A stretch of 64,000 nt of DNA from Paractinoplanes abujensis. Lineage in GTDB: Bacteria > Actinomycetota > Actinomycetes > Mycobacteriales > Micromonosporaceae. Where the stretch lies: positions 5,456,001 through 5,520,000 of the forward strand of contig NZ_JACHMF010000001.1 of assembly GCF_014204895.1 (NCBI RefSeq). Reading direction: 5' to 3'. The translations under genes and the position numbers were made by a program. Below, one piece after another: positions 1 to 64,000 of the stretch (its first letter is position 1; every line of letters begins with the position of its first letter). The notes under the pieces were generated by a model. That model was not told the DNA's origin and did not search any database. It saw only the letters and a list, made by a program, of their open reading frames with translations.

Positions 1-861
1 TTCTACTCGAAATACATCACCGCGCCCGGACCGGCCACCTGCGGGGTGCACTGGTGCCCGAAGAACTCCACGGCCTCGATGACCGGCGACCAGACCATGT
101 GGAGCGGCTTCGGCAAGTCGGTCAACACGTACTTCGTGCAGCTCGAGCAGAAGGTCGGGGCGGACAAGGCGGTCAAGATGGCCGAGCGGCTGGGGCTGCG
201 CTGGCGCACCGACATCGACCGCAAGCTGGCCTCCCCCGAGCACGCGGCGGGATGGGGCGCGTTCACGCTGGGCGTCAGCGACGTCACGCCGATCGAGATG
301 GCCAACGTCTTCGCCACCCTGGCCGCCGAGGGCAACTACTGCGAACCTCTTCCCGTACGGGCGATCAAGAACAGGGACGGGAAGGACGCCACCTTCAAGG
401 GGAAGGTGATCGCGGCCCCGCGCTGCCACCGCGCAGTCACCGCCGACGTGGCCCGGGCGGCCACCGACGCCGCCCGCTGCGTCACCGGCTACGGCGCGGC
501 CCGGGGCGGCTGCGGCGGCTGGGGCACCTCCGAGATGGTCTACAGCACGCTGCGGCGCCCGGTGGCCGGCAAGAGCGGCACCACCGACAGCAACAAGAGC
601 GCCTGGTTCTGCGGCTTCACCCCGCAGCTGGCGGCGGCCGCCTTCGTGGCCGACCCCGACAACCCGGAGAAGAACGTCGGCTCCAACCGCTCGACCACCT
701 CCAAATTCACCGTCGCAGAAACGCTGAAGGACGCGCTCAAAGGGCAGCCGAAGGCGAAATTCACCCCGCCCTCGGACGACCTCGTCTCACGCTGGAAGGA
801 CCGCGACCGCGATCGGGACAGTGATCGCGACAGCGACTACGACCAGCGCGAGGACGATTAA
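1..861 (+). CDS. Penicillin-binding protein, transpeptidase domain (5' partial)
   Basis: The C-terminal 286 codons of a class A-type penicillin-binding protein. The frame is open from base 1, so the start and any glycosyltransferase domain lie outside the window. The serine-acyltransferase signatures SVN (nt 118-126) and KSGTT (from nt 571) are the SxN and KTG-type motifs of the transpeptidase fold, which crosslinks peptidoglycan outside the membrane. The protein ends in a low-complexity Asp/Arg tail from about nt 800. The stop TAA overlaps the stop of the convergent neighbour by 4 nt. Family assignment is firm; which paralogue it is cannot be said from this fragment. Confidence 0.9.
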   Translation, partial: FYSKYITAPGPATCGVHWCPKNSTASMTGDQTMWSGFGKSVNTYFVQLEQKVGADKAVKMAERLGLRWRTDIDRKLASPEHAAGWGAFTLGVSDVTPIEMANVFATLAAEGNYCEPLPVRAIKNRDGKDATFKGKVIAAPRCHRAVTADVARAATDAARCVTGYGAARGGCGGWGTSEMVYSTLRRPVAGKSGTTDSNKSAWFCGFTPQLAAAAFVADPDNPEKNVGSNRSTTSKFTVAETLKDALKGQPKAKFTPPSDDLVSRWKDRDRDRDSDRDSDYDQREDD

Positions 862-1469
862 GCCGCGGCGGCTCGGCGCCGTGGGGGTGGGCGCCACCTG
901 GCGTCGCGGCCCGCCAGCGCCAACGCCTGGTCGAGCAGGGTGGCCTCGTCCTCGACGGGCACAACCGGGCCGAACAGCCCCGGAGTGCCCTCGGCGGGGC
1001 CCCCGGACAGGAACTCGATCAGCGGCTCGAGGGTGCGCGGGTCGGCGAAATATTCCTGACCCGTGCCGCGGGCCAGATCCCAGCTGTGCATGATCAGCTC
1101 GTTCATCGCGACGTGGCCGAGCGCGGCGGCCGGCATCGTGACGCCGCCCGCCTGCGACGTGCCGGTCCAGGCGGCCGGATCCTTCCAGGCCGTGGCCAGG
1201 TCTTCCAGCAGGACGGGCAGGCGGCTGCGCCAATGCCGGGACAGGTGCTGCGCGGAGGGGGCGGGCGCCGACGTGGTCTCGGCGGCGAAGCGCTTGTGGG
1301 CGGCCTGGGTGAACGCCACCGACAGGCCCATCAGATGGTCGAGAAGGGTGGCGACGGTCCACTCGGGACAGGGCGTGGGATTCGCCAGCTCGCCGTCGTC
1401 GATGCCGAGCAGCAATGCCCGCAGCCCACGGACCGGAGGGTCGAAATCCAGAGGAACACGATCGGCCAC
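858..1469 (-). CDS. DinB-like / TIGR03086-type protein
   Basis: About 203 residues, resembling the actinobacterial TIGR03083/TIGR03086 proteins related to DinB and mycothiol-dependent maleylpyruvate isomerase. Visible family features are the N-terminal 'PCPEWTV..LLDHLMG' helix and a central 'HVAMNELIMHSWDLARGTG' segment, whose histidines would be metal ligands in this four-helix fold. The substrate is unknown. A longer reading starts at ATG 1475, but AAGGAGG lies directly against that ATG. The GTG two codons later (1469) has 6 nt spacing and is preferred. The gene is convergent with the PBP and their stop codons share the palindrome TTAA. Confidence 0.75.
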   Translation of the reverse strand: MADRVPLDFDPPVRGLRALLLGIDDGELANPTPCPEWTVATLLDHLMGLSVAFTQAAHKRFAAETTSAPAPSAQHLSRHWRSRLPVLLEDLATAWKDPAAWTGTSQAGGVTMPAAALGHVAMNELIMHSWDLARGTGQEYFADPRTLEPLIEFLSGGPAEGTPGLFGPVVPVEDEATLLDQALALAGRDARWRPPPRRRAAAA

Positions 1470-1599
1470 GGCCATCCTCCTTCGCGTCGTACCTGTTAAC
1501 CCCACGTTACGGCCGGGGTACGACAGTTTCTCGCTCGCCGAAGGGCGTTTTCACGGATGCTTCCCGGCAGGGCGCATTTCCGCATGTCGATCTTGCATT

Positions 1600-3057
1600 T
1601 CAGGACGTGGTGATGTCCACCGTGTCGCTGAGACTCGGCTCCGGCTCGGGGGCCGGCTGAGGCGGCACCGGCCGCACCGGGACAGGCGGCAGCAGCTGCG
1701 CGGGCCCGGCCAGCGCGGCCGAGACGACCCGCTTGGCGATCTCGGGCGCGGCCGCCCAGTGCAGCCCCAGCTGCGAGGCGTGCACCTGCCGCCAGACGAA
1801 ACCCTCCGGGTTGCCGCCCGACCACGTCCAGGCCGGTACGGCACCCGCCCGCGGCGTCACGATCGCCCGGTGCTGTTTGTAACCGGTGATCCGCGCACCC
1901 GCCGGGGCCAGCGGCGAGGTGGCCGGCGCGGTCGCCTCACGGTAACCGGCCACGGTCTGCTCACCGGTCACCGCCGAAGCGTCCAGAACGGCACACATCG
2001 GGCGGCCGTCGAGCTCCCGGCCCAGCCACGGCAACGCCAGCCCCTCGGCGATCACCGGCCACCCGTCGGCCGCGAACTGGGCGACCGCGTTGCACAGGCG
2101 GCGGTTCACCGACAGCTCCTCCGCGTACCCCTCAGGCAGACCGCCCCCGACGACCAGGGCCCGGGTGCCGGCGGGCAGACACTCGTCGCGCAACGGATCG
2201 ACCACGGCCACGTCGGCGCCGGCCGCGGTGAGCAGCTCGGCCGTCTCGACGTACGTGAAAGGGGCGCCCGGACCGCCGGCCAGCGCCACCACCGGACGCT
2301 GCTCGAACACCTCGCCACCGGCCGCCTCCCCCGGCGACCAGATCGGGCCGGGCAACGCAGGTGCGGCGTTCGCCAAAGCCATGATGCGGTCGAGGTCCAG
2401 CCCCGCGCCGACGGCCTCGCCCAACCGGCGCACGGCCCGGCTCGCCTCGACCGTACGGTGCGCCACCGGCACCGGCCCGTGCGCCCGCGCCGGCAGCACA
2501 TTGGGCAGGTCACCGCGGCGCAGCGCACCCAGCACGGGCATGCCGATGTCGTCGAGGGCGGTGCGCAGCATCTGCTCGTGACGCGGCGACGCGACCCGGT
2601 TGAGGATCACCCCGCCCAGGTGCACCATCTCGTCGAACATGCGGAAGCCGTGCACCAGGGCGGCCAGCGAATGACCCATCGACGCCACGTCGACGACCAT
2701 CACGACCGGGGCGTGCAGCACAGCGGCGACCGCGGCCGTGCCGTCGATCTCGGGCTGGCCCGTCAGCGAGTCGAACAGGCCCATCGCCCCCTCGATCACC
2801 GACAGCTGCACACCCGCCGAGCCGTGCCGGAAAAGCGGAGCGATCCGCTGCGCGCCGACCAGCCGCGGATCGAGGTTGCGGCCGGGGCGGCCGGCGGCGA
2901 GCCCGAGATAGGCGGCGTCGGTGTGATCCGGGCCGACCTTGAACCCGGCCGCCGAGATGCCCCGAGCCGCGCACGCCGCGAGCAGGCCGACCGCGATCGC
3001 GGTCTTGCCGTGCCCCGAGGCGGGGGCGCTCACGACCAGACGGGGCTGGGCGCTCAT
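1600..3057 (-). CDS. CobB/CbiA-like cobyrinate a,c-diamide synthase with altered glutaminase site
   Basis: 485 residues with the two-domain architecture of cobyrinate a,c-diamide synthase, which amidates cobyrinate in cobalamin synthesis. The N-terminal P-loop ASGHGKT is at about 13-19, followed by 'FKVGPD', 'GRPGRNLDP' and 'IEGAMGLFD' as in the family. The C-terminal class I amidotransferase domain is unusual. Where the family has the nucleophile in 'AECGGL' or 'AECAGL', this protein reads 'IAEGLAL', so Gly339 replaces Cys. 'GHEFH' is replaced by 'GYKQH', and 'ASYLHTH' by 'ASQLGLH'. Glutamine hydrolysis therefore looks unlikely. It may use ammonia, have changed function, or be a decaying paralogue. 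Start ATG 3057 is preferred over TTG 3060 because GGGAG sits at suitable spacing. Confidence 0.85.
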   Translation of the reverse strand: MSAQPRLVVSAPASGHGKTAIAVGLLAACAARGISAAGFKVGPDHTDAAYLGLAAGRPGRNLDPRLVGAQRIAPLFRHGSAGVQLSVIEGAMGLFDSLTGQPEIDGTAAVAAVLHAPVVMVVDVASMGHSLAALVHGFRMFDEMVHLGGVILNRVASPRHEQMLRTALDDIGMPVLGALRRGDLPNVLPARAHGPVPVAHRTVEASRAVRRLGEAVGAGLDLDRIMALANAAPALPGPIWSPGEAAGGEVFEQRPVVALAGGPGAPFTYVETAELLTAAGADVAVVDPLRDECLPAGTRALVVGGGLPEGYAEELSVNRRLCNAVAQFAADGWPVIAEGLALPWLGRELDGRPMCAVLDASAVTGEQTVAGYREATAPATSPLAPAGARITGYKQHRAIVTPRAGAVPAWTWSGGNPEGFVWRQVHASQLGLHWAAAPEIAKRVVSAALAGPAQLLPPVPVRPVPPQPAPEPEPSLSDTVDITTS

Positions 3058-3146
3058 CAATGACTCTCCCGATGCGTGTATCGCCTGCTGTCGACTGCCG
3101 GAGAGGGACAGTACCCGGCCCGGGCGGCACCCACCCGGGCGACGGG

Positions 3147-3161
3147 TAGCCTCGTTGCGTG
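3147..3161 (+). promoter_or_regulatory. Putative leaderless -10 element of the SURF1 gene
   Basis: TAGCCT at 3147-3152 lies 6 nt before GTG 3159. With the usual -10 to +1 distance, transcription would start at or next to the start codon. No Shine-Dalgarno sequence is visible. Confidence 0.5.
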
Positions 3162-4292
3162 TACCGCTTCCTGCTGAGCCCTCGCTGGCTCGCCGCGGCC
3201 GCGCTGGCCGTGGCGGCGGCGATCGTGATGGTGATGCTCGGCAACTGGCAGCTGCGGCGCTACGAGGAACGCAGCGCGATCAACGATCGCATCGACGCCG
3301 CCGATTCGGTAGCGGCCGTCCCGCTCACCTCCGTGCTGCCCCGGCCCGCCGCCCCCGGCACGGCCGGCGAGGCCCCCGGCAAAGACCTGGCCTGGACAAA
3401 AGTGACCGTGAGCGGGCGCTACGACCCGGCCCACGAGATCCAGGCGCGGGGCCGCACGGTCGACGGGGACGTCGGCTTCGAGATCGTGACACCGCTGGTG
3501 CTGGCGGACGGGACGGCCGTGCTGGTCGACCGGGGCTGGGTGCCCGCGCCGGACGGCGGGGCGCTGGCCGCACCCGAGGTGCCGCCCGCGCCGACCGGCC
3601 CCGTCACGGTCGTCGGCCAGCTGCACCTGTCGGAAAGCCGACCCGCCCCGATCGAGCAGCGCAACGGGCGCCTGGACACGCGGCGCATCTCCCTGCCCAA
3701 GCTCGCACCGCAAATGCCCTACCCCGTGTACGGCGCGTACGTGCTGCTGACCACCCAGACACCCGCGGCCGACGCCGCCTTCACCCGCATCCCGATCGAC
3801 CACGAGGACTCGTGGCAGAACGGGGGGTATGCGGTGCAGTGGTGGCTGTTCGCGCTGATGGCGCTGGCTGCCTACGGGTATTACGCCCGCAAGGAGGCGC
3901 GGGGGCCGTCGCCTGCGCCGTCGACCCGCCGGGCCGACCGCCCCCGGGACCCGGGCGGCGACCGGGTGGAAGAAGCCGACCGGCGCCGCGCGGCCTCGGG
4001 TGACCGCGTGGAGGAAGCCGACCGGCGCCGCGCAGCCTCGGGTGACCGGGTCGAGGAAGCCGACCGGCGCCGCGCAGCCTCGGGTGACCGCGTGGAGGAA
4101 GCCGACCGGCGCCACGCCGCCACCGGCGACCAGGTCGAGGAAGCCGACCGACGCCGCGCCGCCACCGGCGACCGGGTCGAGGAGGCGGATCGCAAGCGGG
4201 CGGCCGCGACGACCGCCACGCATGGTGACCGCGTCTCCGATGCCGACCGCGCTCGCGAGGCCGCCAGCCGGAGCGGCAACGACCAGGCCTGA
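3159..4292 (+). CDS. SURF1 family cytochrome oxidase assembly protein with repetitive tail
   Basis: 377 residues. The first ~255 are a SURF1 domain: an N-terminal membrane helix (about 6-28), 'LGNWQLRRY', 'VSGRYD', 'GFEIVTPL', 'VLVDRGWVP', and a second membrane helix ending 'YYARKEAR' near 246. SURF1 proteins assist haem a insertion and assembly of aa3-type cytochrome oxidase in the membrane. The remaining ~120 residues are not part of the family. They consist of six 14-residue units (GDRVEEADRRRAAS type) plus a diverged seventh, predicted cytoplasmic, highly charged and probably helical. The GTG start has no ribosome-binding site but a -10 hexamer immediately upstream. Confidence 0.9.
   Translation: MYRFLLSPRWLAAAALAVAAAIVMVMLGNWQLRRYEERSAINDRIDAADSVAAVPLTSVLPRPAAPGTAGEAPGKDLAWTKVTVSGRYDPAHEIQARGRTVDGDVGFEIVTPLVLADGTAVLVDRGWVPAPDGGALAAPEVPPAPTGPVTVVGQLHLSESRPAPIEQRNGRLDTRRISLPKLAPQMPYPVYGAYVLLTTQTPAADAAFTRIPIDHEDSWQNGGYAVQWWLFALMALAAYGYYARKEARGPSPAPSTRRADRPRDPGGDRVEEADRRRAASGDRVEEADRRRAASGDRVEEADRRRAASGDRVEEADRRHAATGDQVEEADRRRAATGDRVEEADRKRAAATTATHGDRVSDADRAREAASRSGNDQA
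3957..4265 (+). repeat. 42-bp in-frame tandem repeat in the SURF1 gene
   Basis: Six contiguous 42-bp units occupy 3957-3998, 3999-4040, 4041-4082, 4083-4124, 4125-4166 and 4167-4208. A 15-bp spacer follows and then a diverged seventh unit at 4224-4265. Each encodes 14 residues, consensus GDRVEEADRRRAAS. Units 2 and 3 differ at only a few wobble positions, which points to recent expansion by slippage or unequal recombination. All units keep the reading frame. Confidence 0.95.
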
Positions 4293-4602
4293 CTCCACAG
4301 CCTTGGGCGCCCTTCTCGACCCTAGGACTGCCTCTCCCTACTCGGACGTGGCGTTTCGTCGGGTGTGCCCGTGTCCTCGGGCGTGGCCCCTTCGCCGGGC
4401 GTACCCCTGCCCTCGGGCGTGGCGCGTCAGTCGGCGTGACCTTGATCGGGCGTGCCCACGCCCTCGGGCGTAACGCCCTAGCCGGGCGTACCTTTGCCCT
4501 CGGGCGTGGCGCGTCAGTCGGGCATGGCGCCTTGGTTGGCGTGCCCGTGCCCTCCGACGTGGCGCCTTAACCGGGCATGCCCCTGCCCTCGGGCGTGGCG
4601 CG
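4293..4602. repeat. Degenerate 18-bp minisatellite between SURF1 and ligase genes
   Basis: The intergenic stretch is filled with imperfect copies of an ~18-bp unit of the type CTCGGGCGTGGCGC plus 4 variable bases, often paired into ~36-bp higher-order units (for example starting near 4375, 4411, 4462, 4498 and 4587). The array continues into the 3' end of the ligase gene (to about 4680), where it encodes 6-residue repeats ATP[DE]xx. Just past the ligase stop the minus-strand frame still reads R-A-T-P-E-G before another stop. No convincing gene lies in it. Confidence 0.85.
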
Positions 4603-6240
4603 TCAGTCGGGCGTGGCGCTTTCCTCAGTCGTGGCGTTCTTGTCGGGCGTAGCGCTTGTCTCGGGCGTTGCGTGGCCTCCGATCGCGCGGACGGTGTCGA
4701 TCGTGTCGGCCTCGGCGGCCGGTTTGTCGTCGCGGTAGCGCAGGACCCGGGCGAAACGCAGGGCCACCCCGCCGGGATAGCGCGGCGACGTCTGCACGCC
4801 GTCGAAGGCGATCTCGACCACCTGCTCGGGGCGCACCCGCACCACCCAGCCGTCGTCGCCGGTGGCCAGCTCCTGGAAGCGCGCCGTCTGCCAGCGCAGC
4901 AGCTCGTCGGTGAGGCCCTTGAACGTCTTGCCGAGCATCACGAACCCACCCGTCCCGGGGTCACGCGCGCCGAGGTGCAGGTTCGACAGCCAGCCCTTGC
5001 GCCGGCCGTGCCCCCACTCGACGGCCAGCACCACCAGGTCGAGCGTGTGCCGGGGTTTGACCTTGACCCAGGCCGAACCGCGGCGGCCCACGTCGTACGG
5101 CGCCTCGGCCGCCTTGATCACCACACCCTCCTGCCCGGCCGCGAGCGCGGCGGCGAAGGCCGCGGCCGCCTCCTCCTCGCTGGTCACGGTGGTGCGGCCG
5201 ACGATCAGCTCGGGCGGCAGGGCGTCGGCCAGCGCCTGCCAGCGCACATGACCCGGCTCGTCGAGCAGGTCGACCCCGTCGAGGTGCAGGATGTCGAAGA
5301 AGAACGGCACCAAAGCCAGTTGATCGGCGGGACCTGCCGCGGCACCGGGTGCTTCAGGCGCGGTGGCTGACTTGCGGCGGGCAGCCGCCCCGCGAGTGGC
5401 AGCCCGGCTCGACGTCTCCTGAAACGGGCGGGGACGGCCCGACGCGTCGAGCGTTATCGCCTCGCCGTCGAGCACCACCTCGCGCAGCGGAAGCTTGCGC
5501 ACGGCCTCGACCACCTCGGGCATGCGGGCGGTGATGTCATCGAGGCTGCGGGTGAAGACGGCCACGTCGTCGCCGGACCGGTGGACCTGGATGCGGATGC
5601 CGTCGAGCTTCACGTCGACGGTGGCGGGCATGCCGGTGGCCAGCAGCGCGGCACCGACGTCGGAGGCGCTCTGGGCCAGCATCGGGGTGAGCGGGGTGCC
5701 GACCCGCAGGTGGATCTCGGCCAGCGCGGCCGCACCGGCAGTGAGAGCGGCGACGGCGACCTGTTTGAGATCACCCGAGAGCAGCAGGGCCCGGCGCACC
5801 GCGGTGAGCGGCACCTCGGCCGCCTTGGCGATCGCGTCGGCCAGCAGCCCGGCCTGGGCGCCCTGGCGCAGCTCGCCGCTGAACAGCCCGACCAGCAGAC
5901 GCTGCTCGTCGGCCGTGGCCGCACCGAACAGGGCGGCCACCAGCTCACGCCGCCGGGCCTGCGAACCGGCCCCGGCAACGACGGAGATCTCGGCGATCAG
6001 CGCGTCGACCGCGGCCACGGTCAGCGTGGGCTCGGCGGCCGGGGCAGGTCGCTCGCGCAGACTCGCATAGCCCACACCGGTCTGCCGCTGCCGCAGCTCA
6101 CCGGCCAGATAGGCCGAGCCGGGCGCGATCTCGCCGGGCTCGAGCCGGCGCAGCGCGTCGGCCAGCAGCTCGACCTTCGCCTTGCGCCCGGAGGTCGCCG
6201 CGACGGCCGCCGAGGTCTCCGCCAGATCCAGGAATCGCAC
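4603..6240 (-). CDS. ligB: ATP-dependent DNA ligase, LigB type
   Basis: 545 residues, closely matching the mycobacterial LigB layout. An N-terminal DNA-binding domain ('SAYLAGELRQRQTGVGYASL', 'ALFGAATADEQ') is followed by the nucleotidyltransferase domain with motif I KLDGIR (nt 5593-5610, the adenylated lysine), motif III 'FFFDILHLDG' and motif V 'WVKVKP'. The OB domain then carries 'YPGGVALRFARV'. It seals nicks with ATP as cofactor and is accessory to the NAD ligase in actinobacteria. The tail after 'DTVRAIGGH' is made of ATP[DE]xx hexapeptide repeats. GTG 6240 is chosen because 'VRFLDLAET' begins the conserved part and AGGA lies 7 nt upstream. A longer reading to 6378 adds only non-conserved sequence. 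Confidence 0.93.
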   Translation of the reverse strand: MRFLDLAETSAAVAATSGRKAKVELLADALRRLEPGEIAPGSAYLAGELRQRQTGVGYASLRERPAPAAEPTLTVAAVDALIAEISVVAGAGSQARRRELVAALFGAATADEQRLLVGLFSGELRQGAQAGLLADAIAKAAEVPLTAVRRALLLSGDLKQVAVAALTAGAAALAEIHLRVGTPLTPMLAQSASDVGAALLATGMPATVDVKLDGIRIQVHRSGDDVAVFTRSLDDITARMPEVVEAVRKLPLREVVLDGEAITLDASGRPRPFQETSSRAATRGAAARRKSATAPEAPGAAAGPADQLALVPFFFDILHLDGVDLLDEPGHVRWQALADALPPELIVGRTTVTSEEEAAAAFAAALAAGQEGVVIKAAEAPYDVGRRGSAWVKVKPRHTLDLVVLAVEWGHGRRKGWLSNLHLGARDPGTGGFVMLGKTFKGLTDELLRWQTARFQELATGDDGWVVRVRPEQVVEIAFDGVQTSPRYPGGVALRFARVLRYRDDKPAAEADTIDTVRAIGGHATPETSATPDKNATTEESATPD

Positions 6241-6472
6241 CCCCACATCCTGGCAGCACCCCCTGACATTTTCGCCCCGAAGACCGCCCCGGCCTGCGCC
6301 TCGAGTTCCCGACCGCACCGACTCAAGTGAGGGGCCGCAGTGGGAGTTGGGAGATGCCGGAGCGGAATGGAACCCCACGGAACGAGCGACAACGCGAGGG
6401 CACCGCCGAGCGGCGGGACGGCGCGAGGGACGCCGCCGGGGAAAGGGAACCTGCGGCGGTGAAAGTCAGGGG

Positions 6473-6769
6473 TCAGGCGGCTCGAGGCTCGGAGATGCGG
6501 AAGCCGCGGGCCCGGACGGCGTCGGCCATGCGGGCGACCTGGGCGTCTATCTCGCAGAGCGTGGCCGACAGTTCTTCCAGATGGTCGGTGAGGGCACCGT
6601 CGTCCCAGTCGGAGACGTCGACCTCGCCCATCGCGCGGACGGCCCAGCGCAGCCGGGCGATGGCCTCGAGACGGTCGTGGGAGCGGAGGCGATCGATCGT
6701 GTGGCGCGGCCCGGCCAGTTTCGGCCGCACCACCAGGGACACCGTGGCGGGGACATCGTTCGAACGCAT
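6473..6769 (-). CDS. Small SOS-box-associated protein, unknown function
   Basis: 98 residues, charged and probably helical, with no domain I recognise. The segments 'IDRLRSHDRLEAIARLRWAVRAM' and 'LEELSATLCEIDAQVARMADAVRARG' look like two amphipathic helices separated by 'GEVDVSDWDDG'. The ATG lies within a perfect LexA-type palindrome and 7 nt after a TAGGAT hexamer, so the gene is probably leaderless and under direct SOS control. Synonymous third positions are GC-rich, as expected for a real gene here. It is followed by an unexplained gap and then the ligase gene on the same strand. Confidence 0.7.
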   Translation of the reverse strand: MRSNDVPATVSLVVRPKLAGPRHTIDRLRSHDRLEAIARLRWAVRAMGEVDVSDWDDGALTDHLEELSATLCEIDAQVARMADAVRARGFRISEPRAA

Positions 6770-6775
6770 GTTCGA
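6760..6775 (-). promoter_or_regulatory. LexA/SOS box
   Basis: TCGAAC-GCAT-GTTCGA is a perfect 16-bp palindrome matching the actinobacterial/mycobacterial LexA consensus TCGAAC-N4-GTTCGA. It covers the start codon (6767-6769) of the 98-residue gene, and TAGGAT (minus strand, 6782-6777) lies immediately upstream. Bound LexA would cover the predicted transcription start. Confidence 0.85.
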
Positions 6776-6823
6776 TATCCTAACAGGACGAGATCGTCGC
6801 CCGCACCTGTGACGCGGCGTGGT

Positions 6824-8296
6824 TCAGCCCCTCATCAGGGCCGGGAAGACGCCGGCGGCTTCGTCCACGCCGGCCTCGGCGGCGACGAATCCGTCGGGGC
6901 GCACGAGGTAGAGCCGCCCGGGCTGGAGGCCGGTGGCGGGTGGCGCGGGCGCGAAGGCGTGCACGGGCAGCCCGAGGTCGGGCACGTCCGCGGCGGCCAC
7001 CCCGCCGTACGAGTGGATCTGCCACCGCAGGTCGCGCAGCACGGCGAAGTTGCCGCCGGCCCAGGGCAGCCGGCGCCCCACCACGGGGTCGCGCCGCCCG
7101 CCGGCCTGCACGGGCGTCATCCAGTAGTGGATGCGGATCTGCGAGATGTATTGGAACAGCCGCGAGCCGCCCGCCGCGCGGGGCACGAGGCGCACTCCGA
7201 CCGGCGCCGCCAGCGGCACGACGATACGGCGCAGCGTGCGCAGGAGCGGCCGTTGCGAGGTGATCGCCCCGAAGAGCCGGTCGGTGGTGGCCACGAGGGT
7301 GCGGGCGACCGGGCGGCGTTCGGCGTCGTAGCGGTCGAGCCAGGCGTCCTTGCGGCGGCCCTGCAGCACGTCGGCCAGCTTGAAGGCCAAGTTGTGCGCG
7401 TCTTGGAGGCCGGTGTTCATGCCTTGGCCGCCGACCGGTGAGTGCACGTGGGCGGCGTCCCCGGCCAGGAAGAACGGCCCGTCACGGAAGGTCGCGGCCA
7501 CCCGGTGGTGCACCTTGTACGTCGCGAACCAGCGCGCTTCGCCGTACGTGACCGCGAAGTCCTTGATCCGCGGGCGTACGTCCTCCTCGGTGAGCCGCCC
7601 GTCGCCGTCCTCGTCGCGCACCAGCCCGATCAGGCGCCAGGCGTGCCGGCCGCGCATCGGGAAGCCGATCAGAAAACCGTTCTTGCCGGGGCGTACGTTG
7701 ATCGCGTTCTCCACCAGGCCCGCGACGCCCAGCGCGTCGATCACGTAGAAGCGGTGGGGGTTGGTCACGCCTTCGAAGGCGATGCGCCGGGCTTTGCGGA
7801 TCGCCGAGTTCGACCCGTCGCAGCCGACGCAGAAGCGGGCGCGCACGGTGTCGTTGCCGACTTTGGCCTCGATGCCGTCCTCGATCTGCTTGACGGCCGT
7901 GATCGGCGTCTCCCAGCGCACGTCGGCGCCGAGTTTCTGCAGGTTCTCGTAGAGGATCTCCTCGTTGCGGCTCTGTTCGAGGATCTCGATGAACGGGTAC
8001 GGCGTGGACTCGCCACCGAGGGGGCCCAGCGGCACGCGCCCGAACGCGCGGTCGAGGAAGCCGGGCGCGACCGCGTCGGCCCGGCGGGCGGCGTCCAGCA
8101 CCTGGTCGCCCAGGCCGAGCTGGTCGTAGATCTCGAGGCTGCGGGCCTGGACGACCAGGGCTCGCGACTCGCGGGTGGGGCCTTCCTTGCCGTCCGCGAC
8201 GATCACGTCGACCCCGAGTTTGACCAGCCAGTTGGCGAGCATCAGCCCGGTCGGGCCTGCCCCCGCCACCAGCACGTCACACGACAGCTCGGCCAT
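6824..8296 (-). CDS. FAD-dependent aromatic monooxygenase (PheA/TfdB family)
   Basis: 490 residues of the class A flavoprotein hydroxylase fold. The Rossmann motif GAGPTG is at about 12-17, the 'VGCDGSNSAIRKA' DG motif near 155-170, and the 'FLAGDAAHVHSPVGGQGMNTG' GD motif near 285. A C-terminal thioredoxin-like segment is divergent. Such enzymes hydroxylate phenols or polyketides using NAD(P)H and O2. The substrate cannot be inferred, as the neighbours are unrelated peptidase genes. GGGAG precedes the ATG. It starts 10 nt after the M20 peptidase gene ends on the same strand, so they may be cotranscribed. Confidence 0.9.
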   Translation of the reverse strand: MAELSCDVLVAGAGPTGLMLANWLVKLGVDVIVADGKEGPTRESRALVVQARSLEIYDQLGLGDQVLDAARRADAVAPGFLDRAFGRVPLGPLGGESTPYPFIEILEQSRNEEILYENLQKLGADVRWETPITAVKQIEDGIEAKVGNDTVRARFCVGCDGSNSAIRKARRIAFEGVTNPHRFYVIDALGVAGLVENAINVRPGKNGFLIGFPMRGRHAWRLIGLVRDEDGDGRLTEEDVRPRIKDFAVTYGEARWFATYKVHHRVAATFRDGPFFLAGDAAHVHSPVGGQGMNTGLQDAHNLAFKLADVLQGRRKDAWLDRYDAERRPVARTLVATTDRLFGAITSQRPLLRTLRRIVVPLAAPVGVRLVPRAAGGSRLFQYISQIRIHYWMTPVQAGGRRDPVVGRRLPWAGGNFAVLRDLRWQIHSYGGVAAADVPDLGLPVHAFAPAPPATGLQPGRLYLVRPDGFVAAEAGVDEAAGVFPALMRG

Positions 8297-8306
8297 GGGC
8301 CGCTCC

Positions 8307-9662
8307 CTACTTCGAGGTCAACGTCTCCGCCACGTTCTTGAGGAGCAGGGCCTCGGCGATGCAGACACGCTCGAACTCGCCGAGGTGCAGGCTCTCGTCG
8401 GGGCCGTGGGCCCCCGCGTGCGGGTCCTCGACGCCGGTGACGAGGATCGCGGCCTGCGGGAACAGGTCCTGGAAGGTGGCGATGAAGGGGATCGAGCCGC
8501 CCACGCCCATGTCGACCGGTGCCGTGCCGTCCCACGCCGTACGGAAGGCGGCCCGCGCGGCCTCGTACGCCGGGCCGGTCGCGTCGATCACACACGGCGA
8601 GCCGTCGCTCTCCAGCGTCACTTCGACCTGCGCCCCCCACGGCACGTGCTTCTCGAGGTGGGAGCGGACGGCCGCGTACGCCGACTTGGGGTCGTCGCCG
8701 GGCGCCAGCCGTACGGAAATCTTGGCTTTGGCCGAAGGCTGCAGGGCGTTGGCCGCCTCGAACGTGCGGGGCGCGTCGATGCCGAGCACCGAGATCGACG
8801 GCTTGGTCCAGATGCGGTCGGTGATCGATCCTTTGCCGATCAGTTCGACGCCGTCGAGCATGCCCGCCTCCTGCTGGAAACGGTCGGCCGGGTAGTCGAC
8901 GCTGGCGCCCTCGCGGCCGACCAGCCCGTCGACGGCGACCTCGCCGCTCTCGTCGTGCAGGGTGGTGAGCAGGCGCGCGAGCGTGATCAGGGCGTCGGGC
9001 ACCGGGCCGCCGAACATGCCGCTGTGCACGGCGCTCTTGAGCACCTTGACCTCGGCGAACAGGTTGACCAGGCCGCGCAGCGAGGTGGTCAGGGCGGGCT
9101 GCCCGATGTCCCAGTTGCCGGAGTCGGCGATCACGATCACGTCGGACCGCAGCTCCTCGCGGAATTCTTCGAGGATCGCGTCGAGCGAGTCGGACCCGTA
9201 TTCCTCCTCGCCCTCGACGAAGACGACCACGCCCACGGGCAGCTGGTCGCCGAACGCCCGGAGCGCGGCCACGTGGGCCATCACGCCGGCCTTGTCGTCG
9301 GCGGCGCCGCGGCCGTAAAGCCGGCCGTCCCGCTCGACCGGCTCGAACGGGTCGCTCGTCCACAGCGCCGGGTCGCCGGCGGGCTGCACGTCGTGGTGGG
9401 CGTAGAGCAGCACGGTCGGGGCGCCCGCGGGGGCGGCCTTGCGACCGATCACGGCGGGCTGACCGCCGCGCCGGACGATCTGCGTGTCGAGCCCGCAGCC
9501 GCGCAGCAGTTCGGCCACCGCCTCGGCCGACCGGTCGACCTGCGTGTGGTCGAAGCCCTCGAAGGCGATGCCCGGAATGCGCACCAGCTGTTCCAGGTCG
9601 GCACGGACTCCGGGCATCTCCCGCGCGATCGCGGCGCGCAGATCGGTCTCACTCAACGTCAT
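8307..9662 (-). CDS. M20 family dipeptidase / metallopeptidase
   Basis: 451 residues, of the M20 dipeptidase group. Zinc-site motifs are visible in order: 'LLYAHHDVQPAG' (His, Asp) near residue 85, 'GRGAADDKAG' near 117, and 'VEGEEEYGS' with the catalytic Glu near 150. The lid/dimerisation insertion contains 'HSGMFGGPVPDAL', and a late 'HGPDESLHLGEFE' supplies the final His. It is probably a cytosolic exopeptidase. ATG 9662 is preceded at 7 nt by TAGGAT (minus strand 9675-9670), suggesting leaderless initiation. Confidence 0.92.
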   Translation of the reverse strand: MTLSETDLRAAIAREMPGVRADLEQLVRIPGIAFEGFDHTQVDRSAEAVAELLRGCGLDTQIVRRGGQPAVIGRKAAPAGAPTVLLYAHHDVQPAGDPALWTSDPFEPVERDGRLYGRGAADDKAGVMAHVAALRAFGDQLPVGVVVFVEGEEEYGSDSLDAILEEFREELRSDVIVIADSGNWDIGQPALTTSLRGLVNLFAEVKVLKSAVHSGMFGGPVPDALITLARLLTTLHDESGEVAVDGLVGREGASVDYPADRFQQEAGMLDGVELIGKGSITDRIWTKPSISVLGIDAPRTFEAANALQPSAKAKISVRLAPGDDPKSAYAAVRSHLEKHVPWGAQVEVTLESDGSPCVIDATGPAYEAARAAFRTAWDGTAPVDMGVGGSIPFIATFQDLFPQAAILVTGVEDPHAGAHGPDESLHLGEFERVCIAEALLLKNVAETLTSK

Positions 9663-9683
9663 ATGAGTGATCCTAAGGGTCGT

Positions 9684-10745
9684 TCAGGACTCGTTGTCGT
9701 CCGTGCGTCCGCGGCGGGAGGCGTCGCCCATCCATCCGCGGGCGCCCCGAGCTGCGGATCCGGCCAAGTCGGCCGCGCCGTCGCCCAGTTTGCGCAAAAG
9801 CCCGACCAGCGGGTCCTGCGAGTTGTTGAAGCTTTCCCGGTACGAGTTGGCGGCGGCCTTCACGTCGTCGGTCACCGAGGCGTCGCCGTCGGAGTCGCGT
9901 CGCGGGTAGTCGCCGCCGAGGATCTCCGCGTATGCCCCCGAGTCGATCCACTTGCGCAGCTCGGCCGCGCGGGCCACGGGGAACGGGTGGGTGCTCCACG
10001 CCGTCATGCCGATCTTGTGGATGCTGTCGCGCAGGTCGCCGCCGCTCTCGTACTCCGCGGCCTGCTCGAGGAACGCCGTCGTGTCGATCTGCGACAGGTC
10101 GCCGCCGCCGGCCAGCTTCATCAGCAGGCGCGTGGAGGCGGCCGGGTCCTGACCGGCGAGCAGCCCGGCGCGGTCGGCGGAGAGTTCGGCCTTGCGCCAC
10201 CACTCGAACATCGCCGCGATGATGGCCCGCAGCGCGATCGCACCGACCGGCAGCCAGCTCAGGTTGGCCGCCCAGCGGGTGAGGATCATCATGATCGTCT
10301 TGTAGACGGCGTGGCCGCTGCGGACGTGGCCGATCTCGTGGCCCAGCATCGCGCGCAGCTCGTCGTCGTCCAGCCGCTCGACGGCGCCCGTCGTGATCAC
10401 GATGAACGGCTTGTCGAGGCCGATCGCGGACCCGTTGATGATCGGGTCCTGGCTGACGAAGAGCTCGGGCAGCTCGGCCACGTCGAGGGTGGTCGCGGCC
10501 TCGGTGAAGCGCTGGTAGACCCGCGGATACTGCCGGTGGTCGACGCGGATCGCCCCGGCCAGGAACTGCAGCCGGAAACCGCGCTCGTTCCACATGCCGA
10601 AGAACGCCTTGACCACGTCGTCGAAGCCGCGCAGCTCGCGCAGGGCGGTCAGCGCGCCGCGGTCGGCCGGGTGTTCCCAGGCCCGCGAGCTGATGCCGGT
10701 CAGCGTGATCCGCCGGCGCACCGGGCGGTTCTCTTCGTCGGTCAT
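9684..10745 (-). CDS. M48 family metallopeptidase
   Basis: 353 residues. The zinc motif HEIGH is at about 136-140, followed by 'VRSGHAVYKT'; a downstream 'RRAELSADRAGLLAGQ'-type Glu/Asp motif supplies the third ligand. A hydrophobic stretch around 150-180 may be one or two membrane helices. A C-terminal region after ~300 is Arg/Asp/Gly-rich. The family includes HtpX/Ste24-like proteases. The start is taken at ATG 10745 (AAGGGG upstream), not at the longer ATG 10754. It overlaps the uridine kinase stop as ATGA, so the two genes are translationally coupled. Confidence 0.88.
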   Translation of the reverse strand: MTDEENRPVRRRITLTGISSRAWEHPADRGALTALRELRGFDDVVKAFFGMWNERGFRLQFLAGAIRVDHRQYPRVYQRFTEAATTLDVAELPELFVSQDPIINGSAIGLDKPFIVITTGAVERLDDDELRAMLGHEIGHVRSGHAVYKTIMMILTRWAANLSWLPVGAIALRAIIAAMFEWWRKAELSADRAGLLAGQDPAASTRLLMKLAGGGDLSQIDTTAFLEQAAEYESGGDLRDSIHKIGMTAWSTHPFPVARAAELRKWIDSGAYAEILGGDYPRRDSDGDASVTDDVKAAANSYRESFNNSQDPLVGLLRKLGDGAADLAGSAARGARGWMGDASRRGRTDDNES

Positions 10746-11341
10746 CGTGCCCACCCCTTCGAGAATGTGCCCTCGGCGGCCTGTGTCGCGCCGTCGACGA
10801 TCAGGTCGGCGTGTGCGGCCGTCTCGTCCACGGCGAAATGCCGGTCCTCGGCGGCCCGCCAGCGCCCAAGGTACTTCCGATAGGCAAGGCTGTCGTCCCC
10901 GTCGCGCACGATCGCGCGATCCCAGCGAAGCCGGGCCGGGGCGTCGACGAAAACGGCCAGGGTCAGTTCGGGACGAATGTCGCGCCGGGCGGCGCTCACC
11001 CCTTCCAGCAGGACGGCTTCCGCGGCGTTGACCGTCACCGGCGTACCGGAAAAATCACCTTTGACCCAGTTGTACGGCCGATAGGTGGCCGCCTCGCCCG
11101 CCCGCAGCGGAGCCAGGACTTCTTGCTCCAGCCGGGTCCAGAACGTGAACTGGTCGTCCCAGCCGTCGAGCAGATCGTCCGTGTGCACGACGGGGCAGGC
11201 CAGCGCGGTGGCCAGCTGACCGGCGAACCGGGTCTTCCCCGCGCCGCTCGGCCCGTCCACGGCGATCAGGCGGGTGCGGCCGAGGCGGGGCGGGCGAGTC
11301 AGCACGTACGCCGCCAGCTCGCGAAACGACTGCTCAGGCAC
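10742..11341 (-). CDS. Uridine kinase-like P-loop protein
   Basis: 199 residues. Walker A GPSGAGKT is at about 30-37, '[12 protein letters not shown]' follows, and a 'LLEGVSAAR' strand and '[18 protein letters not shown]' lid are as in the uridine kinase/phosphoribulokinase group. It probably phosphorylates a nucleoside or related small molecule, and the substrate is not determined by sequence. The GTG start at 11341 overlaps the end of cobQ by 8 nt, and its stop overlaps the M48 gene. It therefore belongs to the cobD-cobQ transcription unit, although no cobalamin role is evident. Confidence 0.85.
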
Positions 11342-12872
11342 GCGCCGGGGCCCCGGGTGGCAGGAACGGCAGGCCCCGGACCGGCCCGTCCTCGATCAAC
11401 CGCAGCAGCGCGGCGGTGTCGACATGCTCCTCCACCAGATCCCCCAAAAGGTCAAGGGCGGTTTCCCGTACGGCGGTGAAGCTCGTGCCCGGCGCGACAG
11501 TGAAGCCGGTGCGACCCGCCTGACGTGCGGCCGCGGTCAGGAAGCGGCGCCGGAATTCGTCGGACTCGAAGGCGCCGTGCCAGTGGGTGCCGAAAACGTT
11601 GCGCTCGGCGGCACCCTCGGGGCGGCCATCGGCGTACCGGAGCAAGGGTGGGGAATGGGATTTGGTGACGACGCCGTGATGGATCTCGTAGCCCGCGACG
11701 GGGGCACCCAGGGCCTCGCCGTGCGAGCGGGCGAGTGTCTTGGCCCGCTCGAAGGTGATCTCGACGGGCAGCAGACCCAGACCCCGTACGTGGCCACGGC
11801 CGCTCTCGACCTCGTCGTGGATCGACTCGGCCAGCATCTGGAAGCCGCCGCAGATGCCGAGCAGCGGTTTCCCGGCGGCCGCGTGCGCCTCGACCGCGCC
11901 GGCCAGACCCGTGTCGCGCAGCCAGGCCAGGTCGGACACGGTCGCCTTGGAGCCGGGGAGCACCACCAGGTCGGCGTCGATGAGCTCGGCCGGGTCGGTG
12001 GTGAAGCGCACCCGCACGCCCGGCTCGGCGCCCAAAGCCTCGGCGTCGGTGGCGTTGGAAAGTCTCGGCAGCCGGACGACGGCTACGCGTAGCCACTCGG
12101 TTCCCCGAGGACCCGTCGTCATGAGCGTCCGATCAGCGGCATAAGACAGCGAATCCTCGCCGTCGACCCCAACGCCTTCCTCGTACGGCAGGACACCGAG
12201 CACGGGCCGGCCAGCGCTCGCGGTGATCATGTCGAGGCCGGGCCGGAGAATCTCGCGGCTGCCGCGGAACTTGTTGATCACGAACCCGGCGATCAAGGCC
12301 TGATCCTCCGCGCTGAGCAGCGCGACCGTTCCCAGGAAAGCCGCGAAGACACCACCCCGGTCGATGTCCCCCACCACGATCGCCGGGAAATTCGCGTGCC
12401 GGGCCAGCCCCATGTTGACGAAGTCGCCGTCGCGCAGATTGATCTCGGCCGGGCTGCCGGCGCCCTCACAGATCACCGCGTCGAATTCCGTACGCAACTC
12501 GGCCAGGGCGGCGTACGCGGTTTCGGCCAGCCGCGGCTTCATCGAGCGGTAGTTGCCCGCGGTGACCGTGTCGACCGCCTCGCCGAGCAGCACGACCTGG
12601 CTCGACCGGTCACTGCCCGGCTTGAGCAGCACCGGGTTGAAACGCAGGTCAGGCGCCACCCCGGCCGCCGCGGCCTGCATCGCCTGAGCCCGCCCGATCT
12701 CCCCGCCGCGGCCGTCCGGGCCGACGACGACCACCGAGTTGTTCGACATGTTCTGCGCCTTGAACGGGGCCACCTTCACCCCGCGGCGCCGCAACCAGCG
12801 GCAGAGACCCGCCGTGAGGACGCTCTTGCCCGCGTCCGAGGTCGTGCCGGCGACCAGAAGCCCGCCGCTCAC
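11334..12872 (-). CDS. cobQ: Cobyric acid synthase
   Basis: 512 residues. It performs the four glutamine-dependent amidations of adenosylcobyrinate a,c-diamide to adenosylcobyric acid. The N-terminal synthetase domain has the P-loop 'GTTSDAGKS' (9-17) and '[11 protein letters not shown]' (36-46). The C-terminal class I amidotransferase keeps Cys341 in 'GICGGFQ' and histidines in 'EIHHG' and 'FGTHWHG'. It is therefore intact, unlike the CobB-like protein at 1600-3057. GTG 12872 overlaps the cobD stop as GTGA; the longer reading to 13082 only antisenses cobD. Confidence 0.95.
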
Positions 12873-13987
12873 CGCCGCACCGCTCCGCGCACCAGCGCCA
12901 CGCCCGCGGCCAGCGCGGCCGCGGCCAGCCCGACCGCACCCGAGACACGGGCGGCCCGCCGCAGATGAACAGCCGCGGGGCGCGGGCCGTCCCCCAGAAA
13001 AGGCCTGGTCTCGCTCCGTCCGAAATAGACGTTGCGGCCCCCCAGCCGCACGCCCAGGGCCCCCGCCATCGCCGACTCGCACTGCCCGGCATTGGGCGAC
13101 GGGTGATCGTTGCGATCACGGCGCCAGACCCGCAACGTCTCGGCCGGCGACCCGCCCGCCACCGGCGCGACCGCCACGGTCAGCAGCCCCGTCAACCGCG
13201 ACGGCACCAGATTGAGCCCGTCGTCGAGCCGCGCCGCCGCCGTGCCGAACCGGGCATACCGCGGCGACCGGTGCCCGACCATCGCGTCGAGGGTGTTGGC
13301 GGCCCGATAGGCAAGCAGGCCCGGCAGCCCCAGCACACCGCCCCAGACCAGCGGCGCGACCACGGCATCGGACGTGTTCTCGGCCACCGACTCCACTGTC
13401 GCCCGGGCCAGCTCGGACTCGTCCAGACCCGACGGATCACGTCCGCACAGGTGGTTGAGCCGGCCTCGCGCCGAGTCGAGATCGCCGCCGGCCAGATGCC
13501 CGGCCATGATCCGCGACTCCCGCCGCAGGGTGCGGCCGCCCAGCACGGTCCACGTGACACCGGCCACCAGCGCGGTCCGCGCCGGCGGCACCCGCTTGGT
13601 GGCCGCGGCCGCCGCCAGCCCGGCCAGGGCCGGAACCCCGACGGCGATCGCCGTGAACGCCGCCCCGGCCGTGCGGTTGTCCTTGTAGATCCGCTTCTCC
13701 AGCGCCGCGGCGGCCGTTCCGAAGCCCGCCACCGGGTGGAACCGGCGCGGATCGCCGAACACCGCGTCGAGCAGGTAGCCGGCCGCCAGCCCGGCGGCGT
13801 CGGCTGTGCCGGGTCGGATGGCGGCCCGGCCCCAGGAACGGGCTGCCGTTCCGGCCAGGTGGGCCGCGAACCGGGCCGGTGTTCCGGCCCGCTGGGCCGC
13901 GAACCGGGCGGAAGATCCCGCCCCGCGGACCGCTTTGCTGATCACGGACCCTGTCCAGGGCCCCGCCCCCGCCCCCGCCGCCACCAC
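12869..13987 (-). CDS. cobD: Adenosylcobinamide-phosphate synthase
   Basis: 372 residues, CobD/CbiB family, an integral membrane enzyme attaching the aminopropanol(-phosphate) arm to adenosylcobyric acid. Family motifs are '[19 protein letters not shown]', '[16 protein letters not shown]', '[15 protein letters not shown]' and '[20 protein letters not shown]', with several hydrophobic helices. The first ~55 residues carry two or three copies of an 'ARFAA..AGT' motif absent from most homologues. GTG 13987 is preferred because AAAGGA lies 7 nt upstream; another candidate is GTG 13945. It overlaps cobQ by GTGA. Confidence 0.93.
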
Positions 13988-14027
13988 ACCTGGATCCTTT
14001 CGGTGATCTTCTGTTGCCGTTACTCGA

Positions 14028-14489
14028 TCATGGGCACAGGTCGCAGACCCATACCGGGATTTCCAGCGACCCCGCATCGGGCCCGTCCGGTATCGGCACC
14101 GGGTCGAACTCCCCCCACACGATCGCCCCCGGCGCCCTGTCCTCGAGGAATTCGACGACGATGGCCCGCAGGTCCTCCGTCGTCCGGTACTTCTCGGCGA
14201 ACGGCAGTTCGTCCCCCCGGCACGAGGCCGTCGAGCACCGCAGCTGCCCCGCTTGTAAGTCGTGCCACACGTAGAACGTCGCCGGCCCGGCATGCCCGGC
14301 CTCGGCGACCTGGTCGCGCAGCCGGACGGCCGTCTCCTCGAAGGCGGTCACCACCTCCTCGGCCGACAGGCCCATGCGCTCGTGCGGCGGAGCGCCGAAC
14401 CAGCTGGTGTTGGCGGTCTCGGTGTCCTGGTCGTGCGGGGCGAGCACGAGTGTCTCGCCCGCGATCGCGCGGATCTCCTTCAACAGCAC
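14028..14489 (-). CDS. Conserved hypothetical protein
   Basis: 153 residues starting at GTG 14489 ('VLLKEIRAIAGETLVLAPHDQDTE'). I recognise no domain. It contains a CxxxxC pair ('LRCSTASC') and a C-terminal 'CDLCP' that could hold a metal or disulfide. The rest is acidic and soluble. It lies 40 nt upstream of cobD on the same strand. A longer reading to 14552 adds low-quality sequence. Confidence 0.65.
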   Translation of the reverse strand: MLLKEIRAIAGETLVLAPHDQDTETANTSWFGAPPHERMGLSAEEVVTAFEETAVRLRDQVAEAGHAGPATFYVWHDLQAGQLRCSTASCRGDELPFAEKYRTTEDLRAIVVEFLEDRAPGAIVWGEFDPVPIPDGPDAGSLEIPVWVCDLCP

Positions 14490-14691
14490 GCGACCCAGTC
14501 TGCCGGTCGACCCCGGGCGGGGACCAACCGGGCAGGTCGGCCGGGCGGCCAATACCCGGGCACGATCGGACCACCCCGTTCGGGGGTCATGTCATCCGTC
14601 AGCCGTAATCGGGCCTGGGGAAACCGATTCAGCAGGACGCCGTCCGGGGGTGGTCCGGCCGCCGCACGACGGCCGGGCCACCGGGCCGGGA

Positions 14692-15261
14692 TCAGGCCGC
14701 GACGGGCTCCTTCCGGTTGCGGCGGGTGCGCCGGGCCGGGGCCGGCTCGTCGGCGGTCAGCCGTTCCACCTCGAGCGCGATCTCTTCGTCGGTGGGCGCC
14801 CCACCCGGTTCCTGCTCCGTGGGGACGTCGGCGAACGCCGGCGCCTCCACCACTTCTTCGGCGTGGTCGTCGGCCGCGGTCAGGTTCGGCCCGTTCGCCG
14901 TGCGTCGGGTGAAGGTGCCCTGCCCCCGGGCCATGTCATGACCGATCGAGAAGGCCTCCATCTCGTACGAGACCCGGGGGTTGCCTTCGTCGTCCTTCCA
15001 GTCGCGGGTGTAGAGGCGCCCGTAGACGATCACGGGATCGCCGACGGAGATCGACGCGATGACGCTCTCGGCCAGCCGGCGCCATGCGGTCACGCGGATG
15101 CGCAGGCTGTTGCCGTCGATCCAGCTGTTGTTCTCGCGGTCGAAGCGGCGCGCGTGGGACGCGATCCGGAAGTTGGCGACGACCGAGTCGGGGGTCTCGA
15201 AGCGCCGCCATTCGGGGGCGGTCAGGACGTTGCCCACGACGACGAGGTTGGTGTCGAACAC
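14692..15261 (-). CDS. ssb: Single-stranded DNA-binding protein paralogue (SsbB-like)
   Basis: 189 residues. The N-terminal ~115 residues are an OB-fold SSB ('VFDTNLVVVGNVLTAPEWRR', 'ANFRIASHARRFD', 'VTAWRRLAESV', 'GDPVIVYGRLYTRDW'). The C-terminal ~75 residues are acidic and disordered, but end in 'RRNRKEPVAA' rather than the DDDIPF-type tip that recruits partner proteins. This resembles the second SSB (SsbB) of streptomycetes, used in chromosome segregation or competence-like processes, rather than the replicative copy. GTG 15261 has GGAGG at 6 nt. Two DnaA boxes lie about 80 nt upstream. Confidence 0.93.
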   Translation of the reverse strand: MFDTNLVVVGNVLTAPEWRRFETPDSVVANFRIASHARRFDRENNSWIDGNSLRIRVTAWRRLAESVIASISVGDPVIVYGRLYTRDWKDDEGNPRVSYEMEAFSIGHDMARGQGTFTRRTANGPNLTAADDHAEEVVEAPAFADVPTEQEPGGAPTDEEIALEVERLTADEPAPARRTRRNRKEPVAA

Positions 15262-15341
15262 TGGTGACCTCCAGGTGTGTGTCGGTGAGGCCGGAAGCTT
15301 CCCGCTCGCGGGGCGGTCCTGGGGGATCTCGGGGCCGGGGC

Positions 15342-15369
15342 TGTGGACAAGGTGGGGGCCTGTGGACAA
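15342..15369 (-). promoter_or_regulatory. Two DnaA boxes upstream of ssb
   Basis: TGTGGACAA occurs at 15342-15350 and again at 15361-15369, i.e. two perfect TTGTCCACA boxes on the minus strand, 19 bp start to start, oriented with ssb transcription. They lie between divergent ssb and the hydrolase gene. Confidence 0.75.
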
Positions 15370-15434
15370 CCGCCGCGGGCCGGCCCGTTTCTGATATGGC
15401 GCGCCGGCGCGTACCGGTCGGTAGCCTGGGGCGC

Positions 15435-16436
15435 GTGGAGATCGACGTCCTGGGACCGCCCTACGAGCGGCACACCATCGACCTGGGCCGCGACGACGAG
15501 GGCGAGGTGGTGGCCACGCTGGTGCGGCGGCGCGCCGACGTGCCTTCGCGCCGGGCTGTGCTTTACGTCCACGGTTTCGTGGACTATTTCTTTCAGACCC
15601 ATCTGGCCGACTTCTTCGTCGAGCGCGGCTGGGATTTCTACGCGATCGACCTGCGCAAGTACGGGCGTAGCCTGCTCCCCCATCAGACCCCGAACTTCGC
15701 GCGCAGCCTGACCGATTACTTCCCGGAGCTGGACGAGTCGGCGCGCATCATCCGCGAACAGGACGGCCACGATCAGCTGCTGGTGGCGGGGCATTCCACG
15801 GGCGGCTTGATCACGTCGCTGTGGTCGCATGCGCGGCAGCGGCAGGGCATCGTGGACGGATTGTTCCTGAACAGCCCGTTCTTCGATTTCAATGTGCCTT
15901 GGCTGGTGCGGCGTCCGCTGATGGCGGCGACGATCGCGGCTACTCGCCGCACGCCGTACCGGAAAATTCCGATGGCTTCGCTGGGCCTTTACGGGCAGAG
16001 CCTGCACACCGATCACCATGGCGAATGGACTTACGACCTGGCGTGGAAGCCGGTGCTCGGTTTCCCGGTCACGACGGGCTGGCTGGAGGCGATCCGCCGA
16101 GGTCAGCGACGGTTGCGGGCCGGGCTGGGGATCGACGCCCCGGTGCTGGTGGCCTGTTCCACCCGTACGTTCAAGGGCCGCGCCTGGCACGAGGATCTGC
16201 TCACCAGCGATTCCGTGCTCGACGTTGAGCACATTGTGCGCTGGGCCCCGCGCCTGGGGCCGCGGGTGACGATCGCCCGGTTCGACGGCGGCATGCACGA
16301 TCTCACGCTGTCCGGCCAGGACGTGCGGGGCGAGGTCTTCCGCGAATTGGCTCGGTGGGCTGACGCATTCCTGCCGCCGCCGGGCACGCCCGCGATCGAC
16401 ATTCCCCCGGCGCCGGAGGACAAGCAAAACGCTTAA
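15435..16436 (+). CDS. Alpha/beta hydrolase (monoacylglycerol lipase-like)
   Basis: 333 residues. The fold is shown by 'AVLYVHGFVDYF' (oxyanion HG motif), the nucleophile elbow 'GHSTGG', an acid residue in the 'VLVACSTRT' region and a late His in 'FDGGMHDLTLSG'. Such serine hydrolases act on lysophospholipids or monoacylglycerols; the substrate here is unknown. TAGCCT at 15422-15427, 7 nt before GTG 15435, suggests leaderless transcription. A longer open frame upstream overlaps the DnaA boxes and the ssb gene and is not conserved. Confidence 0.88.
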   Translation: MEIDVLGPPYERHTIDLGRDDEGEVVATLVRRRADVPSRRAVLYVHGFVDYFFQTHLADFFVERGWDFYAIDLRKYGRSLLPHQTPNFARSLTDYFPELDESARIIREQDGHDQLLVAGHSTGGLITSLWSHARQRQGIVDGLFLNSPFFDFNVPWLVRRPLMAATIAATRRTPYRKIPMASLGLYGQSLHTDHHGEWTYDLAWKPVLGFPVTTGWLEAIRRGQRRLRAGLGIDAPVLVACSTRTFKGRAWHEDLLTSDSVLDVEHIVRWAPRLGPRVTIARFDGGMHDLTLSGQDVRGEVFRELARWADAFLPPPGTPAIDIPPAPEDKQNA

Positions 16437-16470
16437 CAGTCAGGACCGGGCCGCTGGGAAAATCCGAATG

Positions 16471-16502
16471 ATTCCGAACATGGATTGCTATCGTTCCGGA
16501 AT
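16471..16502 (+). promoter_or_regulatory. Inverted repeat around the -10 of the STAND regulator gene
   Basis: ATTCCGAAC (16471-16479) and GTTCCGGAAT (16493-16502) form an inverted repeat with a one-base gap and a 13-nt spacer. The spacer holds TATCGT (16489-16494), a possible -10 placed 6 nt before ATG 16501. It could be an operator, possibly autoregulatory. Confidence 0.45.
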
Positions 16503-18756
16503 GCTCGAGGACGCACCCGACCCGGCCGGTTGCCGCACCCTCGACGAATTGGCGGCTGCCCTGCGCTCGTTGAAAGCCTGGGCCGGTGACCCCTCGTACG
16601 ACACGATCACGAAGCGCGTCAATGCGAGTCACGGGCCGACGGGCCGGGGCACGATCGTCGACTGTTTCCGCGACGGCCGCCGCCGCATCAATCCGGAGCT
16701 GGTGGTCGCGGTGGCGGCGGCGCTGCACGACGACGGGGCTTATCTGGCCCGCTGGCGGCAGGCTGTCCGTGTGACGCTGGCCGAGCAGCAGGCCGCGGCC
16801 ACCGTACGGGTCCTGGCCGGTCTGCCGAGTGACGCGTCCTCGTTCGTGGGTCGTGAGCCGCAGCTCGCCTCGCTGGAACGGGCGGCCGGGGTCTGCGTGA
16901 TCACGGGGATGGCCGGTGTGGGCAAGACCCAGCTCGCCGTCCACGCCGGTCACCGCCGCACGACCGAGACCACACTCTTCGTCGACCTGCGCGGTTTTCA
17001 TCCCGACGAGAGCCAGCCGCCGGCCGAGCCCGGCGCCGTGCTGGACGGTTTCCTGCGCGTCCTCGGGGTGCCCGCGCGGCAGATCCCGCACGACTTGAGC
17101 GCGCGCTCGGCGCTGTTCCGCGATCAGGTCGCGGGCCGTCAGGCGCTGGTCATCCTGGACAACGCCGCCGACGAGGAGCAGGTCCGCCCGCTGCTCACCC
17201 CCGACGCGTTGACGCTGGTCACGTCGCGCCGTGACCTCACCGGCCTGGGCCCGGCGACCCGGATCGACCTCGACGTGTTCTCCTCCGGCGAGGCGTCCGA
17301 GCTGCTGGCGGGGGCGGTGCCGTCCGATGCGGACGCGGCGGCGGTCGAACGGGTCGCCCAGCGCTGCGGATATCTGCCGCTGGCGTTGACGGTGGTGGCC
17401 GGTCAGATGGCGGCGACGCCGGGCTGGTCGGTGGCCGACCACGCCGACCGGCTCGACGAGCGGCACCGCAACCACCGGCTCGACGACGGCGTGCAACTGG
17501 CCCTGCATCTGTCGGAGCAGGGCCTGCCCGAGCGGCGGCGGCTCCTGCTGCGCCGGCTCGCCGCTCACCCGGGGCAGGACCTCGACGTCTACGCGGCGGC
17601 CGCGCTGCTCGACGCCGAACTCGACGAGACCGAGGAACATCTGCGCCGCCTGACCGCCGAGCATCTGGTGCAACAGCCGGTGCCGGGCCGTTTCGTCCTG
17701 CACGACCTGGTCCGGGCGTACGCCACTGAGCGGGCCGCCGACGAGGAACGACCCGCCGACCGCCGCGCGGCCCTCACCCGCCTTTTCGACCATTACCTGT
17801 ACGCCGCCTCGGCCGCGATGGACGCCCTGCACCCGGCCGAGAAGCATCGCCGTCCGGTGCTCGACCCACGCGACGTACGGGGCCCCGAACTGTCCGACCC
17901 GAAAGCAGCGCTGCACTGGTTGGAGACGGAGCGGGCGACCCTGGTCGCGACCTGCCTGCACGCGGCACGCAACGGCTGGCCGGCCCATGCCGTACGGCTG
18001 GCCGCGACCCTCTACACCTACCTCGACAACGGCGGCTATCCAGCGGACGCGATCGCCGTGCATTCCGAGGCCCGGTACGCCGCCGCGCGCTCCGATGACC
18101 CCGCCGGTGAGGCGAACGCCCTGACCAACCTGGCCGTCGTGCACTGGCAGCTGGGCCGCCACCCGGAGGCGCTCGAGCAGCTGACCGAGGCGCTGACCCT
18201 GTTCCGCCGGTTGGGCGACGGCCGGGGACAGGCCCGCGCGCTGGGCAACCTGGGCGTGGTGCACAACGCGCTCGGCAACCAGGCGCAGTCGGCGGCCCAT
18301 CACGCGCAGGCGCTCGAACAGTTCGTCGGTATCGGTGACCGGGTCGGCGAGGCGAACACGCTGACCAACCTGGGCGACGTCTACGTCCGGATGGGCCGTG
18401 TGCCGGAGGCCGCCGAACGTCACCGGCGGGCGCTCGCACTCTTCCGCGACCTCAACCACCGCGGCGGCGAGGCGACGGCCCTGACCAACCTGGGCGACGC
18501 CGACACCCGGCTCGGCAACTACTCAGCCGCGCTCCACTCGTACGACCAGGCCATCGCCATCTTCGGCGAACTGGGCGAACGCTACGGCCAAACATGCGCC
18601 CTGAACGGTCGCGGCGAAGCCCTGACCGGCGCGGGCCGCCCCGACGAGGCGCGCACGGCTTTCCAGGTCGCGCTGGGCACGGCCCGCCTGATCGACGACC
18701 CGGCCGAGCAAGCCCGCGCCCACGCCGGCCTGGCCGCCCTGCCCGAAGCCGGTTGA
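16501..18756 (+). CDS. STAND/NB-ARC ATPase with N-terminal HTH-like region and TPR repeats
   Basis: 751 residues. The N-terminal ~95 residues ('TLDELAAALRSLKAWAGDPSYDTITKRVN', 'INPELVVAVAAAL') resemble the XRE-like domain fused to many actinomycete STAND regulators. The NB-ARC ATPase follows, with Walker A GMAGVGKT (nt 16906-16929), 'ALVILDNAAD' Walker B, 'TLVTSRR' and 'LPLALTVVAG' motifs. The last ~250 residues are at least five TPRs ('LTNLAVVHWQLGRHPEALEQ' type). Signal-sensing by oligomerisation is usual for the family; the ligand and targets are unknown. ATG 16501 is preferred to ATG 16468 because TATCGT lies 6 nt upstream. Confidence 0.88.
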   Translation: MLEDAPDPAGCRTLDELAAALRSLKAWAGDPSYDTITKRVNASHGPTGRGTIVDCFRDGRRRINPELVVAVAAALHDDGAYLARWRQAVRVTLAEQQAAATVRVLAGLPSDASSFVGREPQLASLERAAGVCVITGMAGVGKTQLAVHAGHRRTTETTLFVDLRGFHPDESQPPAEPGAVLDGFLRVLGVPARQIPHDLSARSALFRDQVAGRQALVILDNAADEEQVRPLLTPDALTLVTSRRDLTGLGPATRIDLDVFSSGEASELLAGAVPSDADAAAVERVAQRCGYLPLALTVVAGQMAATPGWSVADHADRLDERHRNHRLDDGVQLALHLSEQGLPERRRLLLRRLAAHPGQDLDVYAAAALLDAELDETEEHLRRLTAEHLVQQPVPGRFVLHDLVRAYATERAADEERPADRRAALTRLFDHYLYAASAAMDALHPAEKHRRPVLDPRDVRGPELSDPKAALHWLETERATLVATCLHAARNGWPAHAVRLAATLYTYLDNGGYPADAIAVHSEARYAAARSDDPAGEANALTNLAVVHWQLGRHPEALEQLTEALTLFRRLGDGRGQARALGNLGVVHNALGNQAQSAAHHAQALEQFVGIGDRVGEANTLTNLGDVYVRMGRVPEAAERHRRALALFRDLNHRGGEATALTNLGDADTRLGNYSAALHSYDQAIAIFGELGERYGQTCALNGRGEALTGAGRPDEARTAFQVALGTARLIDDPAEQARAHAGLAALPEAG

Positions 18757-18844
18757 CACCCCTGTTGACGAGCCGCCAACATAATCCACCGGCCGACTGC
18801 GTTACCCTCGGCCCGCCCCCGGCACGATAAGCTGTGGGCCCCAT

Positions 18845-18917
18845 GCGCTCGTAGCTCAGCGGATAGAGCAACGGACTTCTAATCCGTCGGTCGCAGGTTC
18901 GAATCCTGCCGGGCGCG
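18845..18917 (+). tRNA. tRNA-Arg (anticodon TCT)
   Basis: A full cloverleaf can be drawn: acceptor GCGCTCG pairing with CGGGCGC (with one U-G pair), D-stem GCTC/GAGC, anticodon stem ACGGA/TCCGT with loop CTTCTAA, and T-arm GCAGG-TTCGAAT-CCTGC. The anticodon TCT reads AGA/AGG, rare codons in this high-GC genome. No CCA is encoded. The 3' end is a possible phage attachment site in principle, but no integrase is nearby. Confidence 0.97.
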
Positions 18918-19264
18918 CTCCTCCTGCCTGGGGCCCGAGCCCCAGACCCCACGCCGTGGGGGCAAGCCCCCCGGACCCCCCGTCACCCTGGTGTCGGCTG
19001 CGCTCGAACGAGCACACAGTTCCGGCGCAACCGATGATTTACGCTCGCTGCCGTCGTCCAAGCCATACCGCGAGGCATTCGTCAGGTTGACTGGGCGTCG
19101 TACGACCACAGGACAGCCACGTCCGGCTTCATGCGTAGCCGTAGCGTCGCCGCGGGTGCGCCGTCCGTACTCGTAGCCGGTCACCCTCTCGTCTTCGGCG
19201 TACCGGTAGTCCGGCTCATCCTCGAACAGCCAGATCAAGTCGTCGTAGTCGGGCAGATGATGGT
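18918..19264 (-). pseudogene. Gene-poor stretch with a possible coding remnant
   Basis: Just after the tRNA lies a G/C-tract region (18930-18990) with no gene. On the minus strand from about 19264 to 19145 roughly 40 codons look genuinely coding, with GC-rich third positions, acidic content and the string 'WLFEDEPDYRYAEDERVTG'. Codon use then becomes random, and the frame runs on through the tRNA antisense ('RQDSNLRPTD'). I read it as the truncated end of a lost gene. No start codon or partner is evident. Confidence 0.3.
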
Positions 19265-19915
19265 CTAGTCCTGCGACACCTCAGCTGCGCGGCTGGGGGA
19301 AAGTACCCGTCCGCGTACGGCCCAGGCCGCGATCAGCAGCAGCGTCACCACCTCGGCCAGGCCGAGCGCCCGCTCCACCGTGCCGAGCGGGATGGCCCGC
19401 CACCACCGCACCCCCGTCCACGGCTCGGACAGCACGGCCCACAGGATCGGCGAGAAGCACAGCAGCGACACGACACCGCCGGCCGCGACCCGGCGGGCCC
19501 CGCGGTCGCGCAGCGACCGGGCCGAGGCCAGCAGCGCCGCCACCGGCAGGCTGAGGAAGGCGACCACGCTGGCGATCCGGTGGATGTCTCCGCTCATCGA
19601 CGGCCCCACCGCCCAGTTGTGTTTCTCGAACCAGACGACCCCGACGAGGCCCAGGGCCCACAGCAGCAGGGCCACCGCCGCGCCGCCGCGCACGACCCCG
19701 GCCCGCCGCGCCGCGGCCAGCACGGCCACCGAACCCGCCGCGAGCAGCAGCGTGGCCGCGTCGAACCACCAGCCGTTCTCCAGCAGCGCGTACTGGCTGA
19801 TGGTGCGGCGGCTCCAGTCGAGCGAGGCGGACGGCGGCACGACGTGCAGCGCCGCGTAGAAGGCGAGGGAGGCCGCCACGCAGGCGGCCCCCACCCCGGC
19901 GAACACACGAGTCAT
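19265..19915 (-). CDS. DUF998 family membrane protein
   Basis: 216 residues with about six hydrophobic helices. The DUF998 landmark 'SLDWSRRTISQYALLENGWWFD' follows the first helix, as in actinobacterial homologues of unknown function. 'HRIASVVAFLSLPVAA' matches the later part of the family. ATG start. It follows the ABC permease gene by 30 nt on the same strand and could be the last gene of that operon, though no link in function is known. Confidence 0.8.
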   Translation of the reverse strand: MTRVFAGVGAACVAASLAFYAALHVVPPSASLDWSRRTISQYALLENGWWFDAATLLLAAGSVAVLAAARRAGVVRGGAAVALLLWALGLVGVVWFEKHNWAVGPSMSGDIHRIASVVAFLSLPVAALLASARSLRDRGARRVAAGGVVSLLCFSPILWAVLSEPWTGVRWWRAIPLGTVERALGLAEVVTLLLIAAWAVRGRVLSPSRAAEVSQD

Positions 19916-19945
19916 GCGGCCCAGGCTGCCCGGCCAACCTGTGAG

Positions 19946-21094
19946 TTACCCGGTCAACGCCTCGGTCGGGGCGAGCCGGGCCGCCCGTAGCGCCGGGTAG
20001 AGCCCGGCCACCGCCCCGATCATCAGCGTCGCCCCGACCCCGCCGAGCAGCACCCACCACGGCACCACCGTGGGCCAGTCCCGGGTGACCGCGTACAGGC
20101 CGGTCACCAGGTAGCCCAGCAGCACCCCGGCCGCGCCGCCGAGCAGCGACAGCAGCAGGGACTCGGCGACGAACTGGGTGCGGATCCAGCCCCGGGTGGC
20201 TCCGAGGGAGCGTCGCAGGCCGATCTCCGCCCGCCGTTCCAGCACCGAGATCACCATCGTGTTGGCCACCCCGATGCCGCCCACCAGCAACGCCACCGCG
20301 CCCAGGCCGAGCAGCAGGGCCGTGAACGCGTCGTTGGTGGCGCGCCGCGCGGCCAGGGCGTCCGACGGCTTCGACACGTCGACCTCGTCGGGGCTTTCCG
20401 GGTTGGCGGTCGGCGCCAGCACCCCCCGTACGGCTTCCACCAGCGCGTCCGCCGAGCGTGTGTAGACGGTGGTGGGGTGCCCGTCGAACCCGAGGTAGGT
20501 CGCCGCCGACTCCCAGCCGATCAGCACCGACTGGTCGAGTTCGGGGGCCAGCGGCACCTCCCGCAGCACGCCCGTCACGGTCCACCAGCGTCCGCCGATG
20601 TAGACGGAGGGGACGTCGCCGAGCCGGCGCGCCGCGGTCGACCCGAGCACCACTGTCGGGTATTTCGCGTTGAGCCAGCTGCCGCGGGCGAGCCGGCCGC
20701 CGACTGTCGGCAGCAGGTCGGGGGAGGCGGCCAGCACGCTGAGCCCGCCTGTCTCCCCGGCCGGGATCTTGTCGGTGCGGTAGACGGCCGTGTCCGGCAC
20801 CTGGCCGGTGGCGGTGGCCGACTGGACGGGGCCGATGCGTTTGATCATCGAGAGGGCCGTGTCGGGCAGCACGGCTTCCTCGCCGAACATGGTGTGCCCG
20901 GGTGTGACGGTGAGCATGTTGGTGCCGAGGGCGGCCAGCGCGCGGTCGAGTTCGGCGCGGCTCGACGACGAGATGCCGACGACCGCGGTCATGGCGGCGA
21001 TGCCGATCGCGATGCCGAGGGCCGACAGCACGGCCCGCAGCGGGCGTGACCGGAGCCCGTACGCGGCCAAGCCGAGCAGATCTGCCGGGGCCAT
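19946..21094 (-). CDS. MacB-like ABC transporter permease
   Basis: 382 residues. One N-terminal membrane helix ('LRAVLSALGIAIGIAAMTAVVGI'), a ~200-residue extracytoplasmic MacB_PCD-type domain, and three C-terminal helices (FtsX domain, with 'GIGVANTMVISVLERRAEIGLRRSLGATRGWI') make the type VII ABC exporter topology. These act as mechanotransmitters driving efflux or lipoprotein/peptide release rather than classic channels. ATG 21094 overlaps the stop of the ATPase by one base (TGATG). Confidence 0.93.
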   Translation of the reverse strand: MAPADLLGLAAYGLRSRPLRAVLSALGIAIGIAAMTAVVGISSSSRAELDRALAALGTNMLTVTPGHTMFGEEAVLPDTALSMIKRIGPVQSATATGQVPDTAVYRTDKIPAGETGGLSVLAASPDLLPTVGGRLARGSWLNAKYPTVVLGSTAARRLGDVPSVYIGGRWWTVTGVLREVPLAPELDQSVLIGWESAATYLGFDGHPTTVYTRSADALVEAVRGVLAPTANPESPDEVDVSKPSDALAARRATNDAFTALLLGLGAVALLVGGIGVANTMVISVLERRAEIGLRRSLGATRGWIRTQFVAESLLLSLLGGAAGVLLGYLVTGLYAVTRDWPTVVPWWVLLGGVGATLMIGAVAGLYPALRAARLAPTEALTG

Positions 21095-21753
21095 CAGATC
21101 ACCCGCCCGTCGCGCATCGGCACCTGGCGGGGCAGGCTGCCGGCGATCTCGTGGTCGTGCGTGATGACCAGGACGGTCGTGCCCGCCTCGTGCAGTTCGC
21201 GCAGCAAGGCGACCACGCCCGCGCCGGCCACCGAGTCGAGGTTGCCGGTCGGCTCGTCGGCCAGCAGCACGGCCGGGTCCCCCGCCACCGCCCGCGCGAT
21301 CGCCACGCGCTGACGTTCCCCGCCGGAGAGCTGGTGGGGCCGATGCCCGAGCCGCTCGCCGAGGCCGACCCGGACGAGGGCGGCCTCGGCGCGCCACTCC
21401 CGCTCCTTTCGCCGTACGCCGGAGTAGAGCAGCCCGTCGGCCACGTTGGCGATCGCCGTGCGGCCGGGCGCCAGGTGGAACTGCTGGAACACGAACCCGA
21501 TCCGCCCGGCCCGCAGGGCCGACAGCTGCCGGTCGCTCAGCGTCGCCACGTCGTGCCCGTCGATCCGCACCGATCCCTGGGTGGGCCGGTCCAGGGTGCC
21601 GATCAGATGCAGCATCGTCGATTTGCCGGAACCGGACGGTCCGACGATCGCCACCAGTTCGCCGTACTCGACGGTCAGGTCGACGGAGCGGACCGCGGTC
21701 ACCCCGCCCGGGTACGTCTTGGTCACCCCGGCCAGTTCGATGACCGCGGTCAC
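21094..21753 (-). CDS. MacB/LolD-like ABC transporter ATPase
   Basis: 219 residues. Walker A 'GPSGSGKST' (~39-47), Q-loop 'FVFQQFHLAPG', signature 'LSGGERQRV', Walker B 'AVLLADEPTGNLDS' and H-loop 'ITHDHEIA' are all present. It energises the adjacent permease. GTG 21753 overlaps the adaptor stop as GTGA, and the stop overlaps the permease start, so the subunits are coupled. A longer open frame upstream is only the shadow of the adaptor gene. Confidence 0.95.
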   Translation of the reverse strand: MTAVIELAGVTKTYPGGVTAVRSVDLTVEYGELVAIVGPSGSGKSTMLHLIGTLDRPTQGSVRIDGHDVATLSDRQLSALRAGRIGFVFQQFHLAPGRTAIANVADGLLYSGVRRKEREWRAEAALVRVGLGERLGHRPHQLSGGERQRVAIARAVAGDPAVLLADEPTGNLDSVAGAGVVALLRELHEAGTTVLVITHDHEIAGSLPRQVPMRDGRVI

Positions 21754-22802
21754 GACGGCATCCCCACCTGCACGCCGGGTTGCAGGCCGGCGCCGGACAC
21801 TTCGACCCGGCCGTCGGCGAAGAGCCCGGTCTTGACGGCGACGATCCGCCGGGCGCCGGATTCGACGAGTTCCAGCCCGTAGCCGCCCTCGGCCAGCGCG
21901 AGCAGCGCCGCCACGGGCACGGTCAGCACGTTCGTGCGCTGCGAGGCGACGAAGCCGACGGTGACCGCGGCCTCGTCCAGGCCTTTCGGGGTCCGCGCGA
22001 AGGCGACCGTCACTTCGATCTTGGTGGTGTCCTCCTCGTTGCCCTGCCCGGGTTCCACCACCGTCTCGACGTCCGTGATCTTGCCCGGTGTCGTGCTGCC
22101 GTCGGGCATCTCGACCTCGACCGCCGCGCCCTTGCGGGCCAGTCGCTGGTCGTCGACGTCGAGCGGGACCGTCGCCACCATCGTGGTGCCGGTCGTCTTG
22201 AGCAGTTCGGCCCCCGGCTGCACGACCGCGCCCGCTTCCGCGCTGAGCGAGTCGATCCGGACCGGCCCTTTCCCGTACGTGATCCGGCTCGTCTCGACCT
22301 GGCCGGTCTCCTTCAGCCCGAGGTCGTCCTGCCATTCCTCGACGGCCTCGGCGGTGGCGGACGTGTATTCGTCGTCGACCGTGAAGCCCGTATAGCCGAG
22401 CGCGCGCAGGTTCTTCTCGAACTGCAGCACGTCGGCGCCCTCGACGCCGGGGCGCAGCGTGCGGTAGGCGGGCAGGGTCCCGTACAGGAAGGAAACGGGT
22501 TTGTTGTCGAGACGGTAGAGCGGCCGGCCCCGGGTGATCACCGCCCCGCTCGCGGGGAGGGCGGTGAGCGTGCCCGAACCACGCGCGGCGACGGTGCTGG
22601 TGTCGCCGTGACCGAGTGTGCCGGGGTGCTCCTCGCGGTCGATCAGGGTCTGCTTCGTGACGTCCGCCGTCTCCGTGGTGCCGTTGCTGGTCGTGTCGTC
22701 GCCGCTCTCCGCCGCGGGCAGGTTGATCACGGCGACCGCCGCCGCCACCGCACCGGCGGTGAGCACTCCTGCGATTACGCCCGCGGTCCGCCGGCGGCTC
22801 AC
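21750..22802 (-). CDS. Membrane-fusion/adaptor protein with peptidoglycan-binding domain
   Basis: 350 residues. An N-terminal signal anchor (about 8-28) is followed by a lipoyl-like barrel segment and a PG_binding_1-type repeat ('LRPGVEGADVLQFEKNLRALGY' region, ~118-139). C-terminal beta-barrel sequences end in 'KTGLFADGRVEVSGAGLQPGVQV', typical of HlyD/MFP adaptors in Gram-positives. It would link the MacB-like transporter to the cell wall. GTG 22802 overlaps the lipoprotein stop as GTGA. Confidence 0.9.
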   Translation of the reverse strand: MSRRRTAGVIAGVLTAGAVAAAVAVINLPAAESGDDTTSNGTTETADVTKQTLIDREEHPGTLGHGDTSTVAARGSGTLTALPASGAVITRGRPLYRLDNKPVSFLYGTLPAYRTLRPGVEGADVLQFEKNLRALGYTGFTVDDEYTSATAEAVEEWQDDLGLKETGQVETSRITYGKGPVRIDSLSAEAGAVVQPGAELLKTTGTTMVATVPLDVDDQRLARKGAAVEVEMPDGSTTPGKITDVETVVEPGQGNEEDTTKIEVTVAFARTPKGLDEAAVTVGFVASQRTNVLTVPVAALLALAEGGYGLELVESGARRIVAVKTGLFADGRVEVSGAGLQPGVQVGMPS

Positions 22803-23371
22803 GCTGTCACCCCGCTGCCGCCCGCGCCCTCACGAGTGGTGCGGGGCCCACCGTCGGGCATGAACTTCGAGCACTTCTGCTCGGCCTTGTCGAACGCGGG
22901 GTCGCCCGGCCCGACGCTCATCTTGCCCCGATCGAGCTGCAGCGACCCGTCGGCCTGCGGGTCGGGGAACTCCGGAACACCGTTCTCCCGCATGCACTTG
23001 GCCATCTGGCGCGCCTTCTCGATCAGCTCGGGGTCCGGCTGCCCGCCCTCGCCGCCCTCCGGCGCGAATTCCTGGCACGCCTCCCGCGCCGCCTCGAACT
23101 TCGTCGGGTCCAGCCCTTTCGGCGTCTTGATCATCATCCGCCCGTCCGGCTGCGGGTCGGGGAACCACGTCATGCCGTGCTCGCGCATGCATTGCGCGTA
23201 CTTGAGCGGGGCGTCCTCGTCGAACGTCGCGGCGGCCGACGGGCTCGCGGCCGCGGTCGCGGCACCGGTCTGCGCGGTCGCCACACCGTCCCCGTCGTCG
23301 TCCGGTGCCGCGCAGCCCGCCGCGGCGAGCACCATCATCAGCCCGGCGAGCCAGACCTTTCCCGTACGCAT
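22799..23371 (-). CDS. Lipoprotein with duplicated CMRxxG...FPDP motif
   Basis: 190 residues. A signal peptide ends in a lipobox 'LAAAGC' (Cys20), so it should be membrane-anchored outside the cell. After a Thr/Ala/Ser linker there are two copies of a ~60-residue unit, each opening with 'CMREHGMTWFPDPQPDG' or 'CMRENGVPEFPDPQADG' and closing with a second Cys ('REACQEFAP', 'EQKCSKFMP'). Each unit could thus be a disulfide-closed loop. Related proteins accompany MacB-like exporters in actinomycetes. First gene of the four-gene coupled operon; divergent from the response regulator. Confidence 0.85.
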   Translation of the reverse strand: MRTGKVWLAGLMMVLAAAGCAAPDDDGDGVATAQTGAATAAASPSAAATFDEDAPLKYAQCMREHGMTWFPDPQPDGRMMIKTPKGLDPTKFEAAREACQEFAPEGGEGGQPDPELIEKARQMAKCMRENGVPEFPDPQADGSLQLDRGKMSVGPGDPAFDKAEQKCSKFMPDGGPRTTREGAGGSGVTA

Positions 23372-23494
23372 CTCGACTCCTCACCGGCAGCCGGAGCGCT
23401 GCCATCGGGTCGAAGTGAAGCGAGCGCCGCGTTTCCCCGCCGTCACGAAAAAACGTGACGCCCAGGTGACACCGCCGCGCGGGAGGATGGGCGC

Positions 23495-24151
23495 ATGCGG
23501 ATCCTGGTGGTCGAGGACGAACCGCTGCTCGCCGACGCAGTGGCTCAGGGCCTGCGGCACGACGCGCACGCGGTCGACGTGGTCTACGACGGCGGTGCCG
23601 CGCTGGAACGGGTCGGGGTCAACGACTACGACGTGGTGGTGCTCGACCGCGACCTGCCGGGGGTGCACGGCGACGACGTGTGCCGGGCGCTGGTCGAGCG
23701 GGACGGCGACACCCGGGTGCTGATGCTGACCGCCGCGGCCGGGATCGACGACCGGGTGACCGGCTTGTCGCTGGGCGCCGACGACTACCTGCCCAAGCCG
23801 TTCGCGTTGCGCGAGCTGAGCGCCCGGGTCCTCGCGCTGGGCCGCCGCTCGCGGCCGGCCGCGCCGCCGGTGCTGCGCCGCGCGGGCATCAGCCTCGACC
23901 CGCACCGGCGCGAGGTGCACCGCGACGGGCGTTACGTCCCGCTCTCCCGCAAGGAGTTCGCGGTGCTGGCCGAGCTGCTGCGCGCCGACGGTGTCGCGGT
24001 GTCGGCCGAGACCCTGCTCGAGAAGGCGTGGGACGAGAACGCCGACCCGTTCACCCACGCCGTACGGATGACGATCTTGAAGTTGCGACGGAAGCTCGGC
24101 GAGCCGGCCGTCGTGCTGACCGAGCCGGGAGTGGGGTATCGCATCCCATGA
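23495..24151 (+). CDS. OmpR/PhoB-family response regulator
   Basis: 218 residues. Receiver domain with acidic pair E8/D9 ('VVEDE'), phosphoacceptor Asp51 in 'VVVLDRDLPG', 'LMLTAAAG' Thr and 'YLPKPF' Lys. The winged-helix DNA-binding domain ends in 'VVLTEPGVGYRIP'. GGGAGGA lies 7 nt before the ATG. The ATGA overlap with the kinase gene shows coexpression. Its likely target is the divergent exporter operon 123 bp away. Confidence 0.95.
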   Translation: MRILVVEDEPLLADAVAQGLRHDAHAVDVVYDGGAALERVGVNDYDVVVLDRDLPGVHGDDVCRALVERDGDTRVLMLTAAAGIDDRVTGLSLGADDYLPKPFALRELSARVLALGRRSRPAAPPVLRRAGISLDPHRREVHRDGRYVPLSRKEFAVLAELLRADGVAVSAETLLEKAWDENADPFTHAVRMTILKLRRKLGEPAVVLTEPGVGYRIP

Positions 24152-25251
24152 GACTGACCGTGCGGGGCCGGTTGACGCTCGTCTACGGCGGGCTGTTCGT
24201 GCTGGCCGGCCTGGTGCTGCTGGGGGCGACGGCCGTGCTGTTCTCGCAACGGCTGCCGACCGTGCTGGCCAAGGTGGACACGACGATGCCGGCTCCGGGC
24301 GTCGTCGAGAGCCGGCAGTTGCTGGCCGAACGCAGCGAGGACACTCTGACCACGCTGCTCTCCCAGGGCGCGATCGCGCTGGTGGTGGTGAGCGCGGCCA
24401 TGATCGCGCTGGGCTGGCTGGTCGCCGGGCGCATGCTCCAGCCGCTGCAGCAGATCACCGCCACCGCCCGCCGCATCGCCGACGCCCCCGACGCCGACCG
24501 CGGCCTGCACGAGCGGATCGCCCTGACCGGCCCCCAGGACGAGATCAAGGAACTGGCCGACACGTTCGACGTCATGCTGGCCCGGCTCGACCACTCGTTC
24601 GACGGGCAGCGCCGGTTCATCGCCAGCGCCTCGCACGAGCTGCGGACGCCGCTCACGCTCAACCGCACCCTGCTCGAGGTGGCGCTCACGCCCGAGACCG
24701 CGTCGGCGGAGGTGCGTCAGCTGGGCACGACCCTGCTGGCCATCAACGATCGGCACGGGCGGCTGATCGACGGGCTGCTGCTGCTGGCCCAGTCGGAACG
24801 TCCGGTGGCGGAACGGTCCTATGTCGACCTGGCCGACATCGTCGACCACGTCGCGGTCTCCGACACGGTCAAGGTGCTCACCGAGCCGCAGGAGGCGACC
24901 GTGGCCGGGAACCCCGTGCTGCTCGAACGCCTGGTGCAGAATCTGGTCGAGAACGGTGTGCGGCACAACGTGCCCACCGGCGGCTGGGTCCGGGTGCGTA
25001 CGGGGACCCGCCTCGACGGCTGGGTCGTGCTCGAGGTCAGCAACTCGGGGCCGGTGATTCCGCGTTATGAGGTGCCGGGCCTGTTCGAGCCGTTCCACCG
25101 CTACGCCACCGAACGCCTGCACTCCCCCGGCGCGGGCCTCGGGCTCTCGATCGTGCGGGCGGTGGCCCGGGCCCACGGCGGCGACGTCCGGGCCGACGCC
25201 CGCGACGAGGGCGGCCTGATCGTGACGGTCACCCTGCCCCGGGCCCTATGA
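24148..25251 (+). CDS. Sensor histidine kinase
   Basis: 367 residues. Two membrane helices (about 11-32 and 74-95) flank a short ~40-residue extracytoplasmic loop, too small for a large ligand domain, so sensing may be intramembrane or via the neighbouring transporter. A HAMP segment, H-box 'ASASHELRTPL' with His163, N-box 'LVQNLVENGVRHN' and 'GAGLGLSIVRAVA' G-box follow. It should phosphorylate the preceding response regulator. Its 3' end overlaps the convergent EamA gene by 23 bp. Confidence 0.95.
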   Translation: MRLTVRGRLTLVYGGLFVLAGLVLLGATAVLFSQRLPTVLAKVDTTMPAPGVVESRQLLAERSEDTLTTLLSQGAIALVVVSAAMIALGWLVAGRMLQPLQQITATARRIADAPDADRGLHERIALTGPQDEIKELADTFDVMLARLDHSFDGQRRFIASASHELRTPLTLNRTLLEVALTPETASAEVRQLGTTLLAINDRHGRLIDGLLLLAQSERPVAERSYVDLADIVDHVAVSDTVKVLTEPQEATVAGNPVLLERLVQNLVENGVRHNVPTGGWVRVRTGTRLDGWVVLEVSNSGPVIPRYEVPGLFEPFHRYATERLHSPGAGLGLSIVRAVARAHGGDVRADARDEGGLIVTVTLPRAL

Positions 25252-26083
25252 GCGCGCGGGTTTCCGACGGCGTCGGCGCGGCCGCCCGGCGGGCCAGGCC
25301 GACGACGCCCAGGGTCATGACCACGGCGGCGAACGCCACCACGACCAGGCCCACCGGGCCGAAACGGAAGCTCTCGTCGAAGACCACCACGCCGGCCGTC
25401 GCGGCCACGATCGGGTTGGCCACGCTGACCGTGGCCAGCGGGGCGGCCATCCCGGCCCGGCCGTAGGAGAGCTGGCTCAGCACGTAGCCGCCCGTCGCGA
25501 AGACCAGCACCGCGATGCCCGCGAACGGCGACACCGCGCCCGCGCCGCCGTCGGTGAACGCGGCCAGCACCGCCTTGGACAGCACCGAGGCGATGCCGAA
25601 GGCCGTGCCCGCAGCGGCCGCGAGCAGCACCGACCGCACGCGGGGCCCGGCCGGCCAGGCGCCCAGCGTCAGCACGGCCACCACGGCCAGGGTGATCAAC
25701 GCGAGGTGCCGGTCGCCGGGCTCGGCCAGCACGGCCGGCTGGGACGACTCGACCGACAACGACAGCACCAGGGCGAGACCGAAGACCGTGAGGATCGCGT
25801 CGATCCAGGAGGCGCGGCCGATCCGGGTGCGGTAGCGCACGGCGGCGATGGGCAGCGCGAACAGCAGCGTGAGGGTGCCCAGGGCCTGCACCACGGCGAC
25901 CGTGCCGAAATTGAGCGCCACCACGTGCAGCACGACCCCGCCGCCGGTCAGCGTGAGCGCGACGGCCCACCGGGACAGGCCGCGCTGACCGTTCTCGGCC
26001 AGGCGTTCCTGGGCGACCGCCGCGGCCGCGTAACTGGCCGCGGAGAGCACCGAGAACGTGACCGCCCACCCCAGCGATCCCAT
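25229..26083 (-). CDS. EamA/DMT-type transporter
   Basis: 284 residues with nine to ten hydrophobic helices in two half-repeats, typical of the drug/metabolite transporter superfamily; the N-terminal half has 'ASYAAAAVAQERLAENG' and the C-terminal half 'PLATVSVANPIVAATAGVVVFDE'. The substrate is unknown. ATG 26083 is chosen because a GGGGG run lies 5 nt upstream, whereas the longer GTG overlaps that run. Its 3' end overlaps the kinase gene by 23 bp. Confidence 0.88.
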   Translation of the reverse strand: MGSLGWAVTFSVLSAASYAAAAVAQERLAENGQRGLSRWAVALTLTGGGVVLHVVALNFGTVAVVQALGTLTLLFALPIAAVRYRTRIGRASWIDAILTVFGLALVLSLSVESSQPAVLAEPGDRHLALITLAVVAVLTLGAWPAGPRVRSVLLAAAAGTAFGIASVLSKAVLAAFTDGGAGAVSPFAGIAVLVFATGGYVLSQLSYGRAGMAAPLATVSVANPIVAATAGVVVFDESFRFGPVGLVVVAFAAVVMTLGVVGLARRAAAPTPSETRALIGPGAG

Positions 26084-26135
26084 GTGCACCCCCGCCGGGA
26101 AGTCTGCCAGATTGGCGGGGAGGACCCGGACCGCC

Positions 26136-26327
26136 TCACGCTGCTCGCCGGCGGCGGGCCTCGGCCAGCCGCACGGCGTTGCGATCGATCAGCCCGTGGG
26201 CCCGGCGGCGAGCGAACTCGCGCCGCTCGGCCTCGCGGGCCCGCCGGCGACGGGTTGAGTCCTCGACGGCGGCACGCAGCCGCTCTTCCCAGTTGACCGG
26301 CTCGACATCGGCATTCCTCGGCGACAT
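26136..26327 (-). CDS. Small basic conserved protein
   Basis: 63 residues beginning 'MSPRNADVEPVNWEERL', followed by an Arg/Ala/Glu-rich, probably single alpha-helical stretch. No known domain. The longer reading to 26423 overlaps the divergent phosphotransferase start and adds nothing helix-like, so ATG 26327 is preferred. It is 52 nt upstream of the EamA gene on the same strand. Confidence 0.55.
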   Translation of the reverse strand: MSPRNADVEPVNWEERLRAAVEDSTRRRRAREAERREFARRRAHGLIDRNAVRLAEARRRRAA

Positions 26328-26401
26328 GCCGGCATTCTGCCCCGCCGGTACGACAGAAAACTCCCTCGCCCGGCAGCGGGCCCGGCTGTCACGATCATCC
26401 C

Positions 26402-27313
26402 ATGGTGCAGGCGGCGGGAACACGAATCGGCTGGCGTGATCTGCCCGCCGGGGTCCGGCGGCGGATCGAGGACATCGTGGGCGGCCCGGTCGTCGCGGCC
26501 GTCTCGCAGACCGGCGGCTTCTCCCCCGGCACGGCCGACCGGGTCGTCACCGCCGACGGCCGGCGCGCCTTCGTCAAGGCCGTCACCCCGGCCCTCAACG
26601 AACGCTCCGCCGAGCTCGCCCGCGAGGAGGTCCGCATCACCTCGGCCCTGCCCGCGCACGCCCCGGTGCCGCGCGTGCTGGGTGCGTTCGACGACGGCGC
26701 CTGGGTCGTGCTGGTCCTCGAGGACGTCGAGGGCGCCCACCCGCGCACCCCGTGGGTCGACAGCGAGATCGACGCCGCCGTGGCCGCCCTGGCCGAGCTG
26801 GCCGGGGCGCTCACCCCGGCGCCCGTGCCCGTGCCGGCGATCACCGACCACCTCACCGAGGGTTTCGGGGGCTGGCAGCGGCTGGCCGACGACCCGCCCG
26901 CCGACCTCGACCCGTGGGCCGCGGCCCACCTGCCCGACCTGATCGGCGCGGCCGGGCACGGCCTGGCCGCGCTGCGCGACGGCAACACCCTCGCGCACTG
27001 CGACATCCGGGCCGACAACATGCTCGTCCGCCCCGACGGCCGGCTGGTCATCGTCGACTGGCCCTGGGCCGCCACCGCGCCGCCGTGGCTCGATCGGGTG
27101 CTGCTGGCGCTCAACATCATCGTGCACGGCGGCGATCCCGAACGGGTGATCGCCGACCTCGACCGACGGAACGTGGTCGGCGTGATGGCGGGATTCGCCG
27201 GATTCTTCCGTGACGTCTCCCGGCTCCCGCCGCCGCCCTCGCTGCCGTCGGTGCGCGCGTTCCAGCGGTGGCAGGCCGACGAGCTGCTGCCCTGGCTCCG
27301 TGGCCGGCTGTGA
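26402..27313 (+). CDS. APH-family phosphotransferase
   Basis: 303 residues of the aminoglycoside/choline kinase-like fold. The catalytic loop reads 'HCDIRADNML' (Brenner HxDxxxxN) and 'VIVDWPWA' is the DFG-equivalent metal site. The N-lobe Lys is in 'AFVKAV'. Substrates in this family range from antibiotics to sugars and choline, and nothing here distinguishes them. CACGAT 6 nt before the ATG may be a weak -10 of a leaderless transcript. Confidence 0.85.
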   Translation: MVQAAGTRIGWRDLPAGVRRRIEDIVGGPVVAAVSQTGGFSPGTADRVVTADGRRAFVKAVTPALNERSAELAREEVRITSALPAHAPVPRVLGAFDDGAWVVLVLEDVEGAHPRTPWVDSEIDAAVAALAELAGALTPAPVPVPAITDHLTEGFGGWQRLADDPPADLDPWAAAHLPDLIGAAGHGLAALRDGNTLAHCDIRADNMLVRPDGRLVIVDWPWAATAPPWLDRVLLALNIIVHGGDPERVIADLDRRNVVGVMAGFAGFFRDVSRLPPPPSLPSVRAFQRWQADELLPWLRGRL

Positions 27314-27522
27314 CGCGAAGCCGCACGTAGGGCCGGGGAATCCATCGGCGTGAACCGAACAAAGGTCACCTCCGTATCTCAGCGCGCCGGCACCGGGGCC
27401 GGCAGCCGATGGGAGGTCGAGCACACTGCCCCGGGGCCGGCCGGTCAGGGCACTAGGCTGGGTGGTCGGGCTTCGGCGTGGCGGCCCGGACGGCCAAAAA
27501 CTCGAACACGGATCGGAACAAG

Positions 27523-28737
27523 ATGAGCGACCAGGCCAAGGTGCGAGTCCTTCTGTTGGAGAGCATCCATCCCGACGCGGTGTCCCGGCTCGAGGCCGAG
27601 GGCTACGAGGTCGAGTCCGTTCGCAACGCTCTCGACGAGTCCGAGCTGATCGACCGCATCCGCGGGGTGCAGCTCCTCGGCATCCGGTCCAAGACCAAGG
27701 TCACCGCCAAGGTGCTCGACGCCGCCGACAGCCTCGTCGCGATCGGCGCGTTCTGCATCGGCACCGACCAGATCGACCTCACCGCGGCCACGGCCAACGG
27801 CGTGGCCGTGTTCAACGCGCCGTTCTCCAACACCCGCTCCGTCGTCGAGCTGGCGATCGCCGAGATCATCTCGATGACCCGGCGGCTCACCGAGAAGAAC
27901 ACGCTCATGCACGCCGGGGTGTGGGACAAGTCGGCCGACGGCGCGCACGAGATCCGCGGCCGCCGGCTCGGCATCGTCGGCTACGGCAACATCGGCACCC
28001 AGCTCTCCGTGCTCGCCGAGAACCTCGGCATGTACGTGTCGTTCTACGACACGGCCGACAAGCTCGCGCTGAGCAACGCCCACCGCTGCGCCACGATCGA
28101 GGAACTGCTCGAAACCAGCGACGTGGTGACCCTGCACGTCGACGGCCGCCCCGGCAACGCCGGGTTCTTCGGCGCCGAGCAGTTCAAGCGGATGCGGGAG
28201 GGCGCCCTGTTCCTCAACCTCTCCCGCGGCATCGTGGTCGACCACGTCGCCCTGCGCGAGGCCCTTGAGAGCGGCCACCTGGCCGGCGCCGCCGTCGACG
28301 TCTTCCCGACCGAGCCCAAGGGCCGCGGCGACGAGTTCGTCTCCGAGCTGCGTGGCCTGCCCAACGTGATCCTCACGCCGCACATCGGCGGCTCCACCGA
28401 GGAGGCGCAGTCCGACATCGGCGGGTTCGTGGCCAACAAGCTGGCCGCCTTCGTCGAGGAGGGCAACACCACCCTGAGCGTCAACCTGCCCGGCGTCTCC
28501 CTGCCCGAGCAGTCCGGCCAGAGCCGCCTGGGCCACGTCCACATCAACACCCCGGGCGTGCTGGCCCAGGTCAACAGCATCCTGGCCGAGCACCACGTCA
28601 ATGTGGAGGGCCAGCTGCTGAGCACTCGCGGCGAATACGGCTACCTGATCACCGACGTGGGCGGCGGCTTCAGCAGCGAGGTGCTCGACCGGCTGCGCGC
28701 CATGGAGCAGACGGTGCGGTTGCGCGTCCTGTCCTGA
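27523..28737 (+). CDS. serA: D-3-phosphoglycerate dehydrogenase (ACT-type, short form)
   Basis: 404 residues. First step of serine synthesis from 3-phosphoglycerate. The Rossmann motif GYGNIG is at ~153-158, the catalytic Arg in 'NLSRG', and the His in 'LTPHIGGST'. A C-terminal ACT domain ('HVHINTPGVLAQVNSILAEHHVNVEGQ') implies serine feedback. This length and layout match the E. coli-type enzyme, not the ~530-residue form also common in actinomycetes. ATG 27523 is chosen because 'MSDQAKVRVL' starts the conserved part. A TAGGCT near 27453 could be the -10, giving a ~60-nt leader. A strong terminator follows. Confidence 0.95.
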   Translation: MSDQAKVRVLLLESIHPDAVSRLEAEGYEVESVRNALDESELIDRIRGVQLLGIRSKTKVTAKVLDAADSLVAIGAFCIGTDQIDLTAATANGVAVFNAPFSNTRSVVELAIAEIISMTRRLTEKNTLMHAGVWDKSADGAHEIRGRRLGIVGYGNIGTQLSVLAENLGMYVSFYDTADKLALSNAHRCATIEELLETSDVVTLHVDGRPGNAGFFGAEQFKRMREGALFLNLSRGIVVDHVALREALESGHLAGAAVDVFPTEPKGRGDEFVSELRGLPNVILTPHIGGSTEEAQSDIGGFVANKLAAFVEEGNTTLSVNLPGVSLPEQSGQSRLGHVHINTPGVLAQVNSILAEHHVNVEGQLLSTRGEYGYLITDVGGGFSSEVLDRLRAMEQTVRLRVLS

Positions 28738-28748
28738 CCGCGAGCACG

Positions 28749-28785
28749 AAAAAGGGCGCCTCCCGATGCAGGAGGCGCCCTTTTT
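28749..28785. terminator. Bidirectional terminator between serA and the convergent gene
   Basis: A perfect 15-bp stem (28749-28763 with 28771-28785) has a 7-nt loop and A5 on one side and T5 on the other, so it can end transcripts on both strands. Confidence 0.95.
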
Positions 28786-28797
28786 CCCGTACGGCGG

Positions 28798-30390
28798 TCA
28801 GCTGTTCTCGACGGTCAGGGCCGTGATCGGGGCCCCGGCGCCCATGTCGTACCGGTTCTGCACCGCCCAGTTCTTCGGGGTCAGGGTCGAACCGGGCGCC
28901 ACGTCCTTGAGCGTGCGGCTGCCGGCCACGACGGTCTGCGCGCCGCCGCCGACCTTGATCCGCACGGGGCTGCCGGTCGGTGACGTCACGACGAGCTTCT
29001 CGACCGAGCCGTTCACCTTGATCGGTACGGTGCCCGTCGGCTGGGCCAGGCTGATCTGGGCCGTGCGCATCCCGCCGACCATCTCGAGCCCGCTGATCTG
29101 GCCGCCGCTGAGGTTGATGGCCTGCTCCTCGGCGTATCCGGAGAAGCGCAGGGCCCAGCGCACCTTGGCCGCCAGCACGATGGTGATCTCGCCGCCGGTG
29201 CCGCCGTCGCCGTCCTTGGTGACCTGCAGCTTGACGTCGTCGGCGCGGATCACCGGGTCGGGCAGGATGCCGGAGTCCTCCGGGGTGGAGATGCGGTAGA
29301 GGTCGTCGCCCAGCTCGCCGATCGACACGTTGACCCGGGTGGTCGCCGCGAGCAGCTCGAAACTGGCCTGGCTGCGGTTGTCGAGCGGGGCGGTGACCGC
29401 ACGCTCGCCGGCCTTGTTGCCCGCGCCGAGCTGCAGCACCGAGTCGAGCTTGTCGTCGGTGCCGGTGAAATACGCGACGCCGACGATGCCGCCGGCCACC
29501 AGCACGACCAGGCTGAGCAGCACGATGCCGACCGTGACGGCACGTGACTGGCGCGGGGGCGGCGGCACGGCGGCAGCCATCCGGCGCTGCTCACCGGTGT
29601 CGGCCCCGCGCTGCGCACCGGCATCGGCCCGGCGCTGCTCGCCGGTTTCGGCCGGGTTGTCGCCGGCCTCGAGGAAGCGCCGGAACTCGCCGGTGTCGGC
29701 GCCACCGCCCGCGGGGGCCCGGAATTCGTCCGGGCGCGGGTCCATCGTGTGCGCGTCGAGGGCACGGGCGTCCATCACCCGACGGAACTCGCTGGAGTCG
29801 GCACGGGCGAAACCACCCGTTTCGGACAGCCGTCGCTGCTCACCCGTGTGCGTGGACACCCGACGCTGCTCACCCGTGTGGGTGGAGACGCGGCGCTGCT
29901 CGCCCGTGTGGCCGGTGGCGCGCCGCACCGGCAGCTCGGTCGACGGCGGCGCGCCCCGGCCCGTCGACGGCGGAGCGCCCAGGCCCGTCGACGGCGGCGC
30001 GCTCACGCCGGTCGGCGGCGGCGCGCCCAGGCCGGTCGGCGAGATCGGCTCGACGGGCTCCGGCGCGGCCGGGGCGGCGGGCGACGTCGGTGACGCCGGG
30101 TGACGCACGGGCGAGATCGGGCTCGACGTGAAGCCGAACGAGATGCGGCTGCCCCCGCTCGGCGTGGCCGGGCCGAAGTCGGGCGCCGGCACCGCCGGCG
30201 CCTCGGCCGCCGACGCCGGCTCGGACGATCCGAACCACGGCGGGTCGTCCGCCGCCGGCCGGGCCGGCGGCCGCCGGTACATGGTGTCGCGGGCACCGCC
30301 GCCTGGCGTTCCCGTCGTCGACGGCTCGGCCACCGCCACATCGGACGGTGTGCCGCCAGCCGCTGCTCGGTCAGCTGCTGTCCGGTCCAC
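28798..30390 (-). CDS. Repeat-rich single-pass membrane protein
   Basis: 530 residues. The first ~280 are disordered and Pro/Ala/Thr-rich, with four 'APPSTG'-type repeats (~120-152) and at least five TGEQRR motifs plus variants TGEFRR and SSEFRR (~160-270). One membrane helix ('VTVGIVLLSLVVLVAGGIVGVAYF', ~285-308) precedes a ~220-residue extracellular beta-rich domain resembling putative adhesin-like DUF4097 folds. The cytoplasmic Thr-rich repeats could be Ser/Thr-kinase targets. No partner gene is adjacent. I cannot name a function. Confidence 0.75.
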   Translation of the reverse strand: MDRTAADRAAAGGTPSDVAVAEPSTTGTPGGGARDTMYRRPPARPAADDPPWFGSSEPASAAEAPAVPAPDFGPATPSGGSRISFGFTSSPISPVRHPASPTSPAAPAAPEPVEPISPTGLGAPPPTGVSAPPSTGLGAPPSTGRGAPPSTELPVRRATGHTGEQRRVSTHTGEQRRVSTHTGEQRRLSETGGFARADSSEFRRVMDARALDAHTMDPRPDEFRAPAGGGADTGEFRRFLEAGDNPAETGEQRRADAGAQRGADTGEQRRMAAAVPPPPRQSRAVTVGIVLLSLVVLVAGGIVGVAYFTGTDDKLDSVLQLGAGNKAGERAVTAPLDNRSQASFELLAATTRVNVSIGELGDDLYRISTPEDSGILPDPVIRADDVKLQVTKDGDGGTGGEITIVLAAKVRWALRFSGYAEEQAINLSGGQISGLEMVGGMRTAQISLAQPTGTVPIKVNGSVEKLVVTSPTGSPVRIKVGGGAQTVVAGSRTLKDVAPGSTLTPKNWAVQNRYDMGAGAPITALTVENS

Positions 30391-30506
30391 GTGAAGCCCT
30401 TCCCCTGATACCTAGATCGGCGCCGCGGCGCGGCCGCCCATCCCCGTGAACAGGTACGGATTTCACGTCTTCCCGGATGAGTACCGAGGGGAACTACTTA
30501 CCGTTA

Positions 30507-31160
30507 CTACCGGCCGGGTCGTACCAGGCCACGGCGGGTGGCGATCGCGACCGCCTCGAGCTGGCTGTGCGCGCCCAGTTTGGCCAGCACGGCCTTCACG
30601 TAGCCGCGGCAGGTGTGCAGGCTGATGCCGAGCCGGCGGGCGATGGCGCGCGCGTCGAGCCCGGCCGCCATCAGCTGGAGCACTTCGTCCTCACGCGCGG
30701 TGAGGCCGCCGCCGCGCGGGCCGACCACCGGGCTGGTGCTGCGCAGCAACCGGGCCAGGATGTCGGTGGAGACGGTCATGCCGCCGCCGTGGGCCGTGCG
30801 CAACGCGTTCAGCACGTCACCGAGCGCGCCGTTCTTGGAGAGGAACCCGGCCGCCCCCGCCGCGGTGGCCCGCCCCACGAGCGCCGACTCATCGCTGGCA
30901 GTGAGGATCACCACACGTGTGTCCGGCTGGCGTACGCGGAGCAGCTCGGCGATCGCAATTCCGTCCGCATCGGACAAATCCGGATCGAGAAGGATCACGT
31001 CGGGACGCAGCTCGGCGGCCAGCCGCAGGGCCTCCGCGCCGGTCAGCGCATGCCCCACGTACCGCAGGTCGGGCTGGCCGGCCAGGGCGTGTCCGAGCAG
31101 CTCGGCAAACGTCTGGTGGCCGTCGACGACGAGCACGCTGATCGCATCGCCGTTAGTCAT
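30507..31160 (-). CDS. Orphan NarL/LuxR-family response regulator
   Basis: 217 residues. The receiver has Asp59 in 'ILLDPDLSD', Thr in 'VVILTASD' and Lys in 'FLSKNG'. The normally acidic Mg-binding pair reads D13-G14 ('VVDGHQTF'), one acid short, so metal-dependent phosphorylation may be weak. The C-terminal LuxR HTH ('LTAREDEVLQLMAAGLDARAIARRLGIS') is intact. No kinase lies nearby. The 220 bp to the divergent winged-helix gene is the likely control region. Confidence 0.88.
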   Translation of the reverse strand: MTNGDAISVLVVDGHQTFAELLGHALAGQPDLRYVGHALTGAEALRLAAELRPDVILLDPDLSDADGIAIAELLRVRQPDTRVVILTASDESALVGRATAAGAAGFLSKNGALGDVLNALRTAHGGGMTVSTDILARLLRSTSPVVGPRGGGLTAREDEVLQLMAAGLDARAIARRLGISLHTCRGYVKAVLAKLGAHSQLEAVAIATRRGLVRPGR

Positions 31161-31380
31161 GCGCCACCTTTCCCCGATCCGACCCGTGGAAGTCTAAGGA
31201 GTACCCGCACTCATCTTTGCCGTACCAACAGGCGGGTGGTGCACCGGCCCGGATCCGATCCGGCGGTACGCCCGATGATCGGATGAGGCCGAGCGGCCGC
31301 TATAACCAATCTTTCGGGTGAGGTCACCCCCCGCATTGGGGCTTGCCGCTTTTACCCTCTCACCAGCAGAGTTCCGAAAC

Positions 31381-31857
31381 ATGTTCGACATCCAGCTTTT
31401 CGGCCGCGTCGAGGTCCGGACCAGGGGCGTCCTGCTGGCCGGGCCGGATTTCGGGGGTGACCACCCGCGTCGCCTCCTGGCCCTGCTCGCGCTGCGGGGC
31501 GAAATGTCCACCTCGGAGCTGGCCGGCCTGCTGGGAGAAAAGAAGAAGAGCGTCGAAAGCGACATGTCGGTCCTGCGGGATCACCTGGAGCCGGGCACGG
31601 CTCCGCGCGACTCCGTGGTGCGCCGCCGCGACGGCCGCTGGTCCCTCGACCCCGACCGCGTCCGCATCGACGTCGCCCGCTTCGACGAGCTGATCACCGC
31701 TGCCCTCGGCCGTCCCGCCGAGCGCCGGGTCAAGCCGCTCACCGCGGCCTCCTTCGTCGCCTGCCGCCCGCTGCTCGAGGAGGAGGACCTGCCCTGGGCC
31801 ACCGAGGCCCGCGACGCTTATCGCACCAAGCTCGAGCATGTGACGCAGGTCAATTAG
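31381..31857 (+). CDS. Short winged-helix (SARP N-terminal-like) protein
   Basis: 158 residues. 'MFDIQLFGRVEVRTRGVLL' followed by 'HPRRLLALLALRGEMSTSELAGLLGEKKKSVESDMSVLRDHLEPG' and 'GRWSLDPDRVRIDVARFDEL' matches the OmpR-type DNA-binding domain plus the start of the BTAD region in SARP regulators. The protein stops about where the BTAD domain would begin, making it a stand-alone DNA-binding unit. It is divergent from the orphan response regulator. No good ribosome-binding site is seen at ATG 31381. A longer frame begins at GTG 31318. Confidence 0.65.
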   Translation: MFDIQLFGRVEVRTRGVLLAGPDFGGDHPRRLLALLALRGEMSTSELAGLLGEKKKSVESDMSVLRDHLEPGTAPRDSVVRRRDGRWSLDPDRVRIDVARFDELITAALGRPAERRVKPLTAASFVACRPLLEEEDLPWATEARDAYRTKLEHVTQVN

Positions 31858-31893
31858 CGCGCGAAGGCGACCCGGCAGGCGCAGAATCGCGGC

Positions 31894-32493
31894 GTGCCGC
31901 AGCCCACGACCCGACTCCGTCCGGTGCCTCTGGCCCCGGAGATCTCCCTGCATCTGGCGGCCGACTCGGCCGGGCTGTTCGACTCGGCAGGCGGCGAGTT
32001 CCGCAGCGACGAGCCGCCCCCGTTCTGGGCCTTCGTCTGGGCCGGCGGCCAGGCCCTGGCCCGTTTTCTGCTCGACCACCCGCAGACGGTCGCCGGCCGG
32101 CGGGTCCTCGACCTGGCCACCGGCAGCGGCGTCGCCGCCATCGCCGCCGCCAAGGCCGGCGCGGCCGAGGTGGCCGCGACCGACCTCGACCCGGCGTCCG
32201 AGGCGGCGGCCCGCCGCAACGCCGCCGCCAACGGCGTCACGCTGAGCGCCCCGGCCGAGGCCCCTGACGTGCTCCTGGCGGGTGACGTCTTCTACAGCCC
32301 CACGGTGGCCCCCGAGATGGCCCGCCAGATGCGAGCCGCCCGCCGCAAGGGGGCCGAGGTCTTGGTTGGCGACCCTGGACGAGGGTATTTCCCCGACCGG
32401 CTCTTCGATCGGATCGCCGAGTACGCCGTGCCGGTGCCCGCAGCCCTCGAGGAAGCCGAGACGCTCGTCACAGGAGTCTGGCGCATGCGTTGA
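31894..32493 (+). CDS. Class I SAM-dependent methyltransferase (ETF-beta/L11 lysine methyltransferase-like)
   Basis: 199 residues. 'PPPFWAFVWAGGQALARFLLDHP', motif I 'VLDLATGSGVAAIAAAKAGA', 'VAATDLDP', and 'DVLLAGDVFYSP' (the D-V-F-Y motif) are typical of the METTL20/ETF-beta lysine methyltransferase group, often annotated as L11 methyltransferase-like. It probably methylates a protein lysine. GTG 31894. It ends just before the MarR/MFS promoter. Confidence 0.8.
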   Translation: MPQPTTRLRPVPLAPEISLHLAADSAGLFDSAGGEFRSDEPPPFWAFVWAGGQALARFLLDHPQTVAGRRVLDLATGSGVAAIAAAKAGAAEVAATDLDPASEAAARRNAAANGVTLSAPAEAPDVLLAGDVFYSPTVAPEMARQMRAARRKGAEVLVGDPGRGYFPDRLFDRIAEYAVPVPAALEEAETLVTGVWRMR

Positions 32494-32506
32494 TGCATTC
32501 ATCACG

Positions 32507-32533
32507 CAACCAGTTGTATGTTGCACCTATCTT
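32507..32533 (+). promoter_or_regulatory. Putative MarR operator and promoter
   Basis: CAACCAGTTG (32507-32516, CAAC-N2-GTTG) lies within a larger GCAAC-N9-GTTGC inverted repeat (32506-32524). TATCTT at 32528-32533 is a possible -10, so the palindrome covers the -35 position. The site is suited to autorepression by the MarR protein encoded immediately downstream. Confidence 0.5.
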
Positions 32534-32560
32534 TCGCTGGAACCGGCAGGATGGCAGAAC

Positions 32561-33031
32561 GTGCACGATCGCGACATTCACGACACCATCCCGGAGTTGT
32601 CGGACGAACTTATGCGGTTCGCCCGTGTTGTCGCGCGGGCCAAGAGCATGCTGAACGTCGGCGACCTCGGTGCGGAGTCCTCCGCCCTGATGTTGCTGTT
32701 CCCGCTGCGTTTCCGGGGTCCGCTCCGGGCCACCGATCTCGCCGAGATCAAGCAGGCCGACCCGTCCACGGTCAGCCGCCAGGTCGCCCAGCTGGTCAAG
32801 GCCGGTCTCGCCCGTCGCGAGGCCGACCCGGTCGACGGCCGGGCCTCCCGGCTCGCGATCACCGAGGCCGGGCTGGCCGCAGTCGTTCGGCTCCAGGAGG
32901 CCCGTCAGGTCTGGCTGCGCGAGGCGCTCGCCGACTGGCCCGCCGAGCGGATCGCCACCTTCGCCGGCCTCTTCTCAGAATTCAACAGCTCGGTCGAGGC
33001 TCAACTCGCCACACCACGGGAGAACGCGTGA
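32561..33031 (+). CDS. MarR-family transcriptional regulator
   Basis: 156 residues. The winged helix is clear: 'RATDLAEIKQADPSTVSRQVAQLVKAGLARREADPVDGRASRLAITEAG'. GTG 32561 gives 'VHDRDIHDTIPELSDELMRFARV'; an AGGATGG is upstream. The stop overlaps the MFS gene start as GTGA, so repressor and pump are cotranscribed, the usual arrangement for drug-inducible efflux. Confidence 0.92.
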   Translation: MHDRDIHDTIPELSDELMRFARVVARAKSMLNVGDLGAESSALMLLFPLRFRGPLRATDLAEIKQADPSTVSRQVAQLVKAGLARREADPVDGRASRLAITEAGLAAVVRLQEARQVWLREALADWPAERIATFAGLFSEFNSSVEAQLATPRENA

Positions 33032-34752
33032 GCACCTCCAACCCCACCGCGCCGCCCGCCCAGGCGTCCACGGAATTCACCCACCGCCAGATCCTCACGA
33101 TCCTCGGCGGTCTCATGATGGGCATGTTCCTGGCCGCCCTCGACCAGACGATCATGGCCACGGCGACCCGCACCATCGCGGACGACCTGAACGGCTTCAA
33201 CATTCAGGCCTGGGCCACGACGGCCTTCCTGATCACGTCGACCATCTCGACCCCGCTCTACGGCAAGCTCTCCGACATCTACGGCCGGCGCCCGTTCTTC
33301 CTGTTCGCGATCGGCATCTTCGTCGTCGGGTCGTTCCTCTGCGGCCTCTCGCAGAACATGTACGAGCTGGCCGCCTTCCGGGCCATCCAGGGCATCGGCG
33401 CCGGCGGCCTGATGTCGCTGGCGCTCGCCATCATCGGTGACATCGTGCCGCCCCGCGAGCGCGCCAAGTACCAGGGCTACTTCCTGGCCGTCTTCGGCAC
33501 GGCGAGCGTGCTCGGCCCGATCCTGGGCGGCTTCTTCGCCGGCGCCGACCACATCCTGTGGGTCGACGGCTGGCGCTGGGTGTTCTACCTGAACGTCCCG
33601 ATCGGCATCGCCGCCATGATCGTCGTGGCCCGCGTGCTGCACCTGCCGCACCAGCGCGTCGACCACCGCATCGACTGGCCCGGCGCCGTCGCCCTGATCG
33701 TCGGCCTCGTGCCGCTGCTGACCATCGCCGAGCAGGGCCGCGCCTGGGGCTGGGACTCGCCGCGCGCGCTGGCCTGCTACGCCATCGGCGTGATCGGCCT
33801 GGTGGCGTTCGTGTTCGCCGAACGGGCGTACGGGGACGAAGCCCTGCTGCCCCTGCGCTTGTTCCGCAACCGCACCATCGCCGTCGGCGCCACCTCGAGC
33901 ACGATCCTCGGCATGGCGATGTTCGGCGGCCTGATGACCGTGCCGCTCTACCTGCAGATCGTCAAGGGCTCCACGGCCACCATGGCGGGCCTGCAGATGA
34001 TCCCGTTCGTGTTCGGCATCATGTCCGGCTCGATCATCAGCGGCCAGCTCATCGCCCGTACGGGTCGTTACCGCATCTTCCCGATCATCGGCAGCACGCT
34101 GATGGTGGCCGCGCTCGGCCTGTTCGCCACGATCGGCGCCGACACCCCGCTCTGGCGCACCATGCTGATCATGGTGCTGATGGGCCTCGGCCTGGGCGGC
34201 AACATGCAGCCGATGATCACCGCCGTGCAGAACGCGGTCTCCCCGCGCGAGATCGGCGTGGCGACCAGCTCGGTCACGTTCTTCCGCTCGATGGGCGGCA
34301 CGCTCGGCACCGCGGTGTTCCTGTCGGTTCTCTTCAACGTGCTTCCCAGCAAGATCGGCAGCGCCTACCAGAGCGCGCAGGGCACCCCCGAGTTCCAGCA
34401 GGCGTTGCAGGCCGACCCGTCGCAGGCGCAGCAGCTGCAGCAGATCCAGGGCGGCGGCGACCTCAGCGACACCTCGTTCCTGAGCTCGCTCAGCGACGCC
34501 GTCGCGCACCCCTTCAAGGTGGGCTTCTCCGACGGCATCCAGGTGGTCTTCCTGCTGGCCCTGGCCGTCATGATCCTCGGCCTGATCGTGGTGTTCTTCC
34601 TGCCCGAGATCCCGCTCAGCCTCCGTTCGGCCCAGCAGCAGCGGGCCGACGACGCCCTGGCCGCCGAGAACAGCATGGGCGTGCCCGGCGAGGTCGGCGC
34701 GGGCCCGGAGCAGGACGAGCCGGTCCCGGCGGCCAAGGACAAATCCCAGTAA
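33028..34752 (+). CDS. DHA2-family MFS multidrug efflux transporter
   Basis: 574 residues with about 14 membrane helices. Motif A 'GKLSDIYGRRP', motif C-like 'GTASVLGPILGG' and the start 'LAALDQTIMATATRTIADDL' are typical of EmrB/QacA-type proton/drug antiporters. A ~70-residue loop between the last two helices is Gln-rich ('QALQADPSQAQQLQQIQGG'). Partner of the upstream MarR regulator. Followed by a strong terminator. Confidence 0.95.
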   Translation: MSTSNPTAPPAQASTEFTHRQILTILGGLMMGMFLAALDQTIMATATRTIADDLNGFNIQAWATTAFLITSTISTPLYGKLSDIYGRRPFFLFAIGIFVVGSFLCGLSQNMYELAAFRAIQGIGAGGLMSLALAIIGDIVPPRERAKYQGYFLAVFGTASVLGPILGGFFAGADHILWVDGWRWVFYLNVPIGIAAMIVVARVLHLPHQRVDHRIDWPGAVALIVGLVPLLTIAEQGRAWGWDSPRALACYAIGVIGLVAFVFAERAYGDEALLPLRLFRNRTIAVGATSSTILGMAMFGGLMTVPLYLQIVKGSTATMAGLQMIPFVFGIMSGSIISGQLIARTGRYRIFPIIGSTLMVAALGLFATIGADTPLWRTMLIMVLMGLGLGGNMQPMITAVQNAVSPREIGVATSSVTFFRSMGGTLGTAVFLSVLFNVLPSKIGSAYQSAQGTPEFQQALQADPSQAQQLQQIQGGGDLSDTSFLSSLSDAVAHPFKVGFSDGIQVVFLLALAVMILGLIVVFFLPEIPLSLRSAQQQRADDALAAENSMGVPGEVGAGPEQDEPVPAAKDKSQ

Positions 34753-34765
34753 CCGCCACGACCCC

Positions 34766-34807
34766 GAACGCCTGCGTCGCCTCCCCGCGACGCAGGCGTT
34801 CCTTTTT
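34766..34807 (+). terminator. Terminator after the MFS gene
   Basis: A perfect 15-bp stem (34766-34780 with 34787-34801), a 6-nt loop and a T5 run at 34803-34807, 14 nt after the stop. Confidence 0.95.
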
Positions 34808-34859
34808 GCAAGATCGCTGGCGTGCCCCCACCTCCCCCGCCCACCCAGGGGAAATGTGG

Positions 34860-34881
34860 CTTGACCGTACCGGTTGTCAAG
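34860..34881 (+). promoter_or_regulatory. Inverted repeat upstream of mhuD
   Basis: CTTGAC (34860-34865) and GTCAAG (34876-34881) are perfect 6-bp arms with a 10-nt spacer containing GTACCGG. It could be an operator for the haem-degrading enzyme gene; the regulator is unknown. Confidence 0.35.
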
Positions 34882-34894
34882 TCGCGAAGGCCGG

Positions 34895-34922
34895 TTGTCC
34901 ACAGGGCGTGGGGTTGTCCACA
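34895..34922 (+). promoter_or_regulatory. Two DnaA boxes upstream of mhuD
   Basis: TTGTCCACA is found at 34895-34903 and 34914-34922, 19 bp start to start, oriented with the gene. Spacing and orientation relative to the downstream gene are identical to the pair before ssb. Confidence 0.75.
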
Positions 34923-34975
34923 GGGTGAGGCGGGCGCAGGGGCGGCCGCGCCCGCGACGCACTAGCTTGGCGGGC

Positions 34976-35296
34976 ATGGCTGTTGTGAAGATCAACGCGA
35001 TCGAGGTGCCCGAGGGCGGCGCCGAGGAGTTCGAGCGCCGGTTCGCCGCGCGCAAGGGCATGGTGGAGAAGGCGCCGGGCTTCCTGGCCTTCGAGCTGCT
35101 GCGGCCCGTCGCCGGCGAGACGCGCTACTTCGTCTACACGCGCTGGGAGTCGGAGGAGGCGTTCCAGGCCTGGTCCAGCGGCAGCGGCCGGGCCGCCCAC
35201 GCCGGCGAGGGCGAGCAGCGCCCACGTCCGGTCGCCACCGGCGCGGCCCTGCTCGAGTTCGAGGTGATCCAGCACGTCGGCCGGCCCGCCGACTGA
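34976..35296 (+). CDS. mhuD: MhuD-type haem oxygenase (mycobilin-forming)
   Basis: 106 residues, aligning throughout with mycobacterial MhuD, an IsdG-fold enzyme that opens haem and releases iron without CO. The N-terminal 'VVKINAIEVPEG', 'APGFLAFELLRPV', 'ETRYFV' and 'WESEEAFQAW' blocks are shared. The haem-site residues Asn7, Trp66 and His75 fall at exactly the MhuD positions. TAGCTT (34963-34968) lies 7 nt before ATG 34976 and no Shine-Dalgarno is present, so leaderless translation is likely. Annotation as 'antibiotic biosynthesis monooxygenase' would be too vague. Confidence 0.93.
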   Translation: MAVVKINAIEVPEGGAEEFERRFAARKGMVEKAPGFLAFELLRPVAGETRYFVYTRWESEEAFQAWSSGSGRAAHAGEGEQRPRPVATGAALLEFEVIQHVGRPAD

Positions 35297-35302
35297 GGAC
35301 CG

Positions 35303-36091
35303 TCAGGCGTTGCGGGCGGCCACGGTGATCAGGCGGCCGGCGACGGCCTGCCGATCCAGGCCGAGGCGCTGGGCGGTGTCGCGCAGCACGGTGTAGGCCT
35401 CCTGCACGCCGCAGCCGCGCTGGGCGATGATCACGCCGATGGCCCGGTCGATGACGGCCCCGGAGCTCAGCGCGTCCCGGCGGCGCAGCTCGCCGAGCAG
35501 CAGCTCGGCCTGGTTGGCCAGCGCCATCGCGGTCAGCAGGTGGTCGGCGCCGGGCGCCTCGGTGGTGTCGAAATACAGGCTGAGCGCGCCGACGTCGGCC
35601 CGGGGCAGGTCGAGCGGGACGGCGGCCACCGCGTGCACGCCCTCGGCGCGAGCGGCCGCGGCCAGGTCGGGCCAGCGCGCGTCGGTGGCGAGATCGGGCA
35701 CGGTGACCGTGGAGCGGGTGCGGGCAGCTTCGAGACCTGGCCCGGTGGTGCCCGCGGCGTACTGGACGGCGTCGACCGCAGCGCCGGCGGCGCCGTGGCC
35801 CGCGTGGGTCAGCGGCCCGCCCTCGCCGATCAGGACGACCGAGCTGCGGACGGCTCCGGGCACGGCCGCGACGGCGTGGGCGGTCAGCCTGTTCAGCGCC
35901 TGCGGGAAGCTCTCGGCCGCCAGCAGGCTCGCCGTGAGCTCGTGGAGCAGGCCGGCCAGTTCCACCGGGTGCGGTCCCGCGGGCACGGCCGCCCGCAGCA
36001 CGGAGCGGGTGCGCCGCGGCCGGCTCACGACCCGGGCGGGACCACGATCCGGGGGCGAAACCCGGCGATAAGGGGCGGACACGCGGGGCAT
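35303..36091 (-). CDS. GAF-ANTAR domain regulator
   Basis: 262 residues. A GAF domain (~60-190, 'AVAAVPLDLPRADVGALSLYF') is followed by an ANTAR RNA-binding domain (~200-258: 'IDRAIGVIIAQRGCGVQEAYTVLRDTAQRLG'). Such proteins act as antiterminators on hexaloop RNA hairpins, often in response to small-molecule or redox signals. The start is uncertain: ATG 36091 has AGG abutting it, GTG 36082 is better spaced from it, and GTG 36115 is also open. Convergent with mhuD, 6 nt apart. Confidence 0.88.
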   Translation of the reverse strand: MPRVSAPYRRVSPPDRGPARVVSRPRRTRSVLRAAVPAGPHPVELAGLLHELTASLLAAESFPQALNRLTAHAVAAVPGAVRSSVVLIGEGGPLTHAGHGAAGAAVDAVQYAAGTTGPGLEAARTRSTVTVPDLATDARWPDLAAAARAEGVHAVAAVPLDLPRADVGALSLYFDTTEAPGADHLLTAMALANQAELLLGELRRRDALSSGAVIDRAIGVIIAQRGCGVQEAYTVLRDTAQRLGLDRQAVAGRLITVAARNA

Positions 36092-36130
36092 CCTGCCATG
36101 ACCATCGACGATCACGTAAGTCGTGTGCCT

Positions 36131-36334
36131 CTACCGGGTGGTTTCCGTGGGCTCGGCCGTCTGGTCCGAGCGGCGGCGCTCCAGGAACGAGTCCGGCGCG
36201 GCGCCCGGGTCGGCTTCCCGCTCGTCGGACTCCGCGAGGATCGCCTCGGCCTGGGCCCGCGGGTCCGCGCTGCCGGCGGCCCGCTCCTCGGGCAGCAGTT
36301 CGGCCGCCCTCTGCTCGGTCCGGTCGTCACTCAT
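36131..36334 (-). CDS. Small acidic conserved protein
   Basis: 67 residues, 'MSDDRTEQRAAELLPEE...ADPRAQAEAIL', soluble and probably largely disordered. I recall similar short proteins in Micromonosporaceae but know of no function. A TAGTCG hexamer 7 nt before the ATG may be its -10. Third-position GC is high, supporting a real gene. Confidence 0.6.
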   Translation of the reverse strand: MSDDRTEQRAAELLPEERAAGSADPRAQAEAILAESDEREADPGAAPDSFLERRRSDQTAEPTETTR

Positions 36335-36639
36335 AAGAGATCGACTACCCGCAGTGAGCGGAGCGGAAACGGGGCCGGGAGAGAAACGCGGACCAAAGGA
36401 AACGCCGCCCCCGGGAGAACCCGAAGGCGGCGCAGGTGTCGGTGTGCAGGTCGCCTCGCGGCGAGTGGCTCAACACGGCTCCAGCCGAACGGTATTCCGT
36501 GAAGGCAATGGGTGAGGCCCGGGGACACTGGGCACACCGACACCTGTCATCAACGGTCGGACCCCCACCCCGATTCCGTTAGCAAATGTGACGCCGACCA
36601 CAAAGTTTCGGTGACCTCGGGCCGGGTAGCCGGGTTCCC
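36335..36639. other. Divergent intergenic region with a hairpin
   Basis: 305 bp between two divergent small genes. A 7-bp stem (CGCCGCC 36403-36409 with GGCGGCG 36426-36432) is the only clear structure. TAGCCG (36627-36632) lies 7 nt before GTG 36640. No open frame here looks coding. Confidence 0.5.
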
Positions 36640-36840
36640 GTGACCGATGAGATTCGTGAGCTGGACGCCTTCCTGGATGACGTCTTCGACGGCCAGGAGC
36701 GGCTGAGCAGCGCCGACCTGCAGCGCCGGGCCCTCGCGGCCGATCTGCCGGCCCTGGCCCTGACGCGGGTCGACGCACTGCCGGAGGGCGAATACGCCCA
36801 GGACGAGGCAGCCGAGGCGCTTCGCGCGCTGGAAGTCTGA
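36640..36840 (+). CDS. Small acidic conserved protein
   Basis: 66 residues, '[22 protein letters not shown]', acidic and predicted helical, no recognised domain. The GTG start has no ribosome-binding site but a TAGCCG hexamer upstream. It is followed 12 nt later by another very acidic small gene, with which it is probably cotranscribed. Confidence 0.6.
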
Positions 36841-36852
36841 GAGGAGACCGCC

Positions 36853-37008
36853 ATGGAGCCGATCGGGGATCCGGACGAGCAGGAAGATTTCGCCGGCGAA
36901 CACAGCGACACCACAGTCGACGAGGACGTGTCGGCCGGGCAGGACGACGACGCCGAGCCGGAGAGCCCCGAAGGCTGGGCCGGCCTGGAACGCGAAGGCC
37001 CGCCCTGA
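36853..37008 (+). CDS. Very small acidic protein (51 residues)
   Basis: 51 residues starting '[20 protein letters not shown]', about 40% Asp plus Glu, ending '[11 protein letters not shown]'. GAGGAG lies 7 nt before the ATG. It contains no membrane segment or Cys. Function unknown; length and composition resemble small disordered accessory proteins. Followed by a strong hairpin. Confidence 0.55.
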
Positions 37009-37009
37009 G

Positions 37010-37044
37010 AAAAAGCGACGGCCCGGACGATCGTCCGGGCCGTC
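37010..37044. terminator. Terminator between convergent small gene and DUF1360 gene
   Basis: A 28-nt perfect palindrome (37017-37044) with A5 at 37010-37014, which reads as a U-run after the hairpin on the minus strand. It best serves the minus-strand DUF1360 gene and may also act on the plus strand. Confidence 0.85.
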
Positions 37045-37060
37045 AACGCGTACGGGGGAA

Positions 37061-37582
37061 CTAATCGCCCTCGGCGGCGCGCTTGGCCACGTCGTAGCCC
37101 AGCTGCAGAAAGTCCGACACCGCGGTCGCTGTCAGGGTCACGGCGGCCAGCCGGGTCAGGCGGGGCGCCAGCACGAGCCCGCCGGTCAGGCTCGTGGCAA
37201 CCCACACCGCCAGACAGAACGGGCAGCTCACGAGCTCGCCGAGACCGTGCTTGACCGAGCTCTCGTGGTCCCGCACCTCCTCGTTGAGCTCCGCCGCCCC
37301 GGCGGGCTCGGCGTAGCGGGTGAAGGGGGCCCGCAGCGGACTGGTCACCGAGTCCTTCGCCAGCAACCGGCTCAGTTTGTGGGTGGCCAGCGACAGCAGG
37401 ACGACGTCGGCGGTGGCGGGGCGGGCCGGCACGGGTTTTCCGGTGGCTTTGACCGCGACGGCGAGCGAGGCGGCGAGGGCCCCGAAGGCCCCCATCGCCA
37501 CCGCGTAGCCGCCCAGGGGGCGATGGTCGTGGGGGGCGTACGACTGCTCGACGCGCGCCATTCGCGCACGCAGGGACTGCAT
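37061..37582 (-). CDS. DUF1360 membrane protein
   Basis: 173 residues. The DUF1360 core '[32 protein letters not shown]' and '[14 protein letters not shown]' (a CxxC) are present, with three hydrophobic helices. Homologues occur in sporulation-type or envelope contexts, but the function is unknown. ATG 37582 is used; a TTG directly before it is also open. Cotranscribed with the DUF6158 gene, 12 nt upstream. Confidence 0.85.
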
Positions 37583-37594
37583 CAAGAGGAACCC

Positions 37595-37837
37595 CTAGAA
37601 GTCCTGGGTGAGCCGGTCCGGATCGACCTCGCGGCTGGGATAGCGGGTGATGTATTCGGTCTCGAGCTCGGCGGTGCGCTTGAAGTGGTTGCTCAGCGCC
37701 GCGTCCGGCCCGTGCCGCAGAGTGGCCAGGCGCGCCCGGTAGAGGCTGGCGAGCTCTCGGAACAGGTCGTCGTCGCCCAGAGTGGCCGGATCGATGCCGG
37801 TCTCCATCAGCGGGGCGTCCCCTCGGGCGTCGGTCAT
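37595..37837 (-). CDS. DUF6158-type small protein
   Basis: 80 residues, '[30 protein letters not shown]', helical, with a C-terminal '[21 protein letters not shown]'. Matches a family of short actinobacterial proteins of unknown role. GGAGAGG precedes ATG 37837. A much longer open frame upstream is a shadow of the genes on the other strand. Confidence 0.75.
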
Positions 37838-37957
37838 CGTGCCTCTCCTTCTCAAGCCGGGCCCCGGCGTCTCATCGAGTTCCTGAGTCGGGCCGCAACG
37901 TCTCATCGGGATGCCCGAGCGGACGACCAGCAAACCCGCGCCGGTACGCTTCTGTGC

Positions 37958-38356
37958 ATGAAGGGCCTGTGGACCCCGGCGTGGATCGCCCGGCACGTCC
38001 TGGCAGTGGTTCTCGCCTCCGGCTGCCTGGTGCTGGGCTGGTGGCAGTTCAGCCGCGCCCAGGAGGGCAATTCGATCAGCTGGGGCTACATGTTCGAGTG
38101 GCCGGTGTTCGCGGCCTTCGTCGTTTTCCTGTGGTGGCGCGAGGTGCAGCTGGCCCGCAAGAAGGGCCGCGCCGAGACCACCGTGAAGTCCGAGCCGGAA
38201 AGGCTCCCAGGTTCGGCTGTTACCGTCGGTCGGCCGGTGCGCGTGGCCACCGAGTCCTCGGCGAAAGAGGACGACCCCGAGCTCACGGCCTACAACGACT
38301 ATCTCGCCTGGCTGAACGCCCATCCCGGCGCCCGGCCGAGCGACTATCCCGGTTAG
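37958..38356 (+). CDS. Two-helix membrane protein
   Basis: 132 residues. Two membrane helices (about 9-31 and 45-63) start the protein, and a ~70-residue cytoplasmic tail ends '[20 protein letters not shown]', a tail I recall from actinobacterial membrane proteins encoded beside DUF3817 genes. TACGCT (37945-37950) lies 7 nt before the ATG, so it is likely leaderless. Followed 10 nt later by the DUF3817 gene. Confidence 0.75.
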
Positions 38357-38366
38357 GAACGAGAAC

Positions 38367-38687
38367 GTGCAGGGTGCCCTGACCCGATACCGGATCATCG
38401 CGTGGATCGTCGGCGTGGTCCTGCTCGCGCTCGTCGTCGTGGGCATGCCGCTCAAATACCTGGCCGACAACCCGGTCGTGGTGGAGGCGGTCGGCCCGGC
38501 CCACGGCTTCCTGTTCATGGTCTACCTGATCGCCACGTTCGACCTGTCGCGCCGCGCGCACTGGGCGTTCGGCCGGATGCTGCTGGTGATGCTCTCCGGC
38601 ACGATCCCGTTCCTGTCGTTCTGGGCCGAGCGTAAGGTGAGCCGGGAATGGGTTCCGGCCGAGGAATCGGTGAAAAGTCCAGTTTGA
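38367..38687 (+). CDS. DUF3817 membrane protein
   Basis: 106 residues with three hydrophobic helices; 'VGPAHGFLFMVYLIATFDLSRR' and 'LSGTIPFLSFWAERKV' are the DUF3817 signature. Function unknown; conserved across actinobacteria. GTG 38367 with AGGA 8 nt upstream. Confidence 0.85.
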   Translation: MQGALTRYRIIAWIVGVVLLALVVVGMPLKYLADNPVVVEAVGPAHGFLFMVYLIATFDLSRRAHWAFGRMLLVMLSGTIPFLSFWAERKVSREWVPAEESVKSPV

Positions 38688-38823
38688 CAGCCGACTTCGA
38701 CGCTTTGCTTCCGCCGAATTACTTGCTGTTATCGGGATCATTCACGCAAAGTGGTCCATTGCCTTAAATCACTCTGTGACCCCTTGCATTTGAATCTTTC
38801 GCCGATAGGTTAATCCGGTTGGT

Positions 38824-38950
38824 TCGGTCCGCAGCCACTCCCCCTGGTGGCGCCGGCCAACGCCGCCGAATCGATGAAGTCCGGGGAACCCTGTTCCCGG
38901 GGCACGTCCGCGCGAGCGCGGGACCCGGTAGGCGGCCAGGCGGAAGAAAG
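38824..38950 (+). promoter_or_regulatory. Cyclic di-AMP (ydaO/yuaA-type) riboswitch
   Basis: The leader of the NlpC/P60 gene carries the conserved pieces of this aptamer in order. These are a closing stem GCCGCC (38862-38867) with GGCGGC (38931-38936), the bulge GAATC after it, the hairpin CCGGG(GAACC...)CCCGG at 38881-38900, and a GTCCGCGC/GCGCGGGAC hairpin near 38906-38924 running into 'CCCGGTAGG'. In actinobacteria ydaO elements precede cell-wall hydrolase genes (e.g. rpfA, NlpC/P60), matching this context. The exact ends are estimated. Confidence 0.75.
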
Positions 38951-38961
38951 GCCACTGACCG

Positions 38962-39924
38962 GTGCCCCACCCCCGTACGAGGCTTCGGGTCCTCGTCGTC
39001 GCGGCGATGGCCGCCGCGATCACCGGCTCCTTCGTGACGCCCGCGCAAGCGGCCCCGTCCGCGACAGAGCTCAAGAAGCAGATCGAGGCGGCGTCCAACA
39101 AGCTCGAGGACGTCACCGAGCAGTACAACGCGATGCGCGTCAACCTGAAGAAGACCCAGGACGACGCGAAGAAGCTCCAGGCGTCCCTGGCTCCCGCTCA
39201 GGCCGCCCTGAAGGCCGCGAGCACCCAGGTCGGCAACCTGGCGACCACGTCCTACAAGCAGGGCCGGGTCGGGCCGATGAGCGCGCTGCTCACGGGCACG
39301 CAGGACGGCCTGATGGATCGCATGAGCTACCTCGACATGCTGACCCGGGCCAACCAGCGCGACATCGACACGTTCACCGAGGCGACGCAGAACTTCAGCG
39401 AGCGCCAGGCCGCCCTCAAGGCGACCCAGACCAAGCAGCAGGGCCAGCTGAGGGCGCTCACGGCGCAGAAGACGGCGATCCAGAAGGACCTCAAGAAGCT
39501 GTTCGCGATGCGGGAGGCCGCCTACGGCCAGCCGCAGGAGACGGGCGGCAGCTACGACGGGCCCATCCCGGAGATCTCCGGCAAGGCCGGCATCGCGGTC
39601 ACGTACGCGTACAACCAGATCGGCAAGCCGTATCTGTTCGGCGCGGACGGCCCGGGCAGCTTCGACTGCTCCGGTCTGACCTCGGCGGCGTGGCGGGCGG
39701 CGGGCAAGTCGCTGACGCACCAGACCAAGTCGCAGTGGAGCGAGACGAAACGCATCAGCCGGGACGACCTGCAGCCGGGCGACCTGGTGTTCTACCGCAG
39801 CCTGGGCCATGTGGCGATCTACGTCGGCGACAACCAGATCATCGACGCGCCGCACTCCGGCACCGTGGTCAAGAAACGGACGATCAACATCATGACCCCG
39901 TACGGGTTCGGACGCGTCGTCTAG
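38962..39924 (+). CDS. Secreted NlpC/P60 peptidoglycan endopeptidase
   Basis: 320 residues. A signal peptide ends at 'TPAQA-APS' (~31). Residues ~35-185 form a long coiled coil ('LKKQIEAASNKLEDVTEQYNAM'). The C-terminal NlpC/P60 (C40) domain has catalytic Cys in 'SFDCSGLTS', His in 'LGHVAIYVG', and a third polar residue in 'DAPHSG'. This is the RipA-like layout of D-Glu-meso-DAP endopeptidases for cell division or remodelling. The leader contains a c-di-AMP riboswitch. GTG 38962, AAAGG upstream. Confidence 0.93.
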   Translation: MPHPRTRLRVLVVAAMAAAITGSFVTPAQAAPSATELKKQIEAASNKLEDVTEQYNAMRVNLKKTQDDAKKLQASLAPAQAALKAASTQVGNLATTSYKQGRVGPMSALLTGTQDGLMDRMSYLDMLTRANQRDIDTFTEATQNFSERQAALKATQTKQQGQLRALTAQKTAIQKDLKKLFAMREAAYGQPQETGGSYDGPIPEISGKAGIAVTYAYNQIGKPYLFGADGPGSFDCSGLTSAAWRAAGKSLTHQTKSQWSETKRISRDDLQPGDLVFYRSLGHVAIYVGDNQIIDAPHSGTVVKKRTINIMTPYGFGRVV

Positions 39925-39941
39925 CGATCCCGCGCACGGAG

Positions 39942-39973
39942 AAGGCCGGTACCCGACTGGGGTACCGGCCTTT
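39942..39973. terminator. Terminator between NlpC/P60 and sigma factor genes
   Basis: A 13-bp stem (39942-39954 with 39960-39972) closes a short loop and is followed by TTT. It separates two convergent genes and has AA on the other side. Confidence 0.9.
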
Positions 39974-40010
39974 CGCGTCGGTGAGTAACGGGGGGTGAAG
40001 CGGCGGAACG

Positions 40011-41015
40011 TCAGGCGGCCTGCAGGCCCTCGGCCCGGGCCAGCTCGCGCAGCCGGCCGAGCGCCTGGATCTCGAGCTGGCGGATCCGCTCCCGGCTCAG
40101 CGAGAAGCGCGAGGCCACCTCGGTCAGCGAGTGCTCGCGGCCGTCCTCGAGACCGTAGCGGGCCCGCATGATGCCGGCCGACCGGTCGTCCAGGTGGTTG
40201 AGCAGGCCCTCGATGCGCTGACGCTCCAGGGCGGTCAGCACGATCTCCTCCGGGGAGGGGGCGTCGCTGTCGGCCACCAGGTCGCCGAGGTTGGTGTCGC
40301 CGTCGTCACCGACCGGGGTGTCGAGCGACACCGTGTCCTGAGCCCAGCGGGTGAGCTCGTTGACCCGCTCGACGGTCACCCCGAGGGCGGCCGCGACCTG
40401 CTCGGGCTCGGGGTCGCCGCCCAGTTCACGAACGAGCTGGCGGGTCACGTTGCGCATCCGGTTGACGTCCTCGACCAGGTGCACGGGCAGTCGCACGGTG
40501 CGCTCCTGCTGGGCGATGGCCCGGCTGATCGCCTGGCGGACCCACCACGTGGCGTACGTGGAGAACTTGTAGCCGCGTTCGTAGTCGAACTTCTCGACGG
40601 CGCGGACCAGGCCGGTGTTGCCTTCCTGGATCAGGTCGAGCATCGGCATGCCGGAGCGTACGTAGCGCCGGGCGATCGACACGACCAGTCGCAGGTTGGC
40701 CCGGATGAACAGGTCCTTGGCCTTCTGGCCCTCGGAGACCAGTCGCTCCAGTTCCTCCCGGCTCACACCGCGCCGGATCTCGCCGCTGTCGAGCAGGTGC
40801 TCGGCGTAGAGGCCGGCCTCGATTGCCTTGGAGAGCTCGACCTCCCGCGCGGCGTCCAGCAGCGGAGTCCGGGAGATCTCGTGCAGGTAGACGCCGACGA
40901 GGTCACGCTCTTCGGCGACCTGATCGGTCCGCATCACGGTGTTCTTCTCCACGTTGCCCACGGTCCCCTCATTGCCTTCACTACTAACCCCGCTACGGGT
41001 GATACCTGTGTTCAT
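40011..41015 (-). CDS. RNA polymerase sigma-70 factor, principal-like (SigB/Hrd group)
   Basis: 334 residues. Regions 1.2 to 4.2 are complete: 'DLVGVYLHEISRTPLL', region 2 'ANLRLVVSIARRYVRSGMPMLDLIQEGNTGLVRAVEKFDYERGYKFSTYATWWVRQAI', region 3, and region 4.2 'SLTEVASRFSLSRERIRQLE'. The short N terminus lacks a long region 1.1, so this is more likely a group 2 (SigB/HrdA-D) factor than the essential HrdB. GGGGAGG precedes the ATG. The 578-bp region upstream is unusually long. Confidence 0.93.
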   Translation of the reverse strand: MNTGITRSGVSSEGNEGTVGNVEKNTVMRTDQVAEERDLVGVYLHEISRTPLLDAAREVELSKAIEAGLYAEHLLDSGEIRRGVSREELERLVSEGQKAKDLFIRANLRLVVSIARRYVRSGMPMLDLIQEGNTGLVRAVEKFDYERGYKFSTYATWWVRQAISRAIAQQERTVRLPVHLVEDVNRMRNVTRQLVRELGGDPEPEQVAAALGVTVERVNELTRWAQDTVSLDTPVGDDGDTNLGDLVADSDAPSPEEIVLTALERQRIEGLLNHLDDRSAGIMRARYGLEDGREHSLTEVASRFSLSRERIRQLEIQALGRLRELARAEGLQAA

Positions 41016-41593
41016 CGGTTCCTCCCCGTAACGTCCGCAGTTCGCACATTGCGGTTACTGGCATCTACACAACAAATGGCTGCCTGCACTGATTCCGGCT
41101 GGTGAGTCGAAAGTGTCACGAATGTCTGGGGGATAGCTGAGAGCCGCGTGCGTACTTCCTGTACAGGGCTTCCGTAGAGGCAAGCTCCCGCGGCCCGACA
41201 TTCGGTCGCGCGACCAGTTGTGGTAGCGCTGACAGAGGCATACCCGTTGCAAGTCTCATGACACCATCGGCCCCTCGTCCCTCACAGCGACGTCCATCAC
41301 CAAAGACCTTGGGACGTCCGTCACCACCCAGTACGTTCCTTGGGCGCGCCAGGTTCACGTGCTGGATCGACAGCTTCAGGACGGGCTTGAAACAAAAGCC
41401 GTCAGCAAAAAGATCCCGCACTGCACCGAACGGGACCACCTGCCACAATGCGGCACGTGGCGGCGCAGTTCACTAGCTCGTCCGGGTGACCATCGTCGGA
41501 GTGACGCCCCTTTGACAACGGTTCGGAGCGGCGCCGCCATCCGGCTGGTGGCGTGACGAACAACACAGCGGCCGACGGCGCGCGGGGGGCACG
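41016..41593. other. Long intergenic region upstream of the sigma gene
   Basis: 578 bp, visibly lower in GC than the surroundings. It holds a direct repeat ACGTCC[AG]TCACCA at about 41289 and 41314, and TTGACA at 41512-41517 facing the SDR gene without a good -10. An open frame of 110 codons at 41116-41448 has ordinary (not GC-rich) third positions and is not accepted as a gene. The stretch probably contains the multiple promoters and leader of the sigma gene. Confidence 0.5.
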
Positions 41594-42298
41594 ATGAGCG
41601 ACATGGAGAACGGACGTACGGCCCTGATCACGGGCGGCACGGGCGGCCTGGGCGTCGCCGTGGTGGAGGCTTTCGTAGCGGACGGATGGCGCGTGGTCGC
41701 TCCGGTTCGCGCCGGGTCCGTCGACAAGCTGCCCAAGGGTGCCGTGCCGCTGGTGGCCGACCTCACAGACGAGACCGACGTCACCACCGCGGTGTCCGCC
41801 GCCGTAACCGCGGGCGCGCCCGATCACCCGCTGCGCGCCGTGATCAACCTCGTCGGGGGGTTCGCCAGCGGGCCACTGATCGCCGAGGCGCCCTACGCGG
41901 GGCTGACGGCCCAGCTCGACCAGAATCTGCGCCCGACCTATCTCGTCACCCAGGCGGCCCTGCCCCACCTCGTCGACGCGGGCGGTGGCAGCATCGTCTG
42001 CGTCTCCTCCCGTACGGCGTTGTCGCCCTTCCCCGGTGGCTCGGCGTACGCGATCGCCAAGGCCGCCGTGCTCGCCTTCGCCGACTCCGTGGCCGTGGAG
42101 TACAAGTCGCGCAACGTGCGCTGCAACACGGTGCTGCCGAGCGTGATCGACACCGCGGTGAACCGGGCCGCGATGCCCGACGCCGACGTGGCGAAGTGGG
42201 TGCGGCCCGACGAGATCGCGCCCACGATCCTGTTCCTGGCGTCCGACGCCTCCGCACCCACCAGCGGCGCCCAGATTCCCGTCTACGGCCGGGCGTAG
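41594..42298 (+). CDS. Short-chain dehydrogenase/reductase
   Basis: 234 residues. NAD(P)-binding 'TGGTGGLG' (~14-21), 'NLVGG' (NNAG equivalent), catalytic Ser in 'VCVSSRTA' and Tyr-x3-Lys in 'AYAIAKAAV', then 'VLPSVIDT'. The substrate is unknown. ATG with GGGGG 5 nt upstream. Confidence 0.9.
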   Translation: MSDMENGRTALITGGTGGLGVAVVEAFVADGWRVVAPVRAGSVDKLPKGAVPLVADLTDETDVTTAVSAAVTAGAPDHPLRAVINLVGGFASGPLIAEAPYAGLTAQLDQNLRPTYLVTQAALPHLVDAGGGSIVCVSSRTALSPFPGGSAYAIAKAAVLAFADSVAVEYKSRNVRCNTVLPSVIDTAVNRAAMPDADVAKWVRPDEIAPTILFLASDASAPTSGAQIPVYGRA

Positions 42299-42303
42299 CG
42301 CCT

Positions 42304-43002
42304 CTACAGCGCCTCCGCGAGCTGATAGCCCGCCACGGCCAGGGCGGCCACCAGCGGGCCGCCGGCCAGGATCATGCCGCGGACCGAGCGGCCCGGCACC
42401 GGTGCGCCGCGGCGGGCCAGTTCGGCGCGGATGGCTGCGGCGACCTCGTCGGGCGTGCCGTTGGCGTCGATCACGACGAAGTCCGCGAACTCCGGCAGGG
42501 AGTGATAGGCGGCGCGGGCCGCGGCGAGGTATTCCATCGTCTCGCTGTCGTAACCGCGGGCCTCGATCCGCTCGTACGCGGTCTCGGGCGTCACGTCGAG
42601 CAGGAACGTCACGTCCGGGCGGGGGAAGAAACGGTAGGCCAGACGGGCCCGGCGCTCCGCGGCCGGTTTCGCCCCGCGGGCCCGCAGGCTCGCGTACTGG
42701 CAGAACGCGTACCGGTCCATCACCACGGTGCCGCCGGTGAGCGCCCGGCGCAGCAGCGTGCGCAGGATGGCCAGCCAGCGCAGCACCGCCTCGACGAGCA
42801 GCATCGGGCGGCGGCCGAGCAGGTCGTCGGCGTCGCTGCGGCCGAGCCGGACGGCCACCCGGCCGAACCAGTGCCGGCCGCCCGCGTTGCGCCGGTAGGC
42901 GGCGTTCAGGCCCTCGGCGCGCAGCTCGTCGGCCAGGCGGTGCGCCTGGGTCGTCTTGCCCGAGCCGTCCATGCCGACCAGCGCGATCGTCCGAGGGGTC
43001 AT
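42304..43002 (-). CDS. Thymidylate kinase-like protein with C-terminal membrane helix
   Basis: 232 residues. P-loop 'GMDGSGKTT' (~10-18), 'VVMDRYAFCQYAS' (the DRY/DRx motif) and 'FFPRPDVTFLLDVTPETAYERIEARGYDSE' lid give the dTMP kinase fold. The last ~25 residues ('ILAGGPLVAALAVAGYQLAEAL') are hydrophobic, a possible membrane anchor not usual for dTMP kinases. It may be a paralogue acting on another substrate rather than the essential tmk. ATG 43002. It is convergent with the SDR gene. Confidence 0.8.
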   Translation of the reverse strand: MTPRTIALVGMDGSGKTTQAHRLADELRAEGLNAAYRRNAGGRHWFGRVAVRLGRSDADDLLGRRPMLLVEAVLRWLAILRTLLRRALTGGTVVMDRYAFCQYASLRARGAKPAAERRARLAYRFFPRPDVTFLLDVTPETAYERIEARGYDSETMEYLAAARAAYHSLPEFADFVVIDANGTPDEVAAAIRAELARRGAPVPGRSVRGMILAGGPLVAALAVAGYQLAEAL

Positions 43003-43172
43003 GCCAACCAACGGTAACCGGCGGTCGCACGCGCCGTTTCTCCGGCGGCGGCCGACCCGGCGTACCAAAATGGGGTTTTGTCCGGTGACTCGCAGAGGTG
43101 GCGATTCAACGAGAGGCGGGCCGGGTAGTCGTATCCGACACCGAACCGCACACGTCGACAGGGGGAATCACC

Positions 43173-43754
43173 ATGCCGCACCGGGTGGACGAGGGTCTGG
43201 CCGGCACGCTCAAGAAGGTCGCGTCGACCTTGAAGGGCGCCGGCATACCGTTCGCGCTCGGCGGCAGTTTCGCGGTCTACGCGCACGGCGGCCACTCCAG
43301 CGATCACGACGTCGACTTCCTGCTGCGTGAGCAGGACAAGGAGCAGGCGCTGGCCGAGCTGGCCAAGGTCGGGTTCCGCACCGAGCAGCCGCCGGAGGAC
43401 TGGCTGGTCAAGGTCTACGACGAGGACCGGATGGTCGACCTCATCTATCGGCCCGTCGAGACCCCGGTGACCGACGAGACGCTCAACGACACCGAGCAGA
43501 TCTCGGTCGAGGCCATCTACATGCCGGTGCTCTCGGCGACCCAGCTGATGGTGCACAAGCTCATGAGCTACAGCCAGCACTACTGCGACTTCGCGACCGG
43601 CCTGCCGGTGGCCCGCTCGCTGCGGGAACTCATCGACTGGCCCCGGGTCCGCCGCGAGACCGAGAAATCACCGTACGCCGAGGCCTTCCTGATCCTGCTG
43701 GACCGGCTGGACGTCGTGCCGTACCCGGACGGCGAGGAAGCCCTCGCAAGCTGA
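43173..43754 (+). CDS. Nucleotidyltransferase-fold protein
   Basis: 193 residues. 'FALGGSFAVYAHGGHSSDHDVDFLL' is the GGS...DxD active-site pattern of pol-beta-type (MNT/DUF-like) nucleotidyltransferases, and 'RMVDLIYRPVE' could supply the third Asp. The C-terminal half is helical. Substrates in this fold range from tRNA and proteins to small molecules. GGGGGAA lies upstream of ATG 43173. It begins a close-packed operon with the BON-like and phosphoesterase genes. Confidence 0.8.
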   Translation: MPHRVDEGLAGTLKKVASTLKGAGIPFALGGSFAVYAHGGHSSDHDVDFLLREQDKEQALAELAKVGFRTEQPPEDWLVKVYDEDRMVDLIYRPVETPVTDETLNDTEQISVEAIYMPVLSATQLMVHKLMSYSQHYCDFATGLPVARSLRELIDWPRVRRETEKSPYAEAFLILLDRLDVVPYPDGEEALAS

Positions 43755-43770
43755 CCACTGAGGGGTTGGG

Positions 43771-44019
43771 ATGACCATCGACACCGATCTCGAGGCCGAG
43801 ATCCAGCGCCTGCTCACCGAGCACGACCGGATAGCCGAGCAGGGCATCACCGTGCAGCGCCGCGATCACCTGATCGTGCTCGGCGGCGAAGTGGAGAGCG
43901 CACAGCGCCGCGACGAGATCTGCAAGCAGATCTCCACCCACTTCCCGGACGTGGAGATCACGTGTGACATCGGCATCACGCGGGCCCAGGCGCCCAGCGA
44001 GGTGGAGGAGATTTCATGA
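43771..44019 (+). CDS. BON-like domain protein
   Basis: 82 residues. 'IQRLLTEHDRIAEQGITVQRRDHLIVLGGEVESAQRRDEICKQI' fits the BON fold, usually binding phospholipid or other ligands and often attached to membrane proteins; here it is alone and without signal sequence, so cytoplasmic. The stop overlaps the phosphoesterase start as ATGA. Confidence 0.8.
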   Translation: MTIDTDLEAEIQRLLTEHDRIAEQGITVQRRDHLIVLGGEVESAQRRDEICKQISTHFPDVEITCDIGITRAQAPSEVEEIS

Positions 44020-44774
44020 TCCGGATCGCCGCCGTGGGCGACGTCCACGTGGACAAGGACGTGGTGGGCCGCTACCGGCCCGCCCTGGAGGAACTGCCCG
44101 ACCGGGCCGACGCGCTGCTGGTGGCGGGTGACCTGACCCGCCACGGCACGCCGGAGGAGGCCCGCTGCTTCGCCAAGGAGTTCGGCGGGCTGGCCGTGCC
44201 GGTGGTGGCCGTGCTGGGCAACCACGACCACCAGAGCGACCAGCAGCAGCAGGTCACCGAGGTGCTCACCGACGCCGGGATCACCGTGCTGGAGGGTGCC
44301 GCGACCGTGCTGGAGATCCGCGGGCACCGGCTGGGCATCGCCGGCACCAAGGGCTTCGGCGGCGGGTTCGCCGGGGCCTGCGCGAGCAACTTCGGCGAGC
44401 GCGAGATGAAGGACTTCGTCGGCACGGCTGAGCGGTACGCGACCGTACTGGAAAACGCTCTGCAATCGGTGGAGTGCGACGCCCTGGTGGCGCTCACCCA
44501 CTACGCCCCGGTGCCGGAAACCCTGGTCGGCGAGCCGCTGGAGATCTACGCCTTCCTCGGCTGCTATCAGCTGGGCCGGGCCATCGACTCCGCCCCGACG
44601 GCGCTCGCCCTGCACGGGCACGCCCACCACGGCTCCGAGCGCGGCCGCACGCCCGGCGGGGTGCCCGTCCGCAACGTCGCGCACCCGGTGATCAAGCAGG
44701 CGTACAACGTCTATCAGCTGCTGTCCGAAGAGGTCGACGCCACACTTGTGGGCGCCGAAGAACCAGGTTTCTGA
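44016..44774 (+). CDS. Calcineurin-like metallophosphoesterase
   Basis: 252 residues. All metal-site motifs are present in order: 'GDVHVDKD', 'AGDLTRHG', 'LGNHDH', 'LTHYAP' and 'HGHAHHG'. It should hydrolyse a phosphodiester or phosphomonoester in the cytoplasm. It is coupled to the BON gene and 20 nt after comes a small membrane-protein gene. With the nucleotidyltransferase at the head of the operon it could form a synthesis/removal pair, which is speculation. Confidence 0.9.
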   Translation: MIRIAAVGDVHVDKDVVGRYRPALEELPDRADALLVAGDLTRHGTPEEARCFAKEFGGLAVPVVAVLGNHDHQSDQQQQVTEVLTDAGITVLEGAATVLEIRGHRLGIAGTKGFGGGFAGACASNFGEREMKDFVGTAERYATVLENALQSVECDALVALTHYAPVPETLVGEPLEIYAFLGCYQLGRAIDSAPTALALHGHAHHGSERGRTPGGVPVRNVAHPVIKQAYNVYQLLSEEVDATLVGAEEPGF

Positions 44775-44801
44775 TTTTCGCGGTTCGGGTATCGGATGTT
44801 C

Positions 44802-44945
44802 ATGGACCTAATTCTTTGGATTCTCGCAGTCATCCTGGTGGTCGCCGGTATCCTCGCGCTTTTCCGGCGGCAGCTGCTCTGGGGCATCGTGCTGATCATC
44901 GTCGGCCTCCTGGTGGGCCCCGGCGGCGTCAGCATCTTCACCTGA
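44802..44945 (+). CDS. GPGG-motif small membrane protein
   Basis: 47 residues, 'MDLILWILAVILVVAGILALF' then 'LLWGIVLIIVGLLVGPGGVSIFT': two membrane helices and the GPGG motif near the C-terminus. I recognise it as a short protein widespread in actinobacteria, of unknown function. ATG 44802 or 44796 are both possible. Followed by a terminator. Confidence 0.85.
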   Translation: MDLILWILAVILVVAGILALFRRQLLWGIVLIIVGLLVGPGGVSIFT

Positions 44946-44983
44946 TCGGCCCCCGCATCCCGCATCTGATCCCCCACTATCGA

Positions 44984-45020
44984 GAACCGGGCCACCCCAA
45001 CGGGTGGCCCGGTTCCGTTT
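44984..45020 (+). terminator. Terminator after the small membrane protein gene
   Basis: A perfect 14-bp stem (44984-44997 with 45002-45015), a CAAC tetraloop and a following CGTTT. Confidence 0.9.
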
Positions 45021-45115
45021 GTCCGGTCTGCCGCACTCGTCGTGCGATGCACCCCTCCGGATCGCTGACTGAATCACTTGCGGATATCCGTCGATCTTTT
45101 CCGCGAGGAGTGCCG

Positions 45116-45997
45116 GTGGCCGAGGTTCATCACTTCACGTACGGCGTCTTCAACCCGATCGCCGCCTTCCTGCTCGCCTTTCTGGGATCGTTCTTCGGGC
45201 TGCTGAGCACGGCCCGGGCCCGCGACGCGCGCACCCGCGGCCGTCGCAACCGCTGGCTGCTGATCGGCGCGTTCGCGATCGGAGGCGGCGCGATCTGGCT
45301 CATGCACTTCGCCGCCATGCTCGGCTTCGAGGTGCCGGCCAGCCCGGTGCGTTTCGACGTGCCGATGACCGTGGGCAGCCTGGTGCTGGCCGTCGTGGCG
45401 GTCGGCGCCGGCCTGCTGATCGTCGGGCACGGGCGGCGTACCCCGCCCAAGGTGGTTGCGGCCGGCGTGCTGACCGGCGGCGGTGTGCTCGCCATGCACT
45501 ACACCGGCATGCTCGGCATGCACGTCGCGGGCGAGATGCGCTACGACCTCGCGCTGGTGGGCGCCTCGGCCGTCATCGCCGTCGTGGCCTGCACCGTCGC
45601 GTTGTGGTTCACCGTCTCGGTGCGCGGGTGGGCCCCGATCAGCGGCGCCGCGGGGATCATGGCGGTGGCGGTGTGCGGCATGCACTACACCGGGATGGCC
45701 GCCCTGTCGGTGCGCCTCGACCCGGGCCTGCCGAGCGCGGTGTCGGGGCTGCGGCCGCTCACCCTGATCGTGCCGATCACCCTGATCACCGCGGCCACGA
45801 TCGTGGGGGTGGCGCTCAGCGCGCTGCAGGCGATGACCGAAGAGGAGTTCACCGACGGGGCCGGCACCCCGCGGCGCGGGGCGCACGCCGAGCCGGGCGG
45901 CAACCCCTGGTCGCTCAAGCAGGCCACGGCGGCCGCGACCGCCGCGCGCCGGCCCTCGCCCCGCCCGGTTCCGATGCGTACGCCCACCAACACCTGA
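45116..45997 (+). CDS. MHYT-domain membrane protein
   Basis: 293 residues with about seven membrane helices. MHYT-type motifs are visible as 'WLMHFAAML', 'LAMHYTGMLG' and 'CGMHYTGMAA', proposed to coordinate copper and sense O2, CO or NO. The usual GGDEF/EAL output is missing; the protein ends in an Ala/Arg/Pro-rich cytoplasmic tail. GAGGAG lies upstream of GTG 45116. The much longer open frame before it is not conserved. Confidence 0.88.
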   Translation: MAEVHHFTYGVFNPIAAFLLAFLGSFFGLLSTARARDARTRGRRNRWLLIGAFAIGGGAIWLMHFAAMLGFEVPASPVRFDVPMTVGSLVLAVVAVGAGLLIVGHGRRTPPKVVAAGVLTGGGVLAMHYTGMLGMHVAGEMRYDLALVGASAVIAVVACTVALWFTVSVRGWAPISGAAGIMAVAVCGMHYTGMAALSVRLDPGLPSAVSGLRPLTLIVPITLITAATIVGVALSALQAMTEEEFTDGAGTPRRGAHAEPGGNPWSLKQATAAATAARRPSPRPVPMRTPTNT

Positions 45998-46017
45998 CGC
46001 TCCGGTACGTTCTGCGC

Positions 46018-46734
46018 ATGGCGCCCCGGATGTTGCTGTCGATGCCGTTGCACGCGATCACCGAGGTGTACGGCGAGGCCGGCCTCCGCGAGCGGCTCCT
46101 GCTCGAACTCGAGACGTTTCCCGAGCCCGAGCGTGAGCAGTTGATCGAGGCGCTCGACCTGGCGGCCCGCCTGCACGCGGACGACCGCCGGGTGCGCGAG
46201 CCCTACCTCAACCACCTGCTCCGGGTGGCCATCAGGATCATCAAGTACTACGGCGTACGGGATGTCGACGTGCTCACCGCGGCCCTGCTGCACGACGCCG
46301 TCGAGGACCACCCGGGCGAGCTGTCCGGACTGGCCGCGGGCAGTCACGCCGAGCTGACCGAGGCGGCCGTGGCCGAACTGGCCCGGCGGTTCGGGCCGCG
46401 GGTGGCCGAACTCGTCAGCTCGGTCACCAACCCGGAGTACGACCCCGAACGCGACCGCCACGAGCAGTACCGGGCGCACGTGGCGGCCAGCCTGGAACGC
46501 GACCCGTGGGCCCGGGTGATCAAGGTCTCGGACTTCACCGACAACGGCGTGGGCGTGGTGCACACCACGCTCGACAAGGCCGTCCGGGCCGCCACGAAAT
46601 ACCGCCCGCTGGTGCCCAAGCTGCGTGAGCTGGTGGGACGGCCGGACACCCCGCTGTCGCTCGCGGCCAAGGACCACATCATGGATCAGCTCGACCTGGC
46701 CGAGGAGCGATTCGCCGCGATCCTCGATGACTAA
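46018..46734 (+). CDS. HD-domain phosphohydrolase (RelA/SpoT hydrolase-like)
   Basis: 238 residues. The HD pattern is seen as 'YLNHLLRVAI' (His), 'ALLHDAVEDHPGE' (HD..ED) and 'VIKVSDFTDN' (Asp), as in the (p)ppGpp hydrolase half of SpoT/Mesh1. The N-terminal ~45 residues have no counterpart. It may be a small alarmone or nucleotide hydrolase. TACGTT (46006-46011) lies 6 nt before the ATG, suggesting a leaderless transcript. Confidence 0.82.
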   Translation: MAPRMLLSMPLHAITEVYGEAGLRERLLLELETFPEPEREQLIEALDLAARLHADDRRVREPYLNHLLRVAIRIIKYYGVRDVDVLTAALLHDAVEDHPGELSGLAAGSHAELTEAAVAELARRFGPRVAELVSSVTNPEYDPERDRHEQYRAHVAASLERDPWARVIKVSDFTDNGVGVVHTTLDKAVRAATKYRPLVPKLRELVGRPDTPLSLAAKDHIMDQLDLAEERFAAILDD

Positions 46735-46746
46735 CGTGGTGGCATG
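46732..46746 (+). promoter_or_regulatory. Putative leaderless -10 of the alpha-glucosidase gene
   Basis: TAACGT (46732-46737) lies 6 nt before ATG 46744, overlapping the stop codon (46732-46734) of the HD-domain gene. Confidence 0.5.
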
Positions 46747-48345
46747 CTCGAACGCGACGAATGGTGGCGCGACGCCGTCATCTACCAGGTCTATCCCCGC
46801 TCCTTCGCCGACAGCGACGGGGACGGGATGGGTGACCTGCCCGGCATCACCGGCCGCCTGCCGCACCTGCGCGAGCTCGGCGTCGACGCCGTCTGGCTCT
46901 CCCCGTTCTATCCCTCGCCCCAGCACGACGCCGGTTACGACGTGGCCGACTACCGCGGGGTCGACCCGCGCTTCGGCGACCTGGGCGACGCCGACAAGCT
47001 GATCGCCGAGGCGCACAACCTGGGCCTGAAGATCATCGTCGATCTGGTGCCCAACCACACCTCCAGCGAGCACGCGTGGTTCCAGGCCGCGCTGGCCGCC
47101 GCCCCGGGCAGCCCGGAGCGCGAGCGGTACATCTTCCGCGACGGGGACGAACCCCCGAACTCGTGGCAGAGCGTCTTCGGCGGCAGTGCCTGGGAGCGGA
47201 CCCCGGACGGGCAGTGGTACCTGCACCTGTTCGACGTCAGCCAGCCCGACCTCAACTGGGACAACCCCGAGGTCCGGGAGGAGTTCCTGGCCATCCTCCG
47301 GTTCTGGCTCGACCGCGGCGTGGACGGTTTCCGGGTCGACGTCGCCCACGGGATGATCAAGGAAAAGAACCTGACCGACTGGACCAGCGCCAGCACGATC
47401 CTGGGCGGTCTCGACCCCGCCGGCCCGCCCCCGCCGATGTGGGACCAGGAGGGCGTGCACGAGATCTACCAGTCGTGGCGGCAGGTGCTCGACCAGTACC
47501 CCGGCGGCCGCATCCTCGTCGCCGAGGCGTGGGTGGCCCCGGCCAGCCGGCTGGCCCGCTACGTCCGCCCCGACGAGATGCACCAGGCGTTCAACTTCCC
47601 GTACCTGGAAGCGCCGTGGACACCGGCGGCGCTGCGCGCGGTCATCGACGAGTCGCTCGAGGCCAACGACGCCGTGGGCGCGCCCACCACCTGGGTACTG
47701 TCGAACCACGACGTGGTGCGGCACGCCAGCCGGCTCGGTTTCCCGGCCGGCACCCCGCGCATGCCCGGCATCGGCGCCGAGGACCCGCAGCCCGACGCCG
47801 CGCTCGGCCTGCGCCGGGCCCGGGCGGCCACGCTGCTCATGCTCGCGCTGCCCGGCTCGGCCTACCTCTATCAGGGCGAGGAGCTGGGGCTGCCCGAGCA
47901 CACCACGATGCCCGACGAGTTCCGCGAGGATCCGGCCTGGGAACGGTCGGGGCACGCGGAGCGCGGGCGCGACGGCTGCCGGGTACCGCTGCCGTGGGAG
48001 GCCGACGCCCCCTCGTACGGGTTCGGTCCGGCCGAGAAGTCCTGGTTGCCTCAGCCGGCGACGTGGGCCGAGTTCGCGCTCGACCGCCAGCAGGGGGTGG
48101 CCGGCTCGACGTGGGAGCTCTATCGCAGCGCGCTGGGCCTGCGGCGCGCGCACGGTCTGGGCCGTGGCACGGTGACCTGGCAGGACGGCGCGTTCGCCTT
48201 CCGCAACGGCGACGTGCTCGTGGTGACCAACTTCGGGGCCGAGGCGGTGGAGCTACCGGCCGGCGCCCGGGTCCTGCTGAGCAGCGAGCCCCTCGACGAC
48301 GACGGGCGGGTCCCCACCGACGTCACCGTCTGGGCGGCTCTCTGA
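46744..48345 (+). CDS. GH13 alpha-glucosidase
   Basis: 533 residues. The opening 'WWRDAVIYQVYPRSFADSDGDGMGDLPGI' and 'PNHTSSEH' are typical of oligo-alpha-1,4/1,6-glucosidases (GH13_30/31-like). Catalytic residues are Asp199 ('GFRVDVAH'), Glu261 ('VAEAW') and Asp323 ('LSNHDVVRH'). It should act on maltose or isomaltose-type sugars in the cytoplasm. The final 93 bp overlap the convergent MFS gene. Confidence 0.95.
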   Translation: MLERDEWWRDAVIYQVYPRSFADSDGDGMGDLPGITGRLPHLRELGVDAVWLSPFYPSPQHDAGYDVADYRGVDPRFGDLGDADKLIAEAHNLGLKIIVDLVPNHTSSEHAWFQAALAAAPGSPERERYIFRDGDEPPNSWQSVFGGSAWERTPDGQWYLHLFDVSQPDLNWDNPEVREEFLAILRFWLDRGVDGFRVDVAHGMIKEKNLTDWTSASTILGGLDPAGPPPPMWDQEGVHEIYQSWRQVLDQYPGGRILVAEAWVAPASRLARYVRPDEMHQAFNFPYLEAPWTPAALRAVIDESLEANDAVGAPTTWVLSNHDVVRHASRLGFPAGTPRMPGIGAEDPQPDAALGLRRARAATLLMLALPGSAYLYQGEELGLPEHTTMPDEFREDPAWERSGHAERGRDGCRVPLPWEADAPSYGFGPAEKSWLPQPATWAEFALDRQQGVAGSTWELYRSALGLRRAHGLGRGTVTWQDGAFAFRNGDVLVVTNFGAEAVELPAGARVLLSSEPLDDDGRVPTDVTVWAAL

Positions 48346-49719
48346 CCGGGCGGCCCGGCTCAGCAGGGCGGCGTGCGTGTCCTCCATGTCGCGCGCGACC
48401 GTCCTGCTGGCCAGCCAGAACATGACGCCGGTGGGCAGCCAGAACAGCTGGAAGGCGGCCAGCCCGACCGCGTAGTTGAGCGGGGGCGGGAAGGCGCCGG
48501 CCAGCCCGCGGAAGGCGGCCGCGACCATGATGTTGCCGCCCGCCCGGCCGAAGCCGTTGACCAGGTTGCCCAGGCTGTAGACAGTGCCGCGGTGCTCGGG
48601 CGGGTTGACGTCGGCGATCAGGGCGAACCAGTTGGGCGAGTTGGCCGACGTGAGCATCAGCGCGAAGATGGCGACGGCCAGGCAGAGCCCCACGGTGGGC
48701 TCGGTGAACACGTCGGCCAGGACGGCCCGGACGACCCCGCCCGTGCCGGCGCCGTCGGGCACGTCGATGCGCATCGGCACGAAGAACAGCACGATGTAGA
48801 ACGGCACGGCGGCCACGACCCCGAACGCCGCCACCAGCGCCCGGCCGCGGGGCGTGCGGCGTTGCAGGCGGTCGCCCACGAGGCCGCCCAGGATGGACAG
48901 GGCGCCGCCGGCCTGGAAGAGCGTGGCGAACACGCTGCCGATCACGATCGCCGTGCCGGCCGAATAGCCCTGGTCCTCGGCGCGCGAGCGGAACAGCACC
49001 GGCAGCCACACCAGCGAACCCAGGGCGATCTGCGCGGTGCTCCCCTGCAGGATCAGCCACACGTTCGTCCGCCGGCGCAGGATCAGCGGCAGGTGGTCGT
49101 GGTGGATGCGCTCGTCGTAGTCGACGCCGGCCAGCTCCGGCTGGGAGTCGCCGCGCGGCACGTTGTAGGTGAACAGGTAGGCCGCCGTGGCCACTCCGCC
49201 CGCGATCGCGGTGATCATGAACGGCTCGCGCCAGTTGGCGTGGCCGAGCAGACCGCCGATCAGGGTGCCGGCGAGCGTGCCGACGCCCTGGGACAGGCCC
49301 CAGAAGCTCATCACGAGCCCGCGGCGCTTGGGCGAGATGAGGTCGCTGACCACGGCGAAGCTCACCGACGCGACCGCACCCAGACCGAACGCGGCGACCA
49401 CCTGACTGGTCAGGAAGCTGGGATAGCTGCCGGAGAAGCCGGACCACGTCGTACCCGCGATCCAGATCAGCGTGCCGAGGATGAGCACCGGCTTGCGGTC
49501 GGTGCGATCCCCGGCGTACGCGAAACCGATGGCCGCGACCGCGCTGATCAGGAACATGATCGTGGTGGCGAGCGCGATGTGGCCCTCGCCCACCCCGAAG
49601 GCGTCGCCGATGCTGCCGTACAGCGGCGGCACCAGCCCGATCGCCACGTTGTCGAGCGAGGCGAGGACCACGAACACCACCACGCTGTACACGCGATGGG
49701 CGGTTCCTCCCCGGGTCAC
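48253..49719 (-). CDS. MFS transporter
   Basis: 488 residues with twelve hydrophobic helices; 'YAGDRTDRKPVLILGT' is motif A and 'SVSFAVVSDLISPKRRGLVMSFWGLSQGVGTLAGT' motif C-like. Related sequences include spinster-like and sugar/organic acid carriers; its position next to glucosidase and xylose genes suggests a sugar, but this is inference. GTG start. The last ~30 codons lie opposite the alpha-glucosidase 3' end. Confidence 0.88.
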   Translation of the reverse strand: MTRGGTAHRVYSVVVFVVLASLDNVAIGLVPPLYGSIGDAFGVGEGHIALATTIMFLISAVAAIGFAYAGDRTDRKPVLILGTLIWIAGTTWSGFSGSYPSFLTSQVVAAFGLGAVASVSFAVVSDLISPKRRGLVMSFWGLSQGVGTLAGTLIGGLLGHANWREPFMITAIAGGVATAAYLFTYNVPRGDSQPELAGVDYDERIHHDHLPLILRRRTNVWLILQGSTAQIALGSLVWLPVLFRSRAEDQGYSAGTAIVIGSVFATLFQAGGALSILGGLVGDRLQRRTPRGRALVAAFGVVAAVPFYIVLFFVPMRIDVPDGAGTGGVVRAVLADVFTEPTVGLCLAVAIFALMLTSANSPNWFALIADVNPPEHRGTVYSLGNLVNGFGRAGGNIMVAAAFRGLAGAFPPPLNYAVGLAAFQLFWLPTGVMFWLASRTVARDMEDTHAALLSRAARSESRPDGDVGGDPPVVVEGLAAQQDPGAGR

Positions 49720-49728
49720 CTCGAAAGG

Positions 49729-51129
49729 TTAGCGGGGGCGATCGACGACCGCGTCCCGGGCGGCGGCGTACTGCTCGCGGATGAGCGGCACCGGCACGGC
49801 CTCGTACGTCTCGGGCTGCGCGGCCGACCACACCGGGGGCTCCTCGCCGCCGCGGGCGACCCAGGCGGCCTGCCGGGCCGCGCCGTCGGCGACGTACTCA
49901 CCGGGCGGGGGCACCAGCACCGGCAGCCCGAACAGCTCGGGGGCGATGCGCCGGACCGCCTCGCTGCGGGCGCCGCCGCCGACCAGCACGATGCGGTTGG
50001 CCGTGGCGCCGTTGGCGACCAGCGCGTCCAGCCCGTCGGCGAGCGCGCACAGCATGCCCTCGACGGCGGCCCGGGCCAGGTGGGCCGGGTCGGAGGTCTT
50101 GAGCGTCAGGCCGTGGATCGCTCCGGTGGCGTCCGGGCGGTTCGGTGTGCGCTCACCCTCCAGGTACGGGATCAGGACGAGCCCATCGGCGCCGGCCGGG
50201 GCGCCCAGCGCGAGCTGGGACAGCTTGTCGTGGTCGACACCGAGCAGCTTGGTCGCGGCGTCGAGCACGCGGGCCGCGTTCAGCGTCACGACGATCGGGA
50301 GGAAACGGCCGGTGGTGTCGGCAAACCCGGCCACCGTGCCGGAGGGGTCGTTGGGCGAGACGTCGGACGAGACGAAAACCGTGCCCGACGTGCCGATCGA
50401 GACGATGACGTCGCCCGTGCCGGCGCCCGTGCCGAACGCGGCGGCCGCGTTGTCGCCGGCCCCGGGGCCGAGCGGGGCGCCGTTGGGCAGCCGGCCCGCG
50501 ATGCCGGTCGGGCCGAGCACCTCGGGGGTCGCGATGAGGCGGCCGAAGCCGAGCTCGAGCAGGTCGGGGCGGTATTCGTTGGTCTTGGCCGACCAGTAGA
50601 GGGTGCCGCTGGCGTCGCTGCGATCGGTCTTGATCGTGCTGATGTCCGTCGACCCGGACAGCTTCCAGGTCAGCCAGTCGTGCGGCAGGCACACGGCCGC
50701 CACCCGCGCGGCGTTCTCCGGCTCGTGGCGGGCGAGCCAGCGCAGCTTGGTCAGGGTGAAGCTGGCGACCGGCACGATGCCGACCGCGTCGGCCCACTTG
50801 TCGCCGCCGCCGAGCTCCTGAATGAGGTCGGCGGCCGCACCGGCGCTGCGGGTGTCGTTCCACAGCAGCGCCGGGCGGACCACTTCGCCGTTCTCGTCGA
50901 GCACCACCATGCCGTGCTGCTGGCCGGCCACCGAGGCGGCGGCCACGTCGTCCAGGCCGCCGGCCTCCTCGATGGCGTGTTGCAGCGCGGCCCACCAGGC
51001 GTCCGGATGCACCTCGGTGCCCTCCGGATGGCTCGCCCGGCCCTGCCGGACCAGCGTGCCGGTCTCCGCGTCGCGGATGACCACCTTGCAGGACTGGGTG
51101 GAGCTGTCGATCCCGGCTACGAGAGTCAT
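49729..51129 (-). CDS. xylB: Xylulokinase
   Basis: 466 residues of the FGGY kinase family; '[20 protein letters not shown]' start, '[15 protein letters not shown]', 'LLWNDTRS', '[12 protein letters not shown]' and '[10 protein letters not shown]' are typical of D-xylulokinase. Converts D-xylulose to xylulose 5-phosphate with ATP. It follows xylA by 20 nt on the same strand, as in other xyl operons. Confidence 0.95.
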
Positions 51130-51149
51130 GTCTTCCCTTTTACTTCAGG

Positions 51150-52337
51150 TCAGTTGGCCCGGAGAACGTGGTCGATCATCAGCTGGTGCAGCTTGACGAA
51201 ACCGTAGCCCTGAGCACCGGCCGCGTCGACGTCGAACTCCTCCCAGGCGCTCTTGTCGTTGAGCAGGTCCTGGTAGGTCTCGCCGGGGTTGAGGGTCGGG
51301 GTCTCCAGCTCGAGCACCTTGCTGGCCCGCAGCGCCTCCTGCACCACCGGGTCGGCCCGGAACTCCTGCGCGCGCTCCTTGAGCAGCAGGTACATCCGCA
51401 TGTTGGCCTTGGCCGACTCCCAGACGCCGCCGATGTCCTCCGTACGGGAGGGCTTGTAGTCGAAGTGGCGAGGGCCGTCGTACTTGGGGCCGCCGCCGAT
51501 CGGGCCGTTCTCCAGCAGGTCCACCAGGGAGAACGCGTTGAGCAGGTCGCCGTGGCCGAAGACCAGGTCCTGGTCGAACTTGACGCTGTGCTGGCCGTTG
51601 AGGTCGATGTGGAAGAGCTTCTTCTGCCACAGAGCCTGGGCGATGCCCTGGGTGAAGTTGAGGTTCGACATCTGCTCGTGGCCGACCTCGGGGTTGATGC
51701 CGAACAGCTCGGGCCGCTCGAGTTCGTAGGTGAACGCGATGGCGTGGCCGAGCGTGGGCAGCAGGATGTCGCCGCGGGGCTCGTTGGGCTTGGGCTCGAT
51801 GGCGAAGCGCAGGCCGTAGTTCTTGTCCTCGGAGTACTGCGCGACCAGGTTGAGGCCCTCGCGGTAGCGGTCGAGCGCGGCGTTGATGTCCTTGGCCGCG
51901 TCGTACTCCGCGCCCTCGCGGCCGCCCCAGAGCACGAAGGTCTCGGCGCCCAGCTCGGCGGCCAGGTCGACCTGACGCAGCACCTTGCGCAGCGCGTAGC
52001 GCCGGACCGAGCGGTCGTTGCTGGTGAACGCGCCGTCCTTGAACACCGGGTGGCTGAAGGTGTTGGTGGTGACCATCGGGACGACGATGCCGGTCTCCTC
52101 CAGCGCCTTCTTGAAGCCGGCGAGGATGCCGTCGCGGGTCTGCGCGTCGGAGCCGAAGGGCACCAGGTCGTCGTCGTGGAAGGTCAGGCCGTACGCGCCG
52201 AGCTCGGCCAGCTTGTGCACCGCCTCGACCGGGTCGAGCACCGGGCGGGTGGCCGAACCGAACGCGTCCTGAGCCTGCCAACCGATGGTCCACAGGCCGA
52301 AGGAGAACTTGTCTTCACGGGTGGGTTGGACCGACAC
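51150..52337 (-). CDS. xylA: Xylose isomerase
   Basis: 395 residues, short (class I) actinobacterial type. Catalytic His54 and Asp57 in 'LTFHDDDL' are at the Streptomyces positions; 'VLWGGREG', '[11 protein letters not shown]' and 'LFHIDLNGQ' provide the metal ligands. Isomerises D-xylose to D-xylulose. GTG 52337 ('VSVQPTRED') is preferred to GTG 52349 because GGAGG lies 5 nt before it. Confidence 0.97.
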
Positions 52338-52410
52338 GGTTACCTCCACGCAACATCTCGGATTTGTTTATTGGTTGAATTATTTGGCGGCCGTGTGGCA
52401 TTGTCAAGAC
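52338..52410. promoter_or_regulatory. xylA/ROK divergent control region
   Basis: 73 bp between divergent xylA and the ROK repressor gene. The AT-rich core (52363-52387) contains direct repeats TTATTGG and TTATTTGG and resembles ROK/XylR operators. For the ROK gene, TTGAAT (52375-52380) and CATTGT (52399-52404), 18 bp apart, form a possible promoter that overlaps the core. Binding could repress both genes. Confidence 0.55.
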
Positions 52411-53529
52411 GTGAACGGCCGCATCCTCAGTGCTTCCCGGGCTCCGGTCCGGCAATCGAGCGTGCGAGCCCACAATCTCGCGCTCGTGTTGCAGACAGTG
52501 GCGAACAGCGCAGATCGCCCATCCCGGGCGGCCATCGCGGGCCTCACCGGGCTCACCCGGGCCACCGTCTCCGCCCTGGTCGACGATCTGATCGCGGGTG
52601 GGTTGCTCACCGAGCTGGAGCCGGCCCCGCGCACGGGGGCCGGCCGTCCCGCCGCCGGCCTCGCGCTCTCGCCCGACGGCCCGGCCGGGCTCGGCCTCGA
52701 GATCAACGTCGACTATCAGGCCGCCTGCGTGGTCGACCTGGCCGGCGTCGTGCGGCACCGCTTCGTCGCGCGTGGCGACCAGCGGTTGCTGACCCCCACG
52801 GCCGCCCTCGCCGCCCTGGACGCCCTGGCCACCGAGGCCCGCGCAGCCGCCGAGGCCGAGGGGACGGTGCTGGCCGGCGCCGCGCTCGCCGTGCCGGGTC
52901 TGGTCGCGCCGGGCGGACTGGTCCGGGTCGCGCCCAACCTGGGCTGGCAGGAGGTGCGGGTGCCACCCCTGGCCGGACTGCCGGTCACCGTCGACAACGA
53001 GGCAAACTTGGCCGCGCTGGGGGAGCTGCGGGCCGACGGGGGCGAGCCCAGCTTCGTCTACGTCTCCGGCGAGATCGGCATCGGCGCCGGCATCGTGCTC
53101 GACGGCGCTCTCTATCGCGGCGGGCGCGGCTGGAGCGGCGAGATCGGGCACGTCACGGTCTATCCCGACGGGCGGCCCTGCCGCTGCGGGGCCAACGGCT
53201 GCCTGGAGCAGTACGCCGGCCAGGAGGCTGTCGCGGCCGATCCCGAGCTGGCCGCGGCCGCGCTCGGCATCGCCCTGTCGGCGGTCGTCAACCTGCTCGA
53301 TCTAGGGGTGATCGTGCTCGGTGGTGGCTACGCGCCGGAGTTCGCCCGGCTGCACGAGGGCATCGAGATCGAGCTGCGCCGGCGGGTGCTGACGGCCGGG
53401 CTCGCCCCGGTGACGCTGCGCCCGGCCGCACTGGGGGCCGACGCGGCCATGCGCGGTGCCGCCGACGCGGTGCTCCGCGGCGTTCAGCAAGATCCGGCGG
53501 CGTGGCTGGCCCGCGCTCAGGCGGTCTGA
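52411..53529 (+). CDS. ROK-family xylose repressor (XylR-like)
   Basis: 372 residues. An N-terminal winged helix ('RAAIAGLTGLTRATVSALVDDLIAGGLL') precedes the ROK sugar-binding domain with zinc site 'CRCGANGCLEQYAG'. Divergent orientation and 73-bp spacing from xylA indicate it is the xylose-responsive repressor. GTG 52411. A longer frame upstream would overlap the xylA promoter and is not used. Its 3' end overlaps the MarR gene by 13 bp. Confidence 0.9.
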   Translation: MNGRILSASRAPVRQSSVRAHNLALVLQTVANSADRPSRAAIAGLTGLTRATVSALVDDLIAGGLLTELEPAPRTGAGRPAAGLALSPDGPAGLGLEINVDYQAACVVDLAGVVRHRFVARGDQRLLTPTAALAALDALATEARAAAEAEGTVLAGAALAVPGLVAPGGLVRVAPNLGWQEVRVPPLAGLPVTVDNEANLAALGELRADGGEPSFVYVSGEIGIGAGIVLDGALYRGGRGWSGEIGHVTVYPDGRPCRCGANGCLEQYAGQEAVAADPELAAAALGIALSAVVNLLDLGVIVLGGGYAPEFARLHEGIEIELRRRVLTAGLAPVTLRPAALGADAAMRGAADAVLRGVQQDPAAWLARAQAV

Positions 53530-53996
53530 GCGGACGCGGAGCCGCCGTTCTCCTCCGCCGCCGCGGCGAACTCGGTGAGCCCTCGCAGCAGGGCCGCCCG
53601 GCCACCGGAAGACATCTTTTCCAGGACGCCCGTGAGCGCGTGCCGGCGAATCTGACGCAGCTCGGCCAGCAGGGTGCGCGACGCCGGGGTGAGGTAGAGC
53701 GCGATCTCCCGCCGATCGGCCCGGCCCGGCACTCGCTCCACCATGCCCGAGGCCACCAGGCGGTCGCACAGACGGCTGGCCGAGGAGAGCAGCATGCTCA
53801 GCTCGCCCGCCAGACCGCCCAGGTTGATGCCCTCGGCGCGCTCGACGGCGAGCAGGGCGTTGAGCTGCACCGACGACAGGCGCGGCGTCACCTGTTCGCG
53901 GGCCACGTCCCACGCGAGCAGCAAAGCTTTCGCGGCGTCGTCGATCGCCGCGGCATGCATGGGGTCAGGCCCGTCCGGCCCATGGTGAACGGCCAT
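53517..53996 (-). CDS. MarR-family transcriptional regulator
   Basis: 159 residues. The winged helix reads 'LGGLAGELSMLLSSASRLCDRLVASGMVERVPGRADRREIALYLTPAS'. The start may be ATG 53996 or ATG 53960 ('MHAAAIDDAAK'). It is divergent from the SpoIIE-type phosphatase gene 50 bp away, which could be its target. Its 3' end overlaps the ROK gene. Confidence 0.85.
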   Translation of the reverse strand: MAVHHGPDGPDPMHAAAIDDAAKALLLAWDVAREQVTPRLSSVQLNALLAVERAEGINLGGLAGELSMLLSSASRLCDRLVASGMVERVPGRADRREIALYLTPASRTLLAELRQIRRHALTGVLEKMSSGGRAALLRGLTEFAAAAEENGGSASAQTA

Positions 53997-54046
53997 GGTG
54001 CAGCAGAGACTACTCGTACGGCCGCGTCTGTTCGAGGAGGTCTTCA

Positions 54047-55180
54047 TTGATCGACAGGCTACTGGCGGTTCGGCGGATTCTCACCGACGCGGCCGCGGAC
54101 GCCGTTCCGGACCGCCTGGCCGAGGGACTGGCCAAGGAGTACGGAGTCGTCCGAACCGAGTTGTACCTGGTGGACTACCGTTTGGCGGCCCTCGTGCCGG
54201 TCTTCGGATCCGACGATCGCACCCGTCCGGGCGACCCCGCCTGGCGCTGCTTCGACCACCAGTCCGAAGTGCACGCGGATGATGTGATCTTCGTACCGGT
54301 CACCGTGCGCGGGGAACGGATCGGGGTGCTCGCCTGCGCGCCGGCGCCCGACGACGACCGCACGGCGGCCGAACTGGCCGAGATCGGGGTCGCGCTGGCC
54401 CACGAGCTGCAGTCGGCCCGGGCCGGCACCGACCGCTACCAGGCGATCGCCCGGACGCGCAGGCTCACGCTGGCCGCCGAGATGCAGTGGGAGCTGCTGC
54501 CGGCGCGCAGCCGCACGCGCCCGGCGTTCGGCCTGGCCGGGCAGCTCGAACCGTCGTACGACGTACGGGGGGACAGTTTCGACTGGGCCGACGAGGACGA
54601 CCGCCTGTCGCTGGCCGTGCTCAACGGCATGGGCCAGGGCGTGTCGGCCTCCCTGCTGACCGCGCTGGCCACCTACGCCCTGCGCAACGCCCGCCGGGCC
54701 GGGATCCCGCTGGCCGATCAGGCCGCGCTGGCCGACCAGGCCATCTTCGCCGAGCATCGGGGCGCGAGCCACGTGTCGGCCCTGCTGCTCGACCTCGACC
54801 TGGCCACCGGTGAGGTGGAGGCGGTCGACGCGGGTTCGCCCCGGCTCCTGCTGCTGCGCGACGGCGAGGTGCAAGCGCAGACGCTGAGCAAGGAGTTCCC
54901 GCTCGGCATGTTCGAGGAGACCGACTACCAGGTGCAACGCTTCCGGCTCGAGCCCGGCGACCGGCTGATGCTGGTGAGCGACGGGGTCTACGACGCGGTG
55001 GCGGCGACCGGGCGTTACGGGGACGCCGCGCTGGCCCGGTTCGTGCGGCGCACCGGGGCGCTGGTGCCGTTGCAGGCCGTCCGCTCGCTGCTGGGTGACC
55101 TGCGGGCCTTCGTGGGCGACGCCGAGCTCGAGGACGACGCCGTCGCCGTCTGCCTGGACTGGTACGGGCCGCGCAACTGA
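54047..55180 (+). CDS. GAF-like/SpoIIE PP2C phosphatase
   Basis: 377 residues. The N-terminal ~140 residues look like a small sensory domain ('VPVTVRGERIGVLACAP', GAF-like). The C-terminal SpoIIE/RsbU phosphatase has 'GDSFDWADEDDRLSLAVLNGMGQGVSASLL', where the usual GGDxxD is varied but Asp is kept, and 'DRLMLVSDGVYDA', 'EDDAVAV'. It probably acts in a stress anti-sigma cascade. The TTG start at 54047 is supported by GAGGAGG with 6-nt spacing, and no ATG/GTG is nearby. Confidence 0.88.
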   Translation: MIDRLLAVRRILTDAAADAVPDRLAEGLAKEYGVVRTELYLVDYRLAALVPVFGSDDRTRPGDPAWRCFDHQSEVHADDVIFVPVTVRGERIGVLACAPAPDDDRTAAELAEIGVALAHELQSARAGTDRYQAIARTRRLTLAAEMQWELLPARSRTRPAFGLAGQLEPSYDVRGDSFDWADEDDRLSLAVLNGMGQGVSASLLTALATYALRNARRAGIPLADQAALADQAIFAEHRGASHVSALLLDLDLATGEVEAVDAGSPRLLLLRDGEVQAQTLSKEFPLGMFEETDYQVQRFRLEPGDRLMLVSDGVYDAVAATGRYGDAALARFVRRTGALVPLQAVRSLLGDLRAFVGDAELEDDAVAVCLDWYGPRN

Positions 55181-55212
55181 TCGGGGCCGCCACCTCGCGG
55201 TGACGGCCCCGA
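55181..55212. terminator. Hairpin between convergent SpoIIE and VWA genes
   Basis: TCGGGGCCG (55181-55189) pairs with CGGCCCCGA (55204-55212), extended by an inner CAC/GTG. No T-run, so factor-independent termination is less certain. Confidence 0.6.
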
Positions 55213-55230
55213 TCGGTACGACGCGACGGA

Positions 55231-57018
55231 TCAGCTGCCGGCGGCGCCGGTGCGGCGGCCGATGGCCTCGACGAAGATCGTGCTCATCTTGGCCGGGTCC
55301 TTGGTCACGAAGACGCCGCCCGCCGGGGTCTCCCGCACGGCCTCCTCGAGCTCGTTCCGGTCGACCTGGTCACCGATGCCGATGATGACCAGACGCACCG
55401 GCTCCTTCGGATCGTTGAGCTGCTTGAGCTGCGCCTTCAGCTGGTCAATCTTGATCTTGCTGCCTTCGTCCTTGCCGTCGGTGAAGAGGATGACGGAGTT
55501 GACCTTGCCGGGCTCCCACGTCCTCTTCACCTCCTTGTACGCGGCCAGAACCGTGTCATAGAGGCCGGTGTCGCCGTCCTCCTTGGGCACGATCTGGCTG
55601 ATCGAGTCCTGCAGCTGGGGCCGGCCCGAGGCCAGCGGGGTGATCGGCACGATCTCCTTCCACGGCCTGCTGCCGACCATGTCCGTCGAGAACAGCCACA
55701 CGCCGACGGCCCACTTCTCGCTGAACATGCTCAGACCGGCGGCCGCCGCCTTGCGGGTCACCGCGGCCCGGGTCTGGTCGTTCGCCGTCGGGACCTTGGT
55801 GTTCATCGAGCCCGAGACGTCGAAGACCGCGAGCACCCGGCCCGGCTGTGTGATGGCGGTCCAGCTGCCGATCACCTGGCTCAGCGCGCTGGCGTCGAAG
55901 CCGGCCGCGGCCGTGCCGCCGTTCTCACCGTTGCCGCCGACCTCGTTGCTGGCGGGCGGGGACGCGTCGGGCGCACCCAGCGGCCGGGCGAAGCCGGAGC
56001 CGAACGAACCGTCGGGCGCGCGCAGGCCGGCCGCACCCAGGGCGTTCTTGAACGTGCCGCTGGACAGCTGGGCCCGCAGCCCCGCGGCCGCCTGCTGCTT
56101 GGGCAGGTCGGTCTCGGGCATGACGGCGAACGGGTAGTCGAGCGGCATCGGGCTGGGCTCGAGGTAGAGCCCGGCCAGCGGCACCGGCGGCTTGGCGGCG
56201 TTGTAGGCCACCACGTTCTGCTCGGAGATCGGCGCCGCACTGAGGCTGCTGCCGATGTCGGTCGGGTCGGCCGAGCGGGGGAAGTTCTCGATCAGCTCGT
56301 CCCGCAGGTTGGAGGCCTTGGTGGCCAGCCGCTGCAGGGCCTGGACCTTGGTCTGCTGACCCTTGTCACCGGCGCCGGCCGCCTGGCCCAGCGCGAGCAG
56401 CCCGGACAGGCCGGCCGCGTCCCGCTGCGGGTTGGCGATGCCCGTGTTGAGCCGCGTGTTCTTCATGATCTGCGGGAGCAGCTGCGCCCAGCCCAGCTTC
56501 TCGTTCGGCCAGCCCATGGTCTTGGCGACCGGTTCCGGCATGGCCAGCACGACCGGGCTCTGCGCGATCGGCTTGCTGTCGGAGGGCACGAAGCCGGGGG
56601 CCTCGGACTTGAGGCGCAGGATCCAGGTCGAGGAGTCGGGGATCCACAGGTCGGGCACCTTGACGGCCTGGGCCGCGGTGCCGACACCGGCCAGCTGCAC
56701 CTTGTGCTCGCCGGCCACGGCGGCGGCCATCGTCGCGGAGTTGACGTCCTCGACGGCGACGGCGACACAGGTGCCGTCGACGTTGGCCCCGTCCTGCACC
56801 CAGCGTTGCGCGACCTGGTCGATCGCGGGCGCGATCTCGGGAGTCGCGGCGACGGTCAACCGGATGGAACCGGAGCAGCTGTCGTCGGAAAGCTGCTGAT
56901 ATCCGAAGTAGGACCCCGCCACTACGACGACTATTGCCATCGCAGCTCCGACGATGCCCGCTCCTCTGAGATTGAAGTTTCTACGATGGCGGCCTGACAC
57001 GCGCTCCATAGTGCGCAT
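55231..57018 (-). CDS. Solute-binding-like domain plus von Willebrand factor A protein
   Basis: 595 residues. An N-terminal membrane helix (~19-41) anchors the protein, with the rest outside the cell. A ~300-residue type 2 substrate-binding-like domain ('LTVAATPEIAPAIDQVAQRW', 'LPQIMKNTRLN', 'NVVAYN') is followed by a Gly/Asn-rich linker and a VWA domain with MIDAS 'FDVSGSM' and 'VILFTDGKDEG'. The linkage resembles extracellular VWA proteins of actinomycetes, but the ligand is unknown. ATG 57018 or 57009 are both possible. Confidence 0.85.
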   Translation of the reverse strand: MRTMERVSGRHRRNFNLRGAGIVGAAMAIVVVVAGSYFGYQQLSDDSCSGSIRLTVAATPEIAPAIDQVAQRWVQDGANVDGTCVAVAVEDVNSATMAAAVAGEHKVQLAGVGTAAQAVKVPDLWIPDSSTWILRLKSEAPGFVPSDSKPIAQSPVVLAMPEPVAKTMGWPNEKLGWAQLLPQIMKNTRLNTGIANPQRDAAGLSGLLALGQAAGAGDKGQQTKVQALQRLATKASNLRDELIENFPRSADPTDIGSSLSAAPISEQNVVAYNAAKPPVPLAGLYLEPSPMPLDYPFAVMPETDLPKQQAAAGLRAQLSSGTFKNALGAAGLRAPDGSFGSGFARPLGAPDASPPASNEVGGNGENGGTAAAGFDASALSQVIGSWTAITQPGRVLAVFDVSGSMNTKVPTANDQTRAAVTRKAAAAGLSMFSEKWAVGVWLFSTDMVGSRPWKEIVPITPLASGRPQLQDSISQIVPKEDGDTGLYDTVLAAYKEVKRTWEPGKVNSVILFTDGKDEGSKIKIDQLKAQLKQLNDPKEPVRLVIIGIGDQVDRNELEEAVRETPAGGVFVTKDPAKMSTIFVEAIGRRTGAAGS

Positions 57019-57179
57019 CTGCGTACCCGAATGCCATATACGTTCGGGCGAAAGTTACTCGGATTGGAATTCTTGGCATCATGCGTTACTGGGCGTGGTG
57101 GTGTCATCTCGATCAGTGGTGGCCTGTGCCGGATTTGTCCCCGGCTCCGCGATGATCACCATCTATCCCGCTCTGGGCG

Positions 57180-58232
57180 TTACCTGCCCTCGACAACGCT
57201 CCAGCGCAGCAGGCATGTCGGGGTGGGCTCGGCGGCGGACGCAGCCGGAGCCACGGGCACGCCGGTCTCGGGGTCGATCCGGAGTGTCGTCACGCTCCGT
57301 GATCGCTGGTTGGTTACGTAGAGGTGATCCCCGACCAGGATCATGTGGCGTGGCCAGTCACCTCCGGCAGGCGTCTCGGCCACCAGGGTCGCCGCCGCGC
57401 CGTCCCAGGCGAAGGTCGTCACCGTGTTGGGACCACGGTTCGCGACGTAGACGAAACGGCCGTCGGGCCGCACCACGACCTCGGACGGGTAGTTCTCCCC
57501 CTCGGCCGTCGTGGTCGCCGCCCGCCCGGCCAGGTCCAGAGACCCGTCGGCGCCGGGCCGCCACCAGGTCAGCTCGCCGGAGAGCTCGCCCACCACGAAC
57601 AAGGCGCCGTCGGGCGAGAAGCGGACGTGCCGCGGGCCGGTGCCGGGCGGGGCGGAGACCGCGGGCGCGAGCAGCGTCAGCCGGCCCGCGACCGGGTCGA
57701 GCCGGGCCCGCCACACCTTGTCGGAGCCGAGGTCGGCGATCAGCACCTCGTCACGCAGCGGGAACACCATGTGCGCGTGCGGGCCGGCCTGACGGTCGGC
57801 CACCGGGCCACTGCCGGTGAGCGTCAGCAGGTCGGTGCGCTCGCCGGGGGCGCCGTCGGCGTCGAGCGGGAAGACCGCGACCGACCCGGTGCCGTAGTTG
57901 GCGACCAGCAGGTGCCGGCCGTCGCCGGTGACCGCGAGGTGGGCCGGGTCGCTGCCGCCGGTGGGGCGGCTCGCCAGCGGTGTGAGGTCACCGGCGGCAT
58001 CGACCGTGAAGGCACTGACCGTGCCGTCGGGGTCGAGCTCGTTCACGGCGTAGAGGACCGGCAGAGCCGGGTGCCGGGTCAGGAACGACGGGCTCGGGGT
58101 CCGGGCCACGACGCCCGACCGGGTCAGCTCGCCGGTCGCGGGATCGCGCCGCAGCCGGACGATGCCCTCGCCGTCACCACCCTTGTCCGCCGTGTAGCCA
58201 CCGACGAAGACCAACTCATCACTCGCGCCCAT
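57180..58232 (-). CDS. Lactonase (YbhE/6-phosphogluconolactonase-like beta-propeller)
   Basis: 350 residues. Seven-bladed propeller repeats are visible ('PAHLAVTGDGRHLLVANYGTGSVAVF', 'PRHVRFSPDGALFVVGELSG', 'VVVRPDGRFVYVANRGPN'). The 'PHAHMVF' segment carries the family histidine. The product may be 6-phosphogluconolactonase or another lactonase. ATG 58232 ('MGASDELVFVGGYT') is chosen because conserved sequence starts there. Confidence 0.88.
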   Translation of the reverse strand: MGASDELVFVGGYTADKGGDGEGIVRLRRDPATGELTRSGVVARTPSPSFLTRHPALPVLYAVNELDPDGTVSAFTVDAAGDLTPLASRPTGGSDPAHLAVTGDGRHLLVANYGTGSVAVFPLDADGAPGERTDLLTLTGSGPVADRQAGPHAHMVFPLRDEVLIADLGSDKVWRARLDPVAGRLTLLAPAVSAPPGTGPRHVRFSPDGALFVVGELSGELTWWRPGADGSLDLAGRAATTTAEGENYPSEVVVRPDGRFVYVANRGPNTVTTFAWDGAAATLVAETPAGGDWPRHMILVGDHLYVTNQRSRSVTTLRIDPETGVPVAPAASAAEPTPTCLLRWSVVEGR

Positions 58233-58260
58233 GGGGCTGATCTCATCACACCCGGTGGCC

Positions 58261-58291
58261 GGGGCGCGGACCCCCGTCGGTCCCGCGCCCC
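58261..58291 (-). terminator. Hairpin downstream of the lipoprotein gene
   Basis: GGGGCGCGG (58261-58269) pairs with CCGCGCCCC (58283-58291), between the lipoprotein stop (58307) and the lactonase start. No clear T-run. Confidence 0.5.
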
Positions 58292-58306
58292 GGCCCCGCC
58301 GCCCCA

Positions 58307-59095
58307 TCAGCTGTTCAGCAGGTCGTAGACGACCGGGGTGGCCTTCATCTGCTCGGCCGCCGTCGGTGCGACAGGCGTCTTCGTCGTGCCGAAGCCGGTG
58401 TAGCGGACGTGATAGGTCGCGGCCTTCGCCTTGCCGGCCGCCGGGATCTTGACGAGCAGCGACGTCAGACGACCGTCGCTGTCGACGTCGGCCTCGAACG
58501 GCACCGCCTTGGCCTTCGGGCCGAGCGCCTTCAACCGCGCGTCGGTCACGATCTCGGCCTCGGTCGAGGCGGTGAGGTCGGTGGTGCCGGTGTAGTGACC
58601 GTCGCCCGTCCCGGTCACGGCGGCCGCGCCCCGCAGCACCAGCGCCGCGTAGCCGGGATCGGTGTCACCGTCGTAGCCGGACGGCGCGACCTCCGGGTCC
58701 TTCACCTTGGCCGGGTCGACGACCAGCCACTTGCGCGGCACCGCGGGCAGACCCGGCACCTTCGCCGGCTTGAACAGGATCTTCATCCAGGCTTTGTCCC
58801 GGACGGTGAGCGCATACATGGTCATCGAGAAGCCGGCGTCCGGCTCGGTGTGCACGACCTGCACCCGGAAGGTCTCGCGGGGGGCGTCGAGGACACCGGA
58901 GATCGGCGTGACCCCACCCTTGACGTCGAAGGTGAAGGCGGGTGTCTTCATGTCCGGGACGGCCCGGAGGAGTTGTTCGCCCGGCGTGATCGCCGGCGCG
59001 GTGGTCCCCGTGGGGGCGCCCGCCTTGCCGACCAGGGCGCAACCGGTGGTCGTGGTGAGGACAACAAGGACGGTGATTCCAGCGAAGCGCTTCAT
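58307..59095 (-). CDS. LppX/LprG-like lipoprotein
   Basis: 262 residues. A signal peptide ends with lipobox 'TTTGC' (Cys19). The remaining fold contains 'TEAEIVTDARLKALGPKAKAVPFEADVDSDGRLTSLLVKI', similar to actinobacterial LppX/LprG-family lipoproteins, which bind and shuttle acyl lipids. ATG 59095. Divergent from the SARP-like regulator, 145 bp away, which may control it. Confidence 0.8.
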   Translation of the reverse strand: MKRFAGITVLVVLTTTTGCALVGKAGAPTGTTAPAITPGEQLLRAVPDMKTPAFTFDVKGGVTPISGVLDAPRETFRVQVVHTEPDAGFSMTMYALTVRDKAWMKILFKPAKVPGLPAVPRKWLVVDPAKVKDPEVAPSGYDGDTDPGYAALVLRGAAAVTGTGDGHYTGTTDLTASTEAEIVTDARLKALGPKAKAVPFEADVDSDGRLTSLLVKIPAAGKAKAATYHVRYTGFGTTKTPVAPTAAEQMKATPVVYDLLNS

Positions 59096-59240
59096 GACGG
59101 TGTCTCTCTTCTTCCGTGGCGGGGCACTGGAGAACACGCTGCCGGGCGTCGCTGCCATCGGCCTGCGGCTATGCTGCTGCCGCTGCCGTCGCGCTTCCGT
59201 TTCACTGTTTGCGCAGGTCGGCGCTTCGGGGGGAGTTGGC

Positions 59241-60419
59241 GTGCGGTTCGAGATGCTCGGCGAGTTGCGGGTGCTGCGCGACGGGGTGCCGGCCGACCTC
59301 GGCCCGGCCAAGCAGCGCGCCGTGCTCGCCGTCCTGCTGGTCAACGCCGGCCGGGCGGTGCCGACCCAGCAGATCGTCGACGCGGTCTGGGGCGAAGAGC
59401 CGCCCGAGAACGGGGCGAACGTCGTGCAGAAGCACATCGCCGGGCTGCGCCGGGTGCTCGATCCCGACCGGGCGCCGCGCACGCCGGGCGAGCTCGTGGC
59501 GCTCACCCCGGCCGGCTACGTGCTCCGCCTCGACGGACACACCGTGGACGCCCACGAATTCACCGCGGCGGCCACTCGCGCCCCGACGGCCGAGCTCGTG
59601 CGGGCCGGTCTGATGTTGTGGCGGGGCGAGGCCCTGGCCGGGCTGACCGGGCCGTTCTTCGACTCGGCGCGGGCCCGCCTGGCCGAGATACACGCGACCG
59701 CGTGGGAGCGCTGGGCCGAGCTCGAACTCGGGCGCGGGCGCGACGCCGCGCTGGTGCCCGAGCTGGCCCGGCTGGTCGAGCAGTTCCCGCTGCGCGAGGG
59801 ACTGCGGGCGCATCTGATGATCGCGCTGTCCCGCAGCGGGCGGCAGGCCGAGGCCCTGGCCGCTTTCCGCAGCGCCCGGGACTACCTGGTCGAGCAGTTC
59901 GGCACCGAGCCGGGTGAGCTGCTGCAGGAGACGCACCGGCGCGTGCTGCGGGGCGATCAGGCGCCGCTGCCGCCGCCTCTTCTGCCGGCAGCCGTATCCG
60001 AGCCGGCCCAGGTGGTCGCCGACGAGCCACCGGTGCGCTTGCGGATCCCGTACGTGGAAGTGCTCTTCGCCGTGCTCACGCCGCTGGTCACCTTCGCCAC
60101 CGGCGCGTGGATCTACTTCGTGTACGCGGCGGCGCACCACCGCGAGCGGCGGCTGTTCGTGGCGGCCGGGGTGTACGCCGGCCTGCTGGTGACCGCGTTC
60201 GTGTTCATGGCCGTCGATCCTTCGCCGCTCGACGACGGCGACGCCGTCAGCGGGGCCGAGGCGGCCGGCATCTCGATCTGGCTGGGGACCGCGCTGGTGG
60301 CCGCCATCCACGGCGCAGTCGTCGCCACGCACCAGGCCGGCGTGGCCGCACTGGCCGCCGTGTCACAGCGACGCACCGGGCCGGAGCCGGATGGCCGCTC
60401 AGTGCGCGGCGGCCGCTAG
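59241..60419 (+). CDS. SARP/BTAD regulator fused to membrane helices
   Basis: 392 residues. An OmpR-type DNA-binding domain ('FEMLGELRVLRDGVPADLGPAKQRAVLAVLLVNAG', 'NVVQKHIAGLRRVLDP') and a complete BTAD domain (to ~245, 'LREGLRAHLMIALSRSGRQAEALAAF') match SARP antibiotic regulators. A C-terminal region then has three to four membrane helices ('LFAVLTPLVTFATGAWIYFVYAA', 'LFVAAGVYAGLLVTAFVFMA', 'ISIWLGTALVAAIHGAVVA'). This makes it a membrane-tethered SARP. GTG 59241 with GGGGGGAG upstream. Overlaps the conservon GTPase 3' end by 21 bp. Confidence 0.85.
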   Translation: MRFEMLGELRVLRDGVPADLGPAKQRAVLAVLLVNAGRAVPTQQIVDAVWGEEPPENGANVVQKHIAGLRRVLDPDRAPRTPGELVALTPAGYVLRLDGHTVDAHEFTAAATRAPTAELVRAGLMLWRGEALAGLTGPFFDSARARLAEIHATAWERWAELELGRGRDAALVPELARLVEQFPLREGLRAHLMIALSRSGRQAEALAAFRSARDYLVEQFGTEPGELLQETHRRVLRGDQAPLPPPLLPAAVSEPAQVVADEPPVRLRIPYVEVLFAVLTPLVTFATGAWIYFVYAAAHHRERRLFVAAGVYAGLLVTAFVFMAVDPSPLDDGDAVSGAEAAGISIWLGTALVAAIHGAVVATHQAGVAALAAVSQRRTGPEPDGRSVRGGR

Positions 60420-60995
60420 CTGACGACGGGCGACGTATTCGACCAGCTCGATCAGCACGTTGCGGGCGCCGGTGGGCTCGCGGGCGTCGAACAGCACGAC
60501 CGGCACACCCGAGTCGAGGTCGAGCGCGCGGCCCACGGCCTCGGCGCCGAAACGCTGTTCGGACTCGAAGCAGTTGACCGCGACGACGAACGGGGTGCCG
60601 CGCTGCTCGAAGTAGTCGATCGAGGGGAAGCAGTCGGCCAGCCGGCGCGTGTCGGCCAGCACCACGGCGCCCAGCGCGCCCTGCGACAGCTCGTCCCAGA
60701 GGAACCAGAATCTGTCCTGCCCGGGCGTGCCGAACAGATAGAGCTGCAGGTCCTCGGTGATGGTGATGCGGCCGAAGTCCATCGTCACGGTCGTGGTGGT
60801 CTTGCCCTCCACGCCGCCGGTGTCGTCGGCGCCCTCGGCCCCGGTGAGCACCTCTTCGGTCTGCAGCGGGCGGATCTCGCTGACCGAGCCGACCATCGTG
60901 GTCTTCCCGGCGCCGAATCCACCGGCAATCAGGATCTTGAGCGCGACCGGGATGCGCGACGACGCGCCGTTGCGGTCAGAGCGCACGGAGTCCAT
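60399..60995 (-). CDS. cvnD: Conservon small GTPase (CvnD)
   Basis: 198 residues. 'LIAGGFGAGKTTMVGSVSEI' P-loop (with GAGKTT), 'FGTPGQDRFWFLWDEL' G3, and 'VVAVNCFE' G4-like motif give the MglA/Rab-like GTPase used in actinobacterial conservons. It acts with the membrane kinase and the roadblock and DUF742 proteins in a heterotrimeric-like signalling complex. ATG 60995 overlaps the DUF742 gene by 20 bp. Confidence 0.95.
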   Translation of the reverse strand: MDSVRSDRNGASSRIPVALKILIAGGFGAGKTTMVGSVSEIRPLQTEEVLTGAEGADDTGGVEGKTTTTVTMDFGRITITEDLQLYLFGTPGQDRFWFLWDELSQGALGAVVLADTRRLADCFPSIDYFEQRGTPFVVAVNCFESEQRFGAEAVGRALDLDSGVPVVLFDAREPTGARNVLIELVEYVARRQLAAAAH

Positions 60996-61362
60996 TGACA
61001 ACCGCCTTGAGTACGTCGACATCGTGCGGCTGGGACGCCGCCGGGGGTTCGTACAGCGAAATGAGTCCCGCCGAGCGTAGATCACCCAGCAATACCCGGA
61101 CGACCCCGATCGACAAGTCGAGGGCCGAGGCCAGCTCGACGACGGAGATCGGCTCCCAGGACGCGGCCACGATCGCGTGGTGCTCGGGCTGCAGCCCGGC
61201 GTCCTGCGGGTGCTCCCCGGCGATGGCGACCACGAACGCGACCAGGTCGAACTCGCCGCCCTCGGGGGCCACCCGGCCCTGGGTCATCGCGTAGGGGCGC
61301 ACGACCGGGCCGGCGTCGTGGTCGAGCCAGTCGTGCGCGGCCCGCGGTGAATCAGCCTGCAT
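60976..61362 (-). CDS. cvnC: Conservon DUF742 protein (CvnC)
   Basis: 128 residues. 'VRPYAMTQGRV' and 'VVELASALDLSIGVVRVLLGDLRSAGLI' are DUF742 signatures; the latter looks like a winged helix. It ends '...DVLKAVVNGLRAL'. Translationally linked to both neighbours by overlaps. Confidence 0.95.
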   Translation of the reverse strand: MQADSPRAAHDWLDHDAGPVVRPYAMTQGRVAPEGGEFDLVAFVVAIAGEHPQDAGLQPEHHAIVAASWEPISVVELASALDLSIGVVRVLLGDLRSAGLISLYEPPAASQPHDVDVLKAVVNGLRAL

Positions 61363-61771
61363 CGGGCATCGCGGCGGAGCGCCCAGGGGCGCTCATGTTC
61401 TGGCCGACCCGGGTGACGAGCATGGCCATCTCGTACGCGATCAGGCCCAGATCGGCGTCGGCCGAGGCCAGCACGGTCAGGCACGCGCCCTGGCCGGCCG
61501 CCGTGACGAAGAGGAACGCGTCCTCCATCTCGACCACTGTCTGACGCACCGGGCCGGCCCGGAAATGCCGGCTCGCGCCCTTGGCCAGGCTCTGGAAACC
61601 GGCGGCCATGGCCGACAGGTGCTCGGCGTCCTCGCGGGCCAGCCCGGCCGACGCTCCCATGAGGAGACCGTCGGCGGAGAGCACCACTGCCTGCTGCGCC
61701 GTGGGCACCCGCTCCACCAGGTCGTCGAGGAGCCAGGTGAGGTGGGCGCGCTGGTTGGTCGTCTGAGTCAC
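61352..61771 (-). CDS. cvnB: Conservon roadblock/LC7 protein (CvnB)
   Basis: 139 residues of the roadblock/LC7 fold: 'LTWLLDDLVERVPTAQQAVVLSADGLLMGAS' and 'VEMEDAFLFVTAAGQGACLTVLA'. Usually a GTPase-activating or scaffolding partner of CvnD. The GTG start directly follows the kinase stop with no gap; overlaps the DUF742 gene by 11 bp. Confidence 0.95.
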   Translation of the reverse strand: MTQTTNQRAHLTWLLDDLVERVPTAQQAVVLSADGLLMGASAGLAREDAEHLSAMAAGFQSLAKGASRHFRAGPVRQTVVEMEDAFLFVTAAGQGACLTVLASADADLGLIAYEMAMLVTRVGQNMSAPGRSAAMPDAG

Positions 61772-64000
61772 TTATGCGTCCTTTTCCGGCCTGGTCACGT
61801 CTTCGCCGGAGGATGATCGCCCGCCGTTGGCCGCATCCTCGTTCGCTTTGTCGTCCCGCGCGAGCGCCAGGTTCACGATCGCCGGGAAACTGACGGTAGC
61901 CGCATCTGCAAAAGATCCGGCGCTCGCCGGACCGGCAATGCCCGTGTCGTCCGCATTAGACCGATCTTCATTTGCAGATTTGGCACCTGTATGACGTTCA
62001 CCACCGCGAGCACTCTCGCCGCCAGCGGTGGAATTGTTACTTGGAGTGAACGCCCCACCCGACTCAAGGTAACGACTGGCGTCAATGCGGCCGCGAGTGG
62101 TGCCCAGCTGCAGCGCGCTCATGATGCTGCGCACCTGCTCCGGCGAGCGCAGCTGGGCCTCGGGCTCGGCCGGCGGCTCACCGGCCGGGCGGCGCAGCTG
62201 CGGCACCAAGTTGGCCTGACGCACCCGGCGGGGCAGACCGTCCTCAGTGGTCTCCCCGGGCGCGGGTGGGGGCATCGGAGCCCCGGCCGGTGGTGGCATC
62301 GGAGCCCCGGCCGGCGCCGAGTTCCGCGGCACCGAGCGGGGCGCCGGGATACGGGGCCGCTGCGGCTCCGCCCGCTGCGGCGTAGCGGGCGCCGCGTTCA
62401 GCGCCTCCAGCTCCGCCCGCACCGGGCCCAGGTCGGCCACCGGCACGGTCGCCTCCGGGTCGGCTGCCGGTTCGGCCGGGCGGCGCACGCGCCGGCGCTG
62501 GACCAGCCCCTCCTCGCTCAGCCCCTCGGCCACCGAGCTGGGCGCCGGGCCGCTGCGAAGCGCGGGCTCACGATGCTGGCTGCCGGTGACCACACCCCGT
62601 ACGGGCTGGTGGGTCTCGGGGCCAGGAAGCGCGGTGCCGTTGATGATCGGCTGACCGGACGCGGTGACCTGCCGCAGTTCCTCGCCGCCCTGCCACTGCA
62701 ACGCGGCCAGCGACGGCGAGGCGTCGCTGCGGCCCGAACCGACCAGCGGGCGCTCCCCCGTCGACCCGCCCTCGGGCAGCTCCGCGACCGGACCGGCGGC
62801 GACGATCAGATCGGCCGGCACCAGCACTATCGCGGTCACCCCGGCGAACGCGGACGCCCGCAGCGAAACCCGGATGCCGTGCCGGTGGGCCAGCTGGGCC
62901 ACCACGAACAGGCCCAGGCGGGCGCTGTCGGCCGGATCGAACTCGGGCGGCTCGGCGAGACGGCGGTTCGCCTCGTCGATCGCCTCCGCGGTCATGCCGA
63001 GGCCGCGGTCCTCGATCTCGATGCCGTACCCGTGCGGCAGCACCTGACCGGTGACCTGCACCCGGGTATGCGGCGGGGAGAACGAGGCCGCGTTCTCCAG
63101 CAGCTCGGCCAGCAGGTGGATGACGTCGCCGACCGCGCGGCCCAGCACCGAGGACGACGCGACCGAGCGGATGTCGACGCGCTTGTAGTCCTCGACCTCG
63201 CTGATCGCGCCGCGCACGACGTCGATCACCGGCACCGGGTTGCGCCAGCCGCGGCCGGGCGCGGCGCCGGCCAGGATCACCAGGTCCTCCGCGTGGCGGC
63301 GCATGCGGGTGGCCAGGTGGTCGACGCGGTAGAGGTCCTCCAGCTCCTGCGGCTCGGTCTCGCGGCGCTCCATGCGGTCGAGCAGCGCGAGCTGGCGGTG
63401 CAGCAGGGTCTGGCTGCGCCGGGCGATGTTGAGGAAGACCTCGTTGAGCCCGCGCCGGACGTTCGCCTCCTCCACCGCCGATTGCAGGGCCGTGCGCTGG
63501 ACCTCGTTGAACGCGTGGCCCAGCTGGCCGATCTCGTCGTGCCCGTACTCCAGGGGCGGGGTCTCGACGTCGACGTCGACCTCCTCGCCGCGCTGCAACC
63601 GGCGGACCACGGTGGGCAGCCGCTCGGCGGCCATCTCACGGGCCTCGCCGTGCAGGCGGCGCAGACGGCCGACGATCGAGCGGCCGACCCGCACCGAGAG
63701 GTAGAGCGAGAAGGCCAGCGCGCCGAGGCCGAGGATGCCGGCCAGCCCCAGGCGCAGCAGCACCCGCTCGGCGACCGGGCGGGCCCGATCGGTGAGCGCG
63801 TCGGTCGCCGCGATCTCGAACGCCCGCAGCTCCTGGGCGACGGCCACGTACGACGGGCGGAACTCGGCGCTGCTCACCGGCGTGGCGGTGCCGTCGCGGC
63901 TCTGCTGCACCAGCTGGTCGAGCAGGCTGTCCAGGCGGTCGAAGGCGGTGCCGCCGCTGAGGTCGTTGTACGCCGCGCGGTCGCTCTCGGCCATGTCCTC
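61772..64000 (-). CDS. cvnA: Conservon membrane sensor kinase (CvnA), start outside window
   Basis: At least 741 codons, with the true start beyond base 64000. The visible part holds the end of an extracytoplasmic region, a membrane helix ('LGLAGILGLGALAFSLYLSV') with HAMP-like segment, a ~110-residue coiled region and an HATPase_c domain ('LLAELLENAASFSPPHTRV', 'GIEIEDRGLGMT'). A long Pro-rich and disordered tail follows ('APMPPPAGAPMPPPAPGE'). No canonical H-box is obvious in the dimerisation region. The 3' ~200 bp are AT-richer with different codon use. Confidence 0.92.
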   Translation of the reverse strand, partial: EDMAESDRAAYNDLSGGTAFDRLDSLLDQLVQQSRDGTATPVSSAEFRPSYVAVAQELRAFEIAATDALTDRARPVAERVLLRLGLAGILGLGALAFSLYLSVRVGRSIVGRLRRLHGEAREMAAERLPTVVRRLQRGEEVDVDVETPPLEYGHDEIGQLGHAFNEVQRTALQSAVEEANVRRGLNEVFLNIARRSQTLLHRQLALLDRMERRETEPQELEDLYRVDHLATRMRRHAEDLVILAGAAPGRGWRNPVPVIDVVRGAISEVEDYKRVDIRSVASSSVLGRAVGDVIHLLAELLENAASFSPPHTRVQVTGQVLPHGYGIEIEDRGLGMTAEAIDEANRRLAEPPEFDPADSARLGLFVVAQLAHRHGIRVSLRASAFAGVTAIVLVPADLIVAAGPVAELPEGGSTGERPLVGSGRSDASPSLAALQWQGGEELRQVTASGQPIINGTALPGPETHQPVRGVVTGSQHREPALRSGPAPSSVAEGLSEEGLVQRRRVRRPAEPAADPEATVPVADLGPVRAELEALNAAPATPQRAEPQRPRIPAPRSVPRNSAPAGAPMPPPAGAPMPPPAPGETTEDGLPRRVRQANLVPQLRRPAGEPPAEPEAQLRSPEQVRSIMSALQLGTTRGRIDASRYLESGGAFTPSNNSTAGGESARGGERHTGAKSANEDRSNADDTGIAGPASAGSFADAATVSFPAIVNLALARDDKANEDAANGGRSSSGEDVTRPEKDA

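Follow-up and report, generated by a model that had tools for sequence, protein, structure and literature searches.

The classical LexA regulon of Streptomyces venezuelae, which includes recA, lexA and dnaE2-dinP, is described as resting on operators of the consensus tCGAAC-N4-GNNCGa, and its validated dnaE2 boxes include GTAC half-sites (PMC9380542). Most genes tied to a LexA site in this species are of unknown function, and the boxes in the selected list begin at -20 to -199 (infC, +91), with the exception of that of pvnz_37140 (hypothetical protein), which begins at -14 and, as in the gene described below, would also reach the start codon (PMC9380542). Nucleases of the DUF222 or 13E12 HNH type have likewise been associated with this response, as the 13E12 HNH genes of Mycobacterium tuberculosis were placed under LexA by a network study (PMC4181829). 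In addition, five putative HNH endonucleases of M. tuberculosis show a RecA-dependent response to mitomycin C (PMC8151990), 13E12 not being mentioned there.

The window analyzed here, a 64,000-nucleotide stretch of the genome of Paractinoplanes abujensis, contains a small gene which shares with the classical LexA regulon its operator consensus, GTAC half-sites included, but which, unlike the classical members, is without a recognized repair function. In our main reading, to which we give a rough probability of 0.62, the gene is repressed by LexA, is transcribed without a leader and encodes a small helical-hairpin protein, a stand-alone and nuclease-free relative of the DUF222 hairpin that would act by protein binding during the SOS response. 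The features of the locus, in window coordinates, are as follows.

6473..6769, minus strand: small protein gene, predicted leaderless, 98 codons plus a stop codon at 6475-6473
6782-6777, minus strand: -10-like hexamer TAGGAT, preceded by TGn (TGT-TAGGAT), 7 nt before the ATG
6775-6760, minus strand: LexA-type box TCGAACATGCGTTCGA, exact TCGAAC-N4-GTTCGA with the ATG in its spacer
6769-6767, minus strand: start codon ATG, within the box spacer
6629..6709, minus strand: predicted helix 1, residues 21-47 (AlphaFold2), its second half belonging to the core
6509..6601, minus strand: predicted helix 2, residues 57-87 (AlphaFold2), aligning with helix 29-60 of the DUF222 model
6476..6481, minus strand: C-terminal Ala-Ala, which we liken, speculatively, to an ssrA-like degradation signal
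4603..6240, minus strand: ATP-dependent DNA ligase, predicted leaderless GTG start at 6240-6238
6247..6268, minus strand: ligase promoter TGTCAG-N10-CAGGAT, P1/PafBC-like and distinct from the LexA box

The pattern TCGAAC-N4-GTTCGA, which we take to be the mycobacterial-type LexA box consensus, had been reported over the start codon by an earlier, sequence-only reading of this DNA, and the match is indeed exact, being one of four such boxes in the 9.33-Mb genome compared with none for a backwards control pattern. Within the window, 12 sites lie within two mismatches of the consensus (against 2.56 on average over 100 shuffles, sd 1.81), and TCGAACATGCGTTCGA is the sole exact box among them. The box TCGAACCGTCGTACGA at position 54546 was set aside, as it falls inside a 377-codon open reading frame. 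When one mismatch is allowed, 63 boxes are found genome-wide versus 24 for the control pattern, so that a large share of the single-mismatch sites must be chance occurrences.

Relatives of the small protein are present in 35 of the 36 sampled genomes of the genus (that of P. abujensis counted) and in none of 24 genomes from other families of the order. An alignment-based search recovered the gene in 210 of 300 Micromonosporaceae genomes, representing 18 of 44 genera, with a single match per carrier genome except in G084, which has two. Among 296 genomes of the class, three matches were convincing, every one of them in Micromonosporaceae; four others (E 0.005-0.008) lie inside open frames of more than 1000 codons and were taken as chance. 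In the protein searches (best 120 of 528 and of 671), the relatives are mostly Actinoplanes hypothetical proteins where they are named, one of them bearing the name ‘Transcriptional regulator’ with no visible evidence behind it. A literature search, in which subscription journals were thinly covered, found no publication on the gene among the titles listed.

Around the start codon the DNA was read in 16 genera, at all 35 loci found in the genus and at 40 selected outside it, and none of these 75 loci was discarded; a LexA-type box lies over the ATG at every one of them, with no mismatch to TCGAAC-N4-GTTCGA in 35 loci, one in 34, two in 5 and three in a single locus (L090). A search for orthologues with conserved boxes was the check proposed by the sequence-only reading, and its outcome is strongly favorable. 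The same reading had pointed to TAGGAT 7 nt upstream of the ATG, with which the sequence agrees; furthermore, TAnnnT is found 6-8 nt before the ATG in all 75 small genes, as against 50 of the 2291 remaining ATGs of these loci, and TGn precedes the hexamer in 32 of the 75. As a Shine-Dalgarno sequence TAGGAT is disfavored, because Shine-Dalgarno-like 4-mers, present in 30 of the 35 loci of the genus, are scarce outside it (3 of 40), which fits a -10 element better. A generic sigma-70 scan that requires a -35 hexamer called no promoter at 6150-6850, and the promoter assignment for the small gene consequently rests on the -10 hexamer and its conservation.

The two half-sites of the box differ in that the left is non-coding (TCGAAC in 68 loci, TCGTAC in 4, TAGAAC in 2 and TAGCAC in 1) and the right is coding (GTTCGA in 36, GTACGA in 38 and GTTCTA in 1). 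The GTAC half-sites are regarded as legitimate because the validated dnaE2 boxes contain them, and they also occur upstream of lexA, where TCGTACAGATGTTTGA is found in 8 of the 8 main lexA loci inspected (P. abujensis and relatives). It is conceivable that the box is kept merely because the protein begins M-R/S-S/T-N and is not an operator at all, and the coding right half-site would be in keeping with this, but we consider such an explanation extremely improbable, as the left half-site, upstream of the ATG, is kept too, and as residue 2 varies whereas the last two bases of its codon do not. In fact, codon 2 is CGT (Arg) in 42 loci, AGT (Ser) in 32 and GGT (Gly) in one, so that GT is retained in 75 of 75, while elsewhere the small genes use CGT for 96 of their 637 Arg residues and AGT for 35 of their 404 Ser residues. 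The operator is constrained at the level of the DNA, and not just through the protein. A LexA-controlled and leaderless gene is well supported by this pattern of conservation, from which we infer LexA binding, a leaderless start and induction by DNA damage.

That the product is a real protein under purifying selection is indicated by low median pairwise dN/dS values, which are 0.23 for residues 31-98 of the 98-residue group (11 sequences, 55 pairs) and 0.32 for the 68-residue group (39 sequences, 739 pairs). The 68-residue product is encoded in 39 of the 75 relatives and the intact proteins range from 68 to 120 residues (74 cases), the 98-residue form having about 30 extra, mostly low-confidence residues near its N-terminus. 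This additional stretch sits between the operator-coded start and the core and is of variable length (up to 120 residues for the whole protein), and the 68-residue relatives run straight from the operator-coded start into the core. The 68-residue core itself is predicted to be a helical hairpin, in an AlphaFold2 model that has a mean pLDDT of 72.9, a pTM of 0.47 and a low-confidence start; the mean pLDDT is 60 in residues 21-30, 78 in residues 31-40 and 81 in residues 41-50.

The statement in the sequence-only reading that the 98-residue product has no known domain is borne out, since no Pfam or NCBIfam family reaches its curated cut-off; nor is there a match in PADLOC at E≤0.1. No HNH domain is among the families shown, and the protein is too short to hold one. 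Several sub-threshold matches were taken as coiled-coil or chance likenesses, namely Urease_linker (21 of 22 members, best E 0.0016), XLF_CC (10 of 31, best E 0.0029), PspAA (1 of 31, E 0.0056) and the PHROG family ‘terminase small subunit’ (2 of 22, best 0.0013). The best PDB match by sequence was sc-apCC-4 (E 0.0011), a designed coiled coil by its name. Foldseek returned no match at E≤0.001 with either the small-protein model or a model of a DUF222 protein.

A relationship to DUF222 nucleases, which the sequence-only reading did not contain, is nevertheless likely. When the profile of the small-protein family was run against 167 open frames of 29 DUF222 loci, the best three matches were all DUF222 N-termini (L121, E 0.0004; L143, E 0.0017; L146, E 0.0035; E values for this small set), and all three sit just behind LexA-type boxes. 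Profile-profile alignment with hhalign against the first 100 columns of a set made of L143 and 120 relatives (Geodermatophilaceae-type), a set that was picked after the weak L143 match, gave a score of 40.0 and a probability of 93.4, with residues 5-56 aligned on 7-58, compared with a maximum of 21.1 in 400 shuffles and 13.3-15.8 in four reversed controls. The full-length L143 set gave a score of 37.6 and a probability of 79.4 over 51 columns with no gap. Residues 1-4, where the likeness is imposed by the operator, fall outside the hhalign alignment. The AlphaFold2 model of the DUF222 protein is middling overall (mean pLDDT 71.5, pTM 0.46), with helices at 7-21 and 29-60 and a pLDDT of 91-97 for residues 11-60, and under the hhalign alignment the predicted helices of the two proteins coincide.

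Against this, a second set, of 28 unpicked Micromonosporaceae DUF222 proteins, reached only 20.7 (probability 11.5) when limited to the first 100 columns, barely more than the maximum of 18.5 in its 300 shuffles; the score was 20.0 (2.3) with the full length and 22.0 (27.4) with the first 65 columns. When compared with each other over the first 100 columns, the two DUF222 sets reach 45.0 (probability 94.5) in an alignment that falls largely behind the first helix, and their hairpins alone score 16.3 (probability 4.3), which indicates that the hairpin region diverges fast within DUF222 as well. DUF222 (PF02720) is absent from the 25 Pfam families shown of 26 (31 members, E≤10). Taken together, the core of the small protein is probably homologous to the N-terminal hairpin of DUF222, the alignment behind this assignment spanning the two-helix region only; the likeness is probably new here. 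Points of likeness between the two kinds of protein are LexA-type boxes at many gene starts and, with the L143 set, a gap-free alignment over the predicted N-terminal helix-loop-helix, and they differ in size (about 400 residues for the DUF222/13E12 HNH proteins versus 68-120), the DUF222 body and HNH domain not being found in the small protein.

LexA-type boxes are frequent at the starts of DUF222 genes. In the order, 11 of 28 loci have a box with no more than one mismatch near the DUF222 start, and 1 of 167 control windows has one, with W allowed at the varying base and with L146 left out, as its strand was not given. An in-frame ATG or GTG falls inside the box spacer in L119, L120, L125 and L143; L124 was not counted because its ATG is out of frame. 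Among Micromonosporaceae, such a box (≤1 mismatch) is seen at 27 of 29 DUF222 loci. The gene start was taken to be the next in-frame start codon behind the box, and in 24 of the 29 it lies 26 nt after the first base of the box. The box that recurs in these genes (L173-L201) resembles TCGTACACCTGTTCTA; as judged by eye, TAnnnT begins at its last two bases in 27 of 29, so that LexA would cover their -10 element.

The two genes differ in their distribution, the small gene usually occurring as one copy in a conserved place and DUF222 being patchy (136 of 300 genomes) and often multicopy. The P. abujensis genome has no DUF222 match, and it is one of 133 among the 210 carriers of the small gene to lack one, so a DUF222 partner cannot be general. 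Across the 300 genomes the two are in fact anti-associated (odds ratio 0.30, p 4.7e-6). At the genus level, where DUF222 occurs in 9 of 18 genera with the small gene and in 18 of 26 without it, the difference is not significant (p 0.22), and shared ancestry may explain the anti-association. A more specific scenario, in which the small gene is a core gene of Micromonosporaceae that goes back to a spreading DUF222 HNH nuclease under SOS control, its nuclease having been lost and its docking hairpin kept under LexA, and in which the product serves after damage as a decoy at the docking site or partners of DUF222 and blunts cutting, appears decidedly unlikely.

For the LexA-repressed hairpin protein of our main reading, the following course of events is proposed. 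Next to the -10 hexamer, LexA would cover the transcription start and the initial codons and block RNA polymerase, and upon DNA damage the RecA-triggered cleavage of LexA would allow a transcript that begins at the ATG, i.e. a leaderless mRNA. As the hairpin has no recognized catalytic part, protein binding is its natural mode of action, and it may bind to itself, to a DUF222 nuclease or to a host factor on which such nucleases dock, although the choice of partner is a guess. The protein might be removed again by way of its Ala-rich C-terminus, a role that is likewise guessed and for which the comparison is with ClpXP substrates, whose ssrA-like C-terminus ends in (L/V)AA: the C-terminus is AA in 46 of 74 relatives and the last residue is Ala in 67 of 74 (L025 was left out, as its contig reads N there), and outside the genus the motif is loose (SA, PA, SV, PV and others). 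The small protein is probably a new DNA-damage-response protein, and the proposal in the sequence-only reading of an uncharacterized DNA-damage-inducible protein is supported by the operator evidence. The locus adds to the LexA regulon a conserved candidate in which operator, promoter and start codon are fused, together with a first lead on the product. Should the hairpin be a shared docking module, its free-standing form would offer a handle for finding the partners of DUF222/13E12 HNH nucleases.

The adjoining gene, also named in the sequence-only reading, is confirmed as an ATP-dependent DNA ligase (NF002868, 782.8 bits, cut-off 641). In 72 of 75 small-gene loci it follows the small gene in the same orientation, at an estimated distance of 18 to 1105 nt (median 114.5; 70 loci with an aligned ligase start). 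In the three exceptions the ligase lies about 2 kb on (G010) or about 28 kb away (G096), or has no match at E≤1e-60 (G226), and all three have kept the small gene; the ligase neighbor is not needed for its retention. The ligase promoter follows the pattern TGTCRG-N10-(C/T)AnnnT, which in its strict form directly precedes the start in 37 of 80 upstream regions (43 fail) and occurs in 6 of 4971 control windows. It resembles the published P1 consensus tTGTCRgtg-8nt-TannnT, which is tied to the PafBC pathway (PMC5656591), with C in place of T at the first -10 base here. For S. venezuelae, an initial search is reported to have suggested a lack of conservation of the PafBC motif (PMC9380542), and in view of the P1-like promoter Micromonosporaceae may be worth examining for it. 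The small gene/ligase locus may thus be a point where two damage pathways come together.

Such proximity raises the possibility that the small protein is an accessory of the ligase, co-expressed by read-through. The conserved downstream position, the gap sizes, the lack of a terminator-like site in window positions 6150-6850 and the weak matches noted above to the coiled coil of XLF, an end-joining factor, although we take these as coiled-coil likeness, would be compatible with this, and strong GC hairpins do occur in the gaps of some relatives. However, the gene persists in G226 and G096, and the ligase has its own conserved promoter. Moreover, of the 19 genomes tested that lack a small-gene match, 12 contain a match to the ligase (E≤1e-60), and at 13 ligase loci, 11 of them from genomes without a small-gene match, the first 1.7 kb holds no LexA-type box (≤1 mismatch) and no small-protein match, which makes an accessory role very unlikely. 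DinI and RecX are direct modulators of RecA and offer another comparison for a small SOS protein. Direct modulation of RecA or of another SOS enzyme would suit a small helical protein with an SOS-type operator, but is unlikely: no family match names DinI or RecX and no PDB fold match was obtained. In its favor, the HNH nuclease Ref of phage P1 needs RecA-coated DNA (PMC4713147), so that a hairpin common to SOS-type HNH nucleases could be their RecA-docking part.

A quite unlikely alternative is an SOS cell-division inhibitor of Micromonosporaceae. Small size and damage induction, the latter predicted for the small gene, are shared with ChiZ/Rv2719c, DivS, YneA and SulA (PMC3989709), the operator is of SOS type, Streptomyces is described as being without clear homologues of the known SOS division inhibitors (PMC9380542), and SepF gave a weak, sub-threshold match in 2 of 31 members (best E 0.13). 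In contrast, ChiZ and YneA have a LysM domain, and YneA also a transmembrane part (PMC3989709), whereas the small protein has no LysM match (Pfam, 31 members) and no SulA-type family among the families shown, and the family has no strongly hydrophobic stretch (best 19-residue hydropathy ≤1.46 in 74 proteins). The gene is not beside lexA, and its locus differs from the lexA locus, where in P. abujensis (L099) a LysM protein (PF01476, 39.5 bits, cut-off 20.9) with a hydrophobic N-terminal stretch (19-residue hydropathy 2.73) is encoded divergently from lexA, with LexA-type boxes between the two. This layout resembles that of YneA and ChiZ (PMC3989709), and the post of division inhibitor therefore looks filled.

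Three LexA homologues in the genome exceed the curated cut-off (G000:C1:8234847, 5795604 and 4361157). Another of the exact LexA boxes (L037, G000:C1:6591572-6591587) lies 12 nt upstream of a 77-codon open reading frame.
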